The notes beneath the pieces are model-generated. The model was given only the letters and a program-made list of their open reading frames with translations. It searched no databases and was not told the DNA's origin. DNA of 46,749 bases, from NCBI GenBank assembly GCA_013177895.1, contig JABLXV010000022.1, forward strand, positions 1 to 46,749, in the 5' to 3' direction. The translations under genes were made by a program, and so were the position numbers. Every line of letters starts with the position of its first letter. Position 1 is the first letter of the stretch. This document shows positions 1 to 46,749 of the stretch, piece by piece. The DNA is from Brevinematales bacterium. Lineage in GTDB: Bacteria > Spirochaetota > Brevinematia > Brevinematales > GWF1-51-8.

Positions 1-1187
1 TGCGGAAATTTTTAGTTTCACTGATCGGTTCGATGTTTCTTTTCGTCGGAATCTATGAACTAACGCAAATATTCCAGAATATGAAAGCGTTCCACCAGGG
101 CGCCGATCCTGGAATGCTTATTCAGCATTATCTCTACGGTGTTCCGTACGCCATACTACTCCTGCAGCCGTTCTCGTTCCTGTTTGCCTCCGTATATGTG
201 GTCAGCAGTATGGCCAACACACGCGAATTGATCGCGATTGTCAGTACGGGAACCAGCGTCCGCAGGGTCACATTTTATATTATGATGTTTACTATCGCGT
301 ATTATTTTATTACTATTCTCGTGCTGGAAGACCTTTGGATATACCCTAGTTATCAGCAGTCCATTATCATGCGAACCCTGATCGAACGAAAGATGGATAT
401 TAAAGCGCTCGACCGGTTGAAAGATAATAATAACTTTTCCATCTACGGATCGAATAATCTTTTATACATAGTCGAGTACTATAACGCGGTTACCAAGGAA
501 CTGAAAAATATTACGATCGTACAGTACGGTTTAAATGAAACTGCGGCCCCTGAGGTCTATAATCTTCTGAATAACCCCAATCTGTGGCTCCTAACCAATA
601 AACAGGCAATGGACGAACAGAGGGATTTGTTAACCAAGCACGATGTAAAAATTAACCTTCGAATCGACGCCGAAAGCGCATTATGGAATCCCGCGGATAA
701 GAAATGGGTGTTTGCTAACGGAACTATCCGCTCGAAAAATTCCGATAATAATTTGTTTATTGTCGAGCAGTTTAAACAGAAAGTATTCGATATTGTAACC
801 GATCCACCCGATTTTTTCGAGCGGCTCTGGTATCCGACACAGGCTATGACGAAGTGGGAAAATAAGAAGTATATCGATAACATGAAAAAATCGCATCAGG
901 ATGCTAAAAAAGCAGAGGCGGATTACCTGATGAAATTCAGCTATCCGCTGGGTCTCATTCTGGTCGTTCTGACCGGTATCGGGATACTCAATATGTCCTC
1001 GCGGAAAATATCGATAGTTATCAATATTATTCTCAGTATGGGCATCTTCATCGTGTATTACGTTTTCTTTGCGGCGGGTTTGGCGCTTACCGGAAAGGGG
1101 GTATTAAGCCCGGAGGTCGGCGCATTCGGCGGATCGTTCATATTCATTCTGATCGGGATAGTTCTGTACGCGAGGGTAAAAACATAA
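1..1187 (+). CDS. LPS export permease, LptF/LptG family (5' truncated)
   Basis: This is an inner-membrane permease of the LptB2FG transporter, which extracts lipopolysaccharide from the inner membrane and passes it to LptC and LptA. The reading frame is open from position 3 to the window edge. The residues before the first visible ATG (33) are hydrophobic and continue the first membrane segment, so the true start lies outside the window. The visible part has N-terminal membrane helices, a soluble middle region of about 200 residues (the periplasmic jellyroll in this family) and three C-terminal helices, the usual LptF/LptG layout. I cannot decide between LptF and LptG. LptC-like and LptA-like genes lie at 8.7-10.3 kb on the other strand, so the pathway is present but split between transcription units. 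Confidence 0.85.
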   Translation, partial: RKFLVSLIGSMFLFVGIYELTQIFQNMKAFHQGADPGMLIQHYLYGVPYAILLLQPFSFLFASVYVVSSMANTRELIAIVSTGTSVRRVTFYIMMFTIAYYFITILVLEDLWIYPSYQQSIIMRTLIERKMDIKALDRLKDNNNFSIYGSNNLLYIVEYYNAVTKELKNITIVQYGLNETAAPEVYNLLNNPNLWLLTNKQAMDEQRDLLTKHDVKINLRIDAESALWNPADKKWVFANGTIRSKNSDNNLFIVEQFKQKVFDIVTDPPDFFERLWYPTQAMTKWENKKYIDNMKKSHQDAKKAEADYLMKFSYPLGLILVVLTGIGILNMSSRKISIVINIILSMGIFIVYYVFFAAGLALTGKGVLSPEVGAFGGSFIFILIGIVLYARVKT

Positions 1188-1324
1188 GGGCGGTTTCAAA
1201 AACTATTGATATTTATAACAATAGTATTTATAATTCTTTATAACACGCCCAATGGTCGCTTCCTTGCCCCGCCTTCCTTATTATAATTGCACTATCGACT
1301 GCGGGGTTATTAGAAGTGCCCATA
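1187..1324. repeat. Decayed copy of the MITE-like repeat seen at 44720-44990
   Basis: The left edge (1187-1204) matches the left end of the 44720 element at 15 of 18 positions. The right edge (1306-1321) matches its right end at 15 of 16 positions. The two edges are inverted relative to each other, but imperfectly. The interior differs from the other copy: it holds a 7-bp hairpin (1202-1208 with 1219-1225) and a 6-bp GC-rich inverted repeat (1267-1272 with 1301-1306). A TATAAT at 1282-1287 could be a -10 box for the next gene, but I see no good -35. The repeat abuts the stop codon of the Lpt permease gene. Confidence 0.45.
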
Positions 1325-1370
1325 ATGCATAGATAAACCGTTTAGGTTAAATCCACATAAGGAGTATTTT

Positions 1371-2081
1371 ATGAAACGTATGGGTTTAGTATTCGTTATG
1401 GTCCTTATGGCTTATGGAGTTACGCTTGCAGAAGACCAGGTCTGGCTCGATCGTAATTCGTCGATCGGCGCGAAAGCGGCCTACGAATTCTATAAGACGA
1501 AATTCCAGGCGAAGGGTGCTTATGTATATGCATGGAAACTTGCCAGAGCGGCGTATTTCTATGCGGCAAATTTTGCAAGCGGAGATGTACAGAAAAAGAA
1601 GTATTTCACCGAGGGTAAGGAGGCCGCCGAAGCCGCTATGGCGCTTGATCCCAACGGATTTGAGGGCTTTTACCAGTACGCAGTATGTCTCGGCTCATGG
1701 GCTGAGATGCTCGGGGTGGGCGAACAGCTCGGATCGGTAGATAAAATCATCAAGGCCTGCGAGAAAGCGATAAAAATTAACCCAAGCAGCGCGGACGGGT
1801 ATATGGTTATGGCACGGGTGTATCATAAGGCTCCCGGCTGGCCGATCAGCTGCGGGGATATTAATAAGGCCGCGGGATTTTACGAAAAAGCGTTGAAAAT
1901 TGACGCGAAGAATCGCACATTATACCGCTTCTACGCGGAATGTCTTCTCGATCAGGGAAAGAAACAGGAAGCGAAGGCGATTATAGAAAAAGGTCTCGCT
2001 CTTACATTTGATCCCACGGATAAAATCACTGAAAATCAGGAAATTGAGAAGTTAAAGGCATTACTCGCAAAAACCAAATAA
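1371..2081 (+). CDS. Secreted TPR-repeat protein
   Basis: A 236-residue protein with an N-terminal signal peptide (Lys-Arg, hydrophobic core, small residues before about residue 21), so it is probably periplasmic or envelope-associated. The mature part is built of TPR-like helical pairs. The clearest are near residues 75-100 (ending with the typical Ala-Leu-Asp-Pro-Asn), 125-145 (Ala-Ile-Lys-Ile-Asn-Pro) and 165-200. TPR proteins are protein-interaction scaffolds and no enzymatic motif is visible. The ATG at 1371 has a good AAGGAG ribosome-binding site. A strong terminator follows directly, so the gene is probably monocistronic. The specific partner is unknown. Confidence 0.75.
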   Translation: MKRMGLVFVMVLMAYGVTLAEDQVWLDRNSSIGAKAAYEFYKTKFQAKGAYVYAWKLARAAYFYAANFASGDVQKKKYFTEGKEAAEAAMALDPNGFEGFYQYAVCLGSWAEMLGVGEQLGSVDKIIKACEKAIKINPSSADGYMVMARVYHKAPGWPISCGDINKAAGFYEKALKIDAKNRTLYRFYAECLLDQGKKQEAKAIIEKGLALTFDPTDKITENQEIEKLKALLAKTK

Positions 2082-2090
2082 AAATCCACC

Positions 2091-2123
2091 AAAACCCGGT
2101 CTTCGGACCGGGTTTTTATTTTT
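2091..2123 (+). terminator. Rho-independent terminator with UUCG tetraloop
   Basis: A perfect 11-bp stem (2091-2101 with 2106-2116) closes on a C(TTCG)G loop and runs into a T-rich tail. It begins 9 bp after the stop of the secreted TPR gene. It is the only textbook intrinsic terminator I find in the window. Confidence 0.92.
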
Positions 2124-2207
2124 CCTCTTTACTTTCAGCTATTTCATTGCCGATATACAAATGAAAAATTGTATTTTGCGTGCTATATTATTTCAAGGGG
2201 TGATGAA

Positions 2208-5147
2208 ATGGCTGATAACCAGACCGAACTGAAACAGCAGGATGTTTTCAGTTACATCGACCGGGAGCTGAAAAAAGACCGAAAGTCTTTCGCCGAGCGT
2301 ATCGTACAAAAAACAAAATCAAACTTTCTCATCGTACTGATGGTTAATCTTATAGCCGTATTTATTGCATCGGTCGGATTTTATACAGTATATACCATTT
2401 TCAGCGAGCGGGCCTATAATCTGGTAGGAAGCGAAAAAAGTATCAAAGGCCTGCAGGACGTACTTTTTGCTGAAATGCAGAAGAAAGCCAATGCGGAACT
2501 CCTCAAACAGCAGGAAGAAATGAAAAAGATACAAGCCGAGTTGAATAAATTGAATAACCAGATGGAGGATTATAAAACCGCCCAGCAGAAACTTCTAAAA
2601 GCGGAATTAGAGAAAAATCAGAACGAACTCAAGGCAAAACTTGAAGCGGAATCGAAGAATAAAACCGAAGCGGAAAAAGAAGAACTTAAGAAGCAATACC
2701 AGATGGAGATAGCCGCTCAACAAAAGGCGATCGAACAGGCATCGAAACAGAAAGAACTGGATTATCAGAAGCAGCTTCAATCCGAGAAACAGAAATTACT
2801 GGATGCCGAGCAGAATAAGAAAGAAGCGCTTTCGTCCGCTCAAAATCAGTTGAATAAGGCGCAGAGCGATTTACAGACCCTGCAGGAAGAAAAAGCGAAA
2901 ACCGCCGCCGTACTGAAGGAATTTGAGACTGCGAAGGAAGACCAGAAAAAAATCGATGCGTTCAACGATCAGGTGGCGATGCTTTTCCAGTCCGCGATAA
3001 GTTCATTCCAATCAACGAAATACGATATCGCGCGGCAGAACCTGAACGGGGTTCTCAAGCTCTATGATAATAAACCCGCGGGTGTCGGGATATCCAAAGC
3101 GCGTGAAAATGTGGATAAATTCCTGGTCAGCGCGATCGCGGATTACCTTGCATTAAAGGAAAGCAAGGCCGGCGAAACGCAGGCTCAGTATGCCGATATG
3201 ATTATAGCATTGAAGGATTTACGCGATCTGGCGAAGGATTTGAACGGCGGAGCTTATGTCAATAAGGGGTCGGCGTTGAAAAGTAAGCTCGCTCAGTACC
3301 AGAATACTATCCCCGATGTTTACGCATTTGCCAACGCCTACGAACGTTACTTCGATACGGTTCAGAAGTCACAACCGTCGGCGCTCGATTTGAGCGTAGA
3401 TCAGGCCAACGCGAATGCAACTCCTGTTTTTAACGCCGCGAAGAATCTATATAACGGAAAGTCTTATGACAGCGCGATTAAAAATTTCAAGACGGTGATT
3501 GCCGAATATCCGAATTCCAAATATACGAAAGAGGCATTGGGGTATATCGACCAGATTTATAAAGACCAGATCGACGCCGCGAACGGATCGGGAGTGAATT
3601 TGGATACGCTGAAAAGCGATCAGACGAAAAACTCCGGCGGTTCATATTCGGCTGCCAAGAAGTATGAAAAAGAGGGAGATTGGGCTAAGGCTCAGCAGTA
3701 CTATACCCGTGTTATTACCGAGTATCCCTTATCGGCCTATGTCAATAAATCGGTTGAGGGATTACAGAACGCTACGTCCGAGATCGCTAAAAAAGACGCG
3801 CTTGAGAGTGGCGGGAATCTCGATAAAATTATCGCCGGCCAAAATCAAAGCGCACAGCCGCTGATCGCTAATGCGGATAAGCAGTTCAAGAGCGGCAAAT
3901 ATACCGACGCTCAAAAGGCTTATTCCGATCTCATTATTAATTACCCGTTATCGAAATATACCAGCGACAGTCTGGACGGTTTCCAGAAGTCGATCGAGAA
4001 AATAGAGCAGGGTAAGACCGCCGGGACGGTCGATTTAACCGAGATGAAGAAAGAGCAGAACAAGGATGCGAAGACATTATACGCCAAAGCGGCGGCGGAG
4101 GAGAAGGCCGGAAAACTCGACAGCGCGAAAGCAAAGTATATGCAGGTCATCACCGATTACCCGTTATCGGACTATGTCGAGGGCGGAATGACCGGATATG
4201 GAAATATAGTCGCGAAGCAGGAGCAGGGCAAGACCGCCGGGACGGTCGATTTGACCGAGATGAAGAAGACGCAGAACAAGGATGCCAAGGACCTTTATGC
4301 GAAGGCATCCGCCGATGAAAAGGGGTCGAAATACGGCAGCGCGAAAGAAAAATATGCCCAGATTATAACGAGTTACCCGCTCTCCGATTATGTCGAGGGC
4401 AGCGTAAACGGCATCGAACGGGTGGTAGCGCTCGAAGAAAAATCGAAGTCCTCCGGCGCGGTCGATCTCACGAAAATCAAGAGCGACCAGAACGCGGCGG
4501 CTAAGTCAATCTTTACACAAGCCGGGCAGAGCGAGAGTTCGAAGAATTATACCGACGCTAAATCGAAATATATCAGCATCATCACCGCCTATCCGTTATC
4601 CGACTATTTGAAGGACAGCGTGGATGGTCTCGAACGGGTTGTCCTGATCGAGGGCGCTAAGAGCGCGGGACTGAGTATCGCCGAACTCAAGGCACAGCAT
4701 AATAAATCCGCTAAGGATGAGTATGCTAAGGCGGAAGACTACCTGAAAAAGAATGATTTCGTAAAAGCAAAACAAAGCCTGATAGCTATAATGACACAGT
4801 ACCCGCTTTCCGATTATATAGATAAAAGTATCGAGAAGCTGGAGTTTGTCGTCATCCAGCAGAATAAAGAGACGCAGCAGCAGAATAAGGTACAGGAAGA
4901 GAATTATCTTGAGAAAGCGATTGGACGCGTGATCGATGCGGTAGGGAATGAGATTATTCTCGATGTGTATAAGGGGAAATCGCTTACCGTCGGGCAATTG
5001 ATATTTATCTACCGCAAAGATGAAAAAGGCGGTATAATCTATATCGGCGAGGCCAGCGTATCGGTTGTGTCGCCGATCATGTCTAAAGCAAAGGTTGTGA
5101 AGAAGAATGAGCCGATAAAAGTCGGCGATATACTGTATAGAAAGTGA
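2208..5147 (+). CDS. Membrane-anchored coiled-coil protein with seven 72-residue TPR-like repeats
   Basis: About 979 residues. The ATG at 2208 is preferred over the upstream TTG (2169) because AAGGGGTGATGAA precedes it at correct spacing. Order: a charged cytoplasmic N-terminus (about 40 residues), one membrane helix (about 40-62), a long Lys/Glu/Gln-rich coiled coil (about 80-245), a helical linker, then seven tandem repeats (nucleotides about 3384-4884). Each repeat is about 72 residues and has a helix pair like outer-membrane/Tol-associated TPRs with a conserved Tyr-Pro-Leu-Ser-(Asp/Lys)-Tyr. The C-terminal 75 residues are beta-rich (Val-Gly-Gln-Leu-Ile-Phe and Val-Gly-Asp-Ile-Leu-Tyr turns). 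It looks like an envelope-spanning scaffold. It heads an operon with an adenylate cyclase 7 bp downstream. I recognise no named family and the function is unknown. Confidence 0.75.
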   Translation: MADNQTELKQQDVFSYIDRELKKDRKSFAERIVQKTKSNFLIVLMVNLIAVFIASVGFYTVYTIFSERAYNLVGSEKSIKGLQDVLFAEMQKKANAELLKQQEEMKKIQAELNKLNNQMEDYKTAQQKLLKAELEKNQNELKAKLEAESKNKTEAEKEELKKQYQMEIAAQQKAIEQASKQKELDYQKQLQSEKQKLLDAEQNKKEALSSAQNQLNKAQSDLQTLQEEKAKTAAVLKEFETAKEDQKKIDAFNDQVAMLFQSAISSFQSTKYDIARQNLNGVLKLYDNKPAGVGISKARENVDKFLVSAIADYLALKESKAGETQAQYADMIIALKDLRDLAKDLNGGAYVNKGSALKSKLAQYQNTIPDVYAFANAYERYFDTVQKSQPSALDLSVDQANANATPVFNAAKNLYNGKSYDSAIKNFKTVIAEYPNSKYTKEALGYIDQIYKDQIDAANGSGVNLDTLKSDQTKNSGGSYSAAKKYEKEGDWAKAQQYYTRVITEYPLSAYVNKSVEGLQNATSEIAKKDALESGGNLDKIIAGQNQSAQPLIANADKQFKSGKYTDAQKAYSDLIINYPLSKYTSDSLDGFQKSIEKIEQGKTAGTVDLTEMKKEQNKDAKTLYAKAAAEEKAGKLDSAKAKYMQVITDYPLSDYVEGGMTGYGNIVAKQEQGKTAGTVDLTEMKKTQNKDAKDLYAKASADEKGSKYGSAKEKYAQIITSYPLSDYVEGSVNGIERVVALEEKSKSSGAVDLTKIKSDQNAAAKSIFTQAGQSESSKNYTDAKSKYISIITAYPLSDYLKDSVDGLERVVLIEGAKSAGLSIAELKAQHNKSAKDEYAKAEDYLKKNDFVKAKQSLIAIMTQYPLSDYIDKSIEKLEFVVIQQNKETQQQNKVQEENYLEKAIGRVIDAVGNEIILDVYKGKSLTVGQLIFIYRKDEKGGIIYIGEASVSVVSPIMSKAKVVKKNEPIKVGDILYRK
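3384..4884 (+). repeat. Seven tandem 72-codon repeats inside the coiled-coil gene
   Basis: The repeat period is 216 bp. Linkers between repeats 3/4 and 4/5 (starting at 4005 and 4221, exactly 216 bp apart) are nearly identical at DNA level over about 48 bp, differing at two synonymous positions, whereas other units are diverged. This indicates recent internal duplication or gene conversion. Confidence 0.85.
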
Positions 5148-5154
5148 GGCTTCC

Positions 5155-6828
5155 GTGAAAATCAGGGGAAAAATTCGTTACAAAATACTTCTAGTTGTTA
5201 TACCGATTCTTATCCTGACAGCGGCGTTCTTAGGGGTCACATCCTATTTCTCCGCAAAGAACGGTATAACCGGGATAGCGAAAGAATTTCTGGGGTTCAA
5301 ATTACAGGATATCTACAAGTATGCCGCGCAGCAGAATAATTTCGTTAAAAATATGGACCTTACCAGCGACCCGACAATATTTATCAATACGAAAAAATCG
5401 GTCGGAGATTACGCATCCACAGTCATCAATTCGCCTACCGGCGGATTTGTCGGCGTTACGATGAGCAATCTGCTGGAAGTTAATACCGTATCGAATTTTA
5501 ACGCCGAAGATGCGACGAACTTGGTCGCGAAATTCGAGGGAAAGACCAGCGGATGGGTCGAGTTCGATTCGCGGGGTAAGCAATGGGTTGGAGTGTTCAT
5601 CGATTTCTCGGATTGGAACTTGGTCTTTACTATTCTCGAGGCGCGAAATACGTTCTATAAGAACGTGAATGAAATCGTCGATTTTCTCGTCATCATCCTT
5701 TCGGCAAGTCTGGTCATTTCTACCATCTTGCTGTTATTCTTTATCGCGCGTATCACGACGCCGATCAACCGGTTTGTCAACACCATCCAGGATATTACGT
5801 CGAATATGGACTTGACCAAGCGCGTAAAAATATTCTACCCGGACGAAATAGGGGTGCTGGGTTTCTACTTTAATAACATGATCGCGGAACTCGAGGGTGC
5901 GTATAACCAGATTAAGAACTACGCCTACCAGACCGTACTTGCGAAAAAACGCGAAGAAAGGATACGTTTCATATTCCAGAAGTTCGTGCCGCAGGAAGTC
6001 ATCAACCAGGTATTGAATCTCGCCTCCGATTCGATGCTGATCGGCGCGCGCCAGAAAGTGAGCGTATTTTTCTCGGATATCCGCGGGTTCACGACTATAT
6101 CGGAAAGCCTGAAACCGGAGGAACTGGTTCTATCGCTGAACTCCTATTTCGATAAGATGGTGCGGATTATCATCAGCCGCCACGGTACGGTCGATAAGTT
6201 TATCGGCGACGCTATTATGGCAATCTTCGGCGCGCCGTTAGTCCGTCCCGATGACGCGGAGAGCGCGGTGTATTCGGCTATTCAGAATACCGACGCATTG
6301 GAGGAGTTTAACAAGGGACAGCGCGCGACCGGAAAAATCGAGTTCCATATCGGAGTAGGGATTAATACCGGGGACGTGATAGTCGGAAATATCGGGTCGG
6401 AGCAAAAGATCGACTATACGGTTATCGGCGATACGGTCAACCTCGCGTCGCGTCTGGAAGGACTGACCAAGATGTACCATGTCCCGATAGTCATCAGCGA
6501 ATTCACGAAGGATGAGATTCCCGCCGGAAAATTCTATTTCCGGGAGCTGGATACCGTTCGCGTGAAGGGAAAAAATAAACCCGTGAAGATATATTGTCCC
6601 TATATGCCGGAAGCGGCGAATCCGAAAATGGAATATTATAAAAAGTTCCATGAGACCCTCAATCTGTATTACGATGGGAAATTTTCGGATGCTAAAACGA
6701 ATTTTGTCAGACTGTCTCAGGAAAGGCCGGAAGACGAGATATGCCAGTTATATATCGAACGCTGCGAGTACTTGATTAAGAACCCTCCCAAGGAATGGGA
6801 AGGTGTCGAAACTATGCATACCAAGTAA
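5155..6828 (+). CDS. Membrane class III adenylate cyclase (sensor-HAMP-cyclase)
   Basis: A 557-residue enzyme predicted to make cAMP from ATP. Order: membrane helix 10-30, an extracytoplasmic region of about 140 residues that could be a sensor domain, a second helix about 176-198, HAMP about 198-250, and the catalytic domain about 298-480. Both metal aspartates are present (D308, D352). The substrate-selecting pair is Lys348/Asp420, the adenylate type. The transition-state Asn429 and Arg433 are present, so it should be active as a homodimer. A short TPR-like tail (about 488-545) follows. The GTG start at 5155 lies 7 bp after the preceding stop, with GTGAGG as ribosome-binding site. Coupling to the scaffold protein upstream is an inference from the operon. 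Confidence 0.92.
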   Translation: MKIRGKIRYKILLVVIPILILTAAFLGVTSYFSAKNGITGIAKEFLGFKLQDIYKYAAQQNNFVKNMDLTSDPTIFINTKKSVGDYASTVINSPTGGFVGVTMSNLLEVNTVSNFNAEDATNLVAKFEGKTSGWVEFDSRGKQWVGVFIDFSDWNLVFTILEARNTFYKNVNEIVDFLVIILSASLVISTILLLFFIARITTPINRFVNTIQDITSNMDLTKRVKIFYPDEIGVLGFYFNNMIAELEGAYNQIKNYAYQTVLAKKREERIRFIFQKFVPQEVINQVLNLASDSMLIGARQKVSVFFSDIRGFTTISESLKPEELVLSLNSYFDKMVRIIISRHGTVDKFIGDAIMAIFGAPLVRPDDAESAVYSAIQNTDALEEFNKGQRATGKIEFHIGVGINTGDVIVGNIGSEQKIDYTVIGDTVNLASRLEGLTKMYHVPIVISEFTKDEIPAGKFYFRELDTVRVKGKNKPVKIYCPYMPEAANPKMEYYKKFHETLNLYYDGKFSDAKTNFVRLSQERPEDEICQLYIERCEYLIKNPPKEWEGVETMHTK

Positions 6829-6838
6829 GGGGAACGGA

Positions 6839-7354
6839 ATGGCCGAAATATTGTGGACGGAGGAGTTTTTTAACAACACCGTCAAGCAAGTCGATAAAGA
6901 AGAACTATTCAAACGGTTGAAGGACGAAACCAGCGAAGAAGAGATGCACCAGGTCGAATTGAATAAAGACTATCCCCTTTTTAAGGACCTGTTCGGAGTA
7001 AAAATCGAATACGGCACTTTACGCGTCCAACGTATTATTATGGAAGACGTACTCAAGCTCCTCAATAGTTTCGTTAAAGTGATAAAATCGGGTTCCAAGC
7101 ACCGATTCGACCCGATCAATAACATCGAGGGTATTGAGTTTATCGCTCACCGTTTCGGTCTGGAGCATCCCGATAAAAAAGCGATCGAGGGATATATCCT
7201 GAATAAGGAACTCGTTCATTATTTCGAAAGCCCGGAGTATTCGTATATTATGCTGAAGTACAAGGATAATCCCGAAAATATTTTTTATATCTATAAGTTT
7301 TATTTTACCACGATCAAGGAAGGCCTATTTCTGGTAATCGAGAAAAATATCTGA
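6839..7354 (+). CDS. Conserved-looking hypothetical protein downstream of the adenylate cyclase
   Basis: A 171-residue soluble protein with no signal peptide or membrane helix. The frame is open from an in-frame start at 6803, but that would overlap the cyclase. The ATG at 6839 is preferred because AAGGGGAAC lies just upstream. The N-terminal third is acidic and helical. The C-terminal half alternates aromatic-rich strands (Tyr-Ile-Met-Leu-Lys-Tyr, Phe-Tyr-Ile-Tyr-Lys-Phe-Tyr-Phe), suggesting an alpha/beta fold. I do not recognise the family. Being third in an operon with a cyclase, a role in that signalling unit is possible but unproven. Its TGA abuts the stop codon of the convergent deaminase gene with no base between. 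Confidence 0.6.
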   Translation: MAEILWTEEFFNNTVKQVDKEELFKRLKDETSEEEMHQVELNKDYPLFKDLFGVKIEYGTLRVQRIIMEDVLKLLNSFVKVIKSGSKHRFDPINNIEGIEFIAHRFGLEHPDKKAIEGYILNKELVHYFESPEYSYIMLKYKDNPENIFYIYKFYFTTIKEGLFLVIEKNI

Positions 7355-7362
7355 TCAGATAT
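7347..7362. repeat. 16-bp perfect palindrome spanning two abutting stop codons
   Basis: The palindrome ATATCTGATCAGATAT is centred exactly on the joint between the TGA of the plus-strand gene and the TGA of the minus-strand deaminase gene. It has no loop or T-tract, so it is not a normal terminator. Confidence 0.7.
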
Positions 7363-7882
7363 CATACCCGCCCAGTCGAGCCTTATAGTTTTCATTCCAA
7401 ATCTGCACCAAACGGTTACGGAATAATTCGTCGATTACAGGCGAGTTATAACGAATCGTTTTCAGACGGGGGTCGTTTTGCAGTCCGTCGTTTGTGATAG
7501 ACAGATCGCTTAGGAAATCTAAGTCGCCCTCGAACCCGAAGTAATCGCGGGTCTCGTTCGTATCGAAGATATAATAACATTCACGAATGTCCGCCCATTT
7601 TACCGCGTGATAGCACATCATGCACGGGAAATGGCTGGTCAGAAGGATACTCCCCGTGAGATGAACCATTCCCGCCGCGGAGGTAGCGCATGATAAAGCC
7701 TCGACCTCGGCGTGACGCGATACGTCCATACTGCCGAGTACGTTATTCGTGCCGATAGCCGAAAGGATGCCGCCGCTGACAATTCCCGCGCCGAATGGGC
7801 CGCCCTTTCCGTTCTGCAGTCCGCCGAGGATCGCATCGTATATCCGCGAGAAGTACTCGTCCCAGTTAGTAGTGTTTTCCAT
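7355..7882 (-). CDS. Nucleoside/guanine deaminase-like zinc enzyme (CDA superfamily)
   Basis: A 175-residue member of the cytidine-deaminase-like superfamily, hydrolytic deaminases that bind zinc through His and two Cys. The motifs are clear: Gly-Gly-Pro-Phe-Gly-Ala near residue 28, His-Ala-Glu with the catalytic Glu near 57-59, and Pro-Cys-Met-Met-Cys near 87-91. The length and Gly-Gly-Pro-Phe-Gly resemble bacterial guanine deaminase (GuaD) more than tRNA adenosine deaminase, so purine salvage (guanine to xanthine) is my first guess; the substrate is not certain. The ATG at 7882 has AGGAG overlapping the stop of the upstream TrmB-like gene 9 bp away, so the two are co-transcribed and perhaps translationally coupled. 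Confidence 0.8.
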   Translation of the reverse strand: MENTTNWDEYFSRIYDAILGGLQNGKGGPFGAGIVSGGILSAIGTNNVLGSMDVSRHAEVEALSCATSAAGMVHLTGSILLTSHFPCMMCYHAVKWADIRECYYIFDTNETRDYFGFEGDLDFLSDLSITNDGLQNDPRLKTIRYNSPVIDELFRNRLVQIWNENYKARLGGYDI

Positions 7883-7891
7883 AATATGCTC

Positions 7892-8719
7892 CTATTCGCC
7901 GAGATGACGCTCGATGGCTTCGAGGAGTTTCCTGTCCTCGTTGGTCATCAGCACTTTCAATTTCTCAGTGCCGATGAATTTCCATAAGCGTATCATATAG
8001 ATACTGTCGATGATATGCTGTTTCGATGTGTGAACCATGACCTGATTTTTAGAATGCACCGCTTTTGCGGATTTCTGGTCGGTATAATTCGCGAGAATGG
8101 TTTCAGCGCCGTCGCATACGAGGATGAATTCCGACGGGATAATTCCCTCGAATGTAAAGGACTTGTGAAGGTTATACGAATAGAGGGTGATCTCGCGGGC
8201 GTCCAGAGTATAATAGGAAAAGATGTCGATTTTTACGCCGTCGTGGAGTTTTTTATGCAGGGCTTCGCTGATCGGGTCGAAGTTCTCCTGAAGATGCACG
8301 CAAAGGTAAATTTCAGTCTGCGCGCGCTCGATCATGGATATGATGGAATTACGGATATTTTTCTGGCCGAGGATATTCCAGAAATAATCGGATTCATCCG
8401 CGACAAGGAAACGGCTGAGCATCGCGGCGATATTTCCGCGGGCGACCGTAAAATCGGTTTCGATATTACGGAGAAATTCTTCTATTTCAACGGGGATATA
8501 GGTATCGGGGTTGGATTTTACAATACGGGCGCCGCCTTTTTCGACCAAACGCCCTAACATTTCATAGACCACGGGACGAAGAATACCGCTGATTTTTGAA
8601 AGTTGGTATCCGGTGATAGGATGGTTTTCCAGCAGGGCGAGATAGACACGGGCTTCGTTAGGACTCAGCCCCAGGTTTTCAAAGCTCTCGATAATTTCGA
8701 TATGCTCGGTAAGCCCCAA
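7892..8719 (-). CDS. TrmB-family transcriptional regulator
   Basis: A 275-residue regulator. Residues about 10-85 form a winged helix of the TrmB type (Leu-Gly-Leu-Ser-Pro-Asn-Glu-Ala-Arg-Val-Tyr-x-Ala-Leu, then Gly-Tyr-Gln-Leu-Ser-Lys for the recognition region and Tyr-Glu-Met-Leu-Gly-Arg-Leu). The C-terminal 160 residues match the effector/dimerisation region of TrmB-like proteins, which in characterised archaeal members binds sugars. Start is TTG at 8719 with AGGAG seven bases upstream. It lies between lptA-like (16 bp gap) and the deaminase gene (9 bp gap), so it may control its own operon. The ligand is unknown. Confidence 0.78.
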   Translation of the reverse strand: MGLTEHIEIIESFENLGLSPNEARVYLALLENHPITGYQLSKISGILRPVVYEMLGRLVEKGGARIVKSNPDTYIPVEIEEFLRNIETDFTVARGNIAAMLSRFLVADESDYFWNILGQKNIRNSIISMIERAQTEIYLCVHLQENFDPISEALHKKLHDGVKIDIFSYYTLDAREITLYSYNLHKSFTFEGIIPSEFILVCDGAETILANYTDQKSAKAVHSKNQVMVHTSKQHIIDSIYMIRLWKFIGTEKLKVLMTNEDRKLLEAIERHLGE

Positions 8720-8735
8720 TAGTTTCTCCTGAAAC

Positions 8736-9758
8736 CTACTTTTTTTTGTATTCGAATACTCCGCTTCCGCCGCCCTGCATGCTCATCGTTTCTTTGGCGA
8801 CGTCCACGATAATTTTTAAAGCATTCATCTTGGTTTTTCCCTGAAGCAGGATGGGGTTTCCGGTCAGTATCATCGATTCGCTTTTAAAGTCGTAAACCCC
8901 CCATTTAGAAAAGGCATTTTTATCCCCGGTAATGATAACCACATTACCGAGCAGGTTGGCTTTTTCCTCGTCGTCGTACTTTTCCATAACGGTGGAATAA
9001 GCCTTGATATTGTTCTTCTTAAACTCGATAACAGGATTGTCGCTGATACGCGAGTAACCCAGAGCTTCGTAGTAATCGAGTTTCCCTGATTTTATCAGAT
9101 AATTATCGTTGGTGTTTTCGATAACGACATTTCCGGTGGCGGTGTAGCTGGAGAGTTTATCGTCCTTCGATAGGACCTCGATCGTATTCGCGGTAAGCAC
9201 CTGCGATTTATCGACGGTTTTCGCGTGGCCGGTTACAGTGAACATCCCGCCGCCCTGATTGTAACGCGCCTTATCGCCGGTAATCGTGAACTCCTTCCCC
9301 TTAATCTCGACATTCCCTTCGAGTATCATATAATCCTTATCGGTAAAGAATGTCATCATATCGCTTTTCGCGACAGTCCCGTCCTTCTTCAGGTAGATGA
9401 CCGGGTTCTTGACTACGATCATCTTTTTTTCTTTTGTATAGTATGTCCCTTCGCCGGCGGTAAGGACAGTCTGCTCTTTTTTATTCTGGTACACGAGGTG
9501 TCCGTATGCGTATCCGATTTCGCTTTTTTCGTCGTAACTGATCGTATCGGCTACCAGTACATTGTTGCCCTGTACGATTTTGGGTTTATTCTTATTCGAG
9601 ATTTCGAGAATGATACGTTCGATTTCCCAATAGTACACGCTTTTACCGGCGGTAACATTAACGGGCTGTTTCTCGGATATGCTAAAGATACTGGAAAACA
9701 CCAGCGAAGAGAATAGAAATATCGATAGAATGATAGCAGCGAAAGAAATCCGTTTCAT
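8736..9758 (-). CDS. LptA/OstA-like periplasmic LPS transport protein
   Basis: A 340-residue secreted protein (signal peptide about residues 1-25) of repeated short beta strands with the OstA/LptA pattern: Ala-Asp-x-Ile-x-Tyr, Gly-Asn-Val-x-Ile, Lys-Ala-Arg-Tyr. In the family this beta-jellyroll forms the bridge carrying LPS across the periplasm. It is about twice the length of E. coli LptA, suggesting two jellyroll units or a longer bridge. It starts 8 bp after the LptC-like gene with AGGAACG as ribosome-binding site, the usual lptC-lptA order. Confidence 0.8.
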   Translation of the reverse strand: MKRISFAAIILSIFLFSSLVFSSIFSISEKQPVNVTAGKSVYYWEIERIILEISNKNKPKIVQGNNVLVADTISYDEKSEIGYAYGHLVYQNKKEQTVLTAGEGTYYTKEKKMIVVKNPVIYLKKDGTVAKSDMMTFFTDKDYMILEGNVEIKGKEFTITGDKARYNQGGGMFTVTGHAKTVDKSQVLTANTIEVLSKDDKLSSYTATGNVVIENTNDNYLIKSGKLDYYEALGYSRISDNPVIEFKKNNIKAYSTVMEKYDDEEKANLLGNVVIITGDKNAFSKWGVYDFKSESMILTGNPILLQGKTKMNALKIIVDVAKETMSMQGGGSGVFEYKKK

Positions 9759-9766
9759 AATCGTTC

Positions 9767-10294
9767 CTATTTCTTGATAACGCCTATAACGTCTTGGATC
9801 TGTACCTGTTTCAGCCCAGAATCCGCTTTCATTTTATAACCCTTAATGATGGTCTTTCCCTTCTCTAATGTTACCTGCTCGTTCGTCTCGGTGTAAAACA
9901 GCTTGCGGGTGTTGTCCCAATAAACTTTTTTACTCGAAAGCACCGCGCCGTTCTCCGCAAATATTTTCACGTTTCCCGATGCGGATACATTCTTCGATTT
10001 CTTATTCACATATCCCTCGTCGCTCGAGAGAAAGGATTGAATGACATTGTTAGGGTTGTAGAACGTCATCGTCAGATTAAAAAGGTAGATTTCACTGCTC
10101 GCGTCGAACATTTTCGCTTCCGACGATTTCAACACCCATTCGCGTTTCCCGTTATTATCGTAGGAGGTGTACTGAAAATCCCCCATGATGAAATCGGGAA
10201 TCGTTCCGGTACTTTTTTTACCGGATTTTAATTTGATCGTGCATCCTGTCAGAAACATTGCGAAGATGAATAGAAAAATCAGTAGTTTTCTCAC
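9767..10294 (-). CDS. lptC: LptC-like LPS export lipoprotein
   Basis: A 175-residue protein with a lipoprotein signal (hydrophobic stretch then Leu-Thr-Gly-Cys, Cys18), unlike E. coli LptC, which keeps a membrane helix. The rest is a beta-jellyroll with LptC features: Trp-Val-Leu-Lys-Ser-Ser-Glu-Ala, Leu-Ser-Ser-Asp-Glu-Gly and Ala-Ser-Gly-Asn-Val-Lys-Ile. LptC links the LptFG permease to LptA. Start is GTG at 10294 with GGGGGAG seven bases upstream. It is first in the operon behind a good promoter at 10343-10371. Confidence 0.78.
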   Translation of the reverse strand: MRKLLIFLFIFAMFLTGCTIKLKSGKKSTGTIPDFIMGDFQYTSYDNNGKREWVLKSSEAKMFDASSEIYLFNLTMTFYNPNNVIQSFLSSDEGYVNKKSKNVSASGNVKIFAENGAVLSSKKVYWDNTRKLFYTETNEQVTLEKGKTIIKGYKMKADSGLKQVQIQDVIGVIKK

Positions 10295-10342
10295 TACGGG
10301 GCTCCCCCAATTTAGTAGTAGGATCGCTAATACTTTATTAAT

Positions 10343-10371
10343 ATTATAGGTGATTTTTTAGAATTATGCAA
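10343..10371 (-). promoter_or_regulatory. Sigma-70-type promoter for lptC operon
   Basis: Read on the minus strand: -35 TTGCAT (10366-10371), 17-bp spacer, -10 TATAAT (10343-10348). The start of transcription would lie about 40-45 bp before the lptC GTG. The endonuclease V promoter facing the other way has the same -35 and spacer. Confidence 0.7.
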
Positions 10372-10389
10372 AGGATTTAAAAAAAACTG

Positions 10390-10418
10390 TTGCATATCGT
10401 TCGATGTCCGCTTATAAT
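10390..10418 (+). promoter_or_regulatory. Promoter of endonuclease V gene, suggesting a leaderless mRNA
   Basis: -35 TTGCAT (10390-10395), 17-bp spacer, -10 TATAAT (10413-10418). Only five bases separate the -10 from the ATG at 10424, so transcription should start at or within a base or two of the start codon. No Shine-Dalgarno sequence precedes the ATG. Confidence 0.65.
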
Positions 10419-10423
10419 ACCTT

Positions 10424-11101
10424 ATGCGTACTGAATTAATCGAAAGGACTCTTACGATCTGCCGGTCCGGGGATATTCCCTCGGCGCGTGCTTTCCAGAA
10501 GGAATTGTTAGCGCTGAATAATAACACCGACCGTCTCCCGCCTGTAAAAACTGTCGCGGGGGTTGATGTCGCGTACAGCGGGAATAACGCTTTTACGGCC
10601 GCGGTAGTGATGGATTACCTGTCGACGGAAGTGATCGAGGAAAATACGGCCGTCGAGCCCATTGCTTTCCCTTATATAACGGGTCTCCTGGCATATAGGG
10701 AGTTTCCGGTTATCCTGAGGGTTATCGGGGGATTGAAAACGCGGCCGGATTTGATAGTATTCGACGGGCATGGGATCGCCCACCCGGGGAAAATGGGTAT
10801 CGCGGCGCATTCGGGGATACTGCTGGATATCCCGTCTGTCGGCTGCGCGAAGTCGCTGTTATGCGGGGAATACGACCCTCCCGGAAATAATAAGTTCGAT
10901 TTTTCCGAGCTCCGTTACCATAAGGAGACGGTCGGCTATGTCGTCTGTACGCGCAAAGATACGAAGCCTATATTCGTATCTCCGGGGTATCGGGTATCGC
11001 TTGAGGATATTATCGAGATTGTGCGGCGTCTGACGGGAAAATTCCGGCTGCCGCTGCCGACCCATCTGGCCGACCGGTTGAGCAAAAAAATCAAACCCTA
11101 G
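10424..11101 (+). CDS. nfi: Endonuclease V (deoxyinosine 3' endonuclease)
   Basis: A 225-residue DNA repair nuclease that cuts the second phosphodiester bond 3' to deoxyinosine, the product of adenine deamination. Family motifs are intact: Gly-Val-Asp-Val-Ala-Tyr (metal Asp48), Tyr-Arg-Glu-Phe-Pro (91-95: wedge Tyr and metal Glu93), Asp-Gly-His-Gly (114-117: metal Asp114), and the downstream Ala-His-Pro-Gly and Gly-Cys-Ala-Lys-Ser elements. Length is normal. It is a single-gene unit between the lptC promoter and the convergent PHP gene, which ends 5 bp away. Confidence 0.93.
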   Translation: MRTELIERTLTICRSGDIPSARAFQKELLALNNNTDRLPPVKTVAGVDVAYSGNNAFTAAVVMDYLSTEVIEENTAVEPIAFPYITGLLAYREFPVILRVIGGLKTRPDLIVFDGHGIAHPGKMGIAAHSGILLDIPSVGCAKSLLCGEYDPPGNNKFDFSELRYHKETVGYVVCTRKDTKPIFVSPGYRVSLEDIIEIVRRLTGKFRLPLPTHLADRLSKKIKP

Positions 11102-11106
11102 AGCGT

Positions 11107-11847
11107 CTATGTACGGACGACCCTTCTTTGAAACGCCGCGCGTAACGCATCGATGCCGATTTCCTTCACCGCGCAATCGAATTCCAGTTCGTGAAAATTC
11201 GTCCCGATCATTTCAGGCGCGTGCGCATCGGAATTGGTTATCAGCGGATACTTTCTTAATACATCGGGCTTGTCCGAAGAGTTATAGTAACGTTTCGTCA
11301 CCTCGATAGCGTCATAATCGTACTCCGGCAGGTATCCGATCTGCGACATGATACTGAAATAGGGGCGGTCGATATGGGACGGGATTGCAAGCCCGCCCGC
11401 TGAATGGATTTCCGGGATGAGGGTTTCCAATGAATACGATGTCGCGAGATCGCCGCCGATATAGTTTTCCACGCCGCCGGTAATAATTTCGTTCTCATCG
11501 ACGACCACCTGATCGCCCTGTCTGTCGGGGTCGTATTTCACCACGGGCAGCGCGGCGAATACCGCCTTTCCGAATTCCAGCGCGGCATCGGTGTCGTCGA
11601 ACAGCGCGAGCACATGCGCCTCCTCCTGCGTGGTAATCTCCATCCCGTACAGACAGCGGATATTGTCGATACCTGCGCAGATACGCGCAATAGTCGGGCA
11701 GTTCAGCGACGAATGATGATCGGTCAGCGCGATCAGTTTAATCCCGTGCCGGACGGCGAGTTCAACGATGCGGGAGGGGGAAAGTTCCAGCGAGGCGCAG
11801 GGGGATAGGCATGAATGGATATGCAGATCGGCGCGGATACGGATCAT
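11107..11847 (-). CDS. PHP-domain phosphoesterase
   Basis: A 246-residue metal-dependent phosphoesterase. PHP motifs are visible: Asp-Leu-His-Ile-His (7-11), Thr-Asp-His-His (42-45), Gly-Met-Glu (68-70) followed by His78, Pro-Ser-His-Ile-Asp near 155, and Ser-Asp-Ala-His near 208. These ligands form a trinuclear metal site in family members. The substrate is not indicated; relatives act on phosphosugars or nucleotides such as 3',5'-bisphosphates. It overlaps the preceding DRTGG gene by 4 bp (ATGA), so the two are translationally coupled. PHP plus DRTGG genes recur near [FeFe]-hydrogenase genes in other bacteria (my recollection), but no hydrogenase is present here. Confidence 0.85.
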   Translation of the reverse strand: MIRIRADLHIHSCLSPCASLELSPSRIVELAVRHGIKLIALTDHHSSLNCPTIARICAGIDNIRCLYGMEITTQEEAHVLALFDDTDAALEFGKAVFAALPVVKYDPDRQGDQVVVDENEIITGGVENYIGGDLATSYSLETLIPEIHSAGGLAIPSHIDRPYFSIMSQIGYLPEYDYDAIEVTKRYYNSSDKPDVLRKYPLITNSDAHAPEMIGTNFHELEFDCAVKEIGIDALRAAFQRRVVRT

Positions 11848-12176
11848 GGGAATAGAAGTCTGTGGATTTTATAGGAGGATACGAACTGGTTATCGCGGGT
11901 TTTTATTATCCCCACACCCTCCATGATCGATGCTTCGAGCATATCGGGGGGAATATCGCGCCCGTTGCAGATTAAAATCGCGCGCACCCCCGCAAGCGAG
12001 GCGACCGCGATCGTGTTCTTATGCGCCTGAATGGTTATCAGTATCGAGCCGTCCTCCGCGTTCCCCATCACGTCGCTCAGAAGGTCTGAGGCGTATCCCC
12101 CGGTAATATCCGGGTCGATCCCGGACGGGGTAGCAGGTTCATAATGGAGAGTGTTTGCGATTTCAGAAAGTTTCAT
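11844..12176 (-). CDS. DRTGG-domain protein (paralogue 2)
   Basis: A 110-residue stand-alone DRTGG domain, the alpha/beta domain otherwise found beside CBS domains or at the N-terminus of phosphotransacetylases. Characteristic parts: Gly-Gly-Tyr-Ala-Ser-Asp-Leu-Leu-Ser-Asp-Val-Met (27-38), then alternating strands ending Ala-Ile-Leu-Ile-Cys-Asn-Gly and Val-Gly-Ile-Ile-Lys-Thr. The function is uncharacterised; nucleotide or phosphate sensing is a guess. It pairs with a second DRTGG gene (15180-15533) in the same operon. AAGGA eight bases upstream of the ATG supports the start. Confidence 0.8.
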   Translation of the reverse strand: MKLSEIANTLHYEPATPSGIDPDITGGYASDLLSDVMGNAEDGSILITIQAHKNTIAVASLAGVRAILICNGRDIPPDMLEASIMEGVGIIKTRDNQFVSSYKIHRLLFP

Positions 12177-12180
12177 AGCG

Positions 12181-14256
12181 TCAATCCTTCAATGTTACCG
12201 ATTGTGAGTTATTATTGATAGTCTGGGGGTCGATTAATTTCAGACCGCCGAGACTGACATCGAGAGTCTCGAGCTGGTCGCTGATGGACATAAAGTAGTG
12301 ATAGATATGATCGAAGACGTCGGTTAACGCGGTCAGGTAATTTTCCTGATGCTTGCCCACTTGGTCAACCTTGGAGGTGGATGTTTCAAGGGAGGAAACG
12401 GAACCCATCAGCTTCTGATTGCTGTCCGCCTGAAATTCGAGGTTCTGTGTAATTCCCTCCGTGATGGAGACGACTCGCTGCATTTCGTTGCCGCTTTCGA
12501 CTGATTTCTCGCGATGCCCCTCCGCCGCAGTCTCGATATCCTTCACAAGGGTATTTGTCGAATGAACGGCGTCCTGAATAGTACGCATCGCAACCGACAT
12601 CGATTTTGCCCGGTTGACCAGAGTCTCGATCTGCTTGGTCATGGAACTCAGGAGATCGGCGATTTCCGTAGTCTGTTTCGACGTATTTTCCGATAAGGAA
12701 CGGATTTCGGCGGCGACCACAGCGAAGCCCGCGCCGAACTCCCCGGCATGAGCCGCCTCGATTGCGGCGTTCATCGCCATAATATTAGTCTCATCCGCTA
12801 TGGAATAGATGGTATCCGTAATATCGGAGATGCTCGACCCGGATTCGCGGATGTTCTCGATCGCCTGGTTCATCTCGGTGATAGCCTTCGCGCCGTCGTC
12901 GGCGGAGGTCGTAAGCCTATTGCCGAACTCGGCGGCTTTTTCCGCCGATTGGGTGAGATTCCTCATCGATTGGGCGAAGCTCGCGAAGGACTGTCCCGTA
13001 TCGCGGATCATATGGGACTGTTCGCGGATTTTTAATATGTTATCGTCTATCACGGTGACCAGTTCTTTGATCAGGCCGGATGTCTGGTGCGAAATATCCA
13101 CCTGCTGGCCGACCTCGTTGGAGACCTCATGGGTCAGGGTCTGGATTTCCTCGTTGGAACGCATCAATTCTTCTATGTTGTTCTGTTCCTGACGGGTTTG
13201 GTCGATCAGGCTGCGCGCGATTTTATAAATACTCAGGAATAACCCGTTCAGGTTCAGGATGAGCTTATTGATATTGACCTGAAGATCCCCGATATCGTCG
13301 TCGGTAGTCTTCACGAGAAAATGGGACAGATCGCCTTCGAGATTAACGATATCGCGCAGCCGGGTATTGATACCCTGGATATGCGACGAAAAATTATAGA
13401 CCCAAACCCCTAAAATAAACCACAGCACCGCGATAAAGAGTACGGATAATCCTGTATAAAATATATTGCGCTGGATGTATTCGTCGTTCAGGGATGCAAG
13501 CATCAGTTCGGCCTTTTCCTTAATGACCGTATCGGTCGATTGCGACGCCGCTAGAATAAATTCGCGGTTGGGATTAGTGAAACCTTCCTTAAATTCGGGA
13601 TTCACCTTTAAGGCGATGTGGTCGACTCCGCTCATTGTTTCATTCTGGCTGAGCAGTATCATCGAGAATCCGACACAGGTCATCAATGTGAACGCGAATA
13701 CGGTTATCAGCGTGCGCTTCCTGAGACTGACTGGCTTATCCAACAACTCGAATTCCTGTACTTTTACCTTTTCCTTGACGTTACGCATAATAAAGCTAAA
13801 AAACTCGCGTTGGAGAATACCCAGCAGGGGGCCGCCGGTCATCACCACAATCGTAAACCGGATAGTAGACCAACGTAACGCGCCGTCAACAAACATGGTC
13901 GCCGCGACGGACGCCGGGGTTACAATCATAAAGCCGATGACATTCACGAGCATGAGGAAACGGTTGATGAACGCTTCACGTTTGAGAAACGCCACCTTAT
14001 CTTCATGGGAGAGATGACATCCCGGATCGCATTTCTTGATAAGTTTCACGACTGGAATTAAAAGTTTTCTTATTATTAAACTGACCATAATAAAGACAAC
14101 AATGATCGATGCGACTGCGGGGCCCATACCCTTCAGTACCATGTCGAACGGCAGGCCTAAGAACGGATAAATGACAAAAAACGAAAACAATACGAAAATA
14201 ACTTCGGAAAACAAAAAGAAAAACAGCATGGAACGGACGAGCGGTATCTTCTTCAT
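12181..14256 (-). CDS. Methyl-accepting chemotaxis-type receptor with multi-pass N-terminus
   Basis: 691 residues from the ATG at 14256, chosen because GGAGG precedes it; an upstream in-frame ATG at 14283 would overlap the previous gene. About six membrane helices (roughly 10-32, 45-66, 98-118, 130-150, 180-200, 265-290) with one external loop of about 60 residues between the last two replace the usual two-helix ligand domain. A HAMP-like segment (about 285-345) follows. The cytoplasmic coiled coil ends in a recognisable signalling tip ([13 protein letters not shown], then [10 protein letters not shown]). It should control CheA through CheW, genes not in this window. It sits inside a DRTGG/HATPase/PHP operon, unusual for a chemoreceptor. 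Confidence 0.88.
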
Positions 14257-14275
14257 AGTTCCTCCAATCGGAGTC

Positions 14276-15190
14276 TTATTCATGGGAAAGCTGGATCACC
14301 GAACGTACGATAGTACCTTTACCCATCGCGGATTCGATTTTAAAATCGTCTGAAACCTTGATGACATTCGGAAGACCCATTCCCGCGCCGAATCCGAATG
14401 AACGAATCCATTCGTTTGCGGTGGAGAATCCCGGTTTAATCACCTCGTCGGGATTCGCTATTCCCGGGCCGTTATCATTGGCGATAATCACTATCTTCGA
14501 GGGATCGAGTTCCAGCGTCAGTTTTCCCCCATCGGAATGGATGGCGACATTAATCTCCAGTTCGTATGACGCGATGGACGCGCGGCGGATAATTTTTTGC
14601 GATATTTCCTGCTCTTTCAGTATCCGTTTTATCGCGAACGACGCCTTACCGGCATTCTCGAAATCGAGTTTCTTGATGAAAAACTCCTCATGGGTCTTAT
14701 TCGCGGAATGCGCGGGGTGGTCGGGATGAATTTTATCTTCCAGCTCGGTAATTTCCTGGTTCAGCTCCTGCACAAGGGACATCAGGATATCGCGGCTGGT
14801 CAGGATTCCCACTAATTGCTTCTTTCTATCGATAACGGGAAATCTGCCGTAGGAGTATTTATCGAAATAGGATATGGCGAACGTGAGGGGCATATCGTCC
14901 TCGAGGAACACTACCGACTTCGTCATATGCTGCTCGATCGCATCGTCGATATAGCCTTTATCGAACGCGTTGAGAATATCGTCCACACTGATTATCCCGA
15001 GAAGCCGTTCTCCCTCGACGACCGGTATCCCTGAGACGCGGCGTTCTTTCATCATTCTCTGGGCTTCGCGAAGGGTATTGGTTTTTTTCGTCGTATGTAA
15101 TGCGACGGACATCGCGTCCTTAACTTTCAAACGCAGCAGAATTTCGGTGACAACGCTCGGGAGTTTTTCGAGGGATATCTTAGACGACAT
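14276..15190 (-). CDS. CBS-pair protein fused to RsbW/SpoIIAB-like ATPase domain
   Basis: 304 residues from the ATG at 15190, whose start overlaps the last 11 bp of the DRTGG gene. Two CBS motifs (about 20-145; Val-Ser-Gly-Ile-Pro-Val-Val and Tyr-Gly-Arg-Phe-Pro-Val-Ile) would bind an adenine nucleotide. A short helical linker leads to a GHKL ATPase domain (about 185-304) with N-box (Glu-Leu-Glu-Ile-Asn-Val-Ala-Ile-His), G1 box Asp-Asn-Gly-Pro-Gly-Ile and G2 box Gly-Phe-Gly-Ala-Gly-Met-Gly-Leu. Such domains act as serine kinases on anti-anti-sigma-type partners. No STAS partner is in the window, so its target is unknown. A longer start at 15229 lies inside the previous gene and is less likely. 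Confidence 0.82.
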
Positions 15191-15533
15191 TTTTCTGCTC
15201 GACCGGGAATAGTTTTCCCAATAACACACAGGCTTCGAAATTATAGTACGACGTCCATAGAAGGGTGATTTTCAGTTCGCGGGCGAGCGCGACCGTATCC
15301 TCCGGGACATTTTTCCCGTTCGTCAGCAGAATCGCGTTTGCTTCGACCATATCGGCGGTTCGGACAACCTGCGGAGTGGTCAGGCCTGTTACCAGAAGGA
15401 TTTCCTCCTGATCCGTAGTCAGGACGTCGCTCATCAGTCCCGACGCGAGCGCGCCGATCACATAGTCTTTATCGCCCTGATTGAGCACCTTACCGCGCAG
15501 CAATTCGACTATATCGCGGGTACTTACTTTCAT
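15180..15533 (-). CDS. DRTGG-domain protein (paralogue 1)
   Basis: A 117-residue single DRTGG domain and first gene of the five-gene operon. It carries Gly-Ala-Leu-Ala-Ser-Gly-Leu-Met-Ser-Asp-Val-Leu (27-38), matching the same stretch in the second DRTGG protein, and strands such as Ala-Ile-Leu-Leu-Thr-Asn-Gly-Lys. The two paralogues are diverged, so they may form a heteromer. GAGG precedes the ATG by five to six bases. A consensus promoter lies about 30 bp upstream. Confidence 0.8.
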   Translation of the reverse strand: MKVSTRDIVELLRGKVLNQGDKDYVIGALASGLMSDVLTTDQEEILLVTGLTTPQVVRTADMVEANAILLTNGKNVPEDTVALARELKITLLWTSYYNFEACVLLGKLFPVEQKNVV

Positions 15534-15559
15534 ATCATCCTCACGGTTTATACTTATCC

Positions 15560-15587
15560 ATTATAAAAAGAAGCATTGTTTTGTCAA
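15560..15587 (-). promoter_or_regulatory. Full-consensus sigma-70-type promoter of the DRTGG-MCP-PHP operon
   Basis: On the minus strand: TTGACA (15582-15587), 16-bp spacer, TATAAT (15560-15565), all twelve core positions at consensus. It lies in the 76-bp gap after leuS, so the operon can be expressed strongly and independently of leuS. Confidence 0.85.
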
Positions 15588-15609
15588 GACGTTATTTCTT
15601 TCTCTAACA

Positions 15610-18039
15610 TTACTTTATCACGAGATTCACGAGTTTATCCGGTACGGCGATCACCTTGACGATCTGCGAATTCTCAGTCCATTTTTTAATCTTCGGACTG
15701 GATAACGCGGTTTCCTTCATTTGCTCGATCGGGGTTCCGCGCGGGATTTCGATACTCTCGCGCAGCTTACCGTTGACCTGTACCACCATTATGTAAACGT
15801 CGTCGACCACAAGCGATTCGTCGTAAACCGGCCATTGTGCGGTCGAAACGCTGGGGGCGTTCCCCATCATCTCCCAAATCTCCTCGCCGAAATGGGGGGC
15901 GAACGGCGCGATCAGGCGCGCGAGAACCGACAGTATCTCGGGGTATTGCTCGTCCAGACGCGTCAGTTCGTTCACGAGGATCATCATCTGGCTGATGGCG
16001 GTATTGAAGTTATTGAGCGAATCGAGGTCGTGCTGAACTTTCTTGATCGTTTTATGCATCAGGCGCGCCAGTTCTTCCGGGGGTGCAGATTTCGATAAGG
16101 GATACTGGGTATACAGGCGCCATATTTTTTCGAGGAACTTGTAGACTCCTTTGAGGCCGTTCGTGCTCCACGGTTTCATCACGTCGAGGGGGCCCATGAA
16201 CATCTCGTACATCCGCATCGAATCCGCGCCGAATACCGAGATAATATCGTCGGGATTGATGACATTCCCCCGCGATTTGGACATCTTCTGCCCGTCCTCG
16301 CCGAGGATAATCCCTTGGTTGCGGAGCTTGATGAACGGTTCTTTTGTCCCGACAAACCCCTGATCGAACAGGAATTTGTGCCAGAAACGGGAGTACAGCA
16401 GATGGAGCACCGCATGCTCGGCGCCGCCTATATAGAGGTCGACCGGCATCCAGTAGTCCTGTTTGTCCTTCGCGGTAAATTCCTTCTCATTCTTGGGGTC
16501 GAGGTAACGCAGGTAATACCAGCACGAGCCCGCCCATTGCGGCATCGTATTCGTCTCGCGTTTTGCGGGGCCGCCGCACTCGGGGCATTTTACATTCACC
16601 CATTCGTCGATAGCGGCGAGCGGAGATTCCCCGGTTCCGGTGGGCTGATAGGTCTTGACCTCGGGAAGAACGAGCGGGAGTTCGGACTCGGGGACAGCCA
16701 CAGTCCCGCATTTTTCGCAGTGAATGAGGGGTATCGGTTCTCCCCAGAATCTCTGGCGGGAGAACACCCAGTCGCGGAGTTTATAATTGACCGCGAGTTT
16801 ACCGATGCCCTTCTTCTCGAGCCATTCGGTGATCGCTTTCTTGAAGTCGGGGGTCGTCATCCCGGTGAACTCGCCCGAATTGACGGCGACTTCGTCCACT
16901 TCGTAGGCCTGTTCGAGCTTGTCGAATAATTTCCCGTCGGCGGAGACCACCTGATTAATATCTATCCCGAACTTGGTGGCGAACTCGAAGTCGCGCTGAT
17001 CGTGCGCGGGCACCGCCATAATCGCGCCCGTCCCGTAGGAAATCAGGACGTAATCGGATATCCAGATGGGGATTTCCTTTCCGTTGACCGGATTGACCGC
17101 GTAGGCGCCGGTAAAAACGCCCGTCTTATCTTTATTAAGGTCGGTTCGTTCGAGGTCGCTTTTCGTTTTCGTTTTCGATATATAATCGTCCACAACCTGA
17201 TGCTGTGCGGGGGAAGAAATTTTCTCGACAAGCGGGTGTTCGGGCGCTAAAACCATGTAAGTGGCGCCGAACAATGTATCGGGACGGGTGGTGAATATTT
17301 TCAGGGTATCGCCCGTGCTTTTCACGGTAAAATCGACCTCCGCGCCCTCAGAACGGCCGATCCAGTTTCGTTGGAGATGCTTGATCGAATCCGGCCAATC
17401 CAGCTCCTCGAGGTCTTCGAGCAGACGGTCGGCGTACAGGGTGATCCTCAGCATCCATTGACGCATATCCTTCTTAACAACAGGCTCGCCGCACCGGTCG
17501 CATCGCCCGTTATTCACTTCCTCGTTGGCGATACCCGTTTTACAGGAGTTGCACCAGTTGATAGGAATATTCGCCTCATAAGCGAGGCCGGCCTTGAAAA
17601 GCTGGAGAAATATCCATTGCGTCCATTTATAGTAATCCGGTTCGCATGTGGAGAGTTCGCGATCCCAGTCGTAGGAGAAACCCAGAGATTTTATCTGGCG
17701 GCGGAAATTTTCGATATTCGCGTGCGTCGATTCCCGCGGGTGAGTGCCGGTTTTGATCGCGTAATTCTCCGCGGGGAGACCGAACGAATCGAATCCCATC
17801 GGGTGCAGGACGTTATATCCCTTCATGCGAAGGTAACGGCAAATAATGTCGGAGGCGGTATATCCCTCGGGGTGTCCGACATGGAGCCCCGCGCCGGACG
17901 GATAGGGAAACATATCGAGGCAATAAAACCGTTTATCAGAAGGTATATTTGTATCTTCCCGGGTTTGAAATGTTTTATTCTTTTCCCAGTATTCCTGCCA
18001 TTTTTTCTCAATTTCAGCGAAAACATACTCCCTGCTCAT
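15610..18039 (-). CDS. leuS: Leucyl-tRNA synthetase
   Basis: An 809-residue class I aminoacyl-tRNA synthetase charging tRNA-Leu. It has the HIGH-type motif His-Val-Gly-His (53-56), Lys-Met-Ser-Lys-Ser near residue 583, the CP1 editing domain with the Thr-rich Thr-Thr-Arg-Pro-Asp-Thr, Cys-x2-Cys zinc-like pairs (near 165-185 and 440-490), and the Leu-specific insert before KMSKS. Start is ATG at 18039 with GGGAG upstream; the open frame extends 30 codons further, but that stretch overlaps the promoter and has no family similarity. Length is slightly below E. coli LeuRS (860), normal for the bacterial type. Confidence 0.97.
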   Translation of the reverse strand: MSREYVFAEIEKKWQEYWEKNKTFQTREDTNIPSDKRFYCLDMFPYPSGAGLHVGHPEGYTASDIICRYLRMKGYNVLHPMGFDSFGLPAENYAIKTGTHPRESTHANIENFRRQIKSLGFSYDWDRELSTCEPDYYKWTQWIFLQLFKAGLAYEANIPINWCNSCKTGIANEEVNNGRCDRCGEPVVKKDMRQWMLRITLYADRLLEDLEELDWPDSIKHLQRNWIGRSEGAEVDFTVKSTGDTLKIFTTRPDTLFGATYMVLAPEHPLVEKISSPAQHQVVDDYISKTKTKSDLERTDLNKDKTGVFTGAYAVNPVNGKEIPIWISDYVLISYGTGAIMAVPAHDQRDFEFATKFGIDINQVVSADGKLFDKLEQAYEVDEVAVNSGEFTGMTTPDFKKAITEWLEKKGIGKLAVNYKLRDWVFSRQRFWGEPIPLIHCEKCGTVAVPESELPLVLPEVKTYQPTGTGESPLAAIDEWVNVKCPECGGPAKRETNTMPQWAGSCWYYLRYLDPKNEKEFTAKDKQDYWMPVDLYIGGAEHAVLHLLYSRFWHKFLFDQGFVGTKEPFIKLRNQGIILGEDGQKMSKSRGNVINPDDIISVFGADSMRMYEMFMGPLDVMKPWSTNGLKGVYKFLEKIWRLYTQYPLSKSAPPEELARLMHKTIKKVQHDLDSLNNFNTAISQMMILVNELTRLDEQYPEILSVLARLIAPFAPHFGEEIWEMMGNAPSVSTAQWPVYDESLVVDDVYIMVVQVNGKLRESIEIPRGTPIEQMKETALSSPKIKKWTENSQIVKVIAVPDKLVNLVIK

Positions 18040-18067
18040 TTTGTACTCCCGAAAAGATTTGAGGTAT

Positions 18068-18096
18068 ATTGTAAAGCATTTTTCATGGAATATCAA
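18068..18096 (-). promoter_or_regulatory. leuS promoter
   Basis: On the minus strand: -35 TTGATA (18091-18096), 17-bp spacer, -10 TACAAT (18068-18073), about 30 bp before the leuS ATG. The short leader leaves no room for a T-box, and I see no attenuator-like structure. Confidence 0.72.
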
Positions 18097-18122
18097 TTTT
18101 AAAAACAGGCCGGGGGATAATT

Positions 18123-18151
18123 TTGACAAGAAGGGGATTTCACCTTAAACT
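18123..18151 (+). promoter_or_regulatory. Candidate promoter for the REC-REC-GGDEF / tyrS / sirtuin unit
   Basis: TTGACA at 18123-18128, 17-bp spacer, TAAACT at 18146-18151. It would give a leader of about 110 bases before the ATG at 18270. The overlapping TATACT (18151-18156) is an alternative -10, but its 22-bp spacing is too long for this -35. Confidence 0.5.
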
Positions 18152-18269
18152 ATACTAGTTAGTTGTAAGTCTTAATTTGTGAAAACTTCTGTAAAGATAT
18201 ATTTCGATCAGTTAAAATATATTCAGAAAATGTAAATACCCCGGGAATGGGGCAATGAGAGGATTGTCT

Positions 18270-19547
18270 ATGAAAAAGATACTCATTATCGATGACAACC
18301 TGACGGTAGTTAAAAATGTCTCCAAAAAGCTGAGCGATTCCACCGACATACCTGTGGATACCGCAGCGTCGTTTAAAGAAGCGAAGGAGATACTGGAAAA
18401 ATCACCCGGGGAATATATCATGGCTATCGCCGGGGTGGTTTTACCCGATGCGATGAACGCGGAAGCGGTTGACTACTGTCTCGAATTGGGGCTTCCCGTT
18501 ATCGTGCTGACGGCATCGTATGACGAGGAAATACGCGAGGGATTGATTTCTAAAAATGTGGTCGATTATATTATAGAGCGCGATCAGGGATATGCCGAAG
18601 AACTAGTTGTGTCAGTGCGCAGAATCCTCCGAAACATGCATCATAAGGTGCTGATTGTGGACGATTCCTCATTCCATAGAAAGTTTCTCGACCGCCTGAT
18701 GAAAAGCCAGCAGTTTGTAGTCCTCGAAGCTGAGGACGGCGTTCAGGGGTTGAAGGTTTATCAGGAGAACCCGGATATCAACCTGATTATCGCGGATTAC
18801 GATATGCCGAAGATGGACGGTTTTCAGCTATTGAACGAGATTCGCGCTAAGCATGGCAAAGACGAAGTAACTATCATCATACTTTCGGGCGAGTCCAACG
18901 AGGACATAGTACCGAAGATACTCAAGCACGGAGCCAACGATTATGTGAAGAAACCGTTTAACCGCGAGGAATTCCTCTGCCGAATAAATATGAACCTCGA
19001 TAATATGGAAATGCTGCATCGCTTGAAAAGCGTCGCGTATTTCGATCTGGACACCGGATTGTTTAACAGGAGCTACCTGTACGAGTTGGGGCATGTCGTG
19101 CATTCCAACGCGCAGCGGAACAAGTTTAATATAGCGGTAACGCTGGTACAGGTCGACGACTACGAAGAGTTCTCCAGTGCTTACGGCGCGGATTTCGCGA
19201 ATAATGTGGTGAAGATTATCGCCAACGTGTACGATCAGAGCCTGAAACGCCGTTCCGATATGATCGCCCGTTATTCCGCGCAGCTTCTCTGCGTAGTGAC
19301 CGAATACCATGATGAAAAGGAGCTGGTCTCCTTCTATGAGAATATCCGTGAAAAAGTATTGCAACGGAGTTTTAAGTATAAGAGCAAAGAAATAAAACTC
19401 AGCGTCAGTATGGCGATCGGTTGTCAAATGGACAATTCGCTCGAAAAAATGGTAAATAAAGCCATGAACATCATGGATGTGGTAAAAACCAAAGGCAAAG
19501 GGATAACCATGACCGCGCTCGACGCGGGTCTCAAGGATAAGGATTAA
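18270..19547 (+). CDS. Tandem receiver-domain protein with degenerate GGDEF domain
   Basis: 425 residues from the ATG at 18270 (AGAGGA six bases upstream). REC1 (1-120) keeps the acidic pair Asp8-Asp9 but has Gly55 where the phosphoacceptor Asp belongs. REC2 (125-242) is complete: Asp131-Asp132, phosphoacceptor Asp176, Lys228. Residues about 250-412 have the GGDEF-domain fold pattern (Asp-Leu-Asp-Thr-Gly-Leu-Phe-Asn-Arg), but the active-site GGDEF is replaced by Tyr-Ser-Ala-Gln-Leu (335-339), so diguanylate cyclase activity is not expected. It may be a PleD-like output or scaffold in which only REC2 is phosphorylated. No kinase gene is adjacent. Confidence 0.85.
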   Translation: MKKILIIDDNLTVVKNVSKKLSDSTDIPVDTAASFKEAKEILEKSPGEYIMAIAGVVLPDAMNAEAVDYCLELGLPVIVLTASYDEEIREGLISKNVVDYIIERDQGYAEELVVSVRRILRNMHHKVLIVDDSSFHRKFLDRLMKSQQFVVLEAEDGVQGLKVYQENPDINLIIADYDMPKMDGFQLLNEIRAKHGKDEVTIIILSGESNEDIVPKILKHGANDYVKKPFNREEFLCRINMNLDNMEMLHRLKSVAYFDLDTGLFNRSYLYELGHVVHSNAQRNKFNIAVTLVQVDDYEEFSSAYGADFANNVVKIIANVYDQSLKRRSDMIARYSAQLLCVVTEYHDEKELVSFYENIREKVLQRSFKYKSKEIKLSVSMAIGCQMDNSLEKMVNKAMNIMDVVKTKGKGITMTALDAGLKDKD

Positions 19548-19581
19548 GCGCAATAAACTATTTATGTACCGGGAGCTTTAG

Positions 19582-20778
19582 ATGAAATTCAGTGTCGATG
19601 AGCAGTTGAAGATAATAGCACGCGGCGCGGTGGAGATTATCCCCGAAGAAGAATTGAAAAAGAAATTGGAACGTTCGGTAAAAGAGAACCGTCCCCTGAA
19701 AGTCAAATGGGGCGCGGATCCCTCCGCCCCGGATATCCACTTAGGGCATACGGTTCCGTTACGAAAACTCCGCCAGTTTCAGGAGTTAGGGCACGAGGTT
19801 TATTTCCTGATTGGGGATTTTACCGCGATGATCGGCGACCCCACCGGGAAATCCGAGACCCGCAAGCAGTTGACGCGCGAGGAAGTGCTAAAAAACGCGG
19901 AAACCTATAAACAGCAGATATTCAAGATACTCGACCCCGCCCGGACGAAAATCGTCTTTAACAGCGAGTGGTGCTCCGGGATGAAATTCGCCGACGTGCT
20001 CAAACTCTCGTCGCAGTATTCGGTGGCGAGAATGCTCGAACGCGACGATTTCGCGAAACGCTACAAAGAGGGTCGTTCGATATCCATCGTGGAGTTCATG
20101 TACCCGCTGATACAGGGCTACGATTCCGTCGCGCTTCATGCCGATATCGAAGTCGGCGGCACCGAGCAGAAATTCAACCTGCTGGTCGGGCGCGATCTCC
20201 AGACGGCTTACGGGCAGGAACCGCAGGTGATCCTGACTGTCCCGATTATCGAGGGGACGGACGGCGTGCAGAAAATGAGCAAATCGCTGGGTAATTATAT
20301 CGGTGTAACCGAGTCCCCTAAGGATGTTTTCGGAAAGGTGATGTCGATACCGGATAACCTGATCGCCAAGTATTTCGAGCTATTGACCGATGTGACGATT
20401 GAGCAGATCAGGGAATTCGAGAAACGGATGAAGAGCGGCGAGAACCCCCGGGATTTCAAGGTACAGCTCGGGCAGGCGATTGTCGGCCAGCTGCATTCCA
20501 TGAAGGACGCAGAGGAAGTGCTTCTCGAGTTCGAACGGGTTTTCAAGGAGAAGGGGCTTCCCGACGATATGCCCGAATATGCGATAAAGGGCGAAATGAA
20601 TATCGTCGATATCGTGATTGCCGCCGGGTTGATGTCGTCGAAGAGCGAGATGCGCCGGCTGATTAAACAGAACGCGGTTTCTGTCGACGGGGAAAAAATT
20701 ACCGAAGAGATTAATCTCGCGGGCGGCCGGGAAAAAGTGATTAAAGTTGGAAAAAGAATCTTTTTGAAGGTGAAATAA
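19582..20778 (+). CDS. tyrS: Tyrosyl-tRNA synthetase
   Basis: A 398-residue class Ic synthetase for tRNA-Tyr. Motifs: His-Leu-Gly-His (53-56), Lys-Met-Ser-Lys-Ser near 231-235, and a C-terminal S4 RNA-binding domain (about 335-398). Length and the His-Leu-Gly-His-Thr signature resemble the TyrZ/TyrS2 branch. GGGAGC precedes the ATG. It lies 34 bp after the receiver-domain gene and its stop directly abuts the start of the sirtuin gene, so the three are probably one transcript. Confidence 0.96.
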
Positions 20779-21519
20779 ATGCTATTGGAAGGCCTCGATC
20801 TTTTTATGGATTCGTTATCTAAAGCGAAGTATATTGTCGCCCTGACCGGGGCGGGGATATCGACCAATGCGGGTATCCCGGATTTTCGCGGGCCGAACGG
20901 TATTTATAAGCGGAAGGATATCCCCGGCGAGAAAATATTCGAGGTCAGCTATTTTCAGCAGAATCCCGCGGATTTCTATAAGCTGTTCTCCGATATGGTC
21001 GACTCCTATGCCAACGCGCAACCGACGAAGGGTCATTTATTCCTGAAGAAACTCGAGGATATCGGCCGTCTGAAAACAGTGATTACCCAGAATATCGACG
21101 GTCTCCACCAGAAGGCCGGGAACACGAATGTTATCGAGGTGCACGGCTCGTTTTCCAATTTCTATTGCATCTCCTGCGGAAAAGTTTTCCCGATGAGCGA
21201 GAAAATCGTCTCGGTTATCCGTAAGGGTAACGTTCCCGTATGCGACGTGTGCAAGGCGGCATTGAAACCCGACGTGGTGTTTTTCGGGGAGCCGGTGCAC
21301 GGGCTGGAAAAAGCGCTGACCGAAGTGCAGAGAGCCGATATGCTGATTACCCTCGGGACGTCGCTGTCGGTATACCCGGTCGCGACCCTGCCTTCCTATA
21401 TTACCGACAATACGATGCTTGTCATCATCAACAACGAACCCACACAATACGACCACCGTGCGAAAATAGTCCTGCATGAGGACATCGACCTGATTGTGGA
21501 ACGAACCAAGCTATTATAA
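20779..21519 (+). CDS. cobB: Sir2-family NAD-dependent protein deacylase (sirtuin)
   Basis: A 246-residue class III deacetylase that removes acyl groups from protein lysines using NAD. Family motifs: Gly-Ala-Gly-Ile-Ser...Gly-Ile-Pro-Asp-Phe-Arg (24-37), Thr-Gln-Asn-Ile-Asp (104-108), catalytic His123, and a structural zinc site of four Cys (131, 134, 156, 159). The Gly-Thr-Ser-Leu-Ser-Val segment (194-199) fits the NAD fold. Start is the ATG immediately after the tyrS stop, with GAAGGTG inside tyrS. The symbol cobB is used for the family; deacetylase versus desuccinylase preference cannot be told. Confidence 0.93.
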   Translation: MLLEGLDLFMDSLSKAKYIVALTGAGISTNAGIPDFRGPNGIYKRKDIPGEKIFEVSYFQQNPADFYKLFSDMVDSYANAQPTKGHLFLKKLEDIGRLKTVITQNIDGLHQKAGNTNVIEVHGSFSNFYCISCGKVFPMSEKIVSVIRKGNVPVCDVCKAALKPDVVFFGEPVHGLEKALTEVQRADMLITLGTSLSVYPVATLPSYITDNTMLVIINNEPTQYDHRAKIVLHEDIDLIVERTKLL

Positions 21520-21522
21520 GGG

Positions 21523-22098
21523 CTAAAGCTTATCGATAATCAGTTCCGATAACGGGCGTTTCGGGACATGATGCACCTTCTGCTCGTCGCGCCAGTATTT
21601 GTGACTCCCGTCAGGCGGCATATCCTCGATCTCCACCTTCTCGACAGGCTTGCCTATCGCAAGACACAGCATAATCTCGTAGTACTCGGGGATTCCTAAC
21701 GCTTGAGAAAGCCCTTCCCGATTGACCGATCCGATAATCAGTCCGCCGAGGCCAATTTCCACAGCTCCGAGTAGGATGCTCTGCGCGGCGATCCCGTGGT
21801 CGCACCAGAAATTCTGCGTCAGCCGCTTATCCCCGAGGATCAGGATATATCCCGACGGGCGTTCTCCTTCCTGGGGGGTTCCTGACGGGCCGAGGAGTCT
21901 CGCCCACGCGGTGTTTTCGAATATGGATTGATTGGTCGCGGGGTCGGCTGAAAGGTAATAGCGCAGGGGCTGCAGGTTCATCGCGGACGAACAGTACCGG
22001 GTAAGCTCCACCAATCCGGCAAGAGTTTCTTTAGTCAGACGATAGGATTCGTCGTAACGGCGGTAACTACGGTTTTTTTTCAGCAAATCTTGCAGCAT
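21523..22098 (-). CDS. Nitroreductase-family flavoprotein
   Basis: A 191-residue FMN-dependent NAD(P)H oxidoreductase-like protein. The FMN phosphate-binding Arg-Ser-Tyr-Arg-Arg-Tyr lies at 10-15, followed by the usual helix and Ser-Ser-Ala-Met-Asn-Leu-Gln-Pro substrate/FMN segment. Later come Asp-His-Gly-Ile-Ala-Ala-Gln-Ser-Ile-Leu-Leu-Gly-Ala and Gly-Leu-Gly-Gly-Leu-Ile-Ile-Gly, typical of the family. The frame is open far upstream, but the real start is the ATG at 22098: it has GGAG at seven bases and follows the acyl-CoA synthetase stop by 10 bp. The substrate is unknown. Confidence 0.88.
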   Translation of the reverse strand: MLQDLLKKNRSYRRYDESYRLTKETLAGLVELTRYCSSAMNLQPLRYYLSADPATNQSIFENTAWARLLGPSGTPQEGERPSGYILILGDKRLTQNFWCDHGIAAQSILLGAVEIGLGGLIIGSVNREGLSQALGIPEYYEIMLCLAIGKPVEKVEIEDMPPDGSHKYWRDEQKVHHVPKRPLSELIIDKL

Positions 22099-22108
22099 AT
22101 ATACTCCG

Positions 22109-23971
22109 TTATTTTTTATCGGTAAAAAGGAAACGCTTAACGGTACGCTTGGAAGTCTTCGGAAGTTCCTCGGGGCTGATCTTGAACCCCTGCGGGATTT
22201 TATAAGACGGCAGGTCGTGCGTAAGCCGCCGTACTTCCTTGCGGATGATCGTTTCGATTTCCTCTTCGGTATAATTCTTATTGAGTTCCTGCTCCTCCGC
22301 GGTGAGGGTTTCGAAGTTCGGGTAAATAATCGCGAATGGAATTTCCCCCTTATCGGCGTCGTGCTTCCCGATAACCACAGCCTCGGAGATATATTCGCTT
22401 TGGAGCAAATGATTCTCAATTTCTTCCGGGTAGATATTTTTACCGCCGCGGGTGACGATAATATTCTTGATACGCCCCGTGATAAAGACATACCCGTCGG
22501 AATCCTGCCGCCCGAGGTCTCCCGTATGGAGCCATCCGTCGCTATCGATGACTTCCTTTGTTTTGTCGGGCATCTTATAGTACCCTTTCATCACGCTGTC
22601 GCCCTTCACCAGTATTTCACCGTTACCGTTCTCGTCGGGCGAATCGATACGAAGTTCGATATTAATCAGCGGCAGTCCAACCGATCCGGCGCGGTTCAAT
22701 GTAGGAGTAGTGCTGGATATTACGGGCGACGTTTCGGATAAGCCGTAGCCCTGCATAGTGACCAGCCCCAGTATCTCCATCCCGTCGATTACCTCTTTGG
22801 GGATGGGGCCTCCGCCGGACACGAAGAAACGGAGTCTGTGCAGGCCGAGCCCATGCCGGACGCTTCCGAACAAGGCATGCCCGATCTTGATACCGAAGAG
22901 TTTATAGAACATTTTACTGATGCCGAACATCAGGTGAAATACGATACTGGTGAGGATTCCCTTCGCCTTGACTTTGGCGAATACTCCTTTATACATTTTT
23001 TCGATCAATACCGGTACAGCCGGGATACTGCTTGCCCCGGTATCCTGAAAAATAGGGATAAACACATTAGTCTTGAGCGATCCGATCGGGATAATCCGGC
23101 TATAAGACAGGAGCGGGCAGATAATTCCCATCATCGTCGGGTAGGTATGATGCAACGGGAGCAGCACCGCCCAATGGTCGTCGGGCGTGATTTTAGTGCT
23201 CATCTGTACGCCGTCGGCATTGAAGAGGAGATTGTAATGAGTCAGCATAACGCCCTTGGGAAGGCCGGTAGTCCCGGAGGTGAATATCAACGCGGCTATA
23301 TCCTGGGGATCGATGGGAACTTTTTTATATAAGTTGATGTTTTTCGATAGAAGTTGTTTCCCGGTATGGTAGAGCGCGAAGAAACCGGGGAATTCGTGAT
23401 TTTTATAGGATACGGTCTGCTCGCTTTCCCATCCAGCGATCTCATCGATTCGCGAGGAAAAGTTTGCCGCGGTTAGTTTTTCCTTCTTATCCTTGATGAG
23501 TTTATTCATATCGGCGAGCATCTGCGGGTCGTCAGTATCGAAGACGATGAACTTCTCGATATTTTTCATCATCGGGCGTTTCTCGAATAACTTTGTCAGA
23601 TAGGCTGACGAGGTAAATATCATGCGCGCATCGCTGTTTTTGATGATATGGATCAGTTCGTCGGCGGAGAGGAGTATATCGAGCGGTATTACGATTGCGC
23701 CGATATAAACAATAGACAGGTAGGAAATCACCCATTCGTTGCGGTTTTCCCCGATCAGGCCGATTTTATCGCCCTTTTTCACGCCCATTTTCAACAGGGC
23801 GTTTCCGATAGACTTTACATAGTCCTGAAACTGTCCATAGGTGACCGTCCAGTAACCCTCTTCGATTTTTCCTATCAATGCGGGGAGATGGAGTTTATCC
23901 CCGTCGAACCCGTCGATCAGTTCACGAAAACTCTTTACGTTCCGCGCTTCCGCGATTTTGTTAATAAGCAT
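22109..23971 (-). CDS. Long-chain acyl-CoA synthetase (AMP-forming)
   Basis: A 620-residue adenylate-forming enzyme that activates a fatty acid to acyl-AMP and then acyl-CoA. It has the P-loop Thr-Ser-Gly-Thr-Thr-Gly-Leu-Pro-Lys-Gly (near 230), the Gly-Tyr-Gly-Leu-Ser-Glu-Thr motif (near 412), Trp-Leu-His-Thr-Gly-Asp (near 483) and the C-terminal Lys-Thr-Ser-Lys-Arg-Thr-Val-Lys-Arg with a catalytic-Lys candidate. The layout is FadD/long-chain type. GGGGAAAACG lies before the ATG. It shares a run with a TPR lipoprotein, phenylacetate-CoA ligase and nitroreductase. Chain-length preference is not determined. Confidence 0.88.
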   Translation of the reverse strand: MLINKIAEARNVKSFRELIDGFDGDKLHLPALIGKIEEGYWTVTYGQFQDYVKSIGNALLKMGVKKGDKIGLIGENRNEWVISYLSIVYIGAIVIPLDILLSADELIHIIKNSDARMIFTSSAYLTKLFEKRPMMKNIEKFIVFDTDDPQMLADMNKLIKDKKEKLTAANFSSRIDEIAGWESEQTVSYKNHEFPGFFALYHTGKQLLSKNINLYKKVPIDPQDIAALIFTSGTTGLPKGVMLTHYNLLFNADGVQMSTKITPDDHWAVLLPLHHTYPTMMGIICPLLSYSRIIPIGSLKTNVFIPIFQDTGASSIPAVPVLIEKMYKGVFAKVKAKGILTSIVFHLMFGISKMFYKLFGIKIGHALFGSVRHGLGLHRLRFFVSGGGPIPKEVIDGMEILGLVTMQGYGLSETSPVISSTTPTLNRAGSVGLPLINIELRIDSPDENGNGEILVKGDSVMKGYYKMPDKTKEVIDSDGWLHTGDLGRQDSDGYVFITGRIKNIIVTRGGKNIYPEEIENHLLQSEYISEAVVIGKHDADKGEIPFAIIYPNFETLTAEEQELNKNYTEEEIETIIRKEVRRLTHDLPSYKIPQGFKISPEELPKTSKRTVKRFLFTDKK

Positions 23972-23993
23972 CGTTTTCCCCAGATTAGTATTT

Positions 23994-24863
23994 TTATTTT
24001 ACTATTTCTTTTACGGCCTGTTTTATTGTACCGCTATAAGGAAAATCAGTAAAGGTTTCTTCTGAAATATTTAATCCGTTTTTTTGGGCTTTTTGCAAAT
24101 ACTCCTTCGCTTTTGGAGTATCCTTCATGCGCAGATAGGCTATGGAAATTCCCATATATACCGTGGGGCCGGCGTACCCCATAGTCATGGCAATTTTCAG
24201 GTTGATAAGGGCATTTTTATAGTCGTTCAGATGGATTTGCGCGTACCCCAGATAGCAATAGACCTCCGGGAAATCCTTGCGGATTTTCAGCGAGGCGTTC
24301 CATTGGGAAAACGCGCCGCTGTAATCTCCCTGCCGGTAGTACGCTATCCCGCAAATGAAATAGGACCAGAAGTATCCCGGATTCAGCATTTCCGATTCCA
24401 AGAGGTACTTGACCGCGCCCGCATCGCCGCCGGACTTTATCCCGCAGAGGCCAAGATAATAATAGGTTTCCCAAGACGACGGATCGATCGCGGCGCATTG
24501 TAAAAAATCGGCATGCGCTTCGGAGATATGACCGATTTCCAGATAGGTCAATCCGCGATTGAACAATAATTGAAAATTCGTGCCGTCGGACGATAATCCG
24601 CTGCTAAAATGCCCGATCGCTGAGGAATAATCCTTTTTGAGGTGGTAGATGACGCCGGAATAAAAATTTGCGGACGGCGAATTCGGATTGATATGCAGCG
24701 CGCCGTTGTAGGATTCCAACGCCGCGTCCCAGTTTCCATGGGAGTATGCGTCGAACCCGTCATGTAACAGCGCGGCCTCGGCGTTCGAAGGTAATTTGGT
24801 TTCGTTATGACACGCGGCGAGCAGTAGGAGAAGAATCAGGGGGAGACCCGTTCTCAAGCTCAA
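23994..24863 (-). CDS. TPR-repeat lipoprotein
   Basis: A 289-residue lipoprotein: hydrophobic signal ending Leu-Ala-Ala-Cys (Cys18), then about seven TPR units with the typical Ala-Leu-x-x-Tyr...Asn-Pro pattern. It would be tethered to a membrane facing the periplasm or the surface. Start is TTG at 24863, with GAGGTGA overlapping the stop of the previous gene 4 bp away, so it is probably coupled to the lysozyme-fold-like protein. The partner is unknown; a cell-wall-related role for the pair is an inference. Confidence 0.75.
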   Translation of the reverse strand: MSLRTGLPLILLLLLAACHNETKLPSNAEAALLHDGFDAYSHGNWDAALESYNGALHINPNSPSANFYSGVIYHLKKDYSSAIGHFSSGLSSDGTNFQLLFNRGLTYLEIGHISEAHADFLQCAAIDPSSWETYYYLGLCGIKSGGDAGAVKYLLESEMLNPGYFWSYFICGIAYYRQGDYSGAFSQWNASLKIRKDFPEVYCYLGYAQIHLNDYKNALINLKIAMTMGYAGPTVYMGISIAYLRMKDTPKAKEYLQKAQKNGLNISEETFTDFPYSGTIKQAVKEIVK

Positions 24864-24867
24864 ATCG

Positions 24868-25614
24868 TCACCTCAGCGGAAAGTTTTTTATCGTATCGTC
24901 TTTCAGGAATTTTTGCCAGTAGTTTTCGAAAAAATAAAGGGCGATATCGGAATAATTATTCTGCTCGACCGGATAGCTCATCCCGTTAGGAAATATATTC
25001 AACTGCATCGTTTTGAGAATTTGTTCCTTGGTCTTCCAGAACCCCGTATTATATACCCCCGCATAGAACTTCACCATCTCGGCTTTGGTCTGTCCCTGTT
25101 GCTTGGGAAACACCTGCTCGGCGATTTTTGAGAAAAGGACGAGATACCTGATCTGCCATTCGACCTTGGCCAATCGATCGAGACGTTCCTTACGAATCGC
25201 CGAAGGATCGTTGGGGAATTTGTATACGAAGAGGGGACGGTATATTTTCAGTTCATCATGCGTGTTCAGGTAATTCTCCATCTGCTCGACAAACGAGGGC
25301 TTCATCTGGAACATCCCCACCGAGAAATCGTTCACCCCGCTCCCGAAATTGACGTAGAACACCTCGAGGGTAAAAAGCTCCATACTATCCCTGAAGAGGG
25401 AAAAACGGATGAGTTCTGGGAACGCGGGGGGGAGAACCAGCTCCGGGTCGGCCTTCATCTCCTTACAGATTTTAACGACCTGCGCTTTAATTTCTAACGA
25501 TATATTCAGCGCTTTCATAAAATCCTGCCCGAATATTTCGGGGTAGTTTGGGGAAGCGGCGAGTAAGCGGGAAAAACCGGACAGGATCACCAATAAGAAA
25601 ATGATATGTTTCAT
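24868..25614 (-). CDS. Secreted protein with lytic-transglycosylase-like motifs
   Basis: A 248-residue protein with a signal peptide (about 1-19). A stretch near residues 75-107 reads Glu-x-Phe...Phe-Ser-Val-Gly-Met-Phe-Gln-Met-Lys-Pro, recalling the SLT pattern (catalytic Glu, then Ser-x-Gly-Leu-Met-Gln-x-x-Pro). Further on, Phe-Tyr-Ala-Gly-Val-Tyr-Asn-Thr-Gly recalls the SLT Ala-Tyr-Asn-Ala-Gly motif. Both are degenerate and spaced more widely than in standard enzymes, so peptidoglycan cleavage is only a possibility. The overall helical, Lys/Phe-rich character fits a lysozyme-like fold. It lies between PaaK-like and TPR-lipoprotein genes; a fold prediction would decide it. Confidence 0.5.
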   Translation of the reverse strand: MKHIIFLLVILSGFSRLLAASPNYPEIFGQDFMKALNISLEIKAQVVKICKEMKADPELVLPPAFPELIRFSLFRDSMELFTLEVFYVNFGSGVNDFSVGMFQMKPSFVEQMENYLNTHDELKIYRPLFVYKFPNDPSAIRKERLDRLAKVEWQIRYLVLFSKIAEQVFPKQQGQTKAEMVKFYAGVYNTGFWKTKEQILKTMQLNIFPNGMSYPVEQNNYSDIALYFFENYWQKFLKDDTIKNFPLR

Positions 25615-25619
25615 GCGGT

Positions 25620-26924
25620 TTATATCTTCCTTTTGTCGATTACACGTTTTGCTTTACCCTGACTCCGTTCGATAGTCTTAGGCTCGACCAGCTTTACCTC
25701 AACTTTTATGCCGAGCTGGACGTACAGTCTGTCGATCATCAGCTTTTCAAGCGCGACCAGTTTTTTCATCTCGTCGGAAAACACCGCTTCGGTAGCCTCT
25801 ACCCACACTTCGAGCGTATCGATATTATTCTTGCGGTCGACGACTATCTGGTAATGCGGCGCGACTCCCTCGATCTTCAGGAGCACTTCCTCTATCTGCG
25901 ACGGGAATATATTTACCCCGCGTATTATCAGCATATCGTCGGTACGCCCGCGTATTTTCATAATTCTCGCCGAGGTACGTCCGCACGCGCATGGAGACTC
26001 GTCGATATGAGACAGGTCGCGCGTCCGGTAACGGAATAACGGGAGGGTTTCCTTGCCGAGCGGAGTGATTACCAGTTCGCCGGTCTCACCTTCCTTAGCC
26101 CATTCCCCGGTCTCAGGGTCTATCACCTCGACAAAGAACAGGTCCTCGTTGATATGCATCCCGTTTTTCTCAAGGCATTCGCCCGATACGCCGGGGCCGA
26201 TGATTTCCGAAAGCCCGTAGTTATCGGTGGCGTCGAAATGGAATCCTTTTTCAAGCTCATGCCGGATGGATTCGCTCCACGGTTCGGCGCCGAAAAGGCC
26301 GTATTTCAGCTTGATATCTTTATCGGGGTCGATCCCCATCTCGTTCAAATAATCGAGGATATGCAGGGCGTAAGAGGGAGTGCAAATCAGCACAGTGGGA
26401 CTGAAATCCTGCATAATTTTTATCTGGCGTTCGGTGTTCCCGCTGGATACGGGGATAATCGCCGCGCCGATACGTTCCAGTCCGTAATGGAGGCCGAATC
26501 CCCCGGTAAAGAGGCCGTACCCGAAGGAAATCTGCGCGATATCGTTCGCGGTAACCCCCGCGGCGGACGCCAGACGCGCGATCGCCTCCGCCCACATCTC
26601 CAGATCGTTACGGGAATACCCCACGACCGTGGGTTTCCCCGTAGTACCGCTCGACGCGTGGATACGGACGACGTCCTTCATCGGGGTCGCGAATAAATGA
26701 TAGGGGAAGTTTTCCCGCAGGTCGTCCTTGACCGTAAACGGGAGACGGCGGATATCTTCGAGCGATCTGATGCCGTCCGGGCTGACCTTCATCGAGTCCA
26801 GTTTATCGCGGTAGAATTTTACGTTATCGTAGGTGTAACGCACCATCTTTTTCAGTTTCTGTAATTGGAGTTCCTTTAATTCTTTACGCGGCATGGTTTC
26901 GATTTGGGGGTTCCAGATAGGCAT
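25620..26924 (-). CDS. paaK: Phenylacetate-CoA ligase-type adenylate-forming enzyme
   Basis: A 434-residue ligase of the PaaK family, making an aryl- or acyl-CoA through an acyl-AMP. The opening (Trp-Asn-Pro...Glu-Thr-Met-Pro-Arg-Lys-Glu-Leu) is characteristic. The P-loop is Ser-Ser-Gly-Thr-Thr-Gly-Lys-Pro-Thr (near 91-99). Tyr-Gly-Leu-Ser-Glu (near 237) and Tyr-Arg-Thr-Arg-Asp (near 299) are also present. The C-terminal domain ends with a Lys-rich segment containing the catalytic-Lys position. No phenylacetate catabolic genes are nearby; in anaerobes such enzymes often serve aromatic amino acid fermentation. GGGAGAG precedes the ATG. Confidence 0.9.
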
Positions 26925-26985
26925 AAGCTCTCCCTTAGAATGTGAATAGGTAGATTCTAATACAAAAACGGATTTCTTTCAATGT

Positions 26986-29900
26986 TTATCGGTAAAAGGT
27001 CTCCTCTCTTTTGGGCTCTCTCCGGCATATATCGCGGAATTCGCAGAGCCCGCATTTGTCTTTCGTCTCGAATCCGGCTAAGTGGATTTCAGGTTTGGAT
27101 TGATAGAAGACGGGGATTTCCTGATCGGCGTCGAAATCGCTTTTTACAGTGAACGGGGACAGATTGCCGTTTTCCATCAGCGAGGCGAGAAGCGCGATCT
27201 CCCGCTGTTTTTTATCCCATTCCGACGGGAAGTCAGCCGATTCCCCGGCGGAGGAAAATACCAGTCCGTCTTTGGCGTCGACGAACGAGAGTATGGAAAT
27301 ATAATTGAGTTCTTTAATCGCGTCCTCTTTCATTATCAGTTTCATATAGGAAGCGGCGTAAAGATAGAGTTGGAACAAGCGGAGCGGGATCTGCGAATAA
27401 TTCGCGGAATATTTCGAGACATTTCCGCTCTTATAATCGATGATCCGGTAACTATTCGCCCCGTCCCCTTTATCGATACGGTCGATCTTACCCTGAACCC
27501 TGACTTTTTTACCATGGATACTTAACTCGGAATTTTCGATACGGAATTCCAGCTTATCCGGCAGATAATTCTCACGAAGTTCCTTCTCAAACATCACGAA
27601 ATCATGCAGTGTCTTCCGGTAGAATTCGACCTCGTAGTCGAATACCATGCCGCCCGATTTACCGTTTTTACCGCTTCGCAGTGCGAGCCCTATCGCAAGG
27701 TCGAGCATCTTGTAATTCGGGAGTTCATTCATGTCGTCGTTTATTGTCGATGTTACATAGTGGAACAACACCTCATGCAGGAATATCCCTTTATAATCGT
27801 CGCGGATGGTATTTTCGGGATAAGTCTCGGGCTTCAATTCAAGGAGATACTTCATGAAGAACGCATACCGGCAGTTCCCCATTGTCTCGAGCATAGTAGC
27901 GCTGTACCCGTGTTCACTTTGGAACGTCCCGATTGCGGTATCGAGACGGGGTTTATCATCCAGAATGCCCATCGCCCGGATATCCTGCGGGAGAACGCCG
28001 GATAGAAAAGCCTCATTCTCTCTATTAATTCGCCCGGCGTATGCGGCCATATCGTCGGCATACCGTAAAAACGGCAGATTCTCCCGGAGTTCCCCGCGGA
28101 GTTCCGCGCCGAGAAACGGGTGGTGCGTCGAGATAAAGAAGCGGAGATCGTAGATTTTGAGCCATTCGCTGGTCGGGACGATATCGAATAATTTCGGGGG
28201 AAACGCCTGATCGGGTTCGCGGGGAGGTATGCTGACGATAGCTTCTTGCGGTACGCTCCGGTAAATAGTATTGAGGAAGAAGGACGGGAGATTATAGTCC
28301 CCTTTTTCACTGAAGGAATTCCGGCAGAGATAGAGATTATGAGTGGGGCGGGAGACCGCGATATAAAAATCGAAACGTTCCAGATCGGTGCGTTTTTCCT
28401 CGGTGGGTAAAATCATATTGCGGAAACGCTCGTTAAGGCGGATTCGTTCGTTCTGGTTAAGGATGGATAAGGCCGCCAGCCCGGGAAACTCGCCCTCGTT
28501 GAGGCCGGTGATAAAGACCGTATGGAAATCGGTCTCACGGAGGTCGTAGGGTGTCAGTATTTTTACGCAGTTCCCGGGGAAGATTTCATAACGGTAACGG
28601 GTTTCCTTCACGATCTCCGTAAACAGTTTATAGAGTTCGTCGAAGCTGAATTTTTCCGATTCCAGCACGCGAAGGGCGGTTTGTAACGATACCAGCAGTT
28701 TCTTCAGTTTCTGGAACGCCGTATAATCCTTAGTGACTATCCAGTATTCCGGGGAGTTTTTCAGATCGTGGTCGTCGATCGTCCTTTCCATCCCTGACGC
28801 GGCGATCAGGTTAAATAACCACGTATTGAATTCCCCGAACGTCACGTTATCTCCCGAACGGAAGCGGAATAGGAGGCCGACGAACCGGGTGAACTTATCG
28901 CGGAAATCGGTCAGACGCCGGAGTTTTTCCGATAGCCTGTCCGCGGATAAATCGTCCCCGTCGTCCGCGGGCTGATCCTTGTTTTCCAATTCCCCCCGGT
29001 AATATCCGATCTTATTGTCGATATAGGATATCCATTCGTCCTTCGTTCCCTGGTAATACTCGTGATAAAGGAATTCCGTGCCGCTCAGCGATTTCCAGTC
29101 GCGATTATGGGTATACCCGGAATTGGCGATCGACAGCAGATCGACGCTGTCCATCCCCTTGACGGCGCACCGGAAGAGATGAAGGATATATCCGATCGCG
29201 GGATTGGTACGGAGGGGCTTATCTTTCGTATAGTAGAACGGGATACCGAAATTGGTGAAAATCCCGTCGATCAGGTGGTCGTACTCCTCGGGATTGCGGA
29301 CGACGACCGCGAAATCGTTATATTCGAGGTTTCCCTGCGCCTTCAGGCGGGCGATCTCGCAGGCGATCAGTTCGATCTCACGGTATTTACCGTAGCCGTC
29401 GATTTCGTATATTTTATCTACATCGACGGGAGTTTTTGAAAATTTCAGGAACCGTTCCGCAAGCACGGAGAACGGATGATTCCCCTCGCCGATATTGATA
29501 TATTCCACATCGAAGTTTTTTTCGAACATTTTTAACGTATCGCCGATCACGGGATAATCGGTATCCGGGATCGCCATCTGTACGGGTTTCCCGCTGTTTT
29601 CGAAGGTACGAATCAGACTGCTGACAAACCCGAACTGGGCGGCGGTAAAATCGAAAAATCCGTCGAAATAGAGGGCGCTGTAACCGGCGGGCGTATCGTT
29701 CCCGATAATCTCCGACGCGGTACGGGTGTAAAGATAATAATCGTATAATCCTTTTTCGGTTAGAAGCCGCTCGTACTCGCCGTAGATGAGTTTGATATCG
29801 TGCCACTTGTCGGGGTTGCCCATCTCGTCATGGATAACGTCACGGTTCAGGATCGCCGCCGCGCGGAGTTCGAGGATGAGGGAATGGAGCATGCGGATGA

Positions 29901-30246
29901 TGCCGGGTGAGTTCTGGATATCCATGAAGTACCGGAAATCCGGAGCGCGTTTCTCGGCGATCAGCCGGATTATCAGGAATGTTTCAAAATCGCTCAACGC
30001 ATTGACCGGGTGGGATTTCCTGTAGGCGGAGTTCTCGACTGTCGCGCGGATAAATTCGTCCAGCGTAAAAACCGGACGCCCGGTAAATCCCCCGGTCGCG
30101 GCGGACAGTTTCTTGATAAATAATTCCTTCTGAAACCTGCCGGGTACGATGACTAAAGGTTCGTTATTGGATTTTAGGAGGCGCGCGGTTTCATCGATAA
30201 AACGGGCGGTTTTCCCGCTCTTAGGCTTTCCCTTGAGTATCTTCAT
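26986..30246 (-). CDS. addB: AddB-like helicase-nuclease subunit (RecB-family nuclease, Fe-S)
   Basis: A 1086-residue protein like AddB of the AddAB double-strand-break resection complex. A Walker A (Gly6...Ser-Gly-Lys-Thr13) starts an inactivated-helicase-type body. The C-terminus has the RecB-family nuclease domain with His-Glu-Val-Leu (near 845), Arg-Ile-Asp and Asp-Tyr-Lys-Ser-Gly (near 935). The AddB iron-sulfur cysteines are visible: one in Gly-Asn-Cys-Arg-Tyr (near 790) and three in Cys-Gly-Leu-Cys-x5-Cys near the C-terminus. No addA is in the window, so the partner must lie elsewhere. GGGAGAG precedes the ATG. A 100-bp gap separates it from the ABC-F gene. Confidence 0.85.
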   Translation of the reverse strand: MKILKGKPKSGKTARFIDETARLLKSNNEPLVIVPGRFQKELFIKKLSAATGGFTGRPVFTLDEFIRATVENSAYRKSHPVNALSDFETFLIIRLIAEKRAPDFRYFMDIQNSPGIIRMLHSLILELRAAAILNRDVIHDEMGNPDKWHDIKLIYGEYERLLTEKGLYDYYLYTRTASEIIGNDTPAGYSALYFDGFFDFTAAQFGFVSSLIRTFENSGKPVQMAIPDTDYPVIGDTLKMFEKNFDVEYINIGEGNHPFSVLAERFLKFSKTPVDVDKIYEIDGYGKYREIELIACEIARLKAQGNLEYNDFAVVVRNPEEYDHLIDGIFTNFGIPFYYTKDKPLRTNPAIGYILHLFRCAVKGMDSVDLLSIANSGYTHNRDWKSLSGTEFLYHEYYQGTKDEWISYIDNKIGYYRGELENKDQPADDGDDLSADRLSEKLRRLTDFRDKFTRFVGLLFRFRSGDNVTFGEFNTWLFNLIAASGMERTIDDHDLKNSPEYWIVTKDYTAFQKLKKLLVSLQTALRVLESEKFSFDELYKLFTEIVKETRYRYEIFPGNCVKILTPYDLRETDFHTVFITGLNEGEFPGLAALSILNQNERIRLNERFRNMILPTEEKRTDLERFDFYIAVSRPTHNLYLCRNSFSEKGDYNLPSFFLNTIYRSVPQEAIVSIPPREPDQAFPPKLFDIVPTSEWLKIYDLRFFISTHHPFLGAELRGELRENLPFLRYADDMAAYAGRINRENEAFLSGVLPQDIRAMGILDDKPRLDTAIGTFQSEHGYSATMLETMGNCRYAFFMKYLLELKPETYPENTIRDDYKGIFLHEVLFHYVTSTINDDMNELPNYKMLDLAIGLALRSGKNGKSGGMVFDYEVEFYRKTLHDFVMFEKELRENYLPDKLEFRIENSELSIHGKKVRVQGKIDRIDKGDGANSYRIIDYKSGNVSKYSANYSQIPLRLFQLYLYAASYMKLIMKEDAIKELNYISILSFVDAKDGLVFSSAGESADFPSEWDKKQREIALLASLMENGNLSPFTVKSDFDADQEIPVFYQSKPEIHLAGFETKDKCGLCEFRDICRREPKREETFYR

Positions 30247-30346
30247 CCGCTCTCCCGTATTTCAACATCCTCTGACCAGACGAAAGTTTTCACGTGTTAT
30301 TCTAACGCGCCGCGCTGGGGTGTCAAATTAACGGGCGGCGAATGAA

Positions 30347-32236
30347 TCAATCTCCCCCGGAAACGGTGCTGTCGTAGGGAAGAAGTTTCCCGCTGAAATA
30401 TTCCGTCTTAATTTCATACTCGACCGTAACTGTTTCGAGATCGTTATAGAGACTGTCGAGCTTCGACTTCGATTCGCTGATAGACACGCTGAGAGCGCGG
30501 ATAGTATCCGTATCGCTTTTAGACGCGGCCTCGATCAGATCGTTATTGCTCCGGTCGATCAGGTTCTCGAGCGTAACAATCTCGGCCTCAAGCGAATCCA
30601 TCCGCTTCTTGAGGGGATTTAATGTCCGGCTTTTTTCCTCAAGAATCTCGGCGCGGATTTTTCGCAGGTCTTTTTTATTGATTACGGTGTCGGCGATAAC
30701 CTTTTTTACCGGCTCCGTTCCGCTCAACCGTTCGTCGGCCCAGCCGAACTGTTCGAGGAACTCGTCATAGGTGCCGTGGAAGATGTACGGGAAGGATTTC
30801 CCGTCCGGCCCCGCGCCGTTATCGTCGAAAACGATCAGCTTTGTCGGGATAGACCGCAGAAACATCTCGTTATGCGTGACCATCACAAGCGCGCCCTCGA
30901 ATTGGTCGAGCGCCTCGAGAAGCGCGTCGGCGGACTGCATATCGAGGTGATTGGTCGGCTCGTCCAGTAGAAGCAGGCTGCACGGCGAGGCGATAATTTT
31001 AGCGAGCATCACCCGCGCGCGTTCGCCGCCGGAAAGGACGTCGACCGTCTTCTGGGACATCTCGCCCTCGAAAAGCATCGATCCCGCGATACTGCGGGCG
31101 CGTTCCCGCGACGGGACCGGCATGACACCGGATATCTCCTCCTCCACCGTCAAGTGGGGGGTGAGGGTATCGCGGTTTGTTTGCCCGAAATATCCGATAT
31201 CGGCCTGCGGATGCAGGACTATTTCCCCATGACGCGGGGTAAGTTCGCCGGACAGAAGACGGATGAGGGTGGACTTTCCCTTACCGTTCTTCCCGATAAT
31301 CGCGATCTTCTCGCTTTTCTCAAGGGCGAAGCTGAAATCGCGGATAATGTTATCCGTCTGATACCCGAATGCAAGGTTCTTTGCTTCGAATACCCATTTC
31401 CCTGAGATGGGAAGGTGCTGAAACGCGAAGTCGAGGTCTTTTATTTCCGCGAGGTGGTCTTTCTTTTCAATTTTCTGGAGCGTTTTGATGCGCGACTGAA
31501 CCATCCCGGCAAGCCGGGCTTTCGCGCGGAAGTGGGTGATGAACTCCTCGATACGTTTCCGTTCCTTCGCGTCGTTTACGCGTGTTTTTTCGTATATCTC
31601 CTCGTCCTTTGCAATCTGGAGGTACATCTTACTGGTGTCGCCCTTCATTTTCCTGATAACGCGGCGGTGGATGGCGACCGTATGATTGATGACCTTATCC
31701 ATAAATCCCCGGTCGTGGGTAATCAGGATAAATTCACCCTTCCATTCTTCGAGGAATTTACGAAGCCAGCGGATAGAGATAATATCGAGAAAGTTGGTCG
31801 GCTCGTCGAGGAGAAGCATATCGGGAGAAGAAATGAGGAGTTTTGCGAGATTGATACGCACCTGAAACCCGCCGGAGAATGTATGCGGAGACGCGGCGAG
31901 GTCGTCCTTACCGAAGCCCAGCCCGAACAGGGTTTTCTCGGCCAGCCATGTATCGTTCCGGCGCTGTTCGGGAAGCGCGGAGATGCATTCGTCCATCACG
32001 GTGGGTTTGGAGAACGCAATCTTCTGCTCCATGAAGCCTATCCGGTAATCCTTGGGGATAACCACCTTCCCGGAATCGGGGGTTTCCTGCCCGCAGATCA
32101 GACGGAGCAGGGTGGATTTCCCATGCCCGTTCCTACCGGTCAGGCCGATCTTTTCGCCCGCTTGTATGGAGAGATCGATATTTTCAAATAAGACCTGATG
32201 CGGATAAAGTTTTGAGACGCCGATTAGTTGAATCAT
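30347..32236 (-). CDS. ABC-F family ATPase (ribosome-associated type)
   Basis: A 629-residue soluble protein with two ABC cassettes and no membrane domain. Cassette 1: Gly-Arg-Asn-Gly-His-Gly-Lys-Ser-Thr, signature Phe-Ser-Gly-Gly-Phe, Walker B ending Asp-Glu-Pro-Thr-Asn. Cassette 2: Gly-Lys-Asn-Gly-Lys-Gly-Lys-Ser-Thr, Leu-Ser-Gly-Gly-Glu, Asp-Glu-Pro-Thr-Asn-His. A charged inter-domain linker and a C-terminal coiled coil (about 540-620) are as in Uup/YheS-type members, which act on the ribosome. The start at 32236 is chosen because family similarity begins there; the ribosome-binding site is poor (AGGGG one base away). The frame is open 24 codons further upstream. Confidence 0.9.
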   Translation of the reverse strand: MIQLIGVSKLYPHQVLFENIDLSIQAGEKIGLTGRNGHGKSTLLRLICGQETPDSGKVVIPKDYRIGFMEQKIAFSKPTVMDECISALPEQRRNDTWLAEKTLFGLGFGKDDLAASPHTFSGGFQVRINLAKLLISSPDMLLLDEPTNFLDIISIRWLRKFLEEWKGEFILITHDRGFMDKVINHTVAIHRRVIRKMKGDTSKMYLQIAKDEEIYEKTRVNDAKERKRIEEFITHFRAKARLAGMVQSRIKTLQKIEKKDHLAEIKDLDFAFQHLPISGKWVFEAKNLAFGYQTDNIIRDFSFALEKSEKIAIIGKNGKGKSTLIRLLSGELTPRHGEIVLHPQADIGYFGQTNRDTLTPHLTVEEEISGVMPVPSRERARSIAGSMLFEGEMSQKTVDVLSGGERARVMLAKIIASPCSLLLLDEPTNHLDMQSADALLEALDQFEGALVMVTHNEMFLRSIPTKLIVFDDNGAGPDGKSFPYIFHGTYDEFLEQFGWADERLSGTEPVKKVIADTVINKKDLRKIRAEILEEKSRTLNPLKKRMDSLEAEIVTLENLIDRSNNDLIEAASKSDTDTIRALSVSISESKSKLDSLYNDLETVTVEYEIKTEYFSGKLLPYDSTVSGGD

Positions 32237-32314
32237 ACCCCTGACCGAATTTTTTCGTTTATTGTAGCCGATATGAAGGGTTTCGTCAAGCAAAAAATAA
32301 ATATTCATTTTTAC

Positions 32315-32342
32315 TTGACTGTTTGCCGATACAGGGTATAAT
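32315..32342 (+). promoter_or_regulatory. Promoter of the small Cys-containing protein gene
   Basis: TTGACT (32315-32320), 16-bp spacer, TATAAT (32337-32342); GGAGG follows before the ATG at 32369. The predicted leader is about 20 bases. Confidence 0.78.
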
Positions 32343-32368
32343 CAATGGTATAGAACAGGAGGGTAAAG

Positions 32369-32635
32369 ATGGATAAACCGAGATGTGCTCTCAAATTGAT
32401 CTACAGTTGCTTCGATTGTTTTTATTTCCAGAACCGTTCGGCTCATATCGACATTCAAAAAGAAAAGTACCACTGCATGGTAGAAAAAAAGGACTTTTCT
32501 TTTGATAAGATGTTTCCTAACGGGGTACCAGCATTCTGTCCGCTTCCCGAATTTGAAAGCATACGCCCCGCGAAGGAATTCGGGCCGTTCCAGACAATCC
32601 AGAAGAAGCTGGAACAGGTTACCGCGAAGAAGTAG
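32369..32635 (+). CDS. Small cysteine-containing protein of unknown function
   Basis: 88 residues with five Cys: Cys6, Cys14-x2-Cys17, Cys36 and Cys57 (Phe-Cys-Pro-Leu-Pro). The spacing could hold a zinc or iron-sulfur site, but I do not recognise the family. There is no signal peptide, so it should be cytoplasmic. A strong promoter, GGAGG at eight bases and its position as the only plus-strand gene between two long minus-strand runs argue for a real, separately expressed gene. Its TAG directly abuts the stop of the convergent polymerase-subunit gene. Confidence 0.7.
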   Translation: MDKPRCALKLIYSCFDCFYFQNRSAHIDIQKEKYHCMVEKKDFSFDKMFPNGVPAFCPLPEFESIRPAKEFGPFQTIQKKLEQVTAKK

Positions 32636-33847
32636 CTATTTTACTTTCTTTTGATACCAGCGGGAAATATTCAATAACAATACAGGGAATACGGCCTGCG
32701 GGTTCGTATTCCCATACCGCATTTTTCTCCAAACTGTCTCAATCTCGCCGCAAATTTCCTGCAGTTCCGCCGAGTTGCAATTCCGTATTAATGGGATAGG
32801 CAGATCGGCGTATACCTGATCGAGAAACGGTTTATAATCTATCTGCCTGAGAAATTGCTGGCGCAGTATCTGAAGATTTCTGAAATAATCGATCAGCTCC
32901 TCGAGAAAATGGGTCTGCATATCGGGTACTTCGTCCGAGTTCAAAGCATCGATAAAACGGAACAGTTCGTATCCGTGCTGCACCTGCGGCGCGATTTTCG
33001 CGAAAAATTCCCTCACATTGTTCTGGCGTTTCATCCTGTACTGGTAAACCACGTCGCTCATCAGTTCGATTGTAGACTGGTGATTGCCGGGGTTTTCCCC
33101 GAATATCGTCTTAACCGACTGCGGGGAGAGACGGTCGAATTTGATCACGATACTCCGCGAGAGGATTGTCGGCAGGATTTGCGATAGTTCCGTTACCGTC
33201 AGGATAATGAGAGACTGCGAGGGAGGTTCCTCGAACAGCTTGAGCGCGGAGTTCTGCGCCTGTACGGTGGCGTTCTCGAATTCGCCGATGAGGGTGATTT
33301 TACGGCGACCCGACGCCTTTTGGGAGTGAAAATCGATAGTCTCGCGGATAAAATCGATGGGGATTTTCTGCTTCTTCGTCAGTTCGTCCGACGCGCGTTC
33401 TATTTTTCCAGCGAAGTCCTTATCGTCCATCAGGCGCTTATAGATACTGTTATTCAGAATTTCAAATTCCAGTTCTTCGCGGAGTACGGAAAATTCTATC
33501 TTCTTATCTTTGATTTTATCGGGAAGTTCCCCGAGGAAGATGGATTGAGAAATACGGCCGAGCAGGTATTTTAGATAACGGATAAGCTGTTCGAGTAATT
33601 TTTCATTCGCGATATTTTTCAGGAAGAACCTTGTTTTCAGGGAGAAATTATCGTTGCGGTAAAACAGGAAATCGGGCGAGAGAAAGGGGTCTTTTTCGAG
33701 GATATTCCGGGATAATAATAATCCCGCGGTAAACTTCCCGCATCCGGGGTTTCCGTGAAAAATCAGGGTTCTCCCCTGAAAATCGTCATTCAGCAGCTTT
33801 TGGAGCAGAATCGCGGGGTGTTTTTGGCCGATTAAATGTTTCTGCAT
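32636..33847 (-). CDS. holB: DNA polymerase III delta'-like clamp-loader subunit
   Basis: A 403-residue AAA+ clamp-loader-type protein. Residues 1-60 align with the delta'/gamma start (Leu-Ile-Gly-Gln-Lys...Phe-His-Gly-Asn-Pro-Gly-Cys-Gly-Lys). The Walker A Lys is followed by Phe rather than Thr/Ser, fitting delta', which does not hydrolyse ATP. The segment Ala-Gln-Asn-Ser-Ala-Leu-Lys-Leu-Phe-Glu-Glu-Pro-Pro (near 195) is a hallmark, and Leu-Ser-Arg-Ser stands at the SRC position. The usual Cys4 zinc module is absent; a Lys-rich insert of about 80 residues occupies that region. It follows recJ by 9 bp. Confidence 0.82.
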   Translation of the reverse strand: MQKHLIGQKHPAILLQKLLNDDFQGRTLIFHGNPGCGKFTAGLLLSRNILEKDPFLSPDFLFYRNDNFSLKTRFFLKNIANEKLLEQLIRYLKYLLGRISQSIFLGELPDKIKDKKIEFSVLREELEFEILNNSIYKRLMDDKDFAGKIERASDELTKKQKIPIDFIRETIDFHSQKASGRRKITLIGEFENATVQAQNSALKLFEEPPSQSLIILTVTELSQILPTILSRSIVIKFDRLSPQSVKTIFGENPGNHQSTIELMSDVVYQYRMKRQNNVREFFAKIAPQVQHGYELFRFIDALNSDEVPDMQTHFLEELIDYFRNLQILRQQFLRQIDYKPFLDQVYADLPIPLIRNCNSAELQEICGEIETVWRKMRYGNTNPQAVFPVLLLNISRWYQKKVK

Positions 33848-33856
33848 ATGCCGACC

Positions 33857-36091
33857 CTATCTTCCTTTTATATCCGTCATTACCAGGCGGGCTTCGGACA
33901 TCCCGTTATAGGTATTGATCTCGGGATAACCGGCAATATCGAATGCGGAAAAATCCTTCAGAAGCGCGGAGATTTTCTTGGAGGCGCTCCATGCGACCAT
34001 TTTTATGCTCGATTCGCCTTTCTTGAGCGTGAGTATCGCGTGATCGTTTTCCTTACCCATATAGAACACGTCGGCGATACGGACATTCTCGATCAGGTAA
34101 TTAGGTATTTCGTTCCCGTTGCCCACAGGCTCCAAGATATTTTCAAGATAACGGATATTATTCATATTAAGCTCGGAAAAATCGGGCAGAACCGCGTCGA
34201 TAAGGATTTCCTCTTTCAGGATATCGTTCTCATGCAGGGCGATGTATTCCTTAGCCTTGACCTTGAATTCGTCGAGTTTCTCGCGGTGAATAGTAAACCC
34301 GCCGGCATATTTATGCCCGCCGTATTGGGCGAAGTAGTCCGACATACTCTCGAGCATCTTGACAACCTCAAACTCCCCGCTCACACGCATCGACCCCGTG
34401 CATTCGCCGTTCTCGAGGGAGATAATAACGGCGGGTTTCTGGTACTCGTGCGTGATTTTATTCGCGAGCAGTCCCGTGATACCCTTAGGGATCTTTTCCG
34501 ACGCGAGTATTAAAATTTTATCATCGTTCAATTTGTCTGCAATGATAGTCTGGCGGACATATTCCTCCGACACCTTCAGGAGGTTTTTCCGCTGGCCGTC
34601 CTTTTTCACAATCTCTTTAGCGAGCATTTCGCCCTCGTTTACTTTAGTACTGATCAGGAGTTCCGCGCTCAGGCTCCCGGCGCCCATGCGTCCCGGCGAG
34701 TTCAGTAACGGCGCGATATTCCACCCGACCTGCTTCGAGGTGATATTCTCCAACGGGAGCTGGGTTTCACGCAGAAGGGAAATCAGTCCGGTGGGGGCGT
34801 GCGCGAAGAGCTTCAACCCGTTTTTTACGATATTCCGGTTCTCACCGGTAAGCGGCATAATATCGGCGACAGTCCCGATTGCCGCGAGGGGAAGGTACTC
34901 GTTAACCATCTCGATAAAGCGGGAGTTCCTGCCGATCAGGAGACGGCGGTATACCTCGGAACAGACCTCGCAATCGGCAATACTGCGGTGCAGACTCGCG
35001 GGGTCGGGATAATGCCCGAGATGATTGGAAATAGTGATAAGCTTATGGTCTTTTGCTTTTTTCAGCATGACCTTGGACATTTTCAACGTATCTTCCATCG
35101 GGTTGGCGATCTGAGAAAGGCCGGCCTTCTTTAACTGATGCTGGAGAAATTTCAGGTCGAAATCGATCAGATTATGCCCGATCATCTTCCTGTCCCCGAT
35201 AAAATCGAGCATCTCCCTGAGAGCCGTCTCGATAGGAATTCCGTCCTTCTCAAGTACTTCCTGCGTGATACCTGTAATATTGACTATTTCCTGTGAAAGC
35301 TGTTTGTTTATTTTGATCAGTTTCTGGAATCGGTCGACAATAACTCCGTTTGTGACCTTTAACGCGCCGATTTCGATAATCTCATCGTTATGGGGGTTGA
35401 ATCCCGTAGTCTCGAGGTCGATAAAAATCAGTTCCTTATCGAAGTACTCGGGAAGCTCCTTTTTCTCGATCATAGCCCACGCGGTTTTAAAAGCGACACC
35501 CGCCCCGCTCAGCGAACGATACGGGAAACTATCCTCCGCGACTTTAGGATTGATGACCGCGTAGGCATCCGGCAAACGGTCTCTTGGCTCGTGGTGGTCG
35601 GTGATAATCACAGTCATACCGAGTTTATTCGCGAGGTCGACTTCGTTTAAAGCGGTAATCCCGCAATCGACGGTGATGAGAAGCTGTATCTCGTTGACCG
35701 CCGCCCATTCGACCGATTCCTTCGACAAGCCGTAGCTTTCGAATCCCTCGGGGATACGGTAGATCACCTGCGCGCCGAGTTTTTCAAGGAGTTTATACAT
35801 AATCGCGGTCGCGGTAACCCCGTCCACGTCGCGGTCTCCGAATATCAGGATTCCCTTTTTATTACGGATGGTTTCTTCGATTTTAAGGATCGCCTTGTGC
35901 ATGTCCCGGAAAAGGAAGGGATTATGAAGGTTGAGGAAATTCGGGTTCAGGTATTCCATCGCCCCGATATAACTATCGATATTCCTGTTGTTGAGGACGG
36001 ATAGGATAAATTCCGGCAGAGAAACGTTCTGTTTCAGTTCGCGGATCCGGTCGCGGTTGGGGGAAAGGATTTTCCATTCGAGTTCTCTCAT
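33857..36091 (-). CDS. recJ: RecJ exonuclease with inserted DnaQ-type (DEDDh) exonuclease domain
   Basis: 744 residues; ordinary RecJ is about 550-580. The RecJ body has Gly-Asp-Arg-Asp-Val-Asp-Gly (85-91), Val-Asp-Cys-Gly (141-144), Thr-Asp-His-His (164-167), Gly-Thr-Val-Ala-Asp-Ile-Met-Pro-Leu (406-414), DHHA1 Gly-Gly-His-Lys-Tyr-Ala-Gly-Gly (591-598) and an OB-like C-terminus. Between about 215 and 390, inside the DHH domain, is an extra domain with every DEDDh residue: Asp225, Glu227, Asp312, His368, Asp373 (proofreading-exonuclease type). The family's known activities predict 5'-3' ssDNA degradation plus a 3'-5' exonuclease in one chain; joint activity is inferred. It lies 10 bp from pyrB and 9 bp from holB, with no frameshift. 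Confidence 0.93.
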   Translation of the reverse strand: MRELEWKILSPNRDRIRELKQNVSLPEFILSVLNNRNIDSYIGAMEYLNPNFLNLHNPFLFRDMHKAILKIEETIRNKKGILIFGDRDVDGVTATAIMYKLLEKLGAQVIYRIPEGFESYGLSKESVEWAAVNEIQLLITVDCGITALNEVDLANKLGMTVIITDHHEPRDRLPDAYAVINPKVAEDSFPYRSLSGAGVAFKTAWAMIEKKELPEYFDKELIFIDLETTGFNPHNDEIIEIGALKVTNGVIVDRFQKLIKINKQLSQEIVNITGITQEVLEKDGIPIETALREMLDFIGDRKMIGHNLIDFDLKFLQHQLKKAGLSQIANPMEDTLKMSKVMLKKAKDHKLITISNHLGHYPDPASLHRSIADCEVCSEVYRRLLIGRNSRFIEMVNEYLPLAAIGTVADIMPLTGENRNIVKNGLKLFAHAPTGLISLLRETQLPLENITSKQVGWNIAPLLNSPGRMGAGSLSAELLISTKVNEGEMLAKEIVKKDGQRKNLLKVSEEYVRQTIIADKLNDDKILILASEKIPKGITGLLANKITHEYQKPAVIISLENGECTGSMRVSGEFEVVKMLESMSDYFAQYGGHKYAGGFTIHREKLDEFKVKAKEYIALHENDILKEEILIDAVLPDFSELNMNNIRYLENILEPVGNGNEIPNYLIENVRIADVFYMGKENDHAILTLKKGESSIKMVAWSASKKISALLKDFSAFDIAGYPEINTYNGMSEARLVMTDIKGR

Positions 36092-36101
36092 CCGGCCGTA
36101 C

Positions 36102-37019
36102 CTACCGATTCTCTAGCAGAATGGACAGGAGCGCCATTCTGATATAGAGACCGTTATGCGCCTGACGGAAATAAGCGGCGCGGGGGTCTTTATCGACTTC
36201 GTACTTTATCTCGTCCACACGCGGCAAAGGGTGCATGACAATCGAACTTTTCGGCAGTATATCCAATATCTCATTATCGATAATATAAATCCCGTGCGCC
36301 TTCTCATATTCGTCAATAGACGCGAACCGTTCCCTCTGGACTCTCGTCTGGTAGATAACATCCACCTTACCGGCGACCTCCCGGAGATCGGAATTTTCCT
36401 CATAATCCACCCCGTGCTTCTCCAGATGTTCCTTGATATCGGCGCCCATCTTAACATTCGGGGGAGAGACGAAGTACATTTTTATACCGTTGTATTTCGC
36501 GAGAAGGTACGCGAGCGAACGAACGGTGCGTCCGTTTGCAAGATCGCCCACCATCGCGATTTTCGTCCCGTCGATATGCCCGATTTCCTTCTTGATGGTA
36601 AATATATCGAGAAGCGACTGCGTGGGGTGCTGTCCGGCGCCGTCTCCGGCGTTGATAATGGGGATTTCGCTGACTTCGCTGGCACGGTGCGCCGCGCCGG
36701 CCTCGTGATGACGCAGGACGATCACGTCGCCGTACCCGCTGAGGACGCGTATCGTATCCTCGAGAGTTTCGCCCTTCGCCGCCGAGGAAAAGTTCTGCGC
36801 GTTTTCCGTCGACGCCACGCTACCGCCCAGACGTATCATCGCCGATTCGAACGACAGACGCGTGCGGGTGGACGGCTCGTAAAACAGGGAGATCATTATT
36901 TTATTGGTCAGAGTTTTTACCTGGGTGGAGAGTTTTTCCATGATATGCGCGACATCAAAGAGCTCTTCCAGCGATTCTTTTGTGAATTGCTGAGATTCGA
37001 TGACATGCTTGAGTTTCAT
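36102..37019 (-). CDS. pyrB: Aspartate carbamoyltransferase catalytic chain
   Basis: A 305-residue enzyme joining carbamoyl phosphate and aspartate in pyrimidine synthesis. Family motifs: carbamoyl-phosphate-binding Ser-Thr-Arg-Thr-Arg (in Phe-Tyr-Glu-Pro-Ser-Thr-Arg-Thr-Arg, near 49-57), His-Pro-Thr-Gln (near 131-134), and His-Pro-Leu-Pro-Arg (near 263-267). Length is normal. No regulatory pyrI is adjacent. GGAGGGG precedes the ATG. It is first in a tight trio with recJ and holB, so nucleotide synthesis and DNA repair/replication genes share a transcript; no shared function is implied. Confidence 0.96.
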   Translation of the reverse strand: MKLKHVIESQQFTKESLEELFDVAHIMEKLSTQVKTLTNKIMISLFYEPSTRTRLSFESAMIRLGGSVASTENAQNFSSAAKGETLEDTIRVLSGYGDVIVLRHHEAGAAHRASEVSEIPIINAGDGAGQHPTQSLLDIFTIKKEIGHIDGTKIAMVGDLANGRTVRSLAYLLAKYNGIKMYFVSPPNVKMGADIKEHLEKHGVDYEENSDLREVAGKVDVIYQTRVQRERFASIDEYEKAHGIYIIDNEILDILPKSSIVMHPLPRVDEIKYEVDKDPRAAYFRQAHNGLYIRMALLSILLENR

Positions 37020-37046
37020 AATCCCCTCCGATTGATAAGCTCAAAT

Positions 37047-37052
37047 ATTATA
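37047..37052 (-). promoter_or_regulatory. Probable -10 element upstream of pyrB
   Basis: TATAAT on the minus strand, about 28 bp before the pyrB ATG. The -35 position is only T-rich (no TTGACA-like match), so it is weak or activator-dependent. No PyrR-type attenuator is visible in the short leader. Confidence 0.45.
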
Positions 37053-37133
37053 CAATAGAATCGGCTAAAAGAAAAGATTCACCGCGTTTCATTTAATGCG
37101 CAGTCTGAAAAGGGGATGAAAGGAATCGTATAT

Positions 37134-38636
37134 TTATATTCCGAGATAAACTTCCGCGGCGACATTGTACCCCTGGAAGCCGAATTCTCCCGGATAACGC
37201 CCGAGCTCCTTACCGTACAGCGAGAAATGAATCTTGACATGCAGGTAAGTAGCGGGTATCCACAGGAAAATGTACTTGATGACAGGTATCTCCGCGAGAA
37301 TCATCGGCGTCAGGTGTACGGTAAACCCGAGTGTGGGATAACCGGAGTTGAGGCCGAACCCGATATGCAGGATATCGAACAGGAACTTAGTGTCGAACCC
37401 GGCGTGAATTTTACCGAGGAACGAGATGGGATAGGTATAGAGCAGGTCGTCGAACTGGAAATAGAACGACGGGTCGTTGACGATAAACCAGATGGACTTA
37501 TCGAGCGGGATGATATAACGGAAGCCGAGCGACAGGTCGGGAAGTTTCCACCCGAAAAATGCGTCGCTTACCCCGCTTTTGAGCCAGTAACGGGGCGAAA
37601 GGATATCGGAGAGCTTTCCCGCGACAATGAACTGCGAGGTGACCGGCTTATAGAATCCGAAGTCGAGCGCGAGACCGAATCCTCCGCGCGCGAGCTGACC
37701 GTCCCCGAACGCGGAAAAATTGAGGAAGTCGCCCGATTCTGCTGTTTTTGTATAATCGATTATCTGCTGGTACATCGTTAAGGCGTCGCCGATATTATCA
37801 GTGTGCCCCTGAATCTCCACGAATGCCCTGACCGTATAGCCGAGGAATATCTTTCCGACCAACGGGAAATCCACCTGACCGACGCCCATCGCGAACGCAA
37901 GCCCCGCTTGAGCATTCAGGTCAACGACAGGGTCGTCCACCAGCAGGAGACTTTTATTATCGCCGAAGAACCCGACACGCGCATCGGTGGATACATAGAA
38001 CGTGATCCCGAAGTGATGCCTGTAATAGGATAATACGTTGACATTGATTTCGGTGGAAAACCCGATTTTATCGTTTTTCGCGATTTGGATAATATTACTG
38101 ATCTGGTCAATAGCGGTTAACGGCGTAGTGTTGAAAAGTGGGGACAGGTCGATTACCCCGAATGTTAACGCCGATACCAAAGGCAATAACATTGCCTGAT
38201 CCGCCTTACTGGTATTAGAAAGCGAGCCCCGCATCATGTCCATGAAGTAGGAGGATTGATAGATCGCGTCCTCGGATACCATCGTGCTCGCGAAGACATT
38301 CAGGATAAACAATCTCCCGAAACTGTAGGAAGGCGCATAGACACGCGGGTCGATGGTGGCGTCGAGATAATCGAACGGGGGCTTGTCTTCATCGTCGTCG
38401 ATGGAAGTGTTCTGATAATCATAATCAATCAGGATACTATTGGGGTTAAGCATAGTCATACCATAATTATTCAGCAATCCCGGGTTATTGAGGCCGAGCA
38501 TCGGGTTGGCTTCGTCGAATAAAGTGACTCCCCCTATATATCCCGTACCCGCGCTCTGGAAATTCTTCGCGCCGAGGGCTAACGGAAGGGTGAGTATAAA
38601 AAGTAAAATAACCGGTATCAGTTTTATTCGAACCAT
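37134..38636 (-). CDS. Predicted outer-membrane beta-barrel protein
   Basis: A 500-residue protein with a signal peptide (about 1-23, ending Leu-Gly-Ala). The mature part alternates aromatic/glycine strands with Asn/Asp-rich turns, for example Gly-Phe-Gly-Leu-Ala-Leu-Asp-Phe-Gly-Phe and Leu-Ser-Leu-Gly-Phe-Arg-Tyr-Ile, the look of a barrel. It recalls DUF5723-like surface proteins, but I cannot confirm the family. It is the last of four consecutive envelope genes on this strand (41400 to 37134). The ATG at 38636 has AGGATG upstream. Confidence 0.6.
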   Translation of the reverse strand: MVRIKLIPVILLFILTLPLALGAKNFQSAGTGYIGGVTLFDEANPMLGLNNPGLLNNYGMTMLNPNSILIDYDYQNTSIDDDEDKPPFDYLDATIDPRVYAPSYSFGRLFILNVFASTMVSEDAIYQSSYFMDMMRGSLSNTSKADQAMLLPLVSALTFGVIDLSPLFNTTPLTAIDQISNIIQIAKNDKIGFSTEINVNVLSYYRHHFGITFYVSTDARVGFFGDNKSLLLVDDPVVDLNAQAGLAFAMGVGQVDFPLVGKIFLGYTVRAFVEIQGHTDNIGDALTMYQQIIDYTKTAESGDFLNFSAFGDGQLARGGFGLALDFGFYKPVTSQFIVAGKLSDILSPRYWLKSGVSDAFFGWKLPDLSLGFRYIIPLDKSIWFIVNDPSFYFQFDDLLYTYPISFLGKIHAGFDTKFLFDILHIGFGLNSGYPTLGFTVHLTPMILAEIPVIKYIFLWIPATYLHVKIHFSLYGKELGRYPGEFGFQGYNVAAEVYLGI

Positions 38637-38655
38637 TTGCGCATCCTATTCGTTA

Positions 38656-39921
38656 TCATGAACCGAACATACCCGAGAACAGTTGTAAAAGATTACTCAA
38701 TTCACTCATCGAAAAACTATTCGTTAAGTTGGATATCAGTGAGTTCAGGTTATTCGTACCGATATTCGTGAGGTCGCTCCATGTTTCGGTGAGGCTCTTT
38801 AATCCGCCTGTATGACTCGCCCATGGAGACGGGATAAAATTCGAGACATGCAGGTAAAAAGCCTGCGTGCCGACAATTACCTCATGGAAATCGTTTAACG
38901 GGGTCTGGAACTGCGCGACCATCCCGTTCGCCATAGTGTAGTATGCAAATAAATCCGCGAGACCGCTGACTGAGTTGGAGTTCGTCGACGCGTCCAGCAT
39001 GGAATCGTAAAACGTTGCAAATCCGCCGCCTAACGAACCTAAACCCAGTAATTTCACAAGATTGGTATCGAATAACTCGAGATAGCGTTTCGGACGGAGT
39101 AAACAACCCTTAATATCATCGATTACATAGAGTTTATCGTTCAGGAATTTCATCAGTATCAACATATTTTCGATACTATCATGCGCATTTTCCAGCGTGC
39201 CGATGATATTCGAACCGGAATTGGATTCGTTGACTTCCATCGTCGCCGTAATATTCGACATCATCGCCTCGAAGTCCATAATGAATACCGGGGTCGTGGT
39301 AGTCCCGTCGTTAGAAAGGGCCATAATGTCGCCCGGACCGCCGAAAACCCCGTCGTTATTATAATCCAGCATCGAGAAAGTAAGGTCGAACATGTATGAA
39401 ATGAGAAGCATCAGGTTTGCTTCGAGACTATCCCCCGTAATGACGCCATCGCCCAATCCGTTAACGATACCGTATGGGCTATTCAGGATACCTATGATAG
39501 ATTGGTAAAATTTCTGGTTAGGGAAGAGCTGGATTGCCTTCTGTCCGGCGGGAGACGCGATAACAGTGAAGAGATCTTCCGCCTGGAAGTTGGAATTATT
39601 CAGCATCTCCGCGGAAAGGGCCATCATAAAATCGGGAAGGAAATGCCAGAACGCCGCGCGCGCGAATCCGACCCTCGCTTTAGAATTGCCGGGGTCGATC
39701 ACCAACGCGTTGGAATAGGCCGACAACGCGCCGTCATAATCCCCGTCGTTATAGAGCTGTTGTCCCTTCTCGGTGAACGACTGCGTGTTGAATCCCGTGA
39801 ATGAAGGGTTAGCCCATTCGAAGAAGTTACATCCTGCCAATACGAGTGTCACCATCGACAACACTATGAAGTAAATTGCCATGACGCGCGGTTTAAATGA
39901 AATTCCCTTACCGTTATTCAT
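38656..39921 (-). CDS. TPR-containing lipoprotein of unknown function
   Basis: A 421-residue lipoprotein. The signal has an extended basic start and ends Leu-Ala-Gly-Cys (near residue 31). One TPR (about 48-90, ending Ile-Asp-Pro-Gly-Asn) opens the mature protein. The remaining 330 residues are helical, with a possible calcium-binding-like loop Asp-Tyr-Asn-Asn-Asp-Gly-Val-Phe (near 200) resembling an EF-hand/dockerin motif. I recognise no family. It lies 19 bp from each neighbour in the envelope operon, so it may assemble with the adjacent predicted barrel. Confidence 0.6.
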   Translation of the reverse strand: MNNGKGISFKPRVMAIYFIVLSMVTLVLAGCNFFEWANPSFTGFNTQSFTEKGQQLYNDGDYDGALSAYSNALVIDPGNSKARVGFARAAFWHFLPDFMMALSAEMLNNSNFQAEDLFTVIASPAGQKAIQLFPNQKFYQSIIGILNSPYGIVNGLGDGVITGDSLEANLMLLISYMFDLTFSMLDYNNDGVFGGPGDIMALSNDGTTTTPVFIMDFEAMMSNITATMEVNESNSGSNIIGTLENAHDSIENMLILMKFLNDKLYVIDDIKGCLLRPKRYLELFDTNLVKLLGLGSLGGGFATFYDSMLDASTNSNSVSGLADLFAYYTMANGMVAQFQTPLNDFHEVIVGTQAFYLHVSNFIPSPWASHTGGLKSLTETWSDLTNIGTNNLNSLISNLTNSFSMSELSNLLQLFSGMFGS

Positions 39922-39940
39922 AATCGTTCCTTCTCAGGGA

Positions 39941-40903
39941 TTAATTACCCTCGACCGATTTAGTCACAGTCAATTCGGCGGGCTGGGATATTTTATTGCC
40001 CAGTTCGTCGGTTACCGAAACAATGACTTTATAGGTAGTATCGAGCGCGACCGGTTTCCCGCCGTCGTCCAGCATATCCCATTTTACATTCTTGGGGGGC
40101 ATCCCGGTTCCGTCGAACTTTTTAACCTGCGTACCGGCGGCATTCATGACGTTCATAGTCCAGCTGATGATTTCGTAGCGGCTTTCGACGTCTACCTGGA
40201 AGTTGACCTGCGGCATCTTGGTCTCGTCTTTTACCGCGATAGTCGCGGGATTGATCTTAAATGTAACTATAGGAAGCTGGCTCGCAATCTCATTTTCCAC
40301 TTCTTTCTTCACATCGTCGCCCTGACTGACGGGCGGATGAGTGAGGACAAGCGCGATATAATCGATGACATGGGATACCTTTCCCTGTACCGACGACAGC
40401 CAGTAAACCTGACCGTTATCGCGGTTATACAGTTTGAGATTGATAACTATATAACTTTTCCCGAAATTCTCGTTAAAGCGGAAATATTCGATATCCCCGG
40501 TAAGGACCGCGTTCGCGGCCTGCGTCTTGTTGATATCATAGGTAGTGACCACGCTCTGGTTGACCCCTTCGACGTTCAGTGTACCGGTCTGGTTCTTGAT
40601 ATCCTTCGCGATTTTTATGCTGTTCGGAAGCGAAAATTCATAGATAGTAACGTTATAACGGGTCAGGTGCTTCTTGAGCCCGTTATTGAACAGGATTTCT
40701 ACCTGTTCCTGAGGTGCGCCGTTTAAAATGGCCATAGCCGCGCTGAAATTATCGAATAACAGCACAGAGAATTGTTGGCCGTAACGGTAAACGGGGCTTG
40801 CCGACGGTTTCATGTCGGGATTAAAATCGTACTGCTTCAGGTTTAAAGCAAAAAAAGTAACGGGTAATAATACGATACCCAAAAGTATCCCTAATCTTTT
40901 CAT
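39941..40903 (-). CDS. Secreted protein with N-terminal CsgG-like and C-terminal FlgD-Ig-like regions
   Basis: 320 residues from the ATG at 40903 (GGAGG upstream; an earlier in-frame start at 40915 lacks one). The signal peptide spans about 1-18. Residues 30-210 alternate strand/helix like lipoprotein/CsgG-type domains that measure 'Val-Leu-Thr-Gly-Asp-Ile-Glu-Tyr' strands, a weak resemblance only. Residues about 225-315 look like an immunoglobulin-type fold (Trp-Thr-Met-Asn-Val, Val-Lys-Trp-Asp-Met-Leu-Asp-Asp-Gly-Gly, Tyr-Lys-Val-Ile-Val-Ser-Val-Thr-Asp) as in the FlgD-Ig/CHU-C class. It is second in the envelope operon. Function unknown. Confidence 0.55.
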   Translation of the reverse strand: MKRLGILLGIVLLPVTFFALNLKQYDFNPDMKPSASPVYRYGQQFSVLLFDNFSAAMAILNGAPQEQVEILFNNGLKKHLTRYNVTIYEFSLPNSIKIAKDIKNQTGTLNVEGVNQSVVTTYDINKTQAANAVLTGDIEYFRFNENFGKSYIVINLKLYNRDNGQVYWLSSVQGKVSHVIDYIALVLTHPPVSQGDDVKKEVENEIASQLPIVTFKINPATIAVKDETKMPQVNFQVDVESRYEIISWTMNVMNAAGTQVKKFDGTGMPPKNVKWDMLDDGGKPVALDTTYKVIVSVTDELGNKISQPAELTVTKSVEGN

Positions 40904-40923
40904 TTTATCCTCCACCGCTATTT

Positions 40924-41400
40924 TTAAAACGTTTTATACTCGAAAGAAAAATCCCAACTGATGGACGCGCTGCCGACAGGAGCCACTACCAGATTCGCGT
41001 AAACGCGGAATCCGATAAAAAACTCCTGCGCAAGCGGAATTTGTAATCCGATACCCGCGGGAAACGCCATCGATGAAAAATCTATCGGGAAACGGAATCC
41101 CGTAAACGCATAGAAATCGTTGAGGCCGAAATCCCCGATGAGTGGTAAGTCGAAATGAAAGAACTGTCCGGGAAAGAATTCCTCGTGAATGCCCCATTGC
41201 AGGGCGGTAACAAAGGGATCGAAACGCAGGTAGGGTTTGACGACTAAACCGTCGATATCGAATAATTCGAACGAAGGAGCGCCCATGACGTCATAGGGTC
41301 CGTAGGCGAATTCAAAACCCGTGAATTTTACAGTTTCGGCATAGAGAGAATTGCCGGCAAGCGCAAAGATAAAGATGAGACAGCCCACCCAAATTTTCAT
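40924..41400 (-). CDS. Small secreted beta-barrel-like protein
   Basis: 158 residues from the ATG at 41400; a TTG nine bases upstream is in frame but less likely, and AGGGG lies nine bases before the ATG. The signal peptide spans about 1-21 (ending Leu-Tyr-Ala). The rest is aromatic strands with Gly/Pro turns, ending in a phenylalanine after Ser-Phe-Glu-Tyr-Lys-Thr, a common outer-membrane-barrel sorting feature. With 135 mature residues it could form a small 8-strand barrel. It is first in the four-gene operon behind a good promoter. Confidence 0.55.
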   Translation of the reverse strand: MKIWVGCLIFIFALAGNSLYAETVKFTGFEFAYGPYDVMGAPSFELFDIDGLVVKPYLRFDPFVTALQWGIHEEFFPGQFFHFDLPLIGDFGLNDFYAFTGFRFPIDFSSMAFPAGIGLQIPLAQEFFIGFRVYANLVVAPVGSASISWDFSFEYKTF

Positions 41401-41431
41401 AATCCGCAACCCCTATAGGTTATCGTAAGTT

Positions 41432-41459
41432 ATTATAGCACGATTTTAGAATAAATCAA
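41432..41459 (-). promoter_or_regulatory. Promoter of the four-gene envelope operon
   Basis: On the minus strand: -35 TTGATT (41454-41459), 16-bp spacer, -10 TATAAT (41432-41437), about 30 bp before the first ATG. It faces away from the ilvD promoter. Confidence 0.68.
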
Positions 41460-41480
41460 ATAAAAAGTGCATGAGAAATG

Positions 41481-41509
41481 TTTCAATAATTTCAATTTTC
41501 GTATATAAT
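41481..41509 (+). promoter_or_regulatory. Candidate ilvD promoter
   Basis: -10 TATAAT at 41504-41509, 17-bp spacer, and a poor -35 (TTTCAA, 41481-41486). AGGAG precedes the ATG at 41538. The leader is too short for a classic branched-chain leader peptide. Confidence 0.5.
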
Positions 41510-41537
41510 AATTTCGAAAATCATTCAGGAGTGGAAA

Positions 41538-43208
41538 ATGCGTAGTGACACGGTAAAAAGCGGCGCACAGCGCGCCCCGCACAGATCGCTTTTTAAGGCG
41601 ATGGGTTTCGATAACTGGGAATTGAAACGTCCTCTCATCGGTATCGCTAACTCGTTTAACGAAGTGATTCCCGGACATATACATCTCAATCAGATTGCGG
41701 ACGCCGTAAAGAAGGGTGTTTATGCCGCCGGGGGTATGCCCGTCGAATTCAACACCATCGGTGTATGCGACGGTATCGCGATGGGGCATCAGGGGATGAA
41801 ATACTCCCTCCCTTCCCGCGAACTCATCGCCGATTCGGTGGAGACGATGGTACAGGCGTACCAGTTCGACGGTCTCGTACTGATCGCTTCGTGCGATAAA
41901 ATTATCCCCGGAATGCTGATCGCCGCGATGAGGATGAATATCCCGACTATTTTCGTCAGCGGCGGGCCGATGCTGCCGGGTTATGTCAATAAGAAACCCG
42001 TCGGACTGGACAAAGTCTTCGAAGGGGTCGGTGAATTCAACAGCGGGAAAATCACTGAGAAGGAATTGGAAGACATCGAATGTTCCGCGTGTCCCGGAGC
42101 GGGCTCATGTTCGGGTATGTACACCGCGAACACGATGAGCAATCTCGCCGAAGGGTTGGGTATCGCGCTCCCGATGAACGGGTCTATCCCCGCGGTATAT
42201 GCCGAACGCATCATGCTTGCCAAGAAAACAGGATTAAAGATACTCGAACTGGTTGAGAAAGATATCAAGGCGCGGGATGTTATGACCAAGAAGGCGTTTG
42301 AGAACGCAATCGCGCTCGATATGGCGCTCGGGGGTTCGACCAATACTACCCTGCACCTTCCCGCCATCGCTTACTATGGAGACATCGACCTCCAGTTGAA
42401 GGATTTCGCGCCGTTTACGGAAACTACCCCGCATCTGACGACCCTTGCTCCCGCGGGTCCGCATCATATCAACGACCTTTACTACGCGGGCGGAGTTCCG
42501 GCGGTGCTGAAGGAGTTATCAAAGAAAAAACTCGTCCATCTGGATACGATTACCGTTAACGGCAACTCGTTGGAGCAGACGCTGAAGGATTTTGTCGCGT
42601 TTAATAAAAATACCGACGTTATCCGCCCGATCGAGTCTCCCGTGCACGCTTCCGGCGGGCTTGCGGTGCTTACCGGCAATCTTTGTCCCGACGGCGCTGT
42701 GGTGAAGCAGGCGGCGGTCGATCCGTCGATGATGAAGCATAGCGGCCCCGCGCGCGTCTTCAACAGCGAAGAAGAGGCGAATGAGGCGATTATGGGGAAA
42801 AAGATCAATAAAGGCGACGTGATCGTCATCCGTTACGAAGGCCCCAAGGGCGGGCCGGGTATGCGCGAGATGCTCAGCCCCACTTCCGCGATTGCGGGTA
42901 TGGGGCTCGATAAGGACGTGGCGCTGATTACCGACGGGCGTTTCTCCGGCGCGACGCGCGGCGCGTCTATCGGGCATATTTCCCCCGAGGCGGCGTCCGG
43001 CGGATTAATCGGGCTGGTCGAGGAGGGCGATACAATCGAGATTGATATCGATAATAAAAAGCTTAACCTGAAAGTTGCCGATAATATTATCGAAGAGCGG
43101 CGTAAAAAATGGAAACCGCTCGAACCTAAGATAAAAACCGGATATGTCGCCCGTTACGCCGATATGGTCAGTTCCGCGAACCTCGGGGCGGTGTATCTTA
43201 AAAAATAA
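41538..43208 (+). CDS. ilvD: Dihydroxy-acid dehydratase
   Basis: A 556-residue Fe-S enzyme that dehydrates 2,3-dihydroxy acids in valine, leucine and isoleucine synthesis. Cluster cysteines are in Val-Cys-Asp-Gly-Ile-Ala (near 76), Ser-Cys-Asp-Lys-Ile (near 119) and the [10 protein letters not shown] stretch (near 185-194). Later motifs include Gly-Gly-Ser-Thr-Asn-Thr and Thr-Asp-Gly-Arg-Phe-Ser-Gly. Length is normal. No other branched-chain amino acid genes are adjacent. The TPR gene starts 12 bp downstream, so it is probably co-transcribed. Confidence 0.97.
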
Positions 43209-43220
43209 CCGGATGGTTAA

Positions 43221-44717
43221 ATGAAGAGATTTCCGGCCTATTTGATTGTCATTCTCGGTCTCTCGATTGTACCCGCGGGTTTATTCTCCGCAAGTAAGGC
43301 GTCGGACGCGTACTATCAGGCATACGACGCGATGAACGCTGGGAAATATGCCGAAGCCGCCGATTTATTCACGCAGGCCATTTCCCAGAAACCGGGGTTT
43401 ACCGACGCATACTACGGGCGCGGGTTCTGCTACGAGCAGATGGGGAAATTTGCCGACGCGATGAACGATTATAAGAAAACCATCGAGCTCGACCCGAATC
43501 ACGCGAAGGCTTATAATAACCTCGGCGTAGTATACTTCAAGCTCTATAACGATAAAGAGAACGCCGAGAAGAACTTCAAGAAGTCGATGGAGTTGTCCAA
43601 AACCAACTCGCTCGTCTATTTCAATCTGGGTTCCATCTATTATAATCAGAAGCGGTATGACGAGGCGATCAGGTTTTTTAACGAGGCTATCAAACTTCGT
43701 CCGGCGTATGTCGAGGCTCTTAATACGCGCGGGCTCTGTTATTTCTGGCAGAAGGACTACACTAAGGCGATCATGGATTTTTCAGCGGTGCTGGTGTCCG
43801 AGCCGAATAATCCCGCGGCTCTGGTAGGGCGCGCTATTTCGTGGGTATCGGTCAATAAATACACGGACGCGAAAAACGACGTCGACAAGGCGTTAGCGCT
43901 CGACCCGGGAAACCGTTACGCCCTCAACTGTATGGGCGCGATTTACCTCGAGTCGGATAGATTCGATACCGCGCTGGGGTATTTCAATTCCGCGCTCAGC
44001 CAGGATCCGAATTTCGACGACGCCCTTTTTAATCGCGCGCTGGTCTATTTCAACACCGGGAAGTACGATGACGCGCTATCCGATATGGACAGTCTGTCGC
44101 CCCTGATGAAACAGTCCGCGATTTACTACCAGCTCCGAAGCCGTATCTATTTCGAGAAGTCCGATTACGGGAAAGCCGCCGATGACGCGAAGAAGGCGTT
44201 GGAACTCGACGGCGCGTTGACGACACCGAACTATATACAGGGGCTATCCGCCTATTTCAGGAACGACTACTCCGGGGCGGCGGGTTATTTCACGAAATAC
44301 ATCGAGAAGATAAAAGACGAGAAATCCTCTCTGAACGCTTTATATTTGCGGGGATTGTGCTATCTTAAAGATAAGAACTACAGCGGCGCGGTAAACGATT
44401 TCGGGAAAGCGGTCGACCTGAACCCTAAACTGATCGCGGGGTATCTCGGATTAAGCGACGCGTATAATATGCAGGGTTCCGCGAACGCCGCAATCGGGAA
44501 ACTGACGCTCGGGCTGAACGCGAACCCCGGATCGGGGCTTTTGTACTATACGAGAGGCAATATCTATATCGATACCGGCGATTATGAGAAAGCCGGCGCG
44601 GATTTCCAGAAGGCGTTCCAGCTGGGAATACCCGGCGCCGATAAAAAGAGCATGGAAATCCAAAGCTATGTGGAGTACCTGAAAACAGTGACTAATACGC
44701 CCGGTATTCAAAAATAA
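43221..44717 (+). CDS. Secreted multi-TPR protein
   Basis: A 498-residue protein with a signal peptide (about 1-24, ending Leu-Phe-Ser-Ala) and about twelve TPR units covering the rest. The units are near-canonical 34-mers (Ala-Tyr-Tyr-x-x-Gly...Tyr-x-x-Ala-Ile...Leu-Asp-Pro), the consensus for a right-handed superhelix. It has no catalytic motif. It resembles the TPR gene at 45024 in layout, and the two flank the MITE-like element, suggesting an old tandem pair. It follows ilvD by 12 bp with GGATGG upstream. Confidence 0.82.
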   Translation: MKRFPAYLIVILGLSIVPAGLFSASKASDAYYQAYDAMNAGKYAEAADLFTQAISQKPGFTDAYYGRGFCYEQMGKFADAMNDYKKTIELDPNHAKAYNNLGVVYFKLYNDKENAEKNFKKSMELSKTNSLVYFNLGSIYYNQKRYDEAIRFFNEAIKLRPAYVEALNTRGLCYFWQKDYTKAIMDFSAVLVSEPNNPAALVGRAISWVSVNKYTDAKNDVDKALALDPGNRYALNCMGAIYLESDRFDTALGYFNSALSQDPNFDDALFNRALVYFNTGKYDDALSDMDSLSPLMKQSAIYYQLRSRIYFEKSDYGKAADDAKKALELDGALTTPNYIQGLSAYFRNDYSGAAGYFTKYIEKIKDEKSSLNALYLRGLCYLKDKNYSGAVNDFGKAVDLNPKLIAGYLGLSDAYNMQGSANAAIGKLTLGLNANPGSGLLYYTRGNIYIDTGDYEKAGADFQKAFQLGIPGADKKSMEIQSYVEYLKTVTNTPGIQK

Positions 44718-44792
44718 CGATAGGGCAGTTCTAAAAACTTCATGGAAATGAAATGAATACGCATAATTATCGAATAAAAAAGGTATTACTAT

Positions 44793-44841
44793 GTCACTGC
44801 GAGCCTGCCTTCTACTGAAGGTAGACAGGGAACGCAGTGAC
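44793..44841. repeat. Hairpin 1 of the element core
   Basis: Outer 9-bp perfect stem (44793-44801 with 44833-44841) and inner 8-bp stem (44805-44812 with 44817-44824, one G-U pair in RNA) around a TACT loop. It would form a long cruciform or RNA hairpin. Confidence 0.75.
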
Positions 44842-44880
44842 GAAGAAGTCTATGTAATTTATTAAATGACAATAGAATAG

Positions 44881-44927
44881 ATTGCTTCTACCGCGCTTCA
44901 ATAAATTTTGTAGCGCGGCATCGCAAT
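44881..44927. repeat. Hairpin 2 of the element core
   Basis: A 7-bp GC-rich stem (44891-44897 with 44912-44918), flanked by a 5-bp outer stem (44881-44885 with 44923-44927). The sequence gattgcttc...tcgcaatgaca is the typical right half of this REP-like family. Confidence 0.7.
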
Positions 44928-45023
44928 GACAGGGTTATTTTACTATTTGGTAATTTCGGAATTATTATTGAGTTATTAGAACTGCCCTATAGAATTTATA
45001 ACACGTCCATAAGTGAGTGGATT

Positions 45024-46475
45024 ATGGCTCGTTATTTCCTTGCCATCCTTCTGACGTTTCTCATCACCCCATCTATCCTAGTCTCCCAGGACGTTTCCGT
45101 GCCCGGGCAGGCGATCAAGTATTTCCAGCAGGGCGTTAAGTATATGGACGTGTGGGACTACGATGGCGCGATCCGGGAGTTCCGCAACGCTATCACGGTC
45201 TATCCCGTCTATACCGACGCGTATTTTTATCTGGCGTGGGCTTATGATAAAAAGGGCGATAAGGCGCAGGCTTTTACCTTTTATGAGGCCGTCCTGACGA
45301 TCGACCCGTCCTATGCTAAAGCTTATATCAACAGGGGCGCGATTTACGCAAATACGTTCAAGGATTTCCCAAAGGCGGTCGCCGACTTCGAGAAGGCGAT
45401 CTCCATCAACCCGTCCCTCCATGAGGCTTATTATAACCTCGGGGTGATCTTCCTTGAGAAAGACCAGTACGACAAGGCTTTGCCGTATTATAATAAGGCG
45501 ATTGAGGTTAATCCGATGTACGAGAGCGCCTATTATAACCGGGGTTACCTCTATATGAAAACCGGCCAGCTCGATCTGGCGCAGAAAGACCTGACGAAAG
45601 CGCTGCAGATCAACCCGAAGAAAGCGTCGGCGTATGTGACTCTCGGGATGGTGTATTACAAGAAGTCCGAGCCGGATAAAGCGATGTCCAATTTCAACGC
45701 GGCGCTTTATTTCGACCCGAAGAACAGTTCCGCTTTCAGCGGTATCGGCACAATCTACTCCGATAATGGGTATTTCGACAAGGCGCTCGCCGCCTATGAC
45801 AACGCGGTGAAGTATGACCCGAAGAGTGAGGTCGCGTGGAATAACCGGGGCAACATCTACCAGATGCAGGGGAAATACGGCCTCGCGCTAACGGATTATG
45901 AGACCGCGCTCAGCATCAAATCGAACTATGCGATAGCCCTTATCAGCAAAGGGACGCTATTCTTTGAAACGGGCAAATGGGACGACGCTCTCGCCTTGTT
46001 CGATCAGGGGAAGGCGCTCCAGCCTAAAAACCCGTTACCGTACTACTATACCGGGCTGATCGCGTACCTCAGGGGAGACCTACCCGCTGCATCGGCTGGT
46101 CTTTCCAACGCGGTCGCTCTGGCCCCGGATAACCCGTTATTCCTCACTGTTTCCGCGAGGGTGTTTCTCGCGCGGAATTTGCCCGATAACGCGATAGTTG
46201 CCGCGAAAAAGGCGCTTTCCATCGATCAGTATAAATACGACGCCTATCTGATACTCGCCGAAGCGTACATTGTCAAGGGAGATAATTCTCAGGCGCTGGA
46301 TGCCCTTACCCGCGCGGCGGAACTATTGCCGCATCATCCGCTCGTATTATACAGGCTGGGATTGTTATTGATAGGTATGAATCAAAAAGATAAGGGGATA
46401 GAAACCCTCAAGAAAGCCGCGTCTCTCGGCAGTCAGGAAGCGTCTATTGCGCTCAAGGAAAACTTCGGAATATGA
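45024..46475 (+). CDS. Secreted multi-TPR protein (paralogue of upstream TPR gene)
   Basis: A 483-residue protein with a signal peptide (about 1-22), then about twelve canonical TPRs from residue 25 to the end (Ala-Tyr-Tyr-Asn-Arg-Gly-Tyr-Leu-Tyr...Ala-Leu-x-Ile-Asn-Pro repeated). The all-TPR layout matches the gene at 43221. It is probably a periplasmic protein-binding superhelix; no specific role can be given. The ATG at 45024 has only a weak GAGTGG upstream. Its stop directly abuts that of the convergent transketolase-like gene. Confidence 0.82.
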   Translation: MARYFLAILLTFLITPSILVSQDVSVPGQAIKYFQQGVKYMDVWDYDGAIREFRNAITVYPVYTDAYFYLAWAYDKKGDKAQAFTFYEAVLTIDPSYAKAYINRGAIYANTFKDFPKAVADFEKAISINPSLHEAYYNLGVIFLEKDQYDKALPYYNKAIEVNPMYESAYYNRGYLYMKTGQLDLAQKDLTKALQINPKKASAYVTLGMVYYKKSEPDKAMSNFNAALYFDPKNSSAFSGIGTIYSDNGYFDKALAAYDNAVKYDPKSEVAWNNRGNIYQMQGKYGLALTDYETALSIKSNYAIALISKGTLFFETGKWDDALALFDQGKALQPKNPLPYYYTGLIAYLRGDLPAASAGLSNAVALAPDNPLFLTVSARVFLARNLPDNAIVAAKKALSIDQYKYDAYLILAEAYIVKGDNSQALDALTRAAELLPHHPLVLYRLGLLLIGMNQKDKGIETLKKAASLGSQEASIALKENFGI

Positions 46476-46749
46476 TTATCGCAATTCCTTAATCAGTTTC
46501 CGGTAGATATGCTCCGCGGTCAGCCCGAAATGCTGGAACAGCGCGGACGGCGTGCCCGATTCGCCGAAAACGTCGTTGATACCGATTCGCATCACTCTGG
46601 ACGGGTATTCCTCGCTCAGGATTTCGCAGACCGCGCCTCCCAAGCCCCCGATGATAGTATGTTCCTCAAGGGTGACTACGAGACGGGTGCGTTTCGCGAC
46701 GGAAACAATCAGTTCTTTATTGATAGGCTTGATGGATGTCACATCGACT
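46476..46749 (-). CDS. Transketolase-type C-terminal domain, truncated by window edge
   Basis: The last 91 residues of a protein continuing beyond the window; the frame stays open through the final base, so the in-frame GTG at 46742 is not the start. It shows the transketolase C-terminal domain (Ile-Lys-Pro-Ile...Leu-Glu-Glu-His-Thr-Ile-Ile-Gly-Gly-Leu-Gly-Gly-Ala). The domain closes transketolase, split transketolase subunit B, DXS and pyruvate dehydrogenase beta. The spacing to Phe-Gly-Glu-Ser-Gly favours transketolase (split or full). Which of these cannot be told from the tail. Confidence 0.85.
   Translation of the reverse strand, partial: VDVTSIKPINKELIVSVAKRTRLVVTLEEHTIIGGLGGAVCEILSEEYPSRVMRIGINDVFGESGTPSALFQHFGLTAEHIYRKLIKELR

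Follow-up and report, generated by a model that had tools for sequence, protein, structure and literature searches.

The window analysed here (46,749 nucleotides, contig JABLXV010000022.1 of the Brevinematales bacterium assembly GCA_013177895.1) carries on its minus strand a recJ gene that forms one unbroken frame of 744 codons and encodes a single polypeptide (Table 1). In family f1 of Brevinematales, to which the window's own genome (G000) belongs, recJ is followed directly by holB, as it is in two genomes of family f4 (G009 and G011); in f2 the two genes are linked with other genes between them, and the pyrB-recJ order is common to f1, f2 and f3. An AddB-like protein, a further recombination nuclease, is encoded three genes downstream of recJ.

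Table 1. Features of the recJ locus, in positions of the window.
Feature	Coordinates	Strand	Basis or remark
AddB-like protein	26986-30246	(-)	ADDB_N, UvrD_C, PDDEXK
holB-like clamp-loader delta' gene, directly downstream of recJ	32636..33847	(-)	Pfam DNA_pol3_delta2, E 3.3e-20
recJ with embedded DEDDh exonuclease, 744 aa	33857..36091	(-)	ATG at 36091; stop end 33857
RecJ OB domain (RecJ_OB), residues 631-740	33872..34201	(-)	Pfam
DHHA1 domain, residues 524-618, GGH motif 591-593	34238..34522	(-)	Pfam
RecJ motif IV IGTVAD, residues 405-410 (metal ligand D410)	34862..34879	(-)	shortly past insert
Embedded PolC/DnaQ-type DEDDh 3'-5' exonuclease domain (predicted), residues ~219-388	34928..35437	(-)	RNase_T profile and fold match
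RecJ DHH N-terminal part, residues 81-214	35450..35851	(-)	Pfam DHH and ligand conservation
pyrB (aspartate carbamoyltransferase), directly upstream of recJ	36102..37019	(-)	Pfam, synteny

Against the NCBIfam RecJ equivalog TIGR00644 the protein scores 481.6 bits, above the cut-off of 396.9, in an alignment that runs across the insert. Motif I (D86/D88/D90), motif II (D142) and motif III (DHH, 165-167) are all present, and the metal ligands D86, D88, D90, D142, H166 and D410 do not vary among the 11 fused proteins compared. The insert lies between motifs III and IV, leaving one metal ligand (D410) on its C-terminal side, so that H166 and D410 are 244 residues apart, compared with 64 residues between the corresponding ligands H159 and D223 of Deinococcus radiodurans RecJ (PMC4846377); the junction in unfused RecJs of other phyla measures 7-11 residues. 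The RNase_T profile (PF00929) matches residues 222-381 over its full length (profile positions 1-164 of 164, E 7.5e-31, 108 bits against a cut-off of 24), and the catalytic set D225, E227, D312, H368 and D373 is conserved in 11/11 fused sequences checked. Among named NCBIfam families the PolC exonucleases are the best relatives of the insert (E 6e-41), and in the PDB it is the PolC exonuclease 2p1j. The original prediction, made from the letters of the window, thus holds for the uninterrupted frame, the complete RecJ motifs, the DEDDh set, the order DHH, RNase_T, DHHA1 and the adjoining clamp-loader gene; it also placed the insert at the right site, and its limits of about 215-390 are refined to ~219-388, with D410 following the insert.

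An AlphaFold2 model of the window RecJ, built with 20 sequences, has a pLDDT of 92.2 and a pTM of 0.91. In Foldseek searches with this model the RecJ frame matches RecJ structures (8y30, 5f56), and the insert, modelled with confidence as a lobe, matches PolC, DnaQ and epsilon structures of the DEDDh fold (2p1j, 8h18 and 2gui; TMt 0.75-0.88). Superposed on the PolC exonuclease 2p1j, the insert gives an rmsd of 1.6 over 142 columns at 41% identity. Model and residues together show the window RecJ as one chain with two complete active sites in confidently predicted lobes.

The draft genome that contains the window is split into 112 contigs, the window being one of them, and a false join of two genes by assembly or sequencing had been named as an alternative. 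The fusion junction is present in 13/13 Brevinematales genomes, with the frame unbroken in 12, and the fused RecJs of the other genomes are 44-95% identical to the window protein. Two further lineages, represented by G029 and G041, also carry the intact fusion, and across the 12 other Brevinematales genomes and these two the same junction is kept down to 34% identity. This conservation refutes an assembly join, which is so improbable that it can be set aside. The insert evolves under purifying selection (dN/dS 0.09-0.26 among pairs with unsaturated dS). In G002 (L004/L022), the closest relative (95% identity, draft 73% complete), recJ has a frameshift inside the exonuclease domain, reflecting either a draft error or a recent inactivation.

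The insert has a wider history in Spirochaetota. Among 76 RecJ sequences extracted from the phylum, 73 have an insert at the identical site, of 34 to 178 residues, and the remaining three (G019, G025 and G030) have 8-11 residues there, like other phyla. The DEDDh set is present in only 14 of the inserts. For the best-sampled group lacking these residues, labelled treponeme-like as a working name for a sequence group rather than a taxonomic assignment, comparison of the insert with the intact insert after removal of the flanks gave an hhalign E of ~5e-6 (probability 83-86%). The treponeme-like RecJ model has a pLDDT of 88 and its insert is predicted to fold, with the PolC exonuclease and RNase T as the first Foldseek matches, although the E-values are modest (4e-3) and the TM-scores lie at 0.4-0.6. 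Both lines, the profile similarity and the predicted fold, support reading this insert as a decayed exonuclease. A Brachyspira-like group (again a working label for sequences) presents a weak case for homology, its insert giving a non-significant hhalign E of 0.015 without flanks, although full-length alignments run through it. For the shortest inserts (families f5 and f8 and the f28-like group) profile comparison did not demonstrate homology to the exonuclease, and the shared site alone speaks for a common origin.

A tree of the RecJ core (FastTree branch supports) splits cleanly into sequences with the insert and sequences lacking it. G029 and G041 fall with a decayed group (support 0.94) and not with Brevinematales, so that decayed lineages lie between the two intact ones. 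Compared with the standalone DnaQs of Spirochaetota, the intact inserts form one clade (support 0.84). The simplest history is a single ancient insertion into the RecJ of Spirochaetota followed by repeated decay. Spirochaetota would thereby show, across the phylum, how a catalytic domain was inserted into an enzyme and repeatedly lost its activity, with an insert still retained in place.

The presence of the DEDDh domain raises the question of proofreading, which in DnaE can be intrinsic to the PHP domain. Gene absences in what follows are read from family searches. In 12/13 Brevinematales genomes the RNase_T family is represented by the RecJ domain alone, and G003 has one further member. A general argument that the only DEDDh domain of a genome must be its proofreader was rejected for the order as a whole: most fused genomes have an intact PHP site, and 50/150 sampled Spirochaetota genomes have no RNase_T match at all. 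In the window's genome and most of its relatives DnaE retains the full set of nine PHP ligands (HHDHEHCDH), so the PHP domain can proofread and the window's genome does not need the fused domain for that role. A second DnaE-like gene is found in this genome in two pieces (G000:C54:9072-10337 and G000:C55:3-1586), apparently split by a contig break; its counterpart in G001, which like G002 is of the same genus as the window's genome, is a 1035-aa frame.

Family f4 (G006, G009, G011 and G012), whose genomes are incomplete drafts (in descending order 95, 95, 89 and 79% complete), presents a different picture. Its DnaE (L135-L138, in G009, G012, G006 and G011) has lost 8/9 PHP ligands in 4/4 genomes and retains the polymerase motif PDIDIDF, indicating a probable family-wide loss of intrinsic proofreading. 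RNase_T is matched only in RecJ in all four genomes, PF13482 gives a weak match on the same RecJ domain and nowhere else, and a profile search of the four genomes found no match to PF01612 (DNA_pol_A_exo1). The embedded domain is thus the sole match to three DnaQ-fold Pfam families beside a dead PHP (4/4 genomes), which points to proofreading by this domain and makes it the leading candidate proofreader in f4. Nor, by the lack of a DNA_pol_A_exo1 match, does f4 have a DNA polymerase I with a recognisable 3'-5' domain.

Among 90 sampled DnaEs, the PHP site is kept in 30/30 genomes in which no RNase_T protein was counted; one of the 30, G100, belongs to a family in which the other members give only a marginal RNase_T match, in a 925-aa frame. 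The PHP losses fall in f4, G028 and G120, and each of these has a protein of the RNase_T family. These three events of co-occurrence between PHP loss and a DEDDh protein are consistent with substitution and are not statistically decisive. In G028 (L134) and G120 (L207) the inactive DnaE PHP is accompanied by a non-RecJ RNase_T protein, and G028 gave no RecJ match at all. Apparent PHP losses in G053, G059 and G068 were discarded as artefacts of wrong reading frames. A clamp-binding motif of the Q-x-x-L-x-F type was sought in 11 fused proteins and none is conserved, so a coupling of fused RecJ to the replisome would rest only on gene order and the absence of alternatives.

RecJ degrades single-stranded DNA in the 5'-3' direction, and DEDDh sites remove 3' nucleotides. 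With two intact, well-known active sites in one chain, opposite polarities are expected, and the best reading of the window protein is a putative two-headed nuclease in which the DHH/DHHA1 channel would take nucleotides off single-stranded DNA 5'-3' and the embedded DEDDh lobe would take them off 3' ends, both sites presumably working in the same protein on gaps or forks. All Brevinematales members tested have exonuclease VII, so 3'-5' activity on single-stranded DNA is not otherwise missing. The probable account is that RecJ acquired a PolC/epsilon-type DEDDh exonuclease in a single event early in Spirochaetota, at a point between its motifs III and IV. Brevinematales and the two other sampled genomes would have kept this domain intact, and in most other Spirochaetota it would have become catalytically dead and usually shrunken; the two activities are assigned from residues and families. 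If this account is correct, one polypeptide carries two exonucleases of opposite polarity. The earlier idea of a bidirectional trimming machine stands with respect to the single polypeptide, and misses both the age of the insertion, decayed in most lineages, and the situation of f4, where the sole DnaQ-fold exonuclease found occurs beside a DnaE with a dead PHP and suggests proofreading.

Other explanations differ from this account in the function they give to the insert. An embedded domain that is mainly structural or protein-binding, with catalysis secondary, would account for the persistence of dead remnants throughout Spirochaetota, inserts that lack the catalytic residues being present at the same site in nearly all other RecJs examined and the treponeme-like one being predicted to fold. 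It is unlikely, the intact group retaining all five catalytic residues and purifying selection on the insert, neither of which binding alone would demand. A role confined to repair, with 5'-3' and 3'-5' excision serving mismatch repair or gap processing and no replicative proofreading even in f4, is a serious contender that falls somewhat short of an even chance. It agrees with the function of RecJ as a single-stranded DNA repair nuclease in known bacteria (PMC4846377) and with the intact PHP site of the window's genome and most fused genomes, where proofreading does not call for the fused domain. It also implies that replication in f4 either lacks proofreading or relies on an exonuclease that has gone unrecognised, and against it stand the lack of any other DnaQ-fold protein in f4 by three Pfam families and the retention of PHP by every sampled genome devoid of RNase_T. 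The two-site nuclease may thus have acquired an additional task in f4: tentatively, and with a little less confidence than the repair-only role, its DEDDh domain is proposed to proofread for DnaE during replication, so that a recombination nuclease of 5'-3' polarity would have come to carry replication fidelity after PHP loss. A 2026 survey of bacterial polymerases, using the same PHP signature as here, found some bacteria with a dead PHP and no recognised DnaQ, named these cases as open and suggested noncanonical proofreaders (PMC12926913); f4 provides a concrete, testable candidate for this question.

No description of a RecJ with an embedded DnaQ/DEDDh exonuclease was found among the titles and abstracts listed in searches of open-licence papers. 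Beyond Spirochaetota the search covered plasmid and phage collections, in which the best of the matches listed span ~1.3-1.8 kb, too short for the fusion, and one contig pattern scan, which returned close relatives only. Within this coverage, the architecture may be undescribed.

Several known systems share parts of this architecture. Bacterial RecJ (TIGR00644; structures from D. radiodurans, Thermus thermophilus and Staphylococcus aureus) has the same DHH, DHHA1 and OB elements and the same metal ligands, whereas in the window protein motifs III and IV have ~180 additional residues between them, which hold the second nuclease. The epsilon/DnaQ proofreading subunit has the same DEDDh fold and residues, and the embedded domain of f4 stands where epsilon would be expected; unlike epsilon, the fused RecJ has no recognised clamp-binding motif, and its partnership with DnaE is only a candidate one. 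Among RecJ-fold proteins of the replication fork, the Cdc45/archaeal GAN family likewise has a DHH-domain insertion (residues 118-197 in human Cdc45; PMC4873980), but that of Cdc45 is helical and not a nuclease, and the likeness concerns insertion into the DHH domain as such. DinG of S. aureus and Bacillus subtilis has an N-terminal 3'-5' exonuclease (PMC12345164, PMC12525004) and so likewise combines a DnaQ-type 3'-5' exonuclease with a DNA repair enzyme in a single chain, but by terminal fusion to a helicase rather than by insertion into a nuclease of predicted opposite polarity. The closest relative of the insert in both sequence and fold is the PolC exonuclease, whose DEDDh domain is likewise inserted into another domain, PHP (PMC3919608); in PolC the chain is that of a polymerase, whereas here the host is RecJ and the chain carries two nucleases and no polymerase.
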